Source: Camellia lanceoleosa
Taxonomy: Eukaryota; Streptophyta; Magnoliopsida; Ericales; Theaceae
DNA length: 64,000 bases
Reading direction: 5' to 3'
Assembly (NCBI GenBank): GCA_025200525.1
Contig: CM045762.1
Location: 191,853,154 to 191,917,153, forward strand
The position numbers and the translations under genes are program-made. Shown in pieces: positions 1 through 64,000 of this stretch; position 1 is the stretch's first letter; the number at the start of each line of letters is the position of its first letter. The notes beneath the pieces were generated by a model. That model ran no database searches, was not told the DNA's origin, and worked only from the letters and a program-made list of their open reading frames with translations.

Positions 1-1014
1 CCATATGCAGCAAAGATAATAATTTTCAAAGATAGTACAATGAATTTGAGAAGCATATACTACAGGCCACATTATCTGCTGACCTACCTTCCTAAAAAAA
101 ACATTGTTCATTTTAATTGTTGTTAAAATTATTATAATTTTATTTGGTAAGGTGATTGTTTTGTTGGAAACAACATGCCTATGAGTTCTGCTCACATGGA
201 ACCCAACTTGCCTTTTTCTCCAGTTTTTGAGGCCTACGGGATTTCATACTAATTATGTGATACAAAGAATGCTCCAAGCTTTTGCAATATGAATACGAAA
301 AGAAAAAAAAAAAAGTCCTTTGCATGGAACTTAAAAACTATAGAAAAGTAATAAATAATAATAATCATAGAAAACACAAACAGAGAAAAAAAAACCTTGG
401 GTTTTGGTTAAAGGCAAGAGAGGCTTTTGGAACATATTATCGAATTTAACTTGAATTGAATTGGATGCACATGGCTGATATTAGATAATGATATCCCTAA
501 CATTTCCACCCCAGTAATTACGAGGCCCCCTTTTCGCTCCTCCTCTATTCCTTTTGTAATTTTCATTATCTATATAATTTTGAGTTCAAAATGGAACAGT
601 TTGTTAACATCATTTGGTCGTAATCGTTCCCATCTGCTAGCCATTCAGATATTAATTTCAATTTCTTCATTCGTATATGAACAATTTCTTCAAGTACTTG
701 TAGTTGTCAATATATATGCATGACACATAAACCTCAAACAATTGAAAGTTATATGCTTTACATTCACCCACAAATTCATAGTTAACTGACAAACTGATTC
801 AAACTTCTCTGTGAATTACCTGTTGTACAGTGGCAGTTATGAGGACAATATGGTAGTACTGAAGCAGGAGTCTCAATTTGCAAAGGCAAATGATTGTAGT
901 TTCAGTCAAGTAATATATCTTTAATTACCAAACTAAAACTAAATATTGTTATTGCCAATGTGATTCAAAAACTTAAAAGTGCTATATTTTTTACTTCAAA
1001 TTTGTTTTATATGC
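1..1014. other. AT-rich non-coding DNA
   Basis: No convincing coding region is visible. The stretch has short A runs and AT-rich sequence typical of plant intergenic or intronic DNA. It leads into a possible exon at about 1015. Confidence 0.5.
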
Positions 1015-1174
1015 AGTTTAGTCTGCAAATAGAACAAGGAATTCCCATTCTATCGGTGGTGATCTTCAGCAGATTCAAATTCATTTGCATCAAAGGGAGT
1101 TAAACTTGGGCCAGCATTTGTCTTCACAAGGTGAGCATAATAAGAAGAATCATGCAGGAAGTAAGGAAGAATAA
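1015..1174 (+). CDS. Possible exon of an unrecognised gene
   Basis: After a TGCAG acceptor-like site there is an open stretch rich in Gln, His and Ser (for example GDLQQIQIHLHQRELNLGQH) ending at a stop near 1174. A GT donor-like GGTGAGC lies at about 1131, so the coding part may stop there. The composition looks like real protein rather than random translation, but I do not recognise the family, and no neighbouring exon on the same strand could be joined to it. It may be a captured or orphan exon. Confidence 0.25.
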
Positions 1175-3328
1175 AAAACACTCTTTAGAATTCTTTTGAT
1201 TAAACTTTATAACCGACGTATAGTAGCTACTAGCTACTAGCTAGGGACTTAGAAGTTAAGAAGTAAAAGAAAAGAAAGGATTATGCCATGAGAAACACAA
1301 CTAAAGTGGAAGATATTGTTATTCTCAAAATAGGATTCAATATCAAACTAAACAATTTTCTTTTGCAGTACATAAATTTGCTAAAAAGAGAAAGCACAAG
1401 TTAACCGCTGGGTATGCTTTTGAAGGGTGATTCCTAACCCTTTTTCAAACTTCACAAAGCCCGTTATGAAACATAGTGCTTTACTTGCATTTGCAATATG
1501 TTTCCTGTAATTAGTAAATGATCTGAAAAGTGCTTTTTTTTTTGGGTGCAAAATTTATATCTTTTTCTTTGATAGCTTGACAGGTGGCTTAATGATGAAG
1601 CAAACAAAATCTCCACCTTTCCCTTCTATTTACTTTACTGTTTTGGGTGATCTAAGAAGCACAAATACATCTAAAAAATGTTGTGCCTGTGTTGAATACA
1701 TGTTGGACACGTGTCCAAACATGTTATATTATTATTATTATTTAAATTTTTTTAGATACAGATAGTTGGACATGCTTTGGACACTTGGGGAACACACTCA
1801 TCCATCACTATGAAACACCTTACAAGTTTGATGAAAGTAACTTGGGATTTAATGATAAAGAAAAACAAGAGAGATTTATACATATTAATCCTTACTCCTT
1901 TAGATTTTAAGAAGTGATGTTAAATCTCTGAATGAAATATTCATATATAACATATGATAAAATTCCATTGATAGGATGCACTGAACTGCATGCTCAACAG
2001 TGTGTGCCACTGAAGGCTTAGGGTCATTTTCCCTATCATTGCACAGATGAATTTTGTTAGAAGCAAGGGAAACATAGTTGTGTCTGCGTGTATGTCTGTC
2101 TAAATCATTCTTGTATGTGTATTTCTTCTGCTGTCAAATTTTATTTCATTAATGCATTGATGTTCTTGATGTTGACGGCATGCAAAGCTTCTTTCAAGTT
2201 TACATTTTTGTTGGTTATCATCTGGAATCAAAAGAAGTTCCTAGAGTTATGTAGGTCAAAATCTGAGCTACATTTTTTTTTTTTTTTGTATGTCTCTTCC
2301 GAATTTTCTCCAACCTAGAAGGTTAAGTTTCTCATATTCGATCGGAATTTTAGGTGAAGTAGCTGTGTATCAGTTAGTTATCATGAGCATACCACTAACT
2401 TTTGGTGTACCATTCTGGATTTATAATTTATAAATATTAATTTGTCAATTGTTGTGGATTTATATATAGGAGTCTTTAATACAATTTAAAAAAAAAACAA
2501 TAGTTAAACATTTTATCAATTTATACAATATATTCTTTAAGAAAATTAAAAAAAAAAATCAATGTTAAATAGTTTCTTTTAGAATATATGCTAAATTTCG
2601 TTTCTTCTTGTTTGTGATGTGTAATTTTAAATTTTTGAATGAGGCAAGTTGAAGTGAATGTATGTGGATGCATGTGGCTGTTATTACCAAAAATATAATT
2701 AGAAAATAGTTAGGAACACTTTTATAAAATTTCACATCACTCATACATAGCAAATTGGTGAGGTTCTTCAAAATCTTGACTATATATGCATTTGTGTGGG
2801 CTTTGATGAATTGATATATATATAGATTTGTGTGTATTTTATGGATGTATTTTATGCAATTATATATATATAGGACTAAGATGATGTTGAATTGCATGCT
2901 AACATTTCAATTATTTTTCTTTATTCAGGTCCTATATTAAATTGGGCCTGAACATTTAGTTGGACCTTTTTACTGGTTGTAAATTTCCATTTTCCCGCTG
3001 CTTTTCATCTAGGTTTGGGATGAGTTTTATCAGATTTTGAAACTATTTCTTAGTTTTTTTTCTTTTTCCTTCCAACTTACTACATGCCAAGAAGGGTATA
3101 ATTTATTTTCCGAGCACAAAATATCCTCATTGCAACCAATGGTCGTGCAGTCATTATCAATTCTCAGAATTTGACTATGAAAAATTATAGATATGATGCC
3201 AATAATATGATTTGTGGTACCCTGTAATATTTTAATCAACAATAATGTTATACTTAAGCACTTCGATTATTCAATATGTGGCATTCCATCAGAGTTTTTT
3301 TTGAAGATTGAGAGTTTTGATTACGAAG
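1175..3328. other. Non-coding DNA upstream of the SIN3-like fragment
   Basis: AT-rich with several homopolymer tracts and no supported gene. The 1690-1790 segment repeats GGACAC words, including TGGACACGTGTCCA, resembling ends of old DNA transposons, but I cannot define an element. Confidence 0.4.
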
Positions 3329-4043
3329 ATGAAGAGGGCTACAGATGATATGTACATGGCTTCTCAACTCAAACGCCCCATCGTCTCCTCTCGCGCCAAA
3401 CCGTGAGTCCTTTCTCTATCTCTCTCTTAGTTTGTTTTTTTTTTCACTCTCATTTTTCTAATATTGTGATATTGTAAGCTGTAATTATGAGTGCTTCTTT
3501 ATTTAATAAAAAATTATAAGCAAGTAAAATTTCTGAAAATTTGGTGAATCATGTTTGAAATTGTTGAGTGCGAGTCTGTTAGTTATTTACTGATTAGGTA
3601 TTTTGTTTGGCTTCGGATTTTAAACTTCAGTATTTTTGTTTTTCATTCTTTTACTCAGTATGTTGTTCCTTCAAGGAGAACAAAGATCTGATTTTTGTTG
3701 AATTTTTCTTTATAAAATCTGTCTAAAGTTTGATTATATATCTAGGGTTGAAGCTAAAAATAGGAATTAAGACCCATCTTTGTTGAAAGAATATATTTTG
3801 ACCTAAGTTTAATGTTTAATGAAAGCTCTCACCTGAATAAATTAGTATATTGATTTTTTTTTTTTTTATTTGGTGTGGGTAATGAAGCTCTGGGCAATCC
3901 CAGATGATGGGTGGAGCGAGCACACAGAAACTAACTACCAATGATGCATTGGCATATCTCAAGGCAGTTAACGACATATTTCAAGATAAAAGGGATAAAT
4001 ATGATGAGTTTCTTGAAGTTATGAAAGGGTTCAAGGCTCAAAG
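3329..4043 (+). pseudogene. SNL: SIN3-like co-repressor, N-terminal fragment (exons 1-2 only)
   Basis: Two exons join cleanly. Exon 1 is 3329-3402 (ATG, then MKRATDDMYMASQLKRP; donor GTGAGT). Exon 2 is 3888-4043 and reads SGQSQMMGG, then [15 protein letters not shown] and [12 protein letters not shown], ending at a GT donor in phase 2. This is the N-terminus and the start of the first paired amphipathic helix (PAH1) of plant SIN3-like proteins, scaffold subunits of histone deacetylase complexes. The phases match the plant gene family. The following exon, which should complete PAH1, is not visible in the next kilobases, so only about 76 of more than 1,300 residues are present. A Helitron 3' end on the same strand at 5463 suggests a captured gene fragment. 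The family call is strong; the capture route is inference. Confidence 0.8.
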
Positions 4044-5434
4044 GTTTGGTCATTTATTCCTTCTTTTACTTCTAGAATCTAAATAAAGTTCTCATTTAAA
4101 CAATGTTAATAAAGTTCATATATCCTCTTTCTCAAAACAAAAGTTCATTTAAACAATGCTGTAGTCCAAACTCCAATGACATGTTATAAATTCTTAAGCG
4201 CCATTTTATTATGCTCTTTATATAACATGTCACTATATTAGGCTTTGATAGGAGACCCGAGAAGAACAATCCAAGTTGATCTTTTGGAGTTAAAAAAATT
4301 TCTGAAGTGCAGTTGCTGCAGCAAAAGTGGCAATATTATCCGTTATAGTTTCACCCATGTGTTATAAATTAAATGTTATGTATTGAGATATTATTAAACA
4401 TTTAATCAATATAGTATATCATAACATTTAATCAATTAAAATTAAATGTTGTCTGCTATGATACCATGTGAAGTTATTTGGGACCAATTCATTTAAAGGC
4501 TTAATTGTTTTAGAGAGGGGTAATTTTATTTAGCCTTTCTGCACATCCCTCTTTATTTTTAGTGATTTGTTGTGCCTTTGGGTTGAATACCTGCATTGTG
4601 TTGACAATATTACTCATTTATTTATCGAGATTTCTTGGGTGCGTGACATGATATGGATTCTTCTTTGTTTAGTCGCTAATGGGTTGAGATTAATTTTATG
4701 GGTTTTAGAGTCCTTTGTCAGAGTATCGCTTCCGATGATGCGGTCAATGTATCATTTGAAGAAGATGAACTGGTCACTTGGGGTTGTAAATTAAATTATA
4801 ACTTGACAGAGGTGATGGAAAACGAAATCGATTCACGTAGCCAATCCCAATTGATTGTAACATAAGGCTTAGTTTGGTTTGATTAGGTTTCTGGGTAGAT
4901 GATTAATTTGTCTAAGCGAAGATAATTATTGCTCATGTTTATCTGCTTTACTCTTGACTTTTAGTCTAAAATTCTATACTTTTTTTTAATCAATGTTAAT
5001 TTTTTTTTTTTTTTTTGGGGGTGGGGGGGGTGGGGGAATGGTGCCAAATCAAATGGTGGATTTTTCCAGGTGCATTAGGCTATTGTACCTTGCTTTGCTT
5101 CAGAAAAAGAAAGCATTTCCTGTCTGCAGGAGTTGTGAAAATATCCTAATTGGAGATGGAGGGTCAAAATAATATGACTTTGAGTTCACTGAATGCTCTT
5201 CAGCAGAGAAGTATGCACTCTTATTTCCTTAATATGTCGGAAGCATGCAATTAATTACATTGGCCTATGAAATTGGTTAAACTATCATTCCCTTTAGGCA
5301 ATACAGTCCAATCAAGTTATGAGGAGCAACTTTTAATTATTCGAATATCAAATATATTTTTATAATTGCATTTTAATCTTAAATTTAAATAGTGTTGCGA
5401 TTACAATTATATTATAATCCTAATATTATTTACA
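4044..5434 (+). other. Non-coding DNA between SIN3 fragment and Helitron end
   Basis: No further SIN3 exon is seen. A T/G homopolymer tract lies at about 5000-5036. A short open segment at 5125-5215 looks exon-like but contains a stop and was not recognised. Confidence 0.35.
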
Positions 5435-5463
5435 CCGTGCCTTTAGGCACGGGCATACGCTAG
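5435..5463 (+). mobile_element. Helitron 3' terminus (5' end not located)
   Basis: A perfect 7-bp stem (CCGTGCC, loop TTTA, GGCACGG) at 5435-5452 is followed seven bases later by CTAG and then a T. A short GC-rich hairpin just before CTRR, with insertion next to T, is the diagnostic 3' end of plant Helitrons. The matching 5' TC end was not found, so the element's length is unknown. It probably includes the SIN3-like fragment upstream. Confidence 0.7.
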
Positions 5464-5816
5464 TAACAGTATAACTTAGTGGTCTGATTTAGGATTTGTA
5501 ATATAGAAATTAATTAGGGTTTGTATATATAACAGTATAACTTATATGTAATTTAGAAATTGATTTAGGGTTTGTGTGTATATATGACTTAGAGATTGAT
5601 TTAGGGATTCTATTTAATTTTCTTTTGAAGCAAAAAATAAAATAATAATAATAATATGTTGTTGTTGTTGTTGTTGATATATACTGAAAAGGGTATGAGC
5701 ATTCTGAAAACCTTCTTCTTGTTGTTGAGGTTGAGGTCCAGTCTAAGCATTATTAATAATACAAATGAAAATCAGTTTTCGGATCAAACTGTAGTTAGGT
5801 TATATAAGCTACTTCA
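5464..5816. other. Low-complexity non-coding DNA
   Basis: AT-rich with repeated phrases around TTAGGGTTTGTATATA and a (TTG)n run near 5660-5677. No gene seen. Confidence 0.4.
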
Positions 5817-6176
5817 TTAAAGATGGAAACAAAATGTTACTTTTTTGAACTCTTGAGCCCGCCTGATCCATAACATAGACGTCTTTGAAAAAGAATCAGA
5901 ATCCACGATCCATAACATATGCCATTGCAAGAGACCGAAAATGTTTATAGCATTTAATCTCTTCAAGTGATGAACACAGTACATTTCCAATTGGTTATCC
6001 TTGAATGCTTGAACTTCCCATGATTTCATATCCATATATGGAGGCAAAGCATAAGATTCCTCAGGCAAAGGGCAGTGTTTTATATCATGCTCTTCCCTTT
6101 CAAATTCCATCTTAGGAAGTTCAGCAACCAAAAAACCACCACAAATGGATGTTTCATCATAGGAAAAACCACGGCT
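5817..6176 (-). pseudogene. Unrecognised exon or gene fragment
   Basis: On the minus strand, after a TGCAG acceptor-like site near 6177, an open frame runs about 118 codons. Its first two thirds look protein-like (for example CGGFLVAELPKMEFEREEHD and ALPPYMDMKSWEVQAF). The remainder may be read-through into intron. I do not recognise the family and saw no joined exons. It could be part of another captured or truncated gene. Confidence 0.3.
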
Positions 6177-6182
6177 CTGCAC

Positions 6183-7309
6183 TCGGGAATAAATTCTGCC
6201 TACAATTCAAATCAACATCATCCCTAAATTTAAATTAATGAAGAGTGATCAGGAACAACAAAGAATGGAGTTTCAACTTATATAGGCACAGAGTCAGAAA
6301 AATATCATGCTTGTTGATTTGAAATGGCAGCTTCTGCCACTCTTAACCCTGTTGGAACACTAAAATTACTGATTAATATCACAATATCAGCTGCATTAAC
6401 TCTTTCCGTAGACAATCTTTGGCCTCCCATGAGAATTGAACTTAGAGTCCATTTCATATATTTCCTTCTCTTAGTATTGTTCCAATTCCAAGCTGGTAGT
6501 TCTACTAATTTATTTATTAGAGCTCAGTAATTGCTTAGATATTTGTAAACAAAAGTCTACGTGTCTGTATGTATATTAGATACAGAAAGAACTTCACCAT
6601 GGTGAAACCTTAGACAATTGAGTGTCCCCATGCTGTAGGTGCCTTTTCCTGGACTAGAGTTGTATACTGTTTTTTTTTTCTTTTTTTTGATAGAATTATA
6701 TGGCCCTACTTTTCAGACTGGGTATGCTTGTTCAAACTTCATTAGTCAGGCTGCTAGTTATCATGATGGTATAATATCAGATGTTCAATATTCTGGTATT
6801 TCAACTGGGTTATTTTGCTTTTGTTGATGTTGGTATAATATCATAAACCATTTGTTGTTCATGTTGGGATGGTATAATACCAAAGTGTAGCTCTTGTTTG
6901 CTTCCATTTAATTCAAACCTTTCCTACTTTTTAAACAGTTCTCAGACTAATACACTAACTGATTGAGATTTGGCTTCATATTTTTGTAGATGTCAACTTC
7001 AAATGCTAGCGGCAGTACCTCAGATCATTTGAAGAACAAAGTGTAAATGGACAACATACCAACCGTCACCGAACAACTTCGAAGTATGGGTGAACACTTG
7101 CAATTTCAAAGTGAACAACTTCAAATTCAAATCACGCAGATGCAAAAATTGCAGACAGGCTTAAATCGAAGTTGGTGTTGCATTTATGAGATCTTTTGCT
7201 TCCTTGTAATTATTGTTGTATTAGTTACGAATATGTAATAATTTAAATAACAGTTAGCAGTTGAAATAGATGATATGTATGAAAATTTATGATATATGAC
7301 AGTTATTTT
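6183..7309. other. Non-coding DNA
   Basis: No supported gene. A short frame at 7047-7238 encodes a Gln-rich coiled-coil-like start and a hydrophobic end, but has no supporting context and is too short to call. Confidence 0.35.
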
Positions 7310-8275
7310 GGAGGAGTATAAACATGTAATCTGTTATCTGTTTGTTTGTTTGTTTGAAGAATGTTTGAACACAGGTTGTTAAAATTATGTTTGTTTGTTG
7401 GAGGAATGCTTGAACACGGGTTGTTATATGTTTGTTTGAGGAATGTTTCAACACAGGTTGTTACATGTTTAACGAATGCTTGTTTGTTTGAAGAATATTT
7501 TGACACAGGTTGTTATATGTGTTTGTTTGAAGAATGATTGCATAGGTTTTTTGTTTGAAGAATGATTGCCTTTGGTTTTCTAACACGCTTTACGCACGAG
7601 ATATTTTAAACACGTAATTTGAACACTAGTTTTTCAACACGATTTTGAAGAGATATTTTGAACATAGCTTGTTCAAGATGATTTTTTCACTCGGGTTTTT
7701 AGCACGCTTTTGAGGATGATTTTTTACGAGGTTTTTAGAGACCGATTTGAAGATGATTTTTTAACACAATTTTGAAGATGATTTTTCACATAGGTTTTGA
7801 AGATAGATTTTTTTCACGTGTTTTTAGCACAATTTTGAAGATGATTTTATGACATGTTTTTGCGCATGATTTGAAGATGATTTTTTCAACACAGTTTTGA
7901 AGATAGATTTTTGTGAGGTTTTTAACACAATTTTTTGCAACAGTGTTTTGACACGTGTTTTTGAAGACTAATTTTTTGCATGTGTTTTGAACAGCTTTGA
8001 AGATGATTTTATCGGAGGTTTTGCGCATGATTTGAAGATGATTTTTTCACGGTGTTTTTGAGCGAGCTTTGAAGATGATTTTTTCAAAGAGGTTTTTAAC
8101 ACAATTTTCGCAATGATTTTTTCACGTGTTTTTGCGCATGATTTGAAGACAATTTTTTTGAACGTAGTTTTGAGGACAGTTTTTTTAACACAGATTTTTC
8201 AACACAGCTTTTTGAAGACAGATTTTTTCACACATTGAAAAAGTTTTTGGAGCACAAATTTTGTAACACATTAAA
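7310..8275 (+). repeat. Degenerate tandem repeat tract
   Basis: About 1 kb of imperfect short repeats. The left part iterates a unit containing TTTGTTTGAAGAATG and AACACAGGTTGTTA. The right part iterates GAAGATGATTTTTTCA with variants ending in ACACGTTTTT or ACACAG. Units are roughly 25-45 bp and poorly conserved. The strand composition is strongly skewed: T- and G-rich on plus, almost no C-rich words. No element boundaries were found. Confidence 0.7.
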
Positions 8276-9189
8276 TCTGCAACAGATTTGTAACTGATTT
8301 TTACCATATTAAATCCATTTCTGTATAGAGAAAAATAGCATATAACAACAAAACAATATCAAATTTCTATAAATTTCATAAATTATGCTCCATCAAATAT
8401 AACAACAAAGCAACATCAAATTACTCCAACCACAATAAACTCCAAGTTAAAATTACAAGTTTCCAACTAATGAAAACGAGATTCATTTCCGTTCATTTGT
8501 ACATTGAAGTCAACAAAAGAAGACGGTTGCACTCCATAAATTTAATTCAAACCAATCTCCATTTCTGCTCATTCAAAAAGAAGTCACCACTGTTCGAACC
8601 AATCTCCATTTCTGCTCATTCAAAAATACCATATGAAATCAATGATTTAATAGATTAATAGAATAACCTGTTTCATTACAATAGAATAACCTGTTTAATA
8701 GAATAATAGAATAAAAGAATAACCTATTTCATTACCACTTACCCTTTCAATAACAAATTATACCAGTCACCCTTTCAATGATGCAAGCTCTTGTATGTTT
8801 CATTACAATAGATTATTCAAAAATTAACAATAGATTATAACATATTACCCTTTCAAAAATTAACAGACTATAACAATTTATGTATGTTTTATACCCTGTA
8901 TAAACAATATAATCCATCAATACTGAACCACTTGTATCCATTATTAGTGCAACCTATACCCTGTATAAACAATATAATCCATCAATACTTAATATATTAT
9001 CAACCATTCAACAACGTGCACACATTTCACTTCCAACCATCCAAACAATTTATATTCAACGTCCAATTCTAAATGTAATACAAATTCCATACGAACCAAG
9101 TATAATTCAACCCCAATAATTTAATTCCATACATAATAGAGGATTAACCAAATTTAATATCAAAAGGAAATCTATACCACACCAAAAAT
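8276..9189. repeat. Intergenic DNA with small direct repeats
   Basis: A unit starting ACCCTGTATAAACAATATAA is repeated about 63 bp apart (near 8892 and 8955). Related small duplications (AATCTCCATTTCTGCTCATT) occur at about 8560 and 8600, and TAGAATAACCTGTTT words at 8650-8730. No gene is seen. Confidence 0.5.
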
Positions 9190-9306
9190 TTATTCTATCC
9201 TCCTCTCATTAGTGCCAAAACTATCACTATGACTTTCCCGGAAAATCTGGGAAGTAGTTTCTCGAGCAAATCTAGTCACACGAGAGAATTTCTCCAATAC
9301 TTGCAT
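9190..9306 (-). pseudogene. Possible C-terminal fragment of a TBC (Rab-GAP) protein
   Basis: On the minus strand a 38-codon frame ends at TAA and reads LEKFSRVTRFARETTSQIFR, then ESHSDSFG. This resembles the C-terminal tail of plant TBC-domain Rab GTPase-activating proteins as I recall it. Upstream, RDLSMQVLEKF could join a preceding frame if one base were missing, suggesting decay. The family call rests on a short stretch and memory of the motif, so it is tentative. Confidence 0.3.
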
Positions 9307-10429
9307 TGAAAGATCTCGGCGGGATCACGAACCTTTTGCGTCCGCCTTCCATTGTTTTGTCTATGATCGCCACTTCCATCAAAGGCACCTCCATCAGTCC
9401 TCTCGAATTATCAATTGAGGTGCACTCATCAATCGAGATCGATGAGGATAGCCCGTTACCAACAATAGCCCTGGCAACTCCAAAGAGGACAGAGTTCTCT
9501 GTCCAAGAAAATAAAACAAAAACAAAAGGGAAAGAAGAAGAAGAAAAAACACATATTTCAAATACAAATATGGCGACATGAAATATCGGGTAAATGTATT
9601 TATTGTGAAGTGTTGCGGCAGTTAAATAAAAAAATTAGATAATTGTTGGTGTAAACTTCACCGCCTCCTATTTCCATAAACCAAAAATCAATGTAGAATA
9701 CATGCCAAAAACTAAAAGAAATACTCTATTTTTGTAACTTTTAATGTATAAGAAATGTTGGAAGGAACATAAAAGCTCTGACCACGTGACAGGAATGACC
9801 ATCTGGTAATTACAAATCTGATTTAGTGTTTGGTTAGTCAAACCATTTATAAACATGCTACAGCCCCAAAGCCCTATTCAATCACCCCCAAATCTACCAT
9901 AATCCCTTCTCCTACTTATAAGCCTCTAATTTAACCATTAAAATCCTAAATTACTCACTGTTTAGGCCATCAAATAACCTCTATTACGAAAATCCAACAA
10001 GCTGTCCTACATCAGCATCCCAACTAAACTGCTAAAACAATGAATTGTGTTAAACCAATAGCTGAGAATCCTATCTCGTAACCCTAATCCCAACCATGAT
10101 AACAAAATTCTCTAGTCTTTTTAGAATCTCTGAAACAAGTGAATCCTGGAACACTCATGTATATTCCATTAACTGGTATTTTTTCCCAAATAACCTGAAT
10201 AATACAAATAATTCCTGTATTTTTCCGAGTTTCTTGAAATATTCAGAATATTTATGGAAGGAGAACTCATGTTTTTAAAATTTCTAAGCATACCTTGCAT
10301 TGTTATTAAAAAGATTTCTCAAACTTTTCACAACTACTTGCGATATAGAATTATCTTATAATTGAATAATTGAAGAATCTCAAATTTATTACGATGATCC
10401 CAACTTCGAAATAAAAAACAAGGTGGACA
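9307..10429. other. Non-coding DNA downstream of the SNF4-like gene
   Basis: No convincing last exon of the SNF4-like gene could be placed here on the minus strand. Short frames on both strands look random. Confidence 0.35.
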
Positions 10430-12471
10430 AACCCATGAAGGAATAATTTCGTTATCCAAAGCTGAATACGAGTATACAAACTATCTTTTGCCAAAGAGGT
10501 GATATCACTAAATATAAAAAATTAAGTTGAAACCAACTTTAAAACGATGTAAAACTGAATATGTATTGGAGACAAACATGAAAATTTTAAAATGGCCTAA
10601 AACCAAGAAATTACCTTCTGGAATATACATTTATAAGGGAGCCTTTACCATCAACAATTGGAATTGAACTTATTTGAGCTGGAAAATAGAAAAGGAAGAT
10701 GGGTGAAATCGGTAATATAAAACTGTATATGCACCCCACATAGTTGACCAAAATTTAGATAAATTACTTGCCCAAGCAACAACTTAACTGAAAATTTCAG
10801 ATAAGAGATTTGTAGAATAAAAAAACAGACAAAAACATAAAAATCAAAGTTTGGCTTTTACAACCCATCTAGATATAATGTTTGACTAATTAGCAATCAA
10901 ACTAATAGATGGTAACACCAATTCAACTGAAGAATGATGATATTGGATCATTAAATGTTTTTAAAATATGACAATGCATAAAGTAGCGGCCTAAAAGGAA
11001 CATTTTGCAGAACCAGCAATTTCATGTAAAAAAAATAAATTGAGTGAAAAAATGTGTTCGTTCAATAACCGAAATCGATTATACTGCAATGTCACACTAA
11101 GAGAGAGAGAGAGAGCATGCAGGCACATTTTTTATTATAGAAATTGTTCGTGTGTGGGGTGCAAGTCAGGTATACATAAAAGTAAAACTTTAGGCTGAAA
11201 TATTAGAAAAGTTGATGCGCACCTTCTATCAATATATTAAGAGCATAACTAAGAGTTTCATTGGGACGTAATGCTAACAAATGACCATGTGCTTCTCCAA
11301 CTTCACTTTTCCATGTACCTAAAGGGAGGCTACCGACCGGTTGTCGTAGAATAGGTAGACAATCAAGATGGTTTTTAAAGTTCCTGCATATATCTAAGTT
11401 TTACGAGAAAAAGAGAGAAGAGAAGGTAAGCTATTAACAACATACACAATATTACTAGAGAATGGAAATTTAAATAACTTGACAAAGCCGCCCACATTTT
11501 AGTATTCCACCGAGGCATGCTATATGTAACAACAGTGGGCAAGATTCCTCTATTGTTGTGTATATAATGGGAACAGTTGATATCTTATTTTGCAAAATCA
11601 TCAGAGCCACATCTTTTAGAGACTCATCGGGACCAGCCTATGGATTACAGTAAAAGGGCAAAGAACTACAATATTAAAATCTATGAAACGCTACCATATG
11701 AGAATATAACCATATATCTCATCAATTGAAAAAATGAAAAACTGAAACATTTATTAAGAAATCTACCACCAAGAAATTCAACTTTCCTTTACCAAGTTTC
11801 ATGTGTGTGTTTTGCAAAAAGATAGGGGGAGGGGGGATTAGATGATGGGAACATGAATAAAAGCAAAAAGGCCCAAATCCCTTGAATATTCTATGTGGGC
11901 AAGAGCACTCACCCATATTAAAGGCCTACCAAACATCAGCTGTGCAGCCCTAAACGCTTCTCCATATTGTTGGGATTTCCCTTCTTTCCAGGCAGATATT
12001 GTATGCACTTCCAAATTGTCATCATCGGTGTTGCACGATTTCTATGAAGCTGCAGAAATTAACAAGCAAACATAAATTGATTATCCAAAAAACAAATATC
12101 TCAAGAAGAGAGCATGACATACATTGAATTACAAGGGATGCAAACAACAACATAATAATCAAGTCATATCTCCAAAAGATAAGCAATGAGTTGCTAGTAA
12201 CTGATTGTAGAAGTCAAATTGTCAAAATTGAACTATTGACCAGCTAACCAAATGCATGCACCATCAAGAAAGATGGGAGCCCACAGAAACAATGTGCAGT
12301 GTAAAAGCTGTCTGCAACTTACAGGTTTATGCTAGAATAAGCACCTAATTCTGGCTAGCAGATAAGAACATGCATTAATACCTCCATCAATATCAAAATG
12401 AAATCAGAAGCAGTCAGCATCCCCGAAATTTGTCTGCGATTGCTATCCCAGATTGGCACAACAGCAAGTCC
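10430..12471 (-). pseudogene. SNF4: SNF4 / KINbeta-gamma-like SnRK1 regulatory subunit, internal CBS-domain exons
   Basis: Six minus-strand exons encode the CBS-repeat region of the plant SnRK1 gamma-type subunit, which binds the SnRK1 kinase and senses energy state. Exons: 12471-12382 (GLAVVPIWDSN, DFILILME); 12041-11913 (LEVHTISAWKEGK, FGRPLIW); 11637-about 11494 ([24 protein letters not shown]); 11383-11223 (LPILRQPVGSLPLGTW, ALRPNETLSYAL); 10678-10615 (AQISSIPIVDGKGSLINVYS); 10507-about 10430 (SDITSLAKD, then loses similarity). Most phases fit, but the junction between the third and fourth exons does not join in frame with a GT donor. The N-terminal CBM/first-CBS exons and the C-terminal exon are not seen. 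A solo LTR lies 42 bp beyond the first exon listed, in the intron. Family assignment is strong; functionality is doubtful. Confidence 0.8.
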
Positions 12472-13129
12472 CTGGGAAAAAAAGAAAAAAAAAAAAGAAA
12501 GAAGAAATAATCATGTAACGCCCTCAAAATAATAACAATGAACCCATCCATTTAAACATGCATTGATAATAGAAACAATATCATTCTCTTCCACAGTAGT
12601 ATTCTTTACAGGTTATTAACAGAATCAAACGCCCTATGGGCTTACAGCTTTCCAAGCTAACGCTTGGTTACAAGAAGAGAGTACTAACTCAAATACAATT
12701 TAAGCCCTTGGCTTGAATTACATGTAATAAAACAATGTAATCACAATTACAAACATCTTCCTGCCTCTAGCCTCCCAAGCGATGTCCTTGGAGGTGGCAT
12801 GCTTCCTGTACCTGAAAAATAAGGTTCCCATATAGGGTGAGCCACAGCCCAGTAGAAATATACTAAACCAACTATGAACAATGCCTAAAAGATTAGCAGT
12901 CAATAGATGGCCAACACTTATACATTCATTTTCCGTTTCTTATTCAACGTGAGTTTGAAAATACGGCTCAGTACCCTGGCCAAAACCTTTGATGAGATAT
13001 AGTTCATCATTAAAACATTTTCAAAATCCAAGGTGGATACACATTCTCGTGTTATATCAATAACACATAAACCACTTCCATACTTCACAAATCATATACA
13101 TTTTAGTGTTATATCAAATCAAATAAACA

Positions 13130-13500
13130 TTTCCACCGATAAGCATAACAGCTATATCACTACTATCACAGATAAGCATATGAGCTGTAACTGCACTTCA
13201 ATCGATAAGCATATGAGCTATATCACTACTATCACAGCTAAGCATACAAGCTACAACTGCACTTCAATCGATAAGCATATGAGCTATATCATAACTGCCA
13301 ATGGGAGAGCATATGAGCTACTACCCTGGGTCCATCCCCCATCTTCCCATAACTTCAACTGGCTTAGAGGTCCATCCCCCATCTTCCCCTAGCCACGGCC
13401 TAGAGGTCCATCCCCCATCTTCCCCTAGCCATTAACCATTAACCGGTTTAGAGGTACATCCCCCATCTTCTCCTAAACCGTGGAGTACATCCCCCATCTC
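13130..13500 (-). repeat. Minisatellites inside the solo LTR
   Basis: A unit containing GATAAGCATATGAGCTATATC recurs about every 60 bp at 13137-13320. It is followed by repeats of a unit with GAGGTCCATCCCCCATCTTC at about 13325-13500. They account for part of the extra length relative to the other copies of this LTR. Confidence 0.75.
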
Positions 13501-14404
13501 CTCCCATACACAAACAATGCATATAAACACATAACCATATACGCATTCAATCAATACATAAAGTTAATGTATTCTATCATCTGCCATACTCAATGACACA
13601 TTCACTCGATTAGGTTTAGTTTGCCTAATCAGCATGCATTGTCTACAACAATCAACACTACCCTCCACCGGTAGCCAAAGCAGTTATTTCTAAACAGGAA
13701 ATAAATGCACAAATGGATAATATATCAACATTTTCAACCCTTAGGTTCCGTTTTCATTAATGTTTCAACATTAATCCCATTCTCCCATGCCAATCATGCA
13801 TACAGGTTTTATATGTTTAAAACCCCAACCTTTGTCAATTCCAACATTTCCAATTCATTTCATCATTTCCCTTAATTAATTAATCACATTATTTAATTAA
13901 AACAATTAGGGTAAAATTACCATAATTCACAAAAACAACCCTAAGGTTCCAATTCATCCACAATCCAACATCTATCTCATTTTCTGCACCAAACATACAT
14001 ACGGGTTTATTTCTAACCAAAACCCCAACTTTTGTGAAATTACACAAAAGGCCCAAACTTTCTCAAAATTACCCAACAACCCCCAACATATCAAAATGCT
14101 AAAATTTAACGACAAAGACCATAAGGAGGAGTAGGATATCCCTACCTCGAAAAATGAGCTCCAACGGAGATGATGACCCAAACACCAACGTGCTCCAAAT
14201 CCGAAGATTTTCAGATTAAAACGTCGCCCTCAACACCCTCTACCTTATTAACAAAGAACCCCGGGCAGATCCACACTAGAGGGAGATGAAATCCTAGAGA
14301 GAGGGTAAGTCTAGAGAGAGAGGGAGAGAGTTTCTCGGTTTTCGAAATAAGAGGAGAAGTAAAAATGAAGTTCAACTCGGCTGCTACCAACTGATATACA
14401 TGGC

Positions 14405-14715
14405 CTCGCTCGAGCGAAGACCTGGTCGCTCGAGCGACCATACACAGAAAACCCCAAAAACCCTCGCTCGAGCCAGGAAAAGCTTGCTCGAGCCAACCAC
14501 CGACACGCTCGCTCGAGCCAAGAATGCAAGCCCTCAGGTCTGCGTCTGCAACCAGACGCTCGCTCGAGCGACGGGAAGCTCGCTCGAGCCAAGAAACAAA
14601 GCTCTCAGGTCCAGCTTAAACGCAATCGCACGCTCGAGCGACGCCCCCCCTGGCTCGACCCACCAGACACAAGAACCACTCTCACTCGAGCGACCAACTC
14701 CTCGCTCGAGCGAAG
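14405..14715 (-). repeat. CGCTCGAGCG palindrome cluster in the solo LTR
   Basis: More than ten copies of GCTCGAGC-type words (XhoI core CTCGAG) lie at irregular 15-40-bp spacing. They correspond in position to the cluster near the start of the LTRs of the intact element. Confidence 0.85.
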
Positions 14716-14905
14716 CACCAAAATTCTGGACACCAACACTTGGTTCCAAACACTGCCAACTCAAAACAAACCTGCCCAACACGTCCTATAACTCAAATAC
14801 AAAGTCTAGAAGGACGTAAACACGGTTTAAACTACTACCAACATCCACGGACACGAGTCCGAATCACTATTCAACAAGGGGTAAACCCGGGATCGCTATA
14901 AATCA

Positions 14906-15977
14906 ACATGGTTAACATAAAAGAAAAATGAAAGCATTGATGCAAACAAGTTGAATTCCTTGAGGGAGAAGAAAAAAGAAAAGGAAAGAGAGCATATATA
15001 TAACCTTATATACCCTATAGTTGGGTCAAATATTGTACTAAATTCAGTAACTGCCAAACATATTTCAAATCGAGGATAATGAGCATTCTGACACCTCCGG
15101 GTGGATTTGCTTGCCAGTGACCATCCATCGATTACTAGTACATGGATAATTATAGACATGTTGTATGTACAATATCTCATTAGCTGTTTGGTGACTTCTC
15201 TTGTATTAAATGCCTCTATTCTTGGATTAAGTTGGGTGTTGCAGAGATCAGCAGATAATTTCGCAAGGATAGTAGTTGAAGGTCTGTAATCGTCCCTTTT
15301 CACAAGCTTCAGAAGCAATACTTCTTTTCTTTTCTAATGCACCTGAGGAGAAGAATCTAAAAACTTTGAAGACAACAAGATCTGTACAGTCTTAAAATTG
15401 CATTTTCCAAATATCGTCTCTCTTAGATCTAAGTCAAAGCAGAACAAGATAAATTCTCTGTGATTTTGAATCAATTTGGTAATGGTATGGGTGGAACCAT
15501 GAAGCGAGAGGCATGCCTAGCTTGAAAGAAAGTGCCTCAATTTGGTAATCAATTTTGTAAGGCAAGTTTCTCACATATTGGCCAGTGCTGCTGCTTTGCA
15601 AAGAAAGTGCCTTCATCAATGAGAAGAAGGCTTCCAATATTGCACAAATACAACAGTTGCAAGCAGAACTTATTTTAGCTGATACCTAGCAAACTCTCTT
15701 AATGGAGGAGCAGAGTAATATTAATCAACAAATGGACCAGCTATTGGCAAAAGATGGCCCCACTGCCCTTAGAGATGTCCAAGTGAAGGCCAAAAGAAGG
15801 GCAATCCTCTCAACTTGGGCTAGCTTTGTAATTGTTCTTCAAAGGGACTGAGATTTTTGTATTTATTTTTTCTCTTTTTTAGAATAGACATTAGAACTTT
15901 TTTTGTGTTTAAATTTTATAACGAAAAGAAAAAAAATTTATGCATGTCTTCTTACTTTATGCTTGTCTAACATTTTC
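14906..15977. other. Unassigned sequence between solo LTR and Tat remnant
   Basis: No gene is assigned. On the plus strand at about 15610-15850 a frame rich in Gln, Glu and Lys (AQIQQLQAELILADT, then a stop, then a coiled-coil-like stretch) may be a decayed coiled-coil tail of a transposon-associated protein. A minus-strand frame at 14896-15318 was not recognised. Confidence 0.3.
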
Positions 15978-17973
15978 CTACATGGTTGGATAATATTTAT
16001 TTAAATATTTACTATTTATAACTTTCCTATGTGGGACCCCTTCCAAGGATGCAAGGTGATAGGCTCCTCCTCTAAGGACCTTAAAAACCTTAAATGGTCT
16101 TTCCCAATTTGGGGACCACTTTCCAAATTTTGGATCCTTACTGCCTATAGGTAAGATAGTCTTCCACACCAAATCCCCCTCTGAAAGTATCTTAACTTTT
16201 ATCCTCATATTGTAGACTCTCTCCACTCTTCTTTTTTGGGCAACAAGATAGCTATATGCCATAACTCTTTTTCCTCTAAATCTTGTAACTCAACCATCAT
16301 GGCCTCAGTATATTCATCAATTAGAATATCATAGTGTAAGGCCACTCAACTAGATTGGACAATCACCTCTCAAGGAAACATTGCATCATGGCCATATACC
16401 AATTCATAAGGTGTAGTACCAGTACTGTTTCTCTTGGAATTTCAATAGGCCCACAATACATTAGACAATAAATTATGCCAATATCTAGGGTTCTCCTCAA
16501 TCACCCTTTCCAAATTATTCTTTATTATTCTATTACTCAGCTTGCTCATTAGGCTGAGCATAATAAGGTGATGAATTGAGGATTGAAATGTCATATTCCT
16601 TGGCAGATTCACTAATCTCTTCCCCATTAAACATAGTTTCCTGATCAACAATAATCGATTGGAGTAGACCAAATGTATGGATTATATGCTTTTTCACCAA
16701 GTCAATTACATGCCCTTGGGTTGCTACCATCAATGGCACTGCTTCCACCTACTTGGTGAAGTAATTAGCTACCACCAAAAGGTAAGAATGCTGTTTTGAA
16801 GAAGGAGAAAAAATTTGCCCAATCAAGTCCATTGCCCATCCTTTGAAAGGCTATGGCTTTATCACTGAATGCAAACCAATTGCAAGGACTCTTTGAAGGC
16901 TATCATGCTTTTGGCATGCTTGACATCTCTTAGCATAGGCCATACAACCCTTCCTCACTGTAGGCCAAAATAAACCGTACCTGTTGATCATTCACCTCAT
17001 TTTTTCTCTAGCTTGATAGGCACCACATATGCTTTCATACACTTCATCCATTACTTTCATCTGTTCATTTTGGCTAATGTATAATAAGGTCATACCATCT
17101 TGGGCTCTATTGAATAAGTCATATCCCATGATGACATAATTCAAGGTTTGATACTTAATCTGCCTACTAACCTTCTCATTGGCATTTATAAAATATTTGA
17201 TCAAAAGATGTCTCCAATCCTCTTTTGCCACTTCCAAATTCATTACTGTCACGAAATTTCTCTTTTGGATCCTATTGGAATCCTTTAGGAATCTTTAAAC
17301 AAGAAGCCACTTGAGCCATTTCATTAGCCTCATTATTCTCCAATCGAAACATGTGCTAAAATGCCACATGGCTGAAGAAACTCACCAACCATTTAACCTC
17401 AACTAAATACTCTTCTAAGGCCTTGTTAGTGCACTTGTATTCACCTTTAACTTGCTTGATAACCAAATGTGAATCACCAAAAACTTGCAAACTAGTGATT
17501 ATGAATTCTATAGCCAACTCTAAACCTATAATCAAGGCCTCATACCTAGCTTGATTATTTGATAAGACATATCGTTCATCTAACTAGTAAGAAAATTGAT
17601 GTACTTGCTCATTAGGGGCAACAAACACAACACCAGCTCCAACCCCTTCCTTAGTTCTAGAGTCATCAAACATTAGTCTACAAGGGGTGTTTTCTATACA
17701 ATTAATTTCAAAGAAGTCCTCATTAATAGATGAACAAGGGTGTTTAGCTAAGAAATCAACCAAAGTTTGGCCTTTTATGACTTTTTGAGGGACATACTTG
17801 AAACAATACTCTATTACAGCCAACAACCATTTGTCTTGTCTTCCCCTCATTATGGGTTTAGACAACATGTACTTGATCACATTAGTTTGTGCCACCACAA
17901 ATACTTCTGAGGGGAACATGTAATGCCTTAACTTAATGGCAGCAAAGTATAATGCCAAGCATAATTTCTCCAT
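15978..17973 (-). pseudogene. Decayed Tat-lineage Ty3/gypsy pol (RNase H - second RNase H - integrase)
   Basis: Minus-strand translations in shifting frames follow the Tat order. First is an RT-associated RNase H (LALYFAAIKLRHYMF, then a DFLAKHP end), 17973-17740. Next is a second, archaeal-type RNase H (MFDDSRTKEGVGAG, NNQARYEALIIGLELA, QVFGDSHLVIKQVKGEYKC), about 17680-17390. Then comes an integrase zinc finger (CQACQKH, near 16910), an integrase core (IIVDQETMF, YYAQPNEQAE, YELVYG) and a C-terminal end (PNWERPFKVFKVL, NSKYLNKYYP) to 15978. The dual RNase H is the hallmark of the Tat/Ogre clade. There are many stops and frameshifts; gag, protease and most of RT are missing. No LTRs are recognised. 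Confidence 0.85.
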
Positions 17974-18463
17974 TGACTTGCTAATTCAAATGATAGAGCA
18001 AGCAACAACGAGGTGGAAAAAAGGCATGTTTCCAATCATATGCAAAGAAAAATACTGCAAATGGCTACCAGTTATGCTCTTGTCTCTTAGAAACATCAAC
18101 AAATTATAGAGAAGGAAACAAGGAAAGTAAAAAAGAAAAAATGTTAGTGGTAAATTGTACTTACAAATTTTTTTTTTTTTTCTTTTCAAACTTGTTCCAG
18201 TTTTTCTTTTTAAATTTTTAGGATGTAGACCTAGAAAGCAAACTATTTTTACTCAAAATTGGAAAAAATTTAAAATAAAATAACGTATTTAGGGTTGGTT
18301 TGAGTAAAGTGTAGAAAATTCATATTTGAGAAAACAAAAAGAGAACAAGAGCATAGCTGCGAAGAAAAGAACAAGAGAGAAGGGCATTGAAATTGATTTA
18401 TGTCCGACTGTCTCTGTATCAATAGAATTTGGGTAAAGTAGATAGAGAGATAGAGAGAGATAC
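17974..18463. other. No gene seen
   Basis: AT-rich with a T run at about 18169-18183. HVA22 exons 2 onward, expected here on the minus strand, are not detectable. Confidence 0.4.
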
Positions 18464-18525
18464 CTAGCGAGAACATCGAAGTTGTTAGCAACGACCTTGA
18501 GGAAGCTTCCAGCTCCAGATCCCAT
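18464..18525 (-). pseudogene. HVA22: Orphan first exon of an HVA22-type (TB2/DP1) gene
   Basis: The minus strand reads MGSGAGSFLKVVANNFDVLA from an ATG at 18525-18523 to a GTATCT donor at 18463, in the phase used by plant HVA22 genes. HVA22 proteins are small ER-membrane proteins of the TB2/DP1/REEP family, often abscisic-acid- or stress-induced. The membrane-domain exons that should follow are absent. Instead the downstream side is occupied by the decayed Tat element. The call rests on 20 residues that match the family start closely; the rest of the gene has been lost or moved. Confidence 0.65.
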
Positions 18526-18825
18526 CTTCACCACTCCAAAATCTCACTCTTTCTGAATCAGAAGAAGAAGATAGAAACTGTTAAGAGTGAGTGAGGGTTT
18601 CGATCGTCGGTTTGTGAAAGTGGTTCTTTTCTGATTAATTATGAGAAAAGAAAATGATCTTCAAAGAATTTTAGCATTTGGATAGGCAAAATGTTAGTGG
18701 TAAATTGCTATAAGATTTTAGGGGTTTGTAATGGCAGTAAGATAGCCTTGGATTAACCAATCCAAGTCCAAATCCAACCACGTATCTCAAGGTAAAAGAG
18801 AACCTGTTTTTAATATAGAGGAAGG

Positions 18826-19115
18826 GAGAGAGAGAGAGAGAGACCGAGATCGACAGAGACGGAGAGACCAAGATAGACGGATCGACAGAGAGATCGGCAG
18901 AGAGAGAGAGACCGAAATCGACGGAGATCGACAAAGAGAGACCGAGATCGACGGAGATTGACAGAGAAGAGATAGATCGACAGAGATAGACCGAGATCAA
19001 TGGAGATCGACAGAGAAGAGACAGATCGACAGAGATAGACCGAGATCGACGGAGATCGACAGAGAAGAGACACAGATCGACAGAGAGAGACCAAGATCGA
19101 CAGAGAGAGAGAGAA
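18826..19115 (-). repeat. GA/GATCGACAGAGA minisatellite
   Basis: Imperfect repeats of a roughly 24-40-bp unit built from GAGATCGACAGAGA and GACCGAGATCGACGG words, flanked by (GA)n. On the minus strand this opens long Ser/Leu/Arg-repeat frames (SVDLGLSLS-like). Those frames are a by-product of the repeat, not genes. Confidence 0.85.
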
Positions 19116-19257
19116 AAAAAAACCTGCAACAGCGGCAGTGGTGATTCGCGGCGGTGGCGATGTGCAACGGTGGCCAGCGATGGTTGGGTGGTGAGCGGGG
19201 GTGAGGTTTGGTGGTAACTGTTCTGTGTGTGTGGGTGAGAGACAGAACAGAGAAACC

Positions 19258-19545
19258 GTTGGTGGTAACTGTCAAGTGGTTGCCCCAAAATGTTTACTCC
19301 TATTGTGTTTATGAACCTTGAAATGAAGACTTACTCCTTTTTATGGTTATGTTGGTGGTAATTGTTCGGTGGTTGTCCCAAAATGTTTACTCCTTTTATG
19401 TTTATGAACCTTGAAATGAAGACTTACTCCTTTTATGGTTGGTTATGTTGGTGGTAACTGTTCAGTGGTTGTCCCAAAATGTTTACTCCTTTTGTGTTTA
19501 TGAACCTTGAAATGAAGACTTACTCCTTTTATGGTTAGTGAAACG
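19258..19545 (+). repeat. Three tandem copies of a ~95-bp unit
   Basis: Units start at about 19258, 19350 and 19449 with TTGGTGGTAA and run through CCCAAAATGTTTACTCC, TATGAACCTTGAAATGAAG and ACTTACTCCTTTT. They are highly similar. They adjoin and share vocabulary (TTACTCCTTTTGTG) with the fold-back cluster to the right. Confidence 0.85.
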
Positions 19546-21030
19546 TATACGTTTTGTGAAAACAAAACTTACACATTTTGTGAAGCTACTTACATCTTTT
19601 TTGAAATAACTTACACCATTTTTGAAAAGTTACTCCTTTTGTGTAAGAATTTTTGACATAACATTTATACTTTTTCTTCGAACTTACACCTTTTGTGGAA
19701 GCCCAACTTAAAACTTTTTCGGAAGTCACTTATACCTTTTGTGAAAAAATAAATTCATCAAATTTACACCTTTTGCTTATACCTTTTCATGGAAGTGCTT
19801 ATATTTTTTTTGAATAGTTACTCATTTTGTGTAAGAATTTTTGGCATAACATTTATACTTTTTCTTCGAACTTACACCTTTTGTGGAAGCCCAACTTAAA
19901 ACTTTTTCGGAAGTCACTTATACCTTTTGTGAAAAAATAAATTCATCAAATTTACACCTTTTGCTTATACCTTTTCGTGGAAGTGCTTATATTTTTTTTG
20001 AAAAGTTACTCCTTTTGTGTAAGAATTTTTGGCATAACATTTATACTTTTGTGCTTATATACTCTTTCACAAAAGGTGTAAGTTCAAAGAAAAGGTATAA
20101 ATGTTATGCCAAAAATTCTTACACAAAAGGAGTAACTTTTCAAAAAAAATATAAGCACTTCCACGAAAAGGTATAAGCAAAAGGTGTAAATTTGATGAAT
20201 TTATTTTTTCACAAAAGGTATAAGTGACTTCCGAAAAAGTTTTAAGTTGGGCTTCCACAAAAGGTGTAAGTTCGAAGAAAAAGTATAAATGTTATGCCAA
20301 AAATTCTTACACAAAAGGAGTCACTATTCAAAAAAAATATAAGCACTTCCACGAAAAGGTATAAGCTTAAGCAAAAGGTGAAAATTTGATGAATTTATTT
20401 TTTTACAAAAGGTATAAGTGACTTCCGAAAAAGTTTTAAGTTGGGCTTCCACAAAAGGTGTAAGTTCGAAGAAAAAGTATAAATGTTATGCCAAAAATTC
20501 TTACACAAAATGAGTAACTATTCAAAAAAAATATAAGCACTTCCACGAAAAGGTATAAGCAAAATGTGTAAATTTGATGAATTTATTTTTTCACAAAAGG
20601 TATAAGTGACTTCCGAAAAAGTTTTACGTTGAGCTTCCACAAAAGGTGTAAGTTCGAAGAAAAAGTATAAATGTTATGCCAAAAATTCTTACACAAAAGG
20701 AGTAACTATTCAAAAAAAATATAAGCACTTCCACGAAAAGGTATAAGCTTAAGCAAAAGGTGTAAGTTTTCGTTTGTTTACACCTTTGGTAAGTCAACTC
20801 ACAAAAGGAGTAAGTGTTCAGAAAAGGTGTAAATGATTTCACAGAAGGCGTAAGTTTTCAGAAAAAGGTGTAAGTTTTCAGAAAAGGTGTAAGTTTTTAC
20901 AAAAGGCGTAAGTTTTCACAAAACGCGTAAGTTTTCAGAAATCAGTTATGCCTTTTTCTGAAATTGCTTACGCCTTTCGTGAAAATATACGCCTTTTGTG
21001 AAAACTTATACATCTTTTGTAACCATTTAC
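19546..21030. repeat. Fold-back cluster of inverted and tandem ~180-195-bp repeats
   Basis: A unit containing CGAACTTACACCTTTTGTGG, a long T-rich stretch and GTTACTCCTTTTGTGTAAG is present twice on the plus strand (starts near 19680 and 19868). It then appears at least three times in the opposite orientation (near 20085-20262, 20263-20456, 20457-20644 and on). The centre is at about 20060-20075. The two arms are so alike that frames starting at 19883 (+) and 20258 (-) both begin MEAQLKTFSEV. Smaller AAAAGGTGTAAG words continue to about 21030. It resembles a fold-back transposon or a hairpin small-RNA locus. No coding capacity. Confidence 0.85.
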
Positions 21031-21830
21031 ACTTTTAGTCATATAATATATTATTTTATTAATTTACCTGGAAAGTGACCTGCTTAGCAGGTCACCAATG
21101 TGTAAGTTTTCAAATATTTTGATATAACCCAATACATACAAATGTGTAAATGCAAAATAGAAGCGTGTAAGTGCAAAATAGAATGGTGTAAGTGCCTTGC
21201 ATACCATATGCAAGGCACACTTAAGAAAAGTCCAATACTGGTAGTAATAATTAACAAGGGGGGAAGGGTTTGGCTGTTAGGCACTTAGCGAAGGCGAAGG
21301 GCACCAATCAGTCACACACAGCCCAAACCAAACAAAATCAAAAAAAGAAAAAATAGTGGGAGCGCGGCAAGCAAGAGTGAGAGAGAAGTGAGAATTTTGA
21401 GAGAAACGAAAAGAAAGGGCCTATGGCAATCCGAACAAGACGACTCTCTGCCGCTTATCTCTCATCTCTCAAACATCCTTATGCATTTCAAAACACCACT
21501 CTTCTTGTCTTTTCTTCTCCTCCTCCTAATCCATATTTAATAAGATTCCCTTTTTTTTTTTAATAATAAACAGAATTAAAAAATTCAACCCCCCCCGATA
21601 CTCATCAGTGAATGTTCTCTTCTTATCTTTATATATCTCAGTTCATCTTATCTGCCTGCCTCCCTCCCTCCCTCTGAATATCATCGCTGTGCTAAACGCT
21701 TTATCCATTCGGTTGAATCGAGTAGGGTTCTTTTTGCTGCTCATTGCTTTTAATTGGACAAATATATATATATATATATATATATTCCATATATTCCCGT
21801 GTATTCTGAGGGAGGTGGTGGGTCTGTCAT
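21031..21830. promoter_or_regulatory. Upstream region of the START-domain gene
   Basis: A perfect 10-bp-arm palindrome (GTGACCTGCT-T-AGCAGGTCAC) lies at about 21076-21096. An (AT)n tract at about 21765-21784 lies 50 bp before the START-gene ATG. The region at 21340-21680 is C/T-rich and likely contains the promoter and 5' UTR. No transcription start can be fixed from sequence. Confidence 0.35.
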
Positions 21831-22920
21831 ATGGCTACTTTGTTTGAGATCTTACAACAACCCACAATTGGGGATGTGTTCATGCTCATGGCCCCTCTGT
21901 GGATTGCGATTTTAGTTGCGGTTTTTGTTGGCTGGGCATGGAAACCCAAATGGGCAAACCTCATTGCAAATTCATCTAATTGTTCAGCTTCCAAAGGAGG
22001 AGGAGGAGCTGGAGGTGGTTCTTCTTCTTCTTCTTCTTCTTCTTCTTCTTCTTCTTCTTCTTCACCGTTGCCGATTGTTTTTTTTTTCCATTCCAAGCTT
22101 GAACTTGAATCCATTCAAATTGCAATTATCCAGCTGCATTCCTTAGATTGCCAATTATGACTTCGCAAAGGGGATTTCATCTCTACCATCAATCATCTCA
22201 AATTTCAACTGCACCAACAGCAGCAGGTTGGTTGAAAATTTTCTAAATTATTATTCGCACCATTTCGCTCCGTTTCGTTTAATAAGCCAAAGCTTACTTA
22301 TTAATTGGTCCAGTCAAAATTGTTCAAAATCCCTCGGATGTTGGAAACTTAAACTTGGGATTCAAAAGTGTTTTAGTGTCATGGATTTTCAATCTAAAGT
22401 TGTTCAAAATTCTAATGTTAACAAGCTTTCTAACTATTTGATTGTAATTTGTCAATTCATTACATCTAGAAAAGGAAAAATCAGCTGTTGTTGTTGTTGT
22501 TGTGGCCAAAGATGATTTAGAGCATTTATGCCGACTTGTGGAGGAGAAAGATGGTGGCCCTTCTTGGATTCAGATGATGGATACGTCTACACCCAGTTTG
22601 AGCTATCAAGCTTGGCGGAGAGATCCTAAGGTAATGCTTTTCTTTATCAATGTTGTTTTCCTTTGATTCACTAAGTTAATACTAGAATGAAACCAGTGGC
22701 ACTTTGTTTGTGGGAGTGAACCGGTAGTCACTACTCCATTTCGTACTACCCCTACTTAGCTATATTGTTGCAGGTCATGTAATGTAACTCACTTGTTTAT
22801 TTATGTTGGTTTCTTCATACTACTTGTGGTTGATTACATCAAAATCTTCATGGCTTTTTTTCCCTCTTCCAGAATGGGCCCCCGCAATACCGTAGCAGGA
22901 CAGTCTTTGAGGATGCCGCT
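21831..22920 (+). pseudogene. START-domain protein, 5' part (exons 1, 2 and left half of 3)
   Basis: Exon 1 starts at ATG 21831: LQQPTIGDVFMLMAPLWIAI gives an N-terminal membrane segment followed by GWAWKPKWANL, typical of plant membrane-anchored START lipid-binding proteins. A (TTC)n run codes poly-Ser. After a T run (about 22079-22088) the reading frame shifts: the sensible continuation (IPSLNLNPFKLQL) is one frame over and meets a TAG where Trp is likely. Exon 2, about 22469-22630, reads DDLEHLCRLVEEKDGG and PSLSYQAWRRDPK. Exon 3 starts at 22873 (NGPPQYRSRTVFEDA) and is cut at 22920 by the LTR retrotransposon. The right half resumes at 35813. The family is clear; this copy cannot make the normal protein. 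Confidence 0.85.
22018..22064 (+). repeat. (TTC)n microsatellite in coding sequence
   Basis: About 14-15 TTC/TCT triplets encode a poly-Ser tract in exon 1 of the START gene. On the opposite strand it reads poly-Glu, which is a shadow. Confidence 0.95.
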
Positions 22921-23105
22921 TATAGCGATCTCGGGTTTACCCTTGTTGTACAGTGATTCGGACGTGTATTCGTAGATGTTAGTAGTTGTTTACTTTCTTG
23001 TTTACATCCTTATCGACTTGGTATTTGAGTTATAGGATGTGTTGGGCCAGTTGGAGACAGGTTGGTTGAACTTAGAACCAAAGATAAGCTGCCCAGGTTT
23101 TGACC

Positions 23106-23372
23106 TTCACGCTCGAGCGGAGATTAGGGCGCTCGAGCGGAGATATTTTTGGCTTGTACGCTCGAGCGGGAATTAGAGCGCTCGAGCGGATAAATCACCC
23201 TCCCAAGAGGTTTTGTCGTCGCAACATTTCTTTGGATGGTTGCATTCGGCCGCCGAGCGAGTTTGAGCGCCGGCGGACTTCGATCGCGCGCCGGCGAGGA
23301 TTTAGCGCTCGAGCGGGTTACTTTTTGGCTTGTACGCTCGAGCGGAGATTAGAGCGCTCGAGCGTAAGACTG
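23106..23372 (+). repeat. CGCTCGAGCG palindrome cluster, 5' LTR
   Basis: Repeated GCTCGAGCG words lie at irregular spacing near the LTR's left end, followed by a C/T-rich tract (TCTTTCTCTCTCTTAC). The homologous cluster in the 3' LTR is at 34126-34390. The position near a possible transcription start suggests a promoter role, but this is inference. Confidence 0.85.
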
Positions 23373-25060
23373 GGTTTAAGTTCCGAAATTAGACATTTTA
23401 AAATCACTTTTTACATACTCTTTCTCTCTCTTACTTTCCCAAACACACATTTGAGAGCCTCTCACTCTAAACCGCCCCTTCTCTCTTAGATTTGATCTAG
23501 TAGGGGTGATTTTCTCGCCTTTGGCCTTTACAAAAGTTGCGTGGATCGTCGAGGGCTTTCATTTAATCTGAAAATTTCGGGATTTGGAGCACATTAGTTG
23601 TTGGGTCTTCATCTCCTTGAGCTACGAAATTGAGGTAGGGATATCCTACTCCTTTCTATGACTTCTGTCTTTGAATTTGGACATTTGGATATGTTGGAGA
23701 ATATTGTGTAATTTTGAGGAAGTTAGGGACTTTTATGCAATTTTATAAAAGTTTGGGGTTTGGTTTTAACTAAACCAAGTATGTATGTTTAATACATAGA
23801 AATGAGATTATTGTGGAATAATAATGAAAATGGAACCTTTGGGGTTGAAATGTAAATTATGGAAAATATTACATTGTTTAATTAATTGGGATAATTAATT
23901 GTGGAATTGGACTGTTGATTATATATCCAGTGTGCTTTTATTTTCTGTATAGAAATAACTGCTTTGGGCTATCGGTGGAGGATAGTCGTGGTTGTTGTAG
24001 AAAATGCATGATGATTAGGCGAATTGGAACTAATCTGTGGAAAGTGTCATGGAACTTGACAAGTTGTAGAATACATTAACTGTATTGATTAATGTGTATA
24101 ATGATTGTTTATATGCATAGTGTGAGTTGGAGGAGAAAGGGGATGGACTCCACGGTTTAGGGGAAGATAGGGGATGGACCTCTAAACCGGATGTGTGTGT
24201 TGGAGAAGATAGGGGATGGACTTCGGGGATGTAGCTCGTATGCTCATCCGGTGATATTGACAGAGCTCAGGTGCTTGTCATGGAATGTGTGAAGTGTAGT
24301 ATTGATTAAGCTTCTGTGCTTGTCATGGCATATGTGTAATGAAATGAAACATAGACTTATGTCTTGGAAAGAAAGTGAAAGTGGTGACCAATCTATCAAT
24401 TGTTAATCTTCTAGGCGTTATTCATAATTGGTTTAGTATATTTCTACTGGGCTGTGGCTCACCCTTTATGGGAACATCATTTCAGGTACAGGAAGCATGC
24501 CACCTCCAAGGACTTAGCTTGGGAGGCTAGTGGCGGAAGGACTTTTTGGACTTCTATTTATTTTGATGTGTTACATGTAATTTCAAGCCAAGGGCTTTAC
24601 TTGTGTAGACACCCCATTTTTGACCGTCCTCAAGACTTGGACGTCACCGTTGGAACACTCGGTGATTATCCATGATTGTGTTTGTTTGGAGTTCCCGGAG
24701 TTCTCGGCTGTGCGAGCCTTGCCTCAGGACCTCCGAACTCGACCGTTTGTGTTCGGTTTTGCACCAAACACTTGTTTTTTGCCTTGGAAGGGCAGGGAAT
24801 GCTTTGTGAGGCATCCCTACACACCATCGGCAGTGGCTAGAGGCCATCGGCCGGCTTTTGTCTCCATCGGCACTGTATTGTGCCGATCGGCACTCTTTTG
24901 TGCCGATCGGCAGTCAGTTATGTCAAAATGACATTTTTGACTCCGACTTGTCATTGATTGCTTTATTAGATATTTTATGGCAGCTGTAAAGTTTATTCCT
25001 CCTCCATACACGTGTATGGAGGGGATGAGTCTTGGTTGCTTAGCTTGTAAGGCTTACAAG

Positions 25061-25070
25061 CTCTATAAGA
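25061..25070 (+). promoter_or_regulatory. TATA-like box in the nested LTR
   Basis: CTCTATAAGA in an otherwise GC-balanced context, about 460 bp into the LTR, followed about 30 bp later by the start of a different composition. It is a plausible retroelement promoter. Confidence 0.4.
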
Positions 25071-25729
25071 GAGGAGCTCTTCCTCTTGGCCAAGGGTTAG
25101 CAAATTTCAGAGCTTTAGACATTGTTTAGATATAGGAGCTCTGGTTTTTAGGGTTGAGATAGATACATATATCATATCTCTCTTTTTCTTGTATATCTAG
25201 GTGCTTTTGTGCTTACTTTTGCACTAGAACACCTAGTGTTTCACTTTCTCCTTGCAACTAAGACTCCAGCAGCTGGTTTGTGCTGTTTTTGGCTGGTTTT
25301 GAGCCCAAGCATCCATCAACTTCAAGCTTTGTAAAGGGGTCTACAAGGGTAAGCAAAACTACTCCTTTATTCCCCATTTTTGCATCCTTTCTTTACTTGC
25401 TTTAAAACAATCTTTGAGCTTAGTGTTTGGCATATAAAAGTTCTGTTTTTTTAGCCTCTTTATTGTATATTTAGAGTGTTTTGTTGTTTGGGTGAGTTTG
25501 ATCACCTTTAAGCCTTGAAAAGGCCTCATTTTTGTGCTATTTTGAAGAGATCCGAGATTTTGGTGAAAGGATCTCTTCACCACTGAAATCTTGAGGGATT
25601 TCAGTGGTGAAGAGCATGCCTTAAAGTCTCAAGAAGGAGAGGGCCACCCCCTCTCCTTGATGTCCTTGAAAAGGACAAGTTTGGCTTCCTTAAGGAGCTT
25701 CGTGTTTGGTTGTGTATTGAACATGTTTT

Positions 25730-26740
25730 GATTGTTTACCATGCTTATATTATCATGATATAACATGTTTGTAAGTTGGTTTTGGCCTCTCATGCATGCT
25801 TAGTATGGTTGCCTTGTAATGCCCTCTTTATGCCTTAACATGCCTAGGTTTGTATGCCTTCTTTTTTAGCATGTTTTAGGCCTTAATCCATGAAGCTTGT
25901 ATGCTCATTTTACCTTGTATGAGGTCTGTCCATGCTTGTTTTGGTCGGCCATGGGTTGCATCTCATGTCCTCTTTGTATGCTTGGCTTGTGAGCCTTAAG
26001 TGCATGAGTGTGCAACATGCTTTGTGTGCATGGTTTTTGATGATTTGAGGCTGTTTTACATGTCATTTCAGTCCATCATACATGCTCATTTGATTGCTTA
26101 GCATGCTCCTTTAATGCTTTAAGAGTATGTGTTTAATGCCCCATGTTTTGGCCATGTTGCATGTCTTTGTGCTTAAGCCTCCTAGATGCCATCTAAGTGG
26201 TTCCTTGGACCTAATTTGACATGCTAAAACTCTGATTTTAGTTGGCTAAGTGTTGCCATGTGTGGTATGCAATGTGTGGTTTAATGCCCTATTAGCTTGC
26301 CTTAAGTTTAGGCCATTTGCATGCTTTACTTGGCTTGATTTGTTGCATGATTTGGCATCATGTTTTGCATGAATTTCAGGGCCTAGGTTGTATGTTAGTT
26401 GTCCATATTAGGCCTCCTTTAAGAATGCTTGCATGTTGTCTCATATATGCCTAAGTATTGAGTCTTGACTTGTGCATGTGTGCATGTGTGCTTGGCTCTC
26501 ATGACTTGGCATTTAGCCACTGTTTTTAGGTCTTCTTGAGTTGCCTAATTCTTGCCCATGTCCATCCTCCAATTGGGTTGCATGTTTGTATCATATGTTA
26601 GCTTGTATGCTTGCATAAACTCCATGCATTCCCCATATTGCATATAGATGACATGCTTAGGACCCCATTGCATTGGCATTGTGCATGCTAGGCCTCTTGA
26701 AGTGCATATGATCGAGGTTTAGCACCCATTTGTGCCTATG
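25730..26740 (+). repeat. CATGC/GCATG-rich tract in the nested LTR
   Basis: About 1 kb is saturated with CATGC, GCATG, TTGCATG, ATGCC and TAGGCC words with no fixed period. It looks like a long-diverged short-motif repeat and has no coding potential. Confidence 0.6.
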
Positions 26741-28589
26741 TGATTTGCATACATTTGAAATCAAATTTGCACTCTTGGTTCTTAGGGCCATCATGCATGG
26801 AAATGCGTGATTGGTGGCCCGGGAATCGAGGCACATGCCCTCTCAAGTCCATAGCATGATGTGGGATGTGTTTGGTGCATAAATAGCTTGAATTGCATTG
26901 CTTTGCATGTTGTTTCCCTCTGCTGCTGTGAATTGCAGGTTTTGCAGGCATTCAGTGCCGATCGGCCTTTATTTAGTGCCGGCCCAAGATTCATCCAAAG
27001 GGTCGATGGCCTCTTCTAGTGCCGATGGCCTCTCCCTTCAGCCGATGGCTAGTCCCTCCAGCCGATGGTGATCCCTATGCCCCGAGAGGCATCCCCGGAT
27101 TTTGTCTCTTCGAGGTGGAGAGCAGAGAAACAGAGGCAACACATGTCCGTGCAAGGCGATTCGAGCGAATCCGAACGCGAAGTTGATTAAAGCCCCTCCC
27201 GAGGCACTTATCGCTTTAATTAGGATAATTAATTTGTTAATTAATTTATTCAATTTGTAATATTTAATTAGCTAGTTTAGTTAGTTATTTATTTATTCTG
27301 TATTATTTATTTATTCGGTCCCTCCGAGTGAGGGCAAAAATGTAATAAGTGTGGGTGCGTGGGCATGTATGTCTTCCAATCCCCTTTTCTTTCTAACCCT
27401 TTTATTTACCTGCTTTCGATGGTAGATTAGGGCATTTTAAATTAGCATACCTTATGCAATGCATGTGTGCATTCATGCATTTGTTTACATGCACCGGGCT
27501 CGGTACATCATACAAACTGCATCGAAATTTTCAATTCCAATTTGAATACGTGCATTGAATATTTGCACTTCACATGCCATTCTTAGGGTTAGCCGAGCCT
27601 ACTCTAGCTTGCATATTATGCCTGTGCTGCATTAGCCACTTAACATGAATTAGGTCATGCATGATTGCTAACCCTATTGATTGTTTTTTGGCACGGAGTA
27701 CAATGTGAGTTTTTATTGCTTTAGCATATCGCATGCGTGTGATTGTTAACATGACAATAGAATTGCCGTGCGGCTAATTGCTTACATGATATAAATTGTT
27801 TGTATGCCTGTGGGTGGAGGTTGGATTGCGTGAGTTGGGAATACTCATTGAAATCCGAATTTTTAGTCTACTTGCGAGTAGCAAAAACCAACACGTTTTT
27901 CGAGACAAAACGGATATGCAATGTTTATCTCCAAATTAGGCAATCTAGTCTATACTTGTTTGCTGTGCGCATAACATAGTAATTCTAGGCTAATAAATGG
28001 GTTAAGAATGCATAAAGTTTTCAAAAACGGATATCATGTTCAGTAGAGGCCGGTCTTCGGACCGGGCGAAAGGGGGTGCTCATAGCTGACCTTCCCCGAT
28101 CGTACCCAAGCTCCCGAACCAAGTGTACTTTGGTGATGACGGACACGTATTTCTAAGACCGAGTCAGGGTTTCCTAAATTCCCCATTTTAAAATATTTAG
28201 GTGGCGACTCTGTAATCTGGCAAAGCAGTCCATGTTTGGCACTACTTTTCAAAAAATCAGTTTTCTTCAAAACGATTTGCCAGAAATGGACTCTTTGGTT
28301 CAGAACACGAACCGCAGCCTCTTTTCAAACAAAAAGAAAGCAGGGGAGTCCGAACTGTGGTAGCGAGGCCCCACGCGGGCGCGTCTACAACCTGTATTGA
28401 GCTAGAGCTCTTTTGTTTGTAACCAAGTGTTAACTTGGAATGTTGTAAGCCTTTAAGGCACCACTTTTACTACTTACATGTAATACATTGTACAGAACTG
28501 TTCAGTTGAATAGAAGAGGACGGACTTTTATTATGTTAATGCATGTTTAATTAATGGGTTTATTATGTTATTTTGAGGGCGTTACAACT

Positions 28590-28601
28590 TGGTATCAGAG
28601 C
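28590..28601 (+). other. Primer-binding site (initiator tRNA-Met)
   Basis: TGGTATCAGAGC starts three bases after the end of the 5' LTR (28586). This is the standard PBS complementary to the 3' end of plant initiator tRNA-Met and primes minus-strand synthesis. Confidence 0.95.
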
Positions 28602-28987
28602 GTACCGGGTTAGAATACTTTGGGTACGTGGGAAGTGATTAGGATCACAATGGGTTTGTCTCGCTTGATAGAGACTTAGTTGTAGTGTAACATGATATGT
28701 GATAACATGTTTACGTGATTATTTGGGTATGGGATTTAATTTCTTGGATGTTGATTGGATCTTTGGGTTTCTGGGAGTCTTGTTGGAAAAGCACTTGATC
28801 AATGCTGTTTCTAACTGGAACTCTAGTAACGCCTCGGGACTATCATTATCCGGAAATGAAATTCGTAAGTGCTTATGTGTTTATGTGCTTACGTGGAATG
28901 AATTACAGTTGTCCATGCATTAGGACGTGAGTGTTTAGTTTCGGCACATTTATGAATGTGCTAATGTTCTGTGTTACCTTTATTAGG

Positions 28988-30019
28988 ATGTCAGGTCGAG
29001 GCAGAGGTAGGCGAGGCAGGCGTGGCAGGCAGGAAATGCCTTTGCCAGAGGAGGCACCGGCAGTGCAGGAGGGTGTTGGTCAGGCCAATGTGGCCGAGCC
29101 AGCAGGCCAGCAGGCTGAGGGTGATTTGGCCAGGGGAATAGCAGGGGCTTTGAGTATTCTCCGAGCCGGAAATCAGGCCGTTGAGGCAGGGTCTTCCTTC
29201 TTGAGGAAAGAGTTCTTCCGGTCAAATCCGGACGAGTTTGTTGGGGATCCTAAGGAGCCACTGAAGGCTGATGAGTGGTTAGAGCAGATGGCCAAGACAT
29301 TTGAAATGCTTGGCATAGAGGATAGTGCGTTGAAAGTGACCTTGGCATCCTTCCAGCTGAAGGGAGATGCGGGTCAGTGGTGGAAGTATGAGAAGGCCAG
29401 AGTTGGTGGTGCATGGGAGGCGTTTGTACATGCTTTCCAGGAGAAGTTTTTGTCTGCTGTGGCTAGGGAGAAGCTGAGAGATCAGTTTAGCCGATTGAAG
29501 CAGGAGGGTTTATCTGTGGCCGAGTTTGAGGCTACATTCACTAGCTTGTCCAGGTTCGCACCTGAACTTGTGGCGACTGAGGAGCGTCGTTGTTATGAGT
29601 TCGAGCGGAAGTTGACGCGTGACCTCAAGTGGAGGGTTGGTGGTTCTTATATTCGGGAGTATAGGCATTTGGTAGATTCTGCAGCTCATATGGAGTTGAT
29701 GATGCAGGAGGAGGAGGAGGAGGAGGACAGACTTAGGGGTTCCAAGAGAGGCCAGGAGGGCCAGGGTGATGGTAGGAGACAGAGGGGTTATAACCCTCAG
29801 CCGTCTCAGAGTGGTTTGGCTAGGTCGACTTTCCCAAAGATCGAGTGCAGCTCGGAGGGGCAATCAGGTGAGTTAATTGTTACAAGTGTGGCCACCGGTC
29901 ACAAGGCTTCAGCAGTGCATGGGCGGAGGTCGAAGTCGCTTTTCTTCACTAGACCGCATGAGTCGGGGTTTGGGCAGGGGCGCCCTTGTCTTGTTTTCGG
30001 CAGGGATACTGGCACCTGA
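28988..30019 (+). pseudogene. Retrotransposon gag
   Basis: It starts MSGRGRGRRGRRGRQ, a basic N-terminus typical of Tekay gag. The capsid domain follows (KADEWLEQMAKTFEML, GDAGQWWKYEKARVG, FSRLKQEGLSVAEFEATFT). The reading frame is lost in the zinc-knuckle region: CYKCGH and a later HLKRFCPQ appear in different frames at about 29870-30020. The nucleocapsid is therefore broken and gag no longer joins pol in one frame. Confidence 0.9.
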
Positions 30020-33000
30020 AGAGGTTTTGCCCACAGTTGAGTGCTTCGGGGGCGTCTGGTTCTAGGCAGACGCAGGGTTTTCAGCCAGCTCAGTCTGTGC
30101 AGGCCTCGAGGGCCAATCCAGGGGCTTCTTCGTCCCAGTCAGTGCAGCAGTCCTACGCTCCTAGAGGTGAGCAGGTGGATCAGGGGCCCAGAGGGCGCGT
30201 GTATGCTATTACCGCGCAGGATCTTGTACCGGCTCCATCAGTAGTGAGAGGTACCTTTCTGTTTTGCAACTCGGTTGCTAGAGTGTTGATTGATACGGGT
30301 GCATCTCATTCTTTTGTATCTGCTGCATTCGCATCTGTCTTGGAGTTGGAGTTAGCGCAGTTAGCGTCTCCTATCTGTGTTGTGTCACCCATTGGGGGTG
30401 AGTTGATTCTGAGGCAGGGTGTCAGGTATTGTGACATAGAGGTTGATGATCACAGACTTGTTTTTCCTTTTGTTGTTATGCCCATGAAGGGCTTTGATGT
30501 TATCTTGGGTATGGACTGGTTATCGTCATACCGGGCTGTTATTGATTGCTACCGTCAGAGGGTTACTTGTTGTACAGTGAGCGGGGAGTGTTTCCATTTC
30601 TTGGGAGATCGAGTTGGTAGAGGTGTACCACAGGGGTGTGATCCACGAAAGTGGAGTGGGCTTAGTGATCTACTTGCCAGCTTTGAGAGTGGTGAGTGTG
30701 ATGAGACCTTGACTGTGTTGCCGAGGGTGGTTTGTGAGTATTCGGATGTCTTCCCCGAGGACCTTGTTAGTTTGCCACCTCACCGGGAGATTGAGTTCTC
30801 CATTGATTTGGTGCCCGGCACGGCGCCGATTTCTATGGCACCTTACCGTTTTGCTCCAGCAGAGTTAGTTGAGTTGAAAGTTCAGCTCCAGGAATTGTTA
30901 GATAAGGGCTTTATTCGCCCTAGTGTTTCACCGTGGGGAGCACCGGCACTCTTTGCTAAGAAGAAAGATGGTGCCTTGAGATTGTGTATCGACTACCGAA
31001 AGTTGAATCGGGCTACGGTTAAGAATAAGTACCCGATGCCCCGTATAGATGATTTATTTGACCAGTTGAAGGGTTCCCGTTGTTTCTCTAAGATAGACTT
31101 GAGATCGGGTTACCACCAGTTGAGGGTCAGGGAGGAGGATGTTCCGAAGACGGCATTCCGTACGCGGTATGGCCATTATGAGTTTCTGGTGATGCCATTT
31201 GGGCTTACCAACGCACCGGCAGTTTTCATGGACTTGATGAACCGGATCTTCCGGGAATTCTTGGATCGATTTGTAGTTGTGTTTGTGGATGATATTCTTA
31301 TCTATTCACCTTCTGAGGAGGAGCATGAGGCACACTTGAGAGTGGTGCTTGAGTTGCTTAGAGTCCATAGGCTGTATGCCAAGTTTGGGAAGTGTGAGTT
31401 CTGGCTTGAGGAAGTCAAATTCTTAGGCCACGTGGTATCCAGAAAGGGGGTGTCTGTTGATACATCCAAGGCGAAGCGTAAGATTTGAGATCCATGATTT
31501 TACGGGTTTGGCTGGGTATTACCGCCGGTTTGTGAAGGATTTCTCCAGGTTAGCTTCACCGTTGACTAGACTGACTCGGAAGGGAGTCAAATTTGTATGG
31601 AGTGAGACTTGTGAAAAGTCGTTTCAGGAGTTGAAGGTTAGATTGACCACCGCACCGGTCTTGATTATTCCGGAGAGAGGGTTGGGTTATTCTGTGTATT
31701 GTGATGCCTCACGAGAGGGTCTGGGTTGTGTGTTGATGCAGGAGGGGAAAGTGGTAGCTTATGGCTCGCGTCAGTTGAAAGTTCACGAGAAGAATTACCC
31801 GACACATGACTTATAGTTAGCAGCTGTGATTTTTGCCTTGAAAATCTGGAGGCACTACCTTTTTGGTGAGAGATTCGAGGTGTTCTCGGATCATAAGAGT
31901 CTGAAGTATCTGTTTTCACAGAAGGACTTGAATTTGAGGCAGAGGAGGTGGATGGAGTTCATTGAGGATTATGACTTCGAGTTGCATTATCATCCGGGGA
32001 AGGCCAATGTTGTGGCCGACGCTCTTAGCAGGAAATCCATAGGTGATGTAGCTTGTGTAGCCATCCGGGAGTGGGAGATGTTGGGGGCACTTGGCGAGTT
32101 TGATTTGCTTCTGGGCGAATCTGTCGAGGCTGCGGCCTTGTTTTCTGTTGTTCTTGTGACCTACACTTGTGACTCGAGTGTTAGAGGCCTGAGAGGTGAC
32201 CTTGAGGTAGATTCCTCGAGAAGATCTCCGATGGGAAAGTTGAGAAGGGTGCAGCGGTGTATCGACTTGAGTGTGCGATCTGAGACCGCTTGTTTGTCTG
32301 GGAGTCTTCTTGAGAGGAGGTACTCAGAGTTCCATCATTCATATGCGGTTGCATCCGGGAGGTACGAAGATGTACCAGGATTTGGGTCGCCAGTTTTGGT
32401 GGCGGGGCATGAAGAGAGATGTGGCAGTCTTCGTGTCTAAGTGCCTTACTTGTCAGCAAGTGAAGGCCGAGCATCAGAGGCCAGCGGGTTTGCTACAACC
32501 CTTGCCTATTGCCGAGTGGAAGTGGGAACATATCACGATGGACTTTGTTGTAGGTCTTCCGAGGACTCAGCGGGGTGGTGATGCTATCTGGGTAGTTGTG
32601 GATCGGTTGACTAAGTCGGCGCACTTCATTCCTATGCACGTGAGAGATTCGGTAGATCATCTTGCCGACTTGTATGTTCGGGACATAGTGAGATTGCACG
32701 GGGTCCCAGTGACGATCGTCTCAGATAGAGACCCTCGTTTTACTGCTAGGTTGTGGCAGAGTTTGCAGGGTGCCTTGGGCACTAAGTTGACCTTGAAGAC
32801 TTATCATCCTCGGTGGGGCAGTCCGAGCGTACTATTCAGATTCTCGAGGACATGCTTCGGGGTTGTGTCCTTGATTTCAGTGGGACATGGGAGAGGCACT
32901 TGCCATTGGTGGAATTTGCCTACAACAACAGTTATCAGTCTAGCATCGGTATGGCACCGTTTGAGGCCTTGTATGGCCGACCTTGTAGGTCTCCAGTTTG

Positions 33001-33577
33001 TTGGACCGAGGTGGGTGATACACCTTTGTTGGGTCCGGAGTTGGTTAGGGAGACGACGGAGAAAGTTGAGCTTATCCGTAGGAGGCTTGTTACAGCCCAG
33101 AGTCGTCAGAAATCCTATGCTGACCGTAGGAGGAGACCGTTGGAGTTTGTGGTGGGTGATCATGTCTTTCTGAAGATATCACCTAGACGGGGATTGATGA
33201 GATTTGGGAAGAGAGGGAAGTTGTCCCCTCGGTTTATAGGACCTTTTGAGATCCTTGAGAGGATTGGCGAGGTAGCTTACCGTTTAGCTTTGCCGCCACA
33301 GTTATCCGGAGTTCATGACGTGTTTCATGTGAGTATGCTTCGGAAGTACGAGCCTGATCCGTCACATGTACTGGATTGGACAGATTTAGAGGTAGATGAG
33401 GATGCCTCGTATGAGGAGAGACCAGTTCAGGTCTTGGATAGGCGGGATCAAGTCCTACGTGGCAAGACCATTCCCTTGGTTAAGGTTTTGTGGAAGCATC
33501 ACGGAGTGGAGGAGGCCACTTGGGAACGTGAGTTAGAGGTCCGCGAGAAATATCCGGACTTGTTTGTTGATTTGTAG
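30010..33577 (+). pseudogene. Retrotransposon pol (PR-RT-RH-IN-chromodomain), broken
   Basis: Protease has DTGASHSF at about 30292. RT has [11 protein letters not shown], the FVDD catalytic motif at 31282-31293 (usual YVDD) and FLGHVVS. Between RT and RNase H about a dozen residues are lost with a frameshift near 31478. RNase H follows ([29 protein letters not shown]) with an in-frame TAG at 31814-31816 where Glu is usual, then [18 protein letters not shown] further frameshift lies between about 32170 and 32290. Integrase has HLHPG-like and CLTCQQ zinc ligands, the DFVVGLP and SDRDPRF Asp motifs, and QSER with the Glu after a frameshift at about 32810. The end is a chromodomain ([16 protein letters not shown]) and stop at 33577. 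It is not functional as read. Confidence 0.93.
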
Positions 33578-33923
33578 ACTTGTAATGAGAATTTGTAATT
33601 TTGTTGAACTTTAAGAACATTATTTGTGTCTTACGTTGTGAAACATGGTATATGTTTTGATTTAAGGAAGTATTGTAGAACTTGCCTTAATGTGAAAATT
33701 GATTATAATATCGCATGTGTTGGCCATATTATAGAATTGGAGATATATCATGGAGTTTTGTTATGATATGATTTATGAACCATGTGTATTGAGAATGGTT
33801 AGAAAGTAGAACAAGAAATGCATGTTATAGATGCCCTTTGTTGAATGTTATGATGTAACACTGTTTAAAATGGAGACAAATTATTTTTGAAAACTTGTTT
33901 TAATTTCGGGGGCGAAATTCTTT

Positions 33924-33936
33924 AAGGGGGGGAGGT
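33924..33936 (+). other. Polypurine tract
   Basis: AAGGGGGGGAGGT directly precedes the 3' LTR and is the expected plus-strand primer site. Confidence 0.9.
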
Positions 33937-35812
33937 TATAGCGATCCCGGGTTTACCCTTGTTGTACAGTGATTCGGACGTGTATCCGTAGATGTTAGTA
34001 GTTGTTTACTTTCTTGTTTACATCCTTATCGACTTGGTATTTGAGTTATAGGATGTGTTGGGCCAGTTGGAGACAGGTTGGTTGAACTTAGAACCAAAGA
34101 TAAGCTGCCCAGGTTTTGACCTTCACGCTCGAGCGGAGATTAGGGCGCTCGAGCGGAGATATTTTTGGCTTGTACGCTCGAGCGGGAATTAGAGCGCTCG
34201 AGCGGATAAATCACCCTCCCAGTAGTTTTGTCGTCTGCAACATTTGCTGGATGGTTGCATTCAGCGCTCGAGCGTAGGTTTGAGCGCTCGAGCGGGGACT
34301 TCGATCGTGCGCTCGAGCGGAGGATTTAGCGCTCGAGCGGGTTACTTTTTGGCTTGTACGCTCGAGCGGAGATTAGAGCGCTCGAGCGTAAGACTGGGTT
34401 TAAGTTCCGAAATTAGACATTTTAAAATCACTTTTTACATACTCTTTCTCTCTCTTACTTTCCCAAACACACATTTGAGAGCCTCTCACTCTAAACCGCC
34501 CCTTCTCTCTTAGATTTGATCTAGTAGGGGTGATTTTCTCGCCTTTGGCCTTTACAAAAGTTGCGTGGATCGTCGAGGGCTTTCATTTAATCTGAAAATT
34601 TCGGGATTTGGAGCACATTAGTTGTTGGGTCTTCATCTCCTTGAGCTACGAAATTGAGGTAGGGATATCCTACTCCTTTCTATGACTTCTGTCTTTGAAT
34701 TTGGACATTTGGATATGTTGGAGAATATTGTGTAATTTTGAGGAAGTTAGGGACTTTTATGCAATTTTATAAAAGTTTGGGGTTTGGTTTTAACTAAACC
34801 AAGTATGTATGTTTAATACATAGAAATGAGATTATTGTGGAATAATAATGAAAATGGAACCTTTGGGGTTGAAATGTAAATTATGGAAAATATTACATTG
34901 TTTAATTAATTGGGATAATTAATTGTGGAATTGAATTGATTATATATCCGGTGCTTTTATTTTCTCGTATAGAAATAATCGCTTTGGGCTATCGGTGGAG
35001 GATAGTCGTGGTTGTTGTAGAAAATGCATGATGATTAGGCTAATTGGAACTAATCTGGAAAGTGTCATGGAACTTGACAAGTTGTAGAATACATTAATCG
35101 TATTGATTAATGTGTATAATGATTGTTTATATGCATAGTGTGAGTTGGAGGAGAAAGGGGATGGACTCACGGTTTTAGGGAAGATAGGGGATGGACCTCT
35201 AAACCGGATGTGTGTGTTGGAGAAGATAGGGGATGGACTTCGGGGATGTAGCTCGTATGCTCATCCGGTGATATTGACAGAGCTCAGGTGCTTGTCATGG
35301 AATGTGTGAAGTGTAGTATTGATTAAGCTTCTGTGCTTGTCATGGCATATGTGTAATGAAATGAAACATAGACTTATGTCTTGGAAAGAAAGTGAAAGTG
35401 GTGACCAATCTATCAATTGTTAATCTTCTAGGCGTTATTCATAATTGGTTTAGTATATTTCTACTGGGCTGTGGCTCACCCTTTATGGGAACATCATTTC
35501 AGGTACAGGAAGCATGCCACCTCCAAGGACTTAGCTTGGGAGGCTAGTGGCGGAAGGACTTTTTGGACTTCTATTTATTTTGATGTGTTACATGTAATTT
35601 CAAGCCAAGGGCTTTACCTGTATTGAGCTAGAGCTCTTTTGTTTGTAACCAAGTGTTAACTTGGAATGTTGTAAGCCTTTAAGGCACCACTTTTACTACT
35701 TACATGTAATACATTGTACAGAACTGTTCAGTTGAATAGAAGAGGACGGACTTTTATTATGTTAATGCATGTTTAATTAATGGGTTTATTATGTTATTTT
35801 GAGGGCGTTACA
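33937..35812 (+). repeat. 3' LTR (1,876 bp)
   Basis: It begins TATAGCGATCCCGGG and ends GAGGGCGTTACA. It is uninterrupted and retains intact CGCTCGAGCG copies at 34126-34390. Next is the target duplication CCACT and the START-domain coding sequence. Confidence 0.95.
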
Positions 35813-37490
35813 CCACTCCTGAGATGGTAAGGGATTTTTTTTGGGATGATGATTTTCAATTGAAGTGGGATGACATGCTTATACATGCTGAAACTTTGGA
35901 AGACTGCCCCAACACGGGAACCATGGTAGTTCGGTGGGTACGCAAGGTTGGGCGAGAACTCTCTTTTTTATCCTCTTTAATTCTAATGCTTTGTTTATAT
36001 TGATCCCACGGACTTATGTTTTGTAATGTTTTCTTTTTCTTTTTTTTTTCCTTCTTTCTTTTTTGGCACAGTTTCCCTTCTTCTGTAGTGATAGGGAATA
36101 CATTATAGGCCATCAAATTTGGGAATCTGGACGAGCATATTACTGTGTTACAAAGGTATAAAGAACAATGTACCATCCTTCTCTTTAGATCATACTCATA
36201 TCCGTTTTGTACATTTTTCTAAAAATTTTGCGATGAGGCTAGAAAATTACCAGACCATTATTTTATTTTGTCTCTCCTCTCGATGGGAATTAGCAATCTT
36301 CCATATGGTGGTTGTTTCTTTGATCTGTTTTTAAGATAAGAATTATTTGATATTTTAATTTTCTTGGTGTATATGTTTTTGAATAAAATGTAGTATGGCT
36401 GTGAAAGAAATTGTTCTTGAATAATTTCAGTTGTGTCTTGGTGTTGAAATTTGAAAATAATGTCAAATCATGCACCCATAAAAATTTAATTTTGTTGGGG
36501 ATATGAGATATAACAGTAAATTTTAATACCCTTGTAGTTACCTTTCCCCACTCCAAGTGCTAGTATTTTACAAATGGAAGGAAGATTGCTTCCAGTGGCA
36601 GCTCGAGAAACACATTCAAAAACTTAAGTTTTACAAACTATATATATAGAATTCTCCTTTTCATTATTGTGATCAGTTTTCTTCCTAACAGCATATAGTC
36701 CCAGGAATTAACTATTTTATTCTATATTTTTTTTTTTTGTATGCTTCAGGGAGTACCCTGCCCCTCTGACTTGCGGCGTGTTGATTTGTATTATTCAAGT
36801 TGGTACATACGTGCAGGTACTTACAGCCTCTTGCTAGACATATTTCACTAAATTTTGCATTTTAATTAAAGGACTTAATTGTTTGACATATGCCTTTTTC
36901 AGTATTTATGCTACTACCTAAAGTATAGCCCTTTAGAATTCGAGTTTTTCTGAAATGAGAAATTACAATTGTACTACCTCAAATATAAACACTTAATATT
37001 TACGTCCTTTGAACCTCTCAGTAAGATCTGTATTTTTGGATGTTACTCAGTTGAATCAAAGAGAGGGGATGGTCAGCTGACTGCATGTGAGGTGTTACTG
37101 TTCCATCACGAAGAGATGGGTATACCTTGGGAAATTGCAAAGCTCGGAGTCCGGCAGGGAATGTGGGGAGCTGTCAAGAAGATTGACCCTGGCTTGCCCG
37201 CGTACCAGAGAGAGAGAGAATCTGGTGCTTCACTCTCACGGTGCGCTTTCATGGCTCAGATCAACACCAAAGTTAGTGTAAACTTCCTGAGATCCTTAGA
37301 AAGCACAAGTGGTTCATCAGAGGTTGAAACCCCGAATTCATCTGCGAAGCCCTCAAGGAGGAACATGCCTAAGTTTCTATTCGTTTGTGGGGCTATAGTG
37401 CTTGCTTGCAGTCTTGACCGAGGGCTTTTAACAAAGGCAACTATGTTTGGAGTGGCCAGAAGGTTCACAAAGATTGGTAAGAGGTGGTGA
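35813..37490 (+). pseudogene. START-domain protein, 3' part (right half of exon 3 to exon 6)
   Basis: Coding resumes directly after the LTR. Exon 3 right half, 35813-35946 (TPEMVRDFFWDDDFQLKW, TGTMVVRWVRK). Exon 4, 36072-36155 (FPFFCSDREYIIG, ESGRAYYCVTK). Exon 5, 36750-36816 (GVPCPSDLRRVDLYYSSW), about six residues shorter than relatives at the PR-K-PRR turn as I recall it. Exon 6, 37051-37490 (GDGQLTACEVLLFHHEEMG, LGVRQGMWGAVKKIDPG, then a hydrophobic C-terminal stretch and MFGVARRFTKIGKRW, stop). All donors and acceptors are GT-AG and in phase. This is the lipid-binding START fold. Without the 5' part and start codon it is a severed fragment, unless transcription from the adjacent LTR reaches it. 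Confidence 0.9.
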
Positions 37491-37978
37491 TTGGGATGTT
37501 TTGACATATGTGTACCAAGATGTCATGGAAGACATGTTTTTGCAGCGAGTGAGGAACTATTTTTTATTTATTTATAAGATCTCCTTCCATGTCTTAAATA
37601 TGTGGAAGGTGTTGTATTCTTTTTTTTGAGCCATGAAGCAGCTACAGTTCAGGAGAAGAGATAAGATTGAAAAGTTGTATTAGATGAAAATGAAAATCTC
37701 ATTGAAGGATCTTATGTTGCAGAAATAACAAGCAGATTCAGTTGCTTTTCTTTCATTGATTTTTCTTCCATGTTTTTTGCGCTGTTTTGGATGATGACAA
37801 CAATTGTTAGGTTTTTATTCTTGGCAATCCGTTTGACAAAATTCCTTTCAGTTGTGATTTTATTCACTCTTTTATTTCAGTGAGGCTATGAGTACTTAGA
37901 TGCGAATCCAACCTGAATTGTGCCTTACAGAGCAGTTTCAAAAGATAATTCTTTCATGTTTGCCACTTCGTTGACTAT
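37491..37978. other. 3' flank of the START gene
   Basis: Likely 3' UTR and downstream sequence; T-rich, no gene. Confidence 0.4.
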
Positions 37979-38868
37979 GTCGGGGATCGAGTTGCCTGGT
38001 CAGCTCGCGGGAGTCCAGGGGGCAACGCCCCTTGGCAAGTCTGGGGTAGTGCCACGACGAGGTTGAGAGGCAGCGCCCCCGAAGCAAAATCCAAAAATGC
38101 AAAAATACAAAAATGCATTCGAAGTTACTTGTCCACTCGAGCGGCCGTTTGTACGCTCAAGCAGAGAATTTTTTATTCCAGAAGTTTGATCGCCTGCAAA
38201 AATACTGGGAGTTGCATTTTTCCGCTCGAGTGGAATTTCCTGCGCTTGAGCGGAGATCATAGAACAGATTGCTATAAATATGTGTTTCAGTTAGATTTTA
38301 GAGTTATGACTTCCAGATTTTCTTTAAGGGTTCTAGAGTTTTCTTCTGGAACTATTTTGCTAGTTTTCTTTGATGTTTGATTGAGTATTCAACTCATGGT
38401 TTAAGAAGTATACATCAAAGGATTGTTTGTTTATTCTATACAAAAGAAAGTGTTCTTCTTCGGTGGACTCTGCGGAATTCGGGCCTTAAGCTTTGGTGGA
38501 TTCTGGAGTAGCTCATCATCGTGATTCAACATCAGCGTTGTAGATTCAACGTTGGGCAAGACAGTTCCGAGGTGATGACCGTGGTGGAAGAGGCATATAG
38601 GAGTCGGTTCAATTCGGACGTGGATTTGTTAGGTAATTGAGAGTACATTTGTGTAATTCATTTTATCTTCTTAGTGGATTGTTTTGTGACTTTAGCCAGT
38701 GGTTTTTTATCACAATTGGAGGCACTCCAATTGTGATTTTTCCACGTCAAAATTGCTGCGTCGATTTGTCTTGATTGTTTGATTGTTTGATTGAGATTGA
38801 TATTTACTGCTTGAAATTGATATATTATCACAAATCAATATCTAAGGAATTTCTAAATTTTTCCAACA
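37979..38868 (+). mobile_element. Probable LTR remnant (Ty1/copia type)
   Basis: Sequence from about TGTCGGGGATCG to TTTTTCCAACA has the feel of a copia LTR: a GC-rich left part with two CGCTCGAGCG-like sites (38135-38255), a TATA-like CTATAAATA near 38271, a TCGGTGGACTCTGCGG region, and a TTAGCCAGTGG and TTTTTCCACG tail before CCAACA. No clear target duplication or PBS is seen, so boundaries are uncertain. Confidence 0.45.
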
Positions 38869-39779
38869 ATGAACAACATTTGGTATATTTAAGGGGTAAT
38901 TACAAAATAGTGGAAGAAATTGCACATCCATGATTTTGCAATTACTTTCCTCTATTTTTTAAGAAAAAACGAGAAACACCATCCTCAATGATATGATAGT
39001 CACGTTTTTCAAAATTTGAGTCAAAATAATGGATGTTTTTATTTGAATTGAAAGGATAAAGTATTTTTCTGTGTAAAAAAAAAATTGACAAAAAATTAGT
39101 TTGCTTATCATCACTCTTGTAGGGGCAGGAAGTATGTTGTTGAATATGAATCAATTCATATGTTTTGTTTTGATTAATGGCAAGCAGAGGGTGAATCACA
39201 AAGAAGAGTGGGTGTCCGTACAAGAAACAGTGTGACACCAGCAACAAGGACTCAAAACAGAATCCGATTACCTCCAACGGGCAGTGTCAAACAATGGTCA
39301 AATGCAGAACGGTGGGAAAGAAGAAAAAGAAAAAACTCCTTTGTGCCTTAGATGCTTGCATTTAGGAAGGAGAAATTATCTCAATAGATAGCACCTATAT
39401 TCTATTCTACATTTTAGGTGATTTGTCATTCTAATCGTATAATATCATTTAATTATTTAATTTTTTTTTTAATTATTTCTGTAATGGTTATGAAAAAATA
39501 ATTATATATTTTTTAAAGTTTTTTTATTATAGGTGAGACTCACTAAATAACTCGTGGTTTAGAGAAAAAAATTAGTTAGTGCTCCTGGGTTGTTACGTGA
39601 CAGTACTCTTTATCAATCACAATACATTATATTCTTCTAATTTTTCAATCATCCAATACAAAATTGTGAGTTTCACTCTCTCCACTAATGGTAATACCCT
39701 AAAACACCACGTGATAGTGCCCAGAACCACCAAATAACTTGTCCGTTTAGAGGGCTAGCGAGAGTCTAGTATGGGCCAT
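38869..39779. other. AT-rich intergenic DNA
   Basis: No gene or defined element seen. Confidence 0.4.
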
Positions 39780-40550
39780 GTGATAGGGGTGGGCAACGGT
39801 TTATTCGATCCGTAAAAACCGTCCAATCCACCAAATCCGCATACAAATAAGCGGTTTTGCAAATACAATGCGGATAGATGTGGTTTGAAATATGGCATCT
39901 TTGCGGGTTGCGGGTTTAACCCGCACCCGCAAGAAACCGCCCACACTTTATTTATTTATTATTTTTTTATCTTAACTATTGATTTCATTTCTATATCTCA
40001 CCTAGATATTTTTGTCCAAAACAAAACACCCTTTATTTTTTAAACTTACTCTAATATTACATTTGCTAATAGTATTATATCAACTGAAACTGAATAAATA
40101 CTTATCATATTATTATTGTTACATAACTGAACTTGTCCCGGATGAAGTGTAATTTTAAATTTTAAATTCCTTAATGAATATGGAGTTATAGTTTACAATT
40201 TTGAAATATATGCTTGTGTTAGTTTATGATTTGATTTAAAATTTTGAATGATTTGTTGGTGTTACGAATTGATTTTGTTGTATTTTTAATTTTATAAGTT
40301 TTAATTCATTAAATATTAATATTCGAGCATTTTAGAAAATGGGGAGAAAAGGGCCCAAAATAAATATTTGCAAAATGGGAAAAAAATAAGGCTCAAAAAT
40401 AAATTTTTGAAGAAAAAAGTCTAATCCGCAAACTGTCCGCACATTCGCAAATCCTATCTGCACAAACCGTAAACCGTACTGCGGGCGGTTGTGGGTTGTC
40501 TTTTCCGCAAATCGTCCAAATCCGAACCGCGAACACCTGAAACCATCCAA
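39780..40550. mobile_element. Possible hAT-like non-autonomous element
   Basis: The left edge TAGGGGTGGGCAACGG is a common hAT terminus. GC-rich subterminal words (CCGC, GCGGTT, CGGATC) occur at both ends around an AT-rich middle, and the right edge is ACCGCGAACACCTGA. The inverted match is weak and no 8-bp duplication was found, so this is tentative. Confidence 0.35.
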
Positions 40551-40924
40551 GGAGACTGGTGTGTGTTTTGGATTTAACCCTTTAAAGCTAAAGTAGTAAT
40601 TAAACAATTTTCTTTTCCTTGTGCTTTCGGTGGTATTCTTCTGTTACCATTAAGCATAGCATAACGGCTCATTTGCTTTTTAGAATTCCGTGGAAGTCTT
40701 ATAATAAAACTTAGTGTTTTGAGTGAAGAAGAGAAGATGAAGTTGCAGGTGTGGAGATTGTAGCTCACACAATATTATACGCTTGACAGGTGGGGTGGGG
40801 GTGTGTGTCTACTTGACGCCTTTAAAGTTAGACGACGCCGTTACTCCATAACCTGCTCTTCTTTTGCATTATTGATTCTCTCTTCAATCGAATCCTCTTC
40901 AATACTACTTACCCGGAGGATTCC

Positions 40925-42465
40925 ATGGAGTTCAACAGAACCAACTGCTCTTCAATACTAGTTGTCTTCTTTATCTTAGGTACTGTCTAATTTTTTTACT
41001 AATACTTTTCTTTGTTGGTTGGTTAGTTAGTTTAGTTGTTTGTTTTTTCCAAGTCTAATCGATCTATATATATATATATATATATTTATTTATTGATGGG
41101 GGGAAATGTGTAGGGTTAGTGTTTCCGGCGTCCATGGTTGCAGCGATTGGGATCAACTACGGGCAGATTGCGAACAACCTTCCATCGCCGGAAAATGTAA
41201 TACCGCTGTTAGATCGATTGGAGCGAGTAAAATAAAGCTGTACGACTAAAATAAAGCTGTACGACGCAGATCCAAGAGTACTAAAGGCATTTGCCAACAG
41301 CAGCGTGGAATTCATAGTGGGACTGGGAAACGAGTACTTGGGGAAGATGAGAGATCCGGACAAGGCACAAGCCTGGGTGAAGACAAACGTAGGAGCATAC
41401 ATCCCTGCCACAAAAATCACCTGCATCACAGTCGGAAACGAAGTGTTGACACTGAACGACACTTCTCTGAGCGACAGCCTCCTCCCGGCGATGCAGAGCG
41501 TCCACACGGCTCTGGTGAACCTCAATCTGGATAAGCAGGTCAGTGTGACTACCGCACACTCCCTGGCTGTTCTTGAAACCTCCTATCCACCCTCTGCAGG
41601 AGCATTCCGTCCAGATCTCAGGGGACGTATTACTCAGATATTGGACTTCCATCTCAAAACCGGTTCCCCTTTCCTCATCAACGCCTACCCTTTCTTCTCC
41701 TACAAGGCTAATCCAAAGCAAGTCCCTCTCGACTTCGTCCTGTTTCAGCCAAACTCCGGAATTGTAGATCCAGTCTCCAATCTTCACTACGACAACATGT
41801 TGTTCGCACAGATCGACGCCGTTTACTCTGCCCTAGCATCCCCATCCCTATCCCTATCCCTAGGAGGAGGAGGAGGAAGAGGAGGAGGCCCTTACAAGAA
41901 ACTCCCCGTTCAGATCTCCGAGACTGGTTGGCCTTCCAAGGGAGACCAAGACGAAGCAGGGGCCACTCCCGATAATGCCAACAAGTATAACACCAATCTC
42001 ATGAAGCTCATTGCTCAGAACAAGGGAACCCCCTTGAAGCCCAATTCCGACCTCAATATCTACGTTTTTGCTCTCTTCAATGAGAACATGAAGCCCGGTC
42101 CTACCTCCGAGAGGAACTACGGCTTGTTCAACCCCGACGGCTCTCTGGCCTATCCACTCGGCGGCCTCACCGCCAATTACAACATCGTCAATAACACCAC
42201 CACCACCACCACCACCAATGCCTCTTCCTCTGGCGGAGGTACAAGTGCGACGAATGCACCTTCGCCGCCGCAGAGCTCTTCCACTGGTTATTTATCTATC
42301 TCTGCAGCGGCGGTGAGTTTTTTAGTTCAGGTCTCGTGCTTAATGACAAAAAATCAAATTACTATCATCATCATGTCATTGGCTAAGATAAGATTCCATA
42401 GTTTGATTAAAATCAAAATCAAAATCAAAATCAAAATCAAAATCAAAATCAACATTGAATTGTGA
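40925..42465 (+). pseudogene. GH17 glucan endo-1,3-beta-glucosidase with in-frame stop
   Basis: Exon 1, 40925-40979, encodes a signal peptide start. Exon 2 begins at 41114 (phase 1) with AAIGINYGQIANNLPSP, the GH17 N-terminus. The family continues with YDADPRVLKAFANSSVEF, CITVGNEVLT (catalytic Glu), PFLINAYPFFSYK, QISETGWPSKG (second catalytic Glu) and FALFNENMKPGPTSERNYG. The substrate would be callose or beta-1,3-glucan in the cell wall. The tail is Thr/Ser-rich with a hydrophobic end, suggesting a GPI-anchor signal, then a (AAAATC)n read-through to a stop at 42465. An in-frame TAA at 41233-41235 lies after LLDRLERVK, within a small imperfect tandem duplication. Without it the frame is open throughout. 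This is a recent pseudogene, a rare allele or an assembly error. Confidence 0.9.
41227..41264 (+). repeat. 19-bp tandem duplication creating a stop in GH17
   Basis: Two consecutive copies of a unit ending TAAAATAAAGCTGTACGA (first base G in the left copy, C in the right). In relatives the right copy alone codes TKIKLYD. The left copy introduces TAA while leaving the downstream frame intact. Confidence 0.85.
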
Positions 42466-42610
42466 TTTTCTTTTAATTCAGGTCTTGTTGGTAATGGCAA
42501 AAAGAAAGAAAATATTTATTATTATCATGTCACTGGCCGTGATAAGAATAGATTAGTTTGGTGAAACGAAACCCATCATTGGATTGTGACTTTCTTACTA
42601 GTATTATTTA
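42315..42610 (+). repeat. Imperfect tandem duplication of the GH17 3' end, with (AAAATC)n
   Basis: Sequence from TTTAGTTCAGGTCTCGTG (about 42322) through ATCATGTCATTGG recurs from TTAATTCAGGTCTTGTTGG (about 42474), about 150 bp later. The first copy has an expanded AAAATC hexamer run at about 42411-42452. Either copy could provide the C-terminal coding end. Confidence 0.7.
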
Positions 42611-42639
42611 TTTGGGATTGGGAGTCATGTGTGCATATT

Positions 42640-45114
42640 TTATTTTGTGACTTGAATTGAATGAATATGGCGGTCTCGGTTTTGGTTTCTGGAGGCAGTT
42701 ACTATATGTATATGTATATTTCCTTGGGATAATAAGATTAAGATAGTCCACTGTTGTCTGTGACTTCAGGGAAGATTGCATTTTGATAGCACTTGGGTTT
42801 ATATGTGCCTGGTGGGGTTACTTTCTCTGGTCTTCTAGATTTTTAGTCAGTTGCAGAATTCAAAACTTCAAAATTCAAACGACGCTCAAGGTGACATCAG
42901 CTTTAGTTTTGGTGGATATGGGATGGAGCGAGAAAGAGAGAGAATAACAGGGAGCTTCTCTGTAGGTAAAGATGAAAATTTCTTTTTGTTATTCTTTGGT
43001 TCAATCGATCATGTTTCTTATTAAAACAATGCTTACATGTACTAAAAATATATCCGTTTTAATATATCATTGAATGCTTAAATATTATTATTAATTTTTT
43101 TAATAATTAATCACATTTTACCTCTTACACTTTTAGTTAGTGCCCTCTTCATACCCACTTTCACCTCTTTTCTTTTATCTTTATTTGAAATGAGTTAGTA
43201 GGTTGGCCCACTCGACGAAAGAGGGTGTTTGGTGCACTGAATAATGAGGAAAGATGGAGGCTACTTTTTCTCTTTTTTGTTGGCTTGGCACTCAACTAAT
43301 GTGTTACTTTTTCTTTTCATTTATTTTTTGGGCTCTTTTGCAGGAGATTAAGATGAGGGAATATTAAATTTTAGGCTTGTACATATATGCTCTGCTAGGG
43401 GGGAATGCACCATGTTAATTTTTCGTCAGGCAAGGATTTTGGGTGAGATGAGATTTCAATTTATTTATGTTTCTTTGCAATCCCCTCCCATTTGTTTCTA
43501 GTGTAGGAGGAAGCTTAATGTTATTTTCAATATGATGTCTGTCATTGGCATTTTGACATTAGTTAACCTAAATGAAAGTAACAATGATTATGACAGACTC
43601 TGTATATTTATTGAGTGCTCGTTGTTGCTTTTGCTGAAATTGGTCTCTTTTGACAAAGAGGTTAAAAGTAATTTTTTTTTTTTTAGTTTTTTAACTTTTT
43701 AAAGTCACATTATCTCTATTTTTTTACACATAAAAAACTAAAAAATCAACTTTTAACATACTTCCAAAACAAGCTATCTCATATCATACCATATGAGGTT
43801 GAAGTCTGACTGACTGATATATGGAGTGGAGTTTCAACTGGTTGTTATTATAGTTGGAGTCTGGTTTTGTTGTCAGTTTAAACATCATTTTCTCATATTT
43901 GTTAGTAACTTGTAATTTTGCATCAATGGGCTCAAATAAAACCCAACGTCCACAGATATGTGCACACTCTCCTTAATTTTGTCTACCATGGCTCTGTTTT
44001 TGTGCACATGGCGGCACATCCCTAAAACCAGAGACGCTCCTTAACTACGAGGTGTGGTGTGGTGCGGTGCGTTGCATGGTGGACGAAATTCAAGATATAT
44101 ATTTTCATATAGTGACGACAAGGTCACCAATTAAATTTAACATCAAAAATTTGGACAAGGGGTGCGTGCTGTGTGCACTCTTTGGACACTCTTTGGAGAC
44201 GTGTCCCGTGTCCCATGTCTCGAGCCTATTTTGATAATTCAAATAGTTTATATTATAAAGTTTGTTAAGTATATTATTTATAAAAAAAAATCAAGTTAAT
44301 TGGACATTTATAATCCTATGATAAAATCCTAACTGTTTTAAAATAAATTATCAAAATTATGTTAATTTTTTAAAAAGAAATGTGTTCTAATTTTGAGATT
44401 ATAGATATTCAATTAATATAAATTTTTACTCGACAAATCTTACAATATAAACGATTCGGATTAACGATATCAACCCGGTACAAGGCCGCATAGGCCTCCA
44501 AACACCATGTCGTGCCTAAGGCACAACACGCACCCTGCTTCCGAAAACATTGTAAGCCAGTGCACTCAAGCATGGCTGTGAAATTTCCCCCAACTGTGTG
44601 TTCTGTTGCCCAAACCTAAATTCTCTCTTTCCGAGGCATTCATTCCTCCTTTGGAAAAATTCCGACTTACATACTACTACCAAATCGTCTACCAAATGGT
44701 ATCAATTTTTTTTCATTTTTGGTTTTGGCATTATAATTTGAGCATACATTCAAGTATTTTTATAAATTTTTTCACATATTTCTTTACAATCTCTATACAT
44801 TTCTATATATCTTTTACATTTAGATTATCTTTGAATGACATCAATCTTGATGGGGAATGTAAAAATATGATTCCCGATTTCTTAAATCCAAGGTTTGGAA
44901 CGAATTGAAATGGAAATTTGATTTTCCCCTATCTATTTTAACAAGAATCACATTTCCAAACTAAATAGAAATCTAATTCCCATACTTTACCATGAGAATC
45001 TCACATTTCCAAAAAGATATCAGCCATTTAAGAGAATAGTATTGACACGGGAATTTAATTACTAGTAATGAGATTTTCAATCCCCTTCAAGATTCTTGCC
45101 ATTCAAACATAGCC
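42640..45114. other. Intergenic DNA
   Basis: No gene seen. 44850-45112 resembles a degraded MITE end (GCCATTCAAACATAGCC). GGACAC words near 44190 echo those at 1.7 kb. Confidence 0.4.
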
Positions 45115-45372
45115 TTATATCAAGGGAAATTTGGCTATAAACCCCCTTTACCTTCCTTTCATTGTTAAAAGGACTAAGAAAAAAATTATACTTTCTAAAC
45201 CCCCTCATAATTATAAAGTCTTACATAAAGGACAAAATTTATTATTTAAATATTTTATATGACTATTATACCCTCAACTAATTTCCCACTCTCTCTTCCT
45301 CGCTCTCTTCAACGTCATCGTCGTTAGTCCTCTCTTCCTTCCTTCGCATATTCATTTCTTCAGTTTCTGGAG

Positions 45373-45374
<2 letters not shown>

Positions 45375-45428
<54 letters not shown>
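45375..45428 (+). repeat. (TC)n microsatellite
   Basis: About 26 uninterrupted CT dinucleotides inside the MULE-MITE. Confidence 0.97.
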
Positions 45429-45431
<3 letters not shown>

Positions 45432-45856
45432 TATGGGAGTGTAGTATATATATGTACGTATATACCTAAATCGGTTTCATTGATAGTTCGATAGGTCTTC
45501 CAATGGCGGTGGTAACACCAGTAATGGACACAAAGTACCTGAAGGAGATTGAAAATTCTCTATTTTCCTTCTCTCTTCTATTCCTAAGGTTTGGATTGGA
45601 TTAGTTCGGAGCTCTTGTGATTGCAACCAAAACTGTGAATATATCTATATATATGTGTGTGTTTGTGTGTTTTGAAATTTGAATTCGAATATATATATAT
45701 ATATATCTATATATTCCGATCTCTAATCTATATATATATATATATATATCTATATATATCTATATATATGTGTGTTTTGAGTCTTTAAGATCGGAGATTT
45801 GAATGATTGCACAGATTTTTCAGAGTAAACATCAAATTTCATTTGATAGAACCAGA

Positions 45857-46258
45857 GTAAAATTTTACTCTGGTTCTGCTACTATTTTTCATTTGACAAA
45901 ACCAGAGTAAAATTTTACTTTCATACAGAGTAAAATTTTACTTTCAAACAGAGTAAAATTTTACTTTTAGTTTCACAGTATAAAATTTTACTCTCATTCA
46001 GAGTAAAATTTTACTTTTATACAGAGTAAAATTTTACTTTAGTTTCAGAGTGTAAAATTTTACTTTCATACAGAGTAAAATTTTACTTTCAGTTTCACAG
46101 TATAAAATTTTACTCTCATTCAGAGTAAAATTTTACTTTTATACAGAGTAAAATTTTACTTTAGTTTCAGTGTGTAAAATTTTACTTTCATACAGAGTAA
46201 AATTTTACTTTCATACAGAGTAAAATTTTACTTTCAGACAGAGTAAAATTTTACTCTG
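45857..46258. repeat. Array of the palindrome GTAAAATTTTAC
   Basis: About 16 copies of the perfect 12-bp palindrome GTAAAATTTTAC (two are TATAAAATTTTAC variants), usually within CAGAGTAAAATTTTACTTTC, lie at 22-27-bp spacing after a first 50-bp step. A larger unit of about 121 bp containing five copies is itself duplicated (near 45960-46080 and 46081-46200). Confidence 0.95.
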
Positions 46259-46487
46259 ACATACGTAGAGAAGATGGCTTAATAGAAGAGCTGATAGATA
46301 TGAGGGTAATATAGTAAAAGAAACAAGTTTTAAAATATCATGGGGTTTTGAAAGTACTTATATAATTCTTGTCCTTTTGAAAGACAAATTAGATAGTAAG
46401 GGGGCTATGACCAAATCCCCCTTATATCAAGCCTAATAACAACTCATATGCAATCATTAACATTTTCCTTCCAATACAAGCACATAA

Positions 46488-46751
46488 GGTCATGTTTGAT
46501 TCAAAAGACTAATAGTGAAGTATTAATAATCCTATTAAATTAGTGTAGTATTCACTATCCAATTGGATTAATATCCATTGGATTAATAATCCCACCCCTA
46601 CCCCATTACTAATAATCCTAAAAATTTGTTGGATTAATTATCTATTGGATTAATAATCCTAAACCAAAATGTTAAAACAAACATGGGATAATTGGGCCCA
46701 CGAATTAATAATCTCAATCCCATTCTCTAATCCACCCAATCAAACATGCCC
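46488..46751. mobile_element. Tourist-like MITE (PIF/Harbinger)
   Basis: 264 bp bounded by TAA duplications (46485-46487, 46752-46754). Inverted ends are GGTCATGTTTGATT and AATCAAACATGCCC. The interior repeats GGATTAATAATCC words. TAA duplications and these ends fit the Tourist class. Confidence 0.8.
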
Positions 46752-47266
46752 TAAAAGTACATACAAGGACCATAAATGAGTACATCAATAGCAGCACAAT
46801 GGCATTTTAACTTTCCTCCCTTTGTCCAATTAACTACAGAGGCAAGGGAAGCAAAAAAAGTGTCTTGGTAGCTAGAACAAGTATTCTGTGAAAAATGGGG
46901 ACTAAACAACCTGCAAGTGAGAGAGAAGGCTTCACAAGAAGAATATCCAGGATCCTATCAGTGTACCACAAATCCCTCCAAAATTTCTTTCTAAAAAGTA
47001 TATTTAACTTGAATAAAAATAGAGCTAGTCCCCTTGCCATGACCTAGGTGCCATGTGACTGAATACATGCCCCTGGTATTATGTTCACGAGCCACTGTTC
47101 TCATCTTCAACCAAGAGCCCCCACCAAGTTTCCTCTGCAAGACAACAAACACCACACTGTTCGCAGCCAAATTCTACATCAGATCAACTTTCTTATAGAA
47201 AGCAGAGGCACAAGAACCAATGGAAAGCAAAATTAAAATGCACCAACATGCACCCAGAGATGGACT
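46752..47266. other. 3' flank of the ubiquitin protease gene
   Basis: Likely 3' UTR and intergenic sequence for the minus-strand gene; no other gene seen. Confidence 0.4.
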
Positions 47267-47839
47267 TCAAGAATTCATTTGACCCTGGGATGGCTCTCCC
47301 AATCCAACATTTTGTTTGACTTTAACTCTTTGGTAGAACAACACATAAGCAGCAGAAGTCTTGACTTCAGCTTCACTAACAGGTGATACATGGGCATCAT
47401 CAAAATGAAACCATCTGCTATCATCAATTAACTGCAAATTCAATAAGCAAAACTCCTGAGTTAATACAGAGTCCTACAAAAGAATGATATCATGCCTTGG
47501 CATGACAAAGCATGATAGTTTTGTATGATACTCAAAAAACAGAATAATCTACATATATAATTATATATATATACATTAAAAAGATTACACTTTGGTCTCC
47601 TCAAATCCTAGTAATGGTAATTTGGACATAGGAGTCACTTTGGCCATACTTAATAATTGGAGTACAAGCCAAATATAACAAGGATCTGCTTCCTCAAATA
47701 TTCCTTTTTACTGTCGCTATGAAACCCAAACAACATGCTTGGTCTAGACTATTTGAGCTAATAATTTTTTTTTAAAAAGAATGATTACATTAAGCAAATT
47801 TAATATTTGAAAAAAATAAAAATAAAAATTTGAATTAGA

Positions 47840-48070
47840 GGCCTCGTTTGGAAATAGGCTATTTTAGTTAACTTTTTGACTTTTTGGCTAAAATATGAGG
47901 TAAAAAAAACTAATATATTTAAAATGACTTTTTAATTTTTTACGAAAAGATGTGCAAAAAGCAAAGAGAAAAATGAATCTTTAACTTTTTTGTATAGGTT
48001 ATAGGTTTTTGGGTTTTTTTTAATAACTTTTTCGCTTTTAGGTTAAACACTCGCATGCCAAACGAAAATA
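47840..48070. mobile_element. Possible MITE in last intron of the UBP gene
   Basis: The region starts GGCCTCGTTTGGAAA and ends GCATGCCAAACGAAAAT, with TTTTTGGC and TAAAAA-type words in between, as in several small plant MITEs. The inverted match is only about 8 bp and no duplication was verified. Confidence 0.3.
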
Positions 48071-50608
48071 ATCTATAAACCAAAAGAACCAAATGAAAAC
48101 CCTGGTTAAGACGCCAACTAGCAAGATGGCATAATCTAGGTTTTCTCAGGCAGATTGGGTTAAAAAAAAACTAACGAGAAATCCATAAGCACACACACAA
48201 TGCTTATTTTGTGTTACCTTAGCATAAGCAGAGTAGTGCCCTCCACCAAGGCCACCATAGTGGTTGCTAATGGCATACAGCTCATATACATGAGACTGTC
48301 CAAATGCATCATTAAATTTCACATACTTGCTTAAATCAAGATTGTGAATCGGGAAATTCACAAAGGTGTCTAGTTTGTTCTTCAGGTATCGGCTGTATGA
48401 GAACCGTTTTAAGTGAAAGACTAGTATATCTGGCTTGCCTGTGTTCCTTGCAGAGGGCAGTACCTACATTGAAATTTTGAAACAACAAAAAATGAGGCAG
48501 TAATACTTGAGGTGAATTGCTCTGAAAATATGCAATTCGGCCGGTCAAAAGCATTAAAAGTATTCTACCACATGTCATCAGGCCCTAAAGGTTCCTCCTT
48601 TAAAAATGCATCCAAGCATGAAAATAGAGAGATAGCTTCTTGTCGAGTTTTTTTCACGGTAAGCTCGGTCTTGTGAACCTCAGGAACATCCTTTAAGTAG
48701 CTGGAATCATATAATTTGTGTTCTTTATCAGTCCAATCCAGCATAACTTTAACCAGTTGACCAGTTTTTATGAGTGAATCCTTTGAAATAGGCCTGCAGT
48801 TCAAACCTCTGTTATCTGTTATGCAGAGCTGAAAGCTGAACTCCCTGCAGGACATTTCTTCCAGTTCTAAGCTGTCCATCAACTGGTTTCCAGGTCCAGA
48901 ATGGGTAGCGTAGATGTTTGCTGATTCATCAATAGCTTTCACAGCAGAGCCATTTTCCTGGCCACTATGAACAATAGTTGAACTAAAATAAGTTTTCTTT
49001 CTCAATGGAGACAACACTCTACTAATAGCAAGATCGATGTCAGCTCCAGTTTGTGTGTCCTCCAGATAAGTAACCAGTGGTGTCAAGAAAAGTTTCCTCT
49101 CACTGCCCTTGAAATTATCTGACAAACATCTGGAAAGCAATGATGCTTTAGTTACAAGGGAAAAGTCTTAAAACTAATAAATGTTTACTTAAAACAAAGG
49201 TGTCATCTATCCTAGTACACAGCAACCGGACTTGAGACCTGGGTTACATCCCACCTTCATTCACTTCTTTTATTATTTTTCCTTCCTTTTTGGTTTTTTG
49301 TTTAAGGGTTATTCCTATAATGTAGCTCATTGCCTTCAGACCAAAAAACTAAAAAGATCAATCAGAGCATCTATGCAACTAGGCAATTTGGCATCCTAAC
49401 AAGGAAATAAAAACCATAGACTCATACAGACATGTCAACTCTACCCAATAAAGACCAAAACACACAAGGCATGCTAGGATTCGAGATTTTTGAACCTTAG
49501 CCAAGTGGAAACCTAACAACTATGGATTCAAGAACGAGAACTCACTTTTCTAAGTATTGATGACATATCTCTAGTCTTGTTAATTCTGCCCGCTTTGGAA
49601 GCCTGTAGGCTACAATATGTTCATCATCTTTTATAGAAGGTAATCGTTCCGAAGGGCTCTCTAAATATCGATATATTCGATGTTCGTAAACCTGCATATT
49701 AAAAATCCAGGGCTTCGGAAGACTAATACATAAAGAATTAGCAAAAGATTAGTAAATATATAACAGAAGTCAAGAAGATATAAATTACCTCTGCAAGCAA
49801 CAGGCTTTCATCGCTCCTTAAGCAGCATGCAGTACTCAGAGCCTGACTGAGATCTTTACAGAAGCCATCTTTTAGGACAGTAACAGTGTATTGTGTTGGA
49901 AGACCACTCACATCACCATAAAATACGGTTACTGTCATTGTCCGAGTGGCAGTAGAAGGTAGCGGCAAAGACAAGTACATGAAGGGGTCGAATGTTATTG
50001 AAATTTTTTTGCAAATTGGGCAAACCAATGTTGATTTATATTGGCCCTGGGTATTTTGTAAACAAGAAGTCAGCTTATTATTAAACAATGACAAAATACA
50101 ATGAAAACAAATGTGGTAGGGAACAGTAACTAATTGTGTTAAAACTGCAACCACAATTAAGGATGACAAGAACTGATCAATCCCCTCCCCACAAAACACA
50201 TATGAAAAATTGTTTAAATAAATAAATAAATAATAAAAATTGATAAATCCTACCAGAAACTACCAGTTATAGACATCTGACATTTATCATAACCAATTAC
50301 TGCAACCAAGTCAAGTTAGCCAATGAAAGAACCTAGAATTCCCAAATAAAAAGACTACAATAATGTCTTATCAGTCCAGTTGTCAGTAACTGCTAACAGC
50401 ATTCACCCTCCTCCCCAACCCCCACCAACACAAAAAAAAGTTTAGATAAGGGAAAACATACTAAAATAAGTTGGCCTGCCATGTTTAGACACACACACAC
50501 ACACAAAGAAAGAAAAAGAAGAATAGAAAGAAAAACAAGCAAAAAATAAGCTCCCATTAAATTTTCGAAAACTAATCTTAATTTGTCAAAAAATTATAAT
50601 CTACACTA

Positions 50609-50953
<345 letters not shown>

Positions 50954-51539
50954 CTATAGTAAAAATTCATTCTTTCTTCTAATTATTGACAAGGGATGAA
51001 AAAAAGAAATGAGTGGAATGAAATTGCTTTTTATACATTTTATGCAAAAGGTAGCAAACAACAAAACAACAATTGAATGGCTACATATGTGAAGAGAAGT
51101 CTCACATCGCTTGGGTACTAAAGTAATGTTTAGCATAAAAGCGTGAGGGCACCCTCACCTCAATAGCTAGCTTTTGGGGACAATGTAACAACATAAAGTT
51201 TGTCTAAATAGCAATTTTGTCTGTCTGATATTGGATTACTAGTACCAAGACAATCAACTAAACACTAACAACTCTACAGCTGAATTGGAAAAACAGGTGG
51301 TGTACAATCAGAAGATGAAAATGGCACAAGAAAGAACTACAACTAGGGTTTCTAAAAATATTCTCAATCAATATTAATTCATTCAAAATTGAAACTATTC
51401 CTTACGCCATCCAATTATTTATATGTTCACCAATAGAAAAATGGAAAATTAATAAATAAAATTATAAACTAAATCTCCTAAATTAGTATTTGACTTCCTA
51501 TAGACTTCTCTCGTGCATACAATAGGTCATTAGACCTTC

Positions 51540-52480
51540 TTTTCCTTGATCCCCACATCATTTCTCCCTGTCTGAAAAGGACTCTCATCTGGAGAGTAAT
51601 GACCAAGAAAATGCTCCAAAAGTGCGGGATCAAGTTGATGAAACTCAGCCTCAGTGATCCATGTGTCGTCGTTTGACCGATACTTCCATCTCACAAGATA
51701 GCAACAAAAACCATCCTTAGAAGAATTAACATCCTAAGTGTCAAGGACCTTGTCAATCTGATCATCATGAAACTGCAGAGGTGGTGAAGAATGAGGAACA
51801 AAAACTAGCACTGATCGAGAAGGGAAACCTTCTAACAAAGTGGGAGGCACAAAAATGACTCGATAAGGCAACAAATCCTCAACATTAGGACTAATATTAA
51901 TATTGGAAGACAAATTGAGTAAATATGCATCAACTCCAATTTTGCAAATGATAAGAAAATGTCCAATGGCTCGGGCATGAAATTTTTTGAATGAATGTTT
52001 GGAATAATGCTCAAGGCGCACACAAAACATGACATAATCCCTTCATTAAATTCTAGTTTCCTACGGTGCACATCAACAAGAAGTTTATAATGTTCGTTAC
52101 TCAATAGTAATTTTCCTCTTAATATTGACATGCAAGTCATGAATGTGTATGGCAAATGATTCAGCAAATTCAGAAAGATTGGCATCAAGAGGCAATAGGA
52201 TAAGGTCAATGTGCTGGAGAAGGATGGGCATTTCACAAATGTATGAAATTTGTTGGTGTGTTTCCACTCATCATCTCTCACAGGAGTGGATAAAATGCAC
52301 CTCATGACACTAATGCGAGTGTCAGCATACTCTTCAAATTCTTTACCCTCTTCTGCTTTACACTATATAACGAGTCCTCTACAGGGGTAATAACTTAGTC
52401 AACATCCTCTCCTGTTAACTCCTTTAATTCCTAGTCAATAATGGCCAAGGTACGACAAGGACAATGAGAACTAATGTGCC
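51540..52480 (-). pseudogene. Decayed chromovirus pol end (integrase C-terminus and chromodomain)
   Basis: On the minus strand, KKFHARAIGHFLIICKIG and then NVEDLLPYR match the integrase C-terminal region of Ty3/gypsy chromoviruses. IDKVLDTQ, then FCCYLVRWKYRSNDDTWITE and LDPALLEHFL match a chromodomain. There are several frame changes and no LTRs. It lies in the UBP intron between 50953 and 55277. Confidence 0.75.
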
Positions 52481-52498
52481 CCTTACCGTGAATAGTTT

Positions 52499-54147
52499 AA
52501 CCTATGATACACAGACACCAAACACGACACGAACACACGGACATGCAAATTTTCAAAAAATGGAGGACACGACAGGCTAAGGACACGTTTAATATATATA
52601 ATTTTATTTATTTATTATATGTCTAAAATTTGAAGAAAAAAAAAATCATTCAGTGTGTTTGGTTTCAGTTTTTTGAATTCAGTTTTCTGGAAATTGATTT
52701 TTTTCTTTTTCGTGTTTTTTTGTTTTTAGTGAATATTCTTAAAATTTTAAGTAATTTTTTTACTTTTTTAGATGTACCTTACTTAGATGTATCTAAATAA
52801 TAAAATATTTGTGAACAAATATTTTAAAAAATTAATAAATACACAAAAATATGAAAAATGTATTGAATTTTTGTTTTTTTTTTTTTTTTTTGTATTTTTA
52901 GTATTTAGTGAATTTTTTAAAGTTTTTTTTCACAAATATTACACTTTTTAAGTTTATTTATGTTGGGTGTGTCTAAAAATAAAAATAAAAAAATTTCTTA
53001 AAATATTAAAAAAATTCAATGAAAACAAAATAACATGAAAAATGAAAAAGTAGAATTTTCTGAAAATAAATTCTAAAAACTAAAACCAAACAGAGTGATT
53101 AATTCCTACAAAATTACAATAATAATAAAATTAATAAACACATTACCTAAAATTTTGAGAAACTTACGTATAGGTCCTAATAGATTGACTTATTTTCTAA
53201 TAGGTGATATGATAATTAATGGTGTTTTTCATCAAACACTATTAAAAAATGTTACTAATTGTTAATTTTTAGAGACAACTTGAAAATTGTCACAAAAAAT
53301 GTCGCTAATTATAAATTTTAGCGACAGTTTAAAAAAAATCGTCACAAAAAAATATAACTAATTTTCAACTTTCAGCGACAGTTTGAAAAATTCGTTACAG
53401 AAAAACATCACTAATTGGAAGTTCTAGAAACAATTTATAAAAATCGTGACAACAAAAATCACTAATTATCAATTTTTAGCGGCATGCAAAAAATCGTCAC
53501 AAAAAATTATTTTTAGGGATGATTTTATTAGGACTTATTTTCATTAGGACTTGATAGGAATTAAGTCCAATTATTAGGGCCTATTGGTAATCTATCCTAA
53601 ATTTTTTGTAATAAAAGTTGATTTTTTTTTCAAATAAAAATAATATGTTTTTATAAATTTTAGGTTCAATAAAAACATGGATATCAAAAAGAACAAGAAA
53701 AAGAAAAAAGAAAATAAAGGGAGGGAAGGAGACGACATCAGGAGAAAAAAAGGAGGGGGGGAGGGGAGAGAAAAAAAGAGAAGAAAAATGTAAGTAGGAG
53801 AGAGACAAAAAAAGGGGGAGAAACAAAATCAAAAAAGGAAGGAGGAGAAGAAAACAAAGAGAAGAAGATAAAAGACAAAGTCATGAAATAGGTTAGGGTT
53901 TCTTCGATCTCTTCTCTTCCCTTAATCTCTCTCTCTCTCTCCTCTCCAATAGGTTCAGGACTTGTTCGATCCACCTCGCGCATCTGAAACGTGTCATCGT
54001 GTGTCCACTGCGTGTTCGACTAGAAAAATTCCAAAAAAAAGAGGGGACACGTAAAGGAGAGCGTCGAACACATGTCCATAGCGTGTCTGATGCGTGTCTT
54101 TGTCCAACACTCATACGCAAGCCTCAGGGAGGTGTCTGTGCTTCATC
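52499..54147. mobile_element. Possible DNA transposon with GTGTC-rich inverted ends
   Basis: The left end (CTATGATACACAGACACC, then ACACGACACGAACAC) is matched in inverse orientation by the right end (GGTGTCTGTGCTTCATCGAT) with GTGTC words subterminally. TTTAA occurs outside both ends as a weak candidate duplication. The interior is non-coding and contains a CACTA-like array. Confidence 0.4.
53237..53520 (+). repeat. CACTA-like subterminal repeat array
   Basis: CACTATTAAAAAATG at 53237 is followed by about five imperfect repeats of a ~55-bp unit combining GTCGCTAATT, TTTTAGCGACAGTTT and AAATCGTCACAAAAA. This vocabulary is characteristic of plant CACTA (En/Spm) element ends. The opposite end was not identified. 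Confidence 0.55.
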
Positions 54148-54159
54148 GATTTTAACAGA

Positions 54160-54980
54160 TGATGCAGGAAGAAGCCTGTCAAGAACTAGCAAACAAGAAT
54201 GCCCATGTTAGAGAGTGTCAAGTTCTAAATTTGGGTAGAAGGGTCCCATTTGCCGTCCAATCTAACGGAGTAGGAAACCATAGGGATTTCCCAAGGTATG
54301 TTGAGGACTTTGAGGATGAATTTGAGTTTCATAGGGCACTTAGACCACTAGGTAGGCACTAAGAGGGACACCAGTAGTGATCTCCACAAAGGTATCACCA
54401 TGATCAGCCTAGGTATCATATTTAGGCGCCTAGAGACATCACAAAACATGTCTAAGTAGAAGCCCCGACCTATGATGGTTGAATGGATCCTATTATTTTC
54501 TTAGATTGTCTTGAGTATATGGACGACTATTTTGATTGGTATAACACACTGGGCGATCAACGAATTCATTTTACTGAAATGAAATTTGTTGGTCCTACCA
54601 AATGACATTGGCACGGCAGCCTAAATAATTTGGAGAGTCTAGGAGAGCCGCCCATCACATTATAGGCTGAAATGAAACTGCAATTGAAGACGAAGTATCT
54701 TTCCACATACCATAGGGGAGGCAATTGCTTAACTTGAGACAATTTTCCTCTAGTGTGATCGATTACTTGAGTAAGTTTGATGAACTTTCCCAACGATGTG
54801 AGATTATAGAAGAACCTTGGATAAGATTCACCAAATTTGACAATGGGTGGAGAATTGAGATCGAAAGGGAGGTCAACTTACATTCACCTGACACAATAGG
54901 AAAGCCTTACCAAAAGGCTCCAGAGATTAAGAAGTATCATAAGCTTTCTACCTCGAGGCATCTAGCTTCCGGGAGAACCC
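54160..54980 (+). pseudogene. Decayed Ty3/gypsy gag fragment
   Basis: Plus-strand translations in shifting frames give DFPRYVEDFEDEFE, MDPIIFLDCLEYMDDYFDWY, LGEPPITL, KLQLKTKYLS, SKFDELSQRCEIIEEPW and RIEIEREVNLHSPDTI. These follow the capsid domain of Ty3/gypsy gag with many stops. The orientation is opposite to the chromovirus pol end at 51.5-52.5 kb, so the two pieces come from different or rearranged insertions. Confidence 0.75.
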
Positions 54981-56172
54981 ACATAGCCTAAGTCTGTCTC
55001 ATTTATACCCCAGGCATGTTTGGACAGTTGTCGAGGAGTGTCCAACCATTTACATGGAGTTAGTCACATTATCAAAATACCATCCATACAGTGCAGAGAT
55101 TGTTTTCCAGTTAGTCTCTTCATGCAATTTCTTCAACTGTTTATTATTTGCTTCTATAAAGAATCATGACAGCAAAAACTTCGCAAAAATGGTAGAGCCT
55201 AGTGGAAGAGGCACATAGGGTCTATTAAATTGAGAGCACAGTAACTAGGAGTAATAAGATGTCATGTAATACTAACTTGAGAATCATGCTGATTGAACCC
55301 ACTAAACTGGGGAGCAAATCGAGCAAGTTTTCCCTTAAATGCACGGGGGACAATTGGTGTCCGCCCAGAAGACCAGAGTTTTCTCAGTAACTCGCCAAAT
55401 GCAATTGCAAGCTCGCCCTGCACAACTATAACAGATATTAGAGACTTTACGCAAAGTGTTATGTAAAATAAACTTTCCATGATTAATTAGGACAGCCACA
55501 TACATGCAAACCTAAAGGATTCTGCCTGTTGATCCCATCAGTGTAATCTTGAAAGAAGTACTCAACAAGGGGAGGAGTATGGACTAAACACTGAACAGCA
55601 CTATTCATAAAACAAGTATTTCCCAAATTCTGCAATCCTGCCAAACCTCCCTTATCTGCTTTCACGGCAGTCCTTGAAATGTCAAAACCATCTTCCATAT
55701 CTGCAAAACCCGAACTTAATGTATTTCCTTGATTAAACTTGGAATCAAAACTGGTTGAGTCACCATTGGACAAAGTTGGGCCCCCAGCAATTGTCACAGA
55801 CGATCTTGATGGTTCTATTGGAACCAAAGCCAATGCATTTCCTGTTGAATACATGCCAAATCCAGAGGGCCAAAATCCATCAACTTCCACCTCCAGAAGA
55901 ATCTGCACAGATAACAATACATCAAGAAATTGGCTAACATGTAATCAAAATGTGAATATGCAAAATTGGATGTAAATATGGAACCAAAATAAAAAAGAAA
56001 ACAAAAAATATAACTCTATTGCGATAAGGCTTAGTTTGACTTGAGTTACGTATCCAATAAGTAATGTACAAGTGATGCAATATACCAACAAGATGTCCGA
56101 AACTTATCAACATATTTAATGAAACGTGAGTGATAAATAAATTCATTAGACAACATCAAAAGAAACAAAAAA

Positions 56173-56412
56173 TGTAGGAAATTAATGTATAGATATTATT
56201 GATTGATTGTATTCAATATCTTGTGTCTTACATTTACAAGGAATAAGCTCTCTTTATAGAGAGGAGAAGGAGACAATAGGGGCAATAAACAAGTTGCCAT
56301 AATGGAGCACTAAACTAAATGGAGCACTTACACTAATGGAGCATTACACTAACTATAGTGGAGCATTACACTAATGGAGCATTACACTAACAATGGAGCA
56401 CTTACACTAATA
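56173..56412 (-). repeat. LTR (left, 3' in element orientation)
   Basis: Begins TGTAGGAAATTAATG and ends CACTTACACTAATA on the plus strand; identical to 58845-59084. Internally it repeats AATGGAGCATTACACTAA words several times. Confidence 0.95.
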
Positions 56413-56514
56413 GCCCCCCTCAAACTCAAGGAGGGTAGGTACTAACCAACTTGAGTTTGGAGAGAGTAACAAAACAGGAAAAAATAATCTGACAAATAAA
56501 AGAAAAACGGATAG

Positions 56515-56960
56515 GAGACACTGTATGGTCGTATCAGACCGATGTAGAAGACAGTTTATGGGGTCATGTCGGACCGTTGGTAGAAGATAGTTTAGGGGGT
56601 CATATCGGACCGATGTAGAAAACAGTTTATGGGGTCATGTCGGACCGTTGTAGAAAACAGTTTACTGGGTCATGTCGGACCGTTGTAGAAAAGAACCGAA
56701 ATCAATGTCGGAACAGTTTACCGAGTCTTGTCGGACCCATATAGGAGCTAACCGGAATCAATGTCGGGACAGTTTACAGAGTCTTGTCGGACCCATATAG
56801 GAGCTAACCGGAATCAATGTCGGGACAGTTTACAGAGTCTTGTCGGACCCATAAAAGTTGCACCCTCAAAAGGCGTGCCCAATCTTATCAAAAGGCGTGC
56901 CATCAAAAGACATGCCATCAAAAGGCGTGCCATTAAAAGATGTGCCCGACAGCCATCAAA
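56515..56960 (+). repeat. Tandem arrays inside the captured-gene element
   Basis: First array, about 56515-56860: TCATGTCGGACCGTTGTAG and CAGTTTA words at 35-40-bp steps, changing to a ~67-bp unit with AACCGGAATCAATGTCGGGAC and TTGTCGGACCCATA. Second array, about 56868-56960: CCATCAAAAGGCGTGCC repeated about five times. Confidence 0.88.
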
Positions 56961-57125
56961 AGGCGCGCCGATTTGTCGTCTGGCGTTGAGAGGCGCGTAA
57001 GGCGCGTGTCTGCTTTGCCTATTTAAACCAAGGCGAGGCTGCTGCTGATGCAGAACAAACCAGCTAAAAACCTCTGAAAAAATTCTTCATTTTCTTGAGA
57101 GAGATACTCTGAAAAACCTCTGAAA

Positions 57126-57440
57126 ATGGCTTCTTCTTCCCGTTCCGCTACCCAGAACATAGCCTCTTCTTCCCGAGGTCTGCTCACTCTCTTTCCCGAC
57201 CTCAATGAGTGCACAAGAGAGATAACCGGGGAAGTTGCCCTGGAACCGCAACCAAGCGCCCCTGGACCAAGCGCCCCTGGTTTTGCGCCTTTGAACTTTC
57301 CGATGCTGTCTGTGGAGCAAAGAATGGCTGCACAGTCGGATATTGAGGCGAATTATTACACACTGAAGTCATGTGTTGAGACCATGACTGCGGTCTCAAA
57401 CCTGTCGCACCGGCTTCAGAGTAGGACAAACGAGATCTAA
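57126..57440 (+). CDS. Small uncharacterised frame in the LTR element (ORF 1)
   Basis: 104 codons starting [18 protein letters not shown], then [11 protein letters not shown] and a Pro/Ala-rich part ([19 protein letters not shown]). A TATA-like CTATTTAAACC lies about 105 bp upstream (57018-57028) and a C/A-rich leader follows, so it looks like a real promoter-leader-start layout. The frame ends at TAA 57438-57440, a few bases before ORF 2. I do not recognise it. It runs antisense to the element's own orientation. Confidence 0.45.
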
Positions 57441-57454
57441 GCGATTAACGCTTA

Positions 57455-57700
57455 ATGGCTCTGCTCCAGGGCATGTATAAGGATGCCCGAGCAGAGATAT
57501 GTGGGCTAAAGGCAGAAAACAAGGAACTGAAGCGGAAGGCCACCGTGATGCTCAGATTTGGAGGTCTTCCATATGCGGCGGTGGAGGAGCAGCGGGAACA
57601 GAACGTGCTCGGTGGCGTCGGAAACACAGAGGCAGCACCGGCAAGGGACGCCCAAGACAAAGGCAAGAAGAAGAGAACAGCTGAAGAGGCAAAGAAGTGA
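57455..57700 (+). CDS. Small uncharacterised coiled-coil frame in the LTR element (ORF 2)
   Basis: 81 codons: MALLQGMYKDARAEICGLKA, then ENKELKRKATVMLR, coiled-coil-like, ending in a Lys/Glu-rich tail (KGKKKRTAEEAKK). It begins 15 bp after ORF 1's stop and may once have been one reading frame with it (NEI - stop - AINA - stop). A run of about 23-34 T follows the stop. Family unknown. Confidence 0.45.
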   Translation: MALLQGMYKDARAEICGLKAENKELKRKATVMLRFGGLPYAAVEEQREQNVLGGVGNTEAAPARDAQDKGKKKRTAEEAKK

Positions 57701-57908
57701 GGCCGTTTTTTTTTTTTTTTTTTTTTTTTTTTTGTAAAATGGTGATCGGGTTTGATCCCCGGCATGAATAAAATAAGGTTGGTGACATTACAGCAATTGC
57801 TTTCTCTTTTTGGATGACCCAGATTTTTATTTTTTATTTTTTTTCTGAGTATTCTAATTCTTGGAGAAGAAATCAAAGCCAAATGGCCCCCCAGATCCAA
57901 ATCCCCCT

Positions 57909-58510
57909 TAAGACCAGCTCCATGAATTGAAGTCCTAGTTTGGCAGCCTCAGTATTGGCAGACCTAACCAAATCTACAAAACCCGGAAGGCATCCTTTAC
58001 TGACAAGGGAAACCAAGTGATCCAGAATCAAACTTGGCCTTCCGGAACCTTCAGAAGGAGCAACACAGAGGTTACCTAAAACATATGCGACAGCCTTTCT
58101 TATGTCAAACGGTTCTGTTGAAAGTAGTCGCAGTAACAATGGTACAGCTTCACTTGAATAAATCAACTGCTTGTGTTCAATGGAACCAGCTGCTATGTTA
58201 GATAGCACCCAAGCTGCTTCCTTCTTCAATACCCGGTGCTCACTTTTCAGACATTTAATTAGAGCTGCTATGACATTATCTGTGATTCCATGTCCAGCAA
58301 CAAGAACATTAGTTTTGTGAGCATCACCGGCAACAAGATTACCTAGACTACGCAGTACCGGAATGAGCAATTGCAAGCTATTTGATGTTGCCAGTCTTTC
58401 CACAAGTAATTGAAGGAGATCACTCTTCACCAACATGCCGAAAGCAACATTGGAAAGGGCTGAAAGATACACAACCACCCATGCTACTTCTGTTGCCAGC
58501 TCCTCGCCTG
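57909..58510 (-). pseudogene. IMPA9: Importin-alpha (IMPA-9-like) fragment A, intronless
   Basis: Minus-strand frame of about 200 codons: EELATEVAWVVVYLSALSNV, LLQLLVERLATSNSLQLL, VLKKEAAWVLSNIAAGS, IRKAVAYVLGNLCV, FVDLVRSANTEAAKLGLQF and MELVLRG, then breaks off. These are consecutive ARM repeats of the plant importin-alpha-9 type nuclear-import receptor, which binds nuclear localisation signals. There are no introns across about 600 bp, whereas plant IMPA-9 genes, as I recall, are split into several exons, so an mRNA template is likely. The piece preceding it in the protein is next door on the other strand. Confidence 0.88.
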
Positions 58511-58750
58511 TTGCTGAGCAGTGTGCATGGGCATTGGGAAATGTTGTTGGTGAAGGGGAAGAACTTAGAAAAGTTCTGCTCTCGCAAGGAGCCTTACTAC
58601 CTCTTGCAAGAATGATGCTGCCAAATAAGGGTTCAACTGTGAGAACAGCTGCTTGGGCACTTTCAAATTTAATCAAGGGACCTGATCCAAGTGCGGCAAC
58701 AGAACTCATAAAAATTGATGGGGTACTTGATGCAATCACTCGAGCTTTGC
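58493..58750 (+). pseudogene. IMPA9: Importin-alpha (IMPA-9-like) fragment B, inverted
   Basis: The plus strand reads SSPVAEQCAWALGNVVGEGE, LSQGALLPLARMMLPNKGS, VRTAAWALSNLIKGPDP and ELIKIDGVLDAI, then diverges. In the intact protein this ARM block lies immediately before fragment A. Here it is joined head to head with it at about 58493-58510, and the junction has a short overlap (CTCCTCGCC region). This is a direct sign of inversion or template switching during capture. Confidence 0.88.
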
Positions 58751-58844
58751 TCTTCCAAATTCACACTCCAATCTCTTCCCAAGAAGCAACTGAGAGACAG
58801 TTTTGAAGCTTCCTTTCCTAGTCATCAATGGCGGACGAAACCCT

Positions 58845-59084
58845 TGTAGGAAATTAATGTATAGATATTATTGATTGATTGTATTCAATATCTTGTGTCT
58901 TACATTTACAAGGAATAAGCTCTCTTTATAGAGAGGAGAAGGAGACAATAGGGGCAATAAACAAGTTGCCATAATGGAGCACTAAACTAAATGGAGCACT
59001 TACACTAATGGAGCATTACACTAACTATAGTGGAGCATTACACTAATGGAGCATTACACTAACAATGGAGCACTTACACTAATA
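58845..59084 (-). repeat. LTR (right, 5' in element orientation)
   Basis: Identical to the left LTR over 240 bp by eye. Confidence 0.95.
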
Positions 59085-59404
59085 AAAAATTTACACTTCA
59101 AGCCTTGAATCAAGTGGAACTTTTCCTACAAGGAAATAATAAAAAAATGGGTCTTTTGTGGAGTTCACGGAAAACCAGAGGAAATGCTTAAAAATCATAT
59201 TATGCATGCAACAACAACAACAAACACACACACACACACACACACACATACATAGAATCAAATGTTGTTTTTACTTACCTTTCTTCAATTTGTCACTAGG
59301 AAGATTGCAACAACTCCCCCAAATTTTTTTTTTTTTGCAACACTCTGTAAACTACTTCGACTACTACAAAGCTTATTTCTAGTCCTATCCAACTACCTAC
59401 AAAT

Positions 59405-60206
59405 CAGTGTTTTAAAAAGCTCTAGGCGCATTGAGGCGCTAAGGTCTCCTAGAGCTTAAGCGTAAGCAAGACACAAGTTGTAGAAGATAACCAAAATATT
59501 AATATAGTTAAAAACTTTGCCTATATTAATATTTTGGTTATCTTCAACAACTTGTGTCTTGCTTCGGTGAGGTGCACCACGCACACCTCGCCATAAATTC
59601 TTATAATTTCAAAAAAAAATAAAATAGAACGACATTCAATATTCCAAAAATCATGAAAAATAGCATTCAACGTTTCAAAATTTTCTCAAAAATAGCATTC
59701 AATCGTACTTTGCCCTATCCTATTTATCTTTCTTTATCAATTTATTAATGTGATTCATTTCTTTTTTTAGATAAGGAACTCACGCTATATAATACCTTAA
59801 TGGTTTTAATTTTAAATCGGGACCAAATTGCCTGATAGCTTCAATCATTGTTCCAAAACTATTATAATTTTACTACATTGAAAGAAATCCCAAAGCCATA
59901 TATCCATCCTGTGATCCCAGAGCTTGTGCTTAATGCCTAAAGCTTTTTTTTATATGAAAATTGGGACTCAAAGCATGTGTTTACATTTTATATTAAAAGG
60001 GTTGTAATTCCATATGGTTACACACACCAAGAATAAGGATGGAGCAAAAATTTAAATGAAGCGCATGAGACATGCGCCTCGCACCTAAACCAAAGGTGCG
60101 CGCCTCAAATGCGCCTTTCCTATTGCACCTTGCCTCAAGCTATCTGAGGCGCCTCAGGTGCACCTTGCGCCTCAGCACACGCTTAGGCGCGCCTTTTAAA
60201 ACATTG
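59405..60206. mobile_element. hAT-type non-autonomous element with 8-bp duplication
   Basis: CTACAAAT flanks both sides exactly (59397-59404, 60207-60214). Ends are CAGTGTTTTAAAAAGC and GCGCCTTTTAAAACATTG, inverted with one to two mismatches. GC-rich subterminal words (GGCGC, TGCGCC) occur at both ends. No transposase. It lies in the UBP intron. The 8-bp duplication and CA-TG ends are hAT signatures. Confidence 0.9.
59464..59564. repeat. Long near-perfect hairpin inside the hAT element
   Basis: The 43-bp arms (59464-59506 and 59522-59564) pair with a single mismatch around a 15-nt loop. The arm begins AAGCAAGACACAAGTTG. A transcript would fold into a miRNA-precursor-like stem. Confidence 0.93.
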
Positions 60207-60214
60207 CTACAAAT

Positions 60215-61155
60215 TGTCAACAATTGAGCTATAGTCTAAAATTTTTGACGTGAGGTGCTACAAGACTATCTCAGGCTTCATTTCACAATAACTTCTTAAC
60301 TTAAAGTTGATTAAATTTGGGACTAGAGTTTCCAGTGTGAATTTGAACACTGAACCTGCCTTGATATACATATTCATATTGAATTAGAATTAAGTCGTAA
60401 CTTTTTCTTGTAGTAGTTTTTCCATGAACGATAGACCTGTCTTCAGCCCTACATGCATACGTTATTAGAATACCTCAAGCACTCGACGTGATTTTTCTTT
60501 TTCTGTTTTTAATTAAATTGCAAGGCCAAATTAATGCACCGCAAAATACAAATCATCACATCCCAAGGCCATGCCTAGCAAATTCACCTTTTATAACACT
60601 AACTTTTCACTATAAGCACTTTTAAGGCATTAGAGTTCTCACTACTATGTTCCAAAACTATAGTCAACATTCTTAAATGAGGGCATAATGATTACAAATC
60701 TTACTAAGTTTTATCTCCTTTCCCCCCTAGTAATTCTAAAACATCTACTTACTAGGAATGATGTTTCCACTTCCTAGGCAGATGAAGTGCAGATGCAAAC
60801 CTTTGTTCAAAATCATATCTTAAGTTGACCACCAAAAAAAAAAAATTACAATAAAACCTATTGATATGTTTACTAGTAAGGGTTCTAGAAACTTATGAGA
60901 TATCACACACTCAAGAGACAATATAAAATCACATCACCAGGCCTGTACTGCAACACTTCACTAAAATAACTTGGAAACTACAATACAATGGTAAGACTGT
61001 GGGAGTAAGAACTATCCAAAACAGAATAAGGTTAGTGCATGGTCCACATTCATTTCACACATATCAGCAGAGAATTAGTCATCAGGTCTGAATCATACAA
61101 GTTTCTTCAAAATTTCCACCCACTCAGAAGTAAATTTATCATCCAGAGTACTTAC
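60215..61155. other. UBP intron, no further features
   Basis: AT-rich intronic sequence; no exon or element recognised. Confidence 0.5.
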
Positions 61156-61407
61156 ATCTTGATCCATCTGCAATTCAGATTTCTCAAGGATCTGGTTTGA
61201 ATCTTTCAGCATTGTATGTTTCCGTTTATTGAAGTAGTCCCGGATATTCGCCTGTTGAAATATTTATGCAATAATAGAAAAAAGGAAAAGAGATGAGTTC
61301 TCCTTACGCAAAATAACCTAGATAGAGAGCATTTGCATATCACATACCTTTCCTGGTTCTATCCGTTTAAGTGAATACACCCTCTCATAAAGCTCGTGTA
61401 AAGATGC

Positions 61408-61509
61408 CTGAATAAATTAATCCAAAATGAAGTTGTCAAAATATATCAAAAATATTAAAACTTCCATTTTACCATACAACAATAAAAGGAAACATTCTCA
61501 AGCTTAGCA

Positions 61510-61543
<34 letters not shown>

Positions 61544-62406
61544 GTTGCTGTCTAACAGTGAAACCTACAATCAGTAATTCAGTATTTAGGCAGACCCCAT
61601 GGCATTACTCTCTGTATAGTAGTCCGATAAATAGACTTTTCGCAAGCTTGAATGAACAAACTATAAACATGCTTTAGTATAGATTATTCAGTTCAAAAAA
61701 CTAATGTCCTATTTTCACTTTTCTGTTTGAACAATTGTGCATCTTTTTTTTATTTAGGAATAATTAAACAGATCTCACATGAGGTTTCTGAAAATTACAA
61801 AGACCACCCATGCGGTTTTTGAAATAATTGTGCCCTCCCCTGTCAGTTTTGCCCCCAAGTTGAAATTAACTTAGATTATAGAAGTTAATTCAGTGTTGAA
61901 AAGTCAAAATTTATGAAAAGACAAAAATGCCCTAACATTGTTCTCTCTTTTTCTTCTTTCTTTCCTCAATCTACTTCCTCTATGAAACACAACACTGCCA
62001 CCAACCAACAGTGCACTGTGAACACAACTCACACACCAACAATTCACATTACATATATTCCCCCCCCTCCTCCCCTCTTCCTATTCCCTTCCTTTCCTAC
62101 CGCTCCACATATGTGTATATGTATGATACATAGTTGTCAAATCAAGAATCGTATCATGAATCAAATCAAATCGAGAATCGTTACGATTTAGTACAAATTA
62201 TTAAAAATGATGTTACACAATCATATATAAAAAAGAATGAAACAAATTGATTTTGGCATGTATTATAAAATAATTTTAAAAAAATGAAAATGATTACACC
62301 ATCTAATTGGGAAGACATTGGCTTCATATCAAAAGATGGGTGCAAATCCCACAAACTATATAATTATTCAACAACCATAATAAAATCTCTCTTGACATTT
62401 AAAAAA
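61408..62406. other. UBP upstream intron with (GA)n
   Basis: A (GA)15-type microsatellite lies at about 61512-61542. No upstream UBP exon (DUSP domain) was found on the minus strand, so the intron probably continues to or past the Helitron on the right. Confidence 0.5.
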
Positions 62407-63950
62407 CTAGCGGTGAGGCACACGCAATGCGTGTGCAACTCGAAAAAAATTATAATTTAAAAATAATGGTTTCTCTTTAATTATTCAATCCAACTAATAG
62501 TGATAAAGATCATAAAAAAATTTAATAATTATTATTAATTTTAATATCTTTTGGTATTTTTTATTTGTTTAACCAAATTAAAATTATATTCATACATAAT
62601 TTTTCAAGGTATCCTATCTCTTTTTTTATTAATTTAATATTTTTTAGAATCTTATTATTATCTACAAATAATAAACTACTAATCAATAAATATAAAAAAT
62701 AAACAAATAAATTAAACCTTATCAGCTACAACAAATAAATTTAAAATTTTGATTTATCTTCAATTATTTTTTTAAGTTTCATTTTTTAATTTTTTTTGGA
62801 ACAATCCAAATATTTTTGTTATAATGATCATGAAAAAAAATTAAATATTTATTTTTAATTTTAATATATTTTGGTGTCCTTATTATCTATAATTTTTTTT
62901 TTATTGACTTAACCAAATTTAAAATTATATCCGTACATAATTTCTCAAGAGATCCTATATCTTTCTCTTTTCTTTTTTTTTTTTAATTTAAATAATTTTT
63001 GGAATCTTTTTATTATCTACAAATAAACTGCTAATCAATAAATACAAAAAATAAACAAATAAATTGAACCTTATCAGCTATTACAAACAAATTTAAATTT
63101 TTCTGTTACTCATAGATAATCTTATAGGTATTCTATATCTTTTCTGTTATTAATTTTAATATGGGTGAAAAGAAATAGTAATTAACCCTAGGATAGAAAA
63201 TTTAAAAAATAAAAATAAAATGGCTTCAATTAAATAACTCTACATTAATCCACCAATTGGAAACAAATAAATAAAGAGTTTAGAGAAGGAGAATTGATTC
63301 GTCACAATTGATTAAAAATAATAGAATATATATATATATATAAGAAATTGCAATTCAAATACATGGAATACTTGGAAATCCAGAATCAGTACCAAAGTAT
63401 TAGAATATATATTAATATTAAAAGATCAAAGATGGAATAGGAAGAAGAAGCAAGAATATATATATATATATAAAAAAGAAATTGCCATTCAAATACATGG
63501 AATACTTGGAAATCCATAATCAGTACCAAAGTATTAGAATATTTATCTTGCGTAAAAACATTCCCAGCAAATCTTTACAAATAGAAATTTCACTCCCACA
63601 TAACAGGTTCCACCAATACACAAAATAAGAAGTTTGTGAAACAATAAAAGGAAAGTGAACCTGTAAGTTTGAGTTTCAAAATTCGAAAATGCACCTTTAA
63701 TTTGCTTGAATTTTTTTTTTTTTAAATGCTCTACCAACCCAGAATGTCGAGACCCATTTTCTCTCTCTAAAAAGTTGAAGACCCATAACTTTTGTTTTTT
63801 GAAACTGTACAACAGTTTGGGAGACAAACATGGAAAAGTGGAATGTGGAAGTGATTGGTTATGATTGGTTTATTAAGTCCCTATCTAAATGCCACATGGC
63901 AAAAGCTTCAAGAAACTAAGTTAAGGGCTCACTTTATATAATAGCATAGA
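62407..63950 (-). mobile_element. Non-autonomous Helitron, both ends defined
   Basis: On the minus strand it starts TCTATGCTATTATATAAAG (from 63950) and ends with a perfect 8-bp-stem hairpin (GCACACGC-ATT-GCGTGTGC, plus coordinates 62418-62436), then CTCACCG and CTAG at 62407. The flanks are A (5') and T (3'), as expected for insertion between A and T with no duplication. There is no Rep/helicase coding. The interior has two internal duplications: about 62470-62830 versus 62830-63110, and 63330-63410 versus 63460-63545. Confidence 0.88.
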
Positions 63951-64000
63951 TGAACATATGAACCCTATAGAGTATATAATAAATAATACAAAAAAAAAAA
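63951..64000. other. Flank
   Basis: Short AT-rich flank ending in an A run; nothing recognised. Confidence 0.4.

Follow-up and report, generated by a model that had tools for sequence, protein, structure and literature searches.

The capture of host mRNA by LTR elements is already known. Gene-carrying Helitrons form families that move many different host gene pieces. Among LTR elements, the maize retrotransposon Bs1 contains exon-only pieces of three host genes (PMC8764390, PMC5408686, PMC4717578) and, together with the template-switch model, is described in PMC8764390 and PMC5408686. The element analyzed here is like Bs1 in being an LTR element with exon-only host pieces; in these papers, however, Bs1 is told as one element, whereas the Camellia family to which our element belongs is large and its cargo differs between copies. 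Gene-carrying TRIMs (30 elements in 7 of 289 subfamilies, all but two with at least two copies), such as GmaRetroS15, resemble this family as small non-autonomous LTR elements with exons only, sometimes of several genes, but as described there they measure 1.2 to 1.4 kb, compared with 2.9 to 3.8 kb and a module ORF in Camellia, where 22 of 28 copies had host domains, the slots differed, and a conserved module and an antisense ORF were present (PMC4717578). Host gene fragments within LTRs have been counted at genome scale in rice (672 captured genes) and sorghum (1,343) (PMC3726574) and in maize (425 elements in 81 families, with at least 189 captures); a similar phenomenon is seen in Camellia, but there it concerns one family in which at least 8 of 28 slots were multi-gene, whereas no maize element is reported with more than one standard gene (PMC2774510). 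Retand elements (LTRs of 315 to 1194 bp) share with the Camellia family antisense ORFs and tandem repeats between the coding region and the 3' LTR, but their ORFs mostly encode TRP28, whereas the Camellia module ORF had no Pfam domain above cut-off and the LTR of the window copy is 240 bp (PMC11963269). Pack-MULEs likewise shuttle many different host gene pieces (PMC4717578, PMC13317346) but contain both exons and introns, unlike the spliced sequence carried in Camellia (PMC4717578). These papers, together with work on LTR-mediated retroposition (PMC8232201) and LINE-1 chimeras (PMC13174262) and a 2026 review (PMC13317346), make processes of this kind well established. Titles and abstract openings, in which subscription papers are thinly covered and absence is unproven, yielded no description of a Camellia family of this kind or of a plant LTR family with different host cDNAs in each copy.

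The window, a stretch of 64,000 nucleotides of Camellia lanceoleosa DNA at C5:191853154-191917153, contains an LTR element with an interior of 2,432 bp (Table 1). We read it, with a probability of roughly 0.8, as a recent insertion of a short non-autonomous Camellia LTR retrotransposon family that has a cargo slot and gains host cDNA by jumps of reverse transcriptase. An earlier, sequence-only reading of this locus had described identical LTRs, AAAAA on both sides, a polypurine tract, an interior without gag or pol, and no primer-binding site (PBS) next to the right LTR, and all of these observations were reproduced. The LTRs were identical at 240 of 240 positions. The flanks are low-complexity sequence (the left ends in AAAAAA and the right begins with AAAAA), but perfect 5-bp target-site duplications bordered 19 of 19 relatives with placeable ends (those of 4 of 23 were unplaceable). 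No gag or pol Pfam domain was found in the 14 interior ORFs scanned, and the element is thus without its own gag-pol. The polypurine tract lies on the minus strand and abuts the left LTR (TGAGTTTGAGGGGGGC running directly into TATTAG), so that the left LTR is the 3' LTR and the minus strand is the one on which the element is to be read, which amends the earlier reading. No PBS was present in the 100 bases adjoining the right LTR, and an exact search of the element strand for TCTGATACCA, the PBS complement of the family, found no site in the element. The window copy is therefore a defective family member rather than a complete element, and the missing PBS makes it an apparent dead end. The terminal sequence of block C (GAAACCCT) weakly resembles the family PBS complement (GATACCA), a post hoc likeness that we do not count as evidence. 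A frame with a ubiquitin carboxyl-terminal hydrolase domain lies 228 bp from the element (minus strand, 55486-55944), and the element probably sits inside an intron of that gene.

Table 1. Features of the LTR element, numbered from the first letter of the window
Feature	Position	Strand	Basis or remark
Target-site duplication AAAAA (left)	56168..56172		Sequence
3' LTR	56173..56412	-	Identical to 58845-59084
Polypurine tract adjoining 3' LTR	56413..56429	-	TTGAGTTTGAGGGGGGC on minus strand; same place in relatives
Tandem repeat arrays (35-bp x4.4, 56-bp x3.5, 15-bp x4)	56537..56946		Tandem Repeats Finder
Family 3' module	56413..57905		Ends at 57772-57785 in most relatives, at 57835-57905 in eight
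Module ORF, antisense to element, broken (stops and frame change)	57127..57700	+	Camellia protein matches
IMPA-9 cDNA block A, five exons spliced together, same sense as element	57901..58505	-	Native C10 exons
IMPA-9 cDNA block B, two exons spliced together, opposite in orientation to block A	58498..58742	+	C10 exon matches
IMPA-9 cDNA block C, 5' UTR and first codons, ATG at 58828	58740..58844	+	C10 match
5' LTR; cargo abuts LTR terminus, without leader or PBS	58845..59084	-	Sequence
Target-site duplication AAAAA (right)	59085..59089		Sequence

The interior was compared with the window's own assembly (3.0 Gb, 790 contigs), in which a native, intron-containing IMPA-9 gene was located on the minus strand of C10:113656806-113677810 and matched the captured blocks exon by exon. 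Five introns of the native gene are missing from the blocks, and the source of the IMPA-9 sequence was therefore spliced RNA; colinearity with an intron-containing IMPA-9 locus, which the sequence-only reading had named as evidence against itself, was thus not observed. That reading had also counted about 290 intronless IMPA-9 codons. Both the amount and the missing introns were borne out, but the codons do not form one run: they are split over three non-colinear blocks, one of them inverted, with the order C, B, A in the gene and, on the element strand, C reversed, B reversed, and A forward. Block C was identical to C10:113677706-113677810 at 105 of 105 bases. Besides the C10 gene, no further copies of the IMPA-9 pieces were seen among the genome matches listed. 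No protein spanned the rearranged joins (best 120 of 203 matches, and 81 matches in a second protein search), and the importin matches extended over no more than 73% and 72% of the two rearranged queries. A protein-making IMPA-9 retrogene was rejected because the blocks run in opposite directions. In one native IMPA-9 exon, the assembly shows a T run that is one base longer than in the captured copy and apparently shifts the frame, either genuinely or through an error of assembly.

Three of the four cargo junctions have microhomology. The module and block A share 5 bp (ATCCC, 57901-57905), blocks A and B share 8 bp (AGCTCCTC, 58498-58505) found on opposite strands of the IMPA-9 message, and blocks B and C share 3 bp (TCG). 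At the fourth junction, block C directly meets the terminus of the LTR without any shared base. In random joins (20,000 draws per junction, the B-C control taking in same-position joins), matches of at least 8, 5, and 3 bp arose in 0.04%, 0.6%, and 6% of draws, respectively, and the B-C junction by itself is unremarkable (P ~ 0.06). A summed microhomology of at least 16 bp was reached in 0.09% of 200,000 draws (joint chance of the three, ~9e-4). The microhomology expected at template switches is thus present at three joins, and end joining would yield the same.

Between captured IMPA-9 and the reference gene, 14 of 932 bases differed and there was one gap of a single base; 7 of the 14 changes were grouped within the short intervals 57954-57966 and 58089-58104. 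The same rate would predict 7.2 differences among 480 LTR bases, versus 0 observed (P ~ 7e-4). The capture of IMPA-9 may therefore precede the last transposition by at least one cycle, or copying may have been error-prone; in the former case, capture and loss of the PBS were separate events. Relative to the C. sinensis protein P0056, four differences at the protein level were present in the element and not in native IMPA-9.

A genome-wide check for related copies, which the earlier reading had proposed, gave 14 relatives by LTR similarity (L031-L044), with 9 more by module similarity (L057-L065) and 4 by an exact 26-mer across the PBS-LTR junction (L066-L069, the first forward matches on C1, C2, C3, and C5). 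The 26-mer occurred 331 times in the genome (reversed control, 0), which suggests that hundreds of family copies exist. The 27 relatives were chosen independently of cargo; 23 of them are best LTR or module matches, and the set is therefore biased to similar, probably young copies, not to cargo. A PBS, of the tRNA-iMet type and in the 5' leader, lay beside the 5' LTR in all 23 relatives scanned, the other 4 having been chosen by its presence; it was exact (TGGTATCAGAGC) in 20 of the 23 and one base off in L040, L042, and L061. LTR pairs were 91 to 100% identical, indels included, in 22 of 23 relatives (98 to 100% in 16); in the remaining one, L038, automatic pairing took the wrong repeats. A 12-bp GC-rich hairpin with G-U and some compensatory changes was found in the leader of 16 of 23 relatives (at least 11 pairs and at least 9 G-C, reached by 0 of 200 shuffles in each) and was absent by that measure in 7. 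No reverse transcriptase was found in the copies examined. Given the normal PBS of the relatives, the question of priming raised by the sequence-only reading would have a simple answer: the parent RNA of the window copy was probably primed normally, and the daughter would have lost the site.

The earlier reading had importin-alpha standing in place of retroelement genes. The cDNA-derived insert was confirmed, but 56% of the interior (56413 to ~57784) is the family 3' module. This module has a high copy number (2,381 first-look genome candidates, 40 of which were scored) and is partial in some copies, with L043 and L067 retaining the LTR-side part only. Its ORF had 54 protein matches, and all 46 that were named are from Camellia (C. 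sinensis or C. fascicularis), the other 8 being unnamed. The ORF was intact in 5 of 24 copies, and the median dN/dS over 10 pairs of intact copies was ~0.22, so it seems to be conserved somewhere; it was broken in copies with identical LTRs, the window copy included, and is therefore probably dispensable in cis. Membership of the ORF in the Retand group through TRP28 was considered and rejected, since no TRP28 match was obtained in the two window ORF pieces or in 6 related proteins.

Between the leader and the module lies a slot of ~1 to 2 kb whose content varies between copies. When the slots of L031 to L044, L057, and the window were compared with one another (matches longer than 60 bp at E up to 1e-5), they had nothing in common beyond their ends except 193 bp shared by L036 and L041. 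Host Pfam domains above curated cut-offs, on which the host-gene names rest, were present in 22 of 28 slots (the window and 21 of 27 relatives): Arm (window), GAT, Piwi, MBTPS1 with RPN2, protein kinase with PGK, HPAT with Radical_SAM, ABC transporter with DUF760, CCCH finger, Steroid_dh, H_PPase, Stress-antifung with kinase, Aa_trans, Abhydrolase_2, GST with WD40, Myb (two copies), Reticulon, PATROL1, Cys_Met, ABC2_membrane, GCFC, and CNOT1. No such domain was above cut-off in L031, L036, L044, L064, and L066, and L062 had a subthreshold EF-hand only; among the relatives drawn by the 26-mer, 3 of 4 had host domains (L066 did not). Retroelement domains were found in 0 of 40 slot ORFs from the 27 relatives (the longer ORFs rather than all frames). 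Such capture is thus no rarity in this genome, where 21 of the relatives carry host domains in the corresponding slot and the 331 exact junctions point to hundreds of copies.

Spliced host exons were identified in all seven slots compared with the genome (at most 40 candidates scored per search), and donor exons were mostly 93 to 100% identical to the cargo. Besides the window copy, these were L057 (nine exons of a C6 gene at 86 to 99%, with flanks common to a C13 copy at 99% and 88%), L040 (two exons of a C1 gene at 98% adjoining a five-exon piece of a C8 gene at 93 to 100%, the latter recurring at 89 to 91% in three other places among the candidates scored), L043 (seven exons of a C6 gene at 97 to 100%, most of which are in a C8 copy, the rest of the slot recurring on C9), L063 (four exons of a C12 gene inside pieces of a C3 gene, one of them inverted, with a C4 copy that is without the C12 part), L037 (pieces of four loci, on C12, C11, C13, and C4, the last of five exons, spanned by one ORF of 376 residues), and L060 (six exons of a C7 gene at 93 to 99%, adjoining 0.5 kb found at 98 to 99% in five other places). 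More than one host gene was present in at least 8 of 28 slots, as judged from Pfam in L034, L035, L037, L038, L042, and L058 and from genome matches in L040 and L063. Among the matches listed, the newest cargo was in a single element in 4 of 7 slots (IMPA-9, L057, L037, and L060); it was in further contiguous copies in the other three (L040, L043, and L063), and capture is therefore not one per insertion. The newer cargo was found toward the leader in two slots (L040 and L060), was enclosed by older sequence in two others (L057 and L063), and apparently lay toward the module in L043. A rule placing new cargo always toward the leader was rejected, as it was true of only 2 of the 5 layered slots.

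In the reading that we favor, the family would retain what is needed in cis, namely, the LTRs, a 5' leader with a PBS and usually the GC hairpin, and a 3' module with the polypurine tract, and another element would supply the particles in which family RNA is copied in trans. Host mRNA or cDNA would be co-packaged and reverse transcribed together with element RNA, and reverse transcriptase would jump between the two at short homologies, so that daughters gain spliced host sequence, sometimes of several genes and in both orientations. The path of the window copy would have led from the module to the IMPA-9 message (at ATCCC), then to the opposite strand of IMPA-9 (at AGCTCCTC), to the IMPA-9 5' end (at TCG), and on to the LTR terminus. 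We infer that the last join reached the LTR end and not the leader, which would have removed the leader and the PBS.

The joins could instead have been made at the DNA level, by microhomology-mediated end joining of cDNA fragments and element intermediates before integration, which we consider improbable. Such joining would also give short microhomologies, inversions, and multi-gene mosaics, and the cargo layers, being without a single polarity, do not separate it from template switching. Nothing decisive speaks against it; host sequence within older cargo, as in L057 and L063, fits a jump out and back, a weak argument for reverse transcriptase jumps. An effect of the captured IMPA-9 piece on its host gene, such as one exerted via small RNAs, is far less probable. 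One LTR would transcribe both strands of IMPA-9 pieces, and the insert is ~98.5% identical to the gene, but blocks A and B overlap by just 8 bp, so that no long hairpin forms. Hardly any weight is left for a single chance transduction, in which an LTR element once caught an IMPA-9 mRNA and the remaining interior is junk: the confinement of IMPA-9, among the matches listed, to the window element and its own gene agrees with it, but the left interior is a conserved high-copy module, and the slots of sister copies, with other host cDNAs, already contradict it. Equally implausible is the insertion of a twin-primed IMPA-9 retrocopy into a preexisting LTR element by a LINE-type enzyme. The block order (antisense 5' part and then sense 3' part) resembles twin priming, and an A28 run lies ~170 bp downstream on the minus strand (57706-57733), but block C runs right up to the LTR terminus, the multi-gene mosaics of other slots lead back into the family leader, and the A28 run, being part of the conserved family module, was rejected as a retrocopy tail.

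A further idea can be put forward tentatively, and we consider it possible rather than probable: pickup of host mRNA might be a routine, possibly near-obligatory, step of replication, new copies then being snapshots of the host transcriptome that partly overwrite older cargo. The dedicated feature in that case might be weak processivity, the hairpin of the leader, or the module ORF.

LTR capture of cellular mRNA has usually been pieced together from scattered cases. Here, one genome with apparently hundreds of related copies, in which older and newer cargo stand side by side, makes capture directly observable, and the rate of capture, the sites of joining, strand switching, and the choice of donors become measurable directly in this Camellia family. 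The family also writes new chimeric reading frames, such as that over the four loci in L037, and through it intronless gene fragments and false gene models can enter the annotations of tea.

The window element, a non-autonomous LTR retrotransposon on the minus strand carrying spliced IMPA-9 cDNA, lies 228 bp from an open frame that codes for a ubiquitin carboxyl-terminal hydrolase domain, and its location is probably an intron of the gene encoding that hydrolase. The other features recorded in the window are an inverted repeat, the remnant of a Ty3-type element and a glycosyl hydrolase reading frame (table).

Features of the window surrounding the IMPA-9-carrying element
Feature	Window position	Strand	Details
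Ty3-type element remnant	28931-33577	+	Pfam: gag, protease, reverse transcriptase and integrase domains
Glycosyl hydrolase family 17 reading frame	41236-42465	+	409 residues
Open frame with ubiquitin carboxyl-terminal hydrolase domain	55486-55944	-	
Inverted repeat	59464-59564		49 nt, 94% complementary, 3-nt loop

In the native, intron-containing IMPA-9 gene (L054), a T run in an exon (C10:113661845-113661995) was one base longer than in the captured copy; this extra base is an apparent frameshift, either real or an assembly error.

Among relatives of the element in the same genome, a GC-rich 12-bp hairpin adjoined the PBS in the leader (16 of 23 relatives), with both wobble and compensatory changes present, and may represent a packaging or dimerisation signal. 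Read on the element strand, the LTRs started with TA (TATTAG) in the window element and in the relatives L031, L033 and L034, and with TG in most relatives.

The family's own module ORF, antisense to the element, was found joined with a Mei2-type or CG-1 domain in annotated tea proteins (P0042 and P0053). In the relative L037, a single open frame of 376 residues (L037:2660-4000) spanned cDNA pieces derived from four chromosomes and contained HPAT and Radical_SAM domains; this frame could possibly constitute a new chimeric gene.
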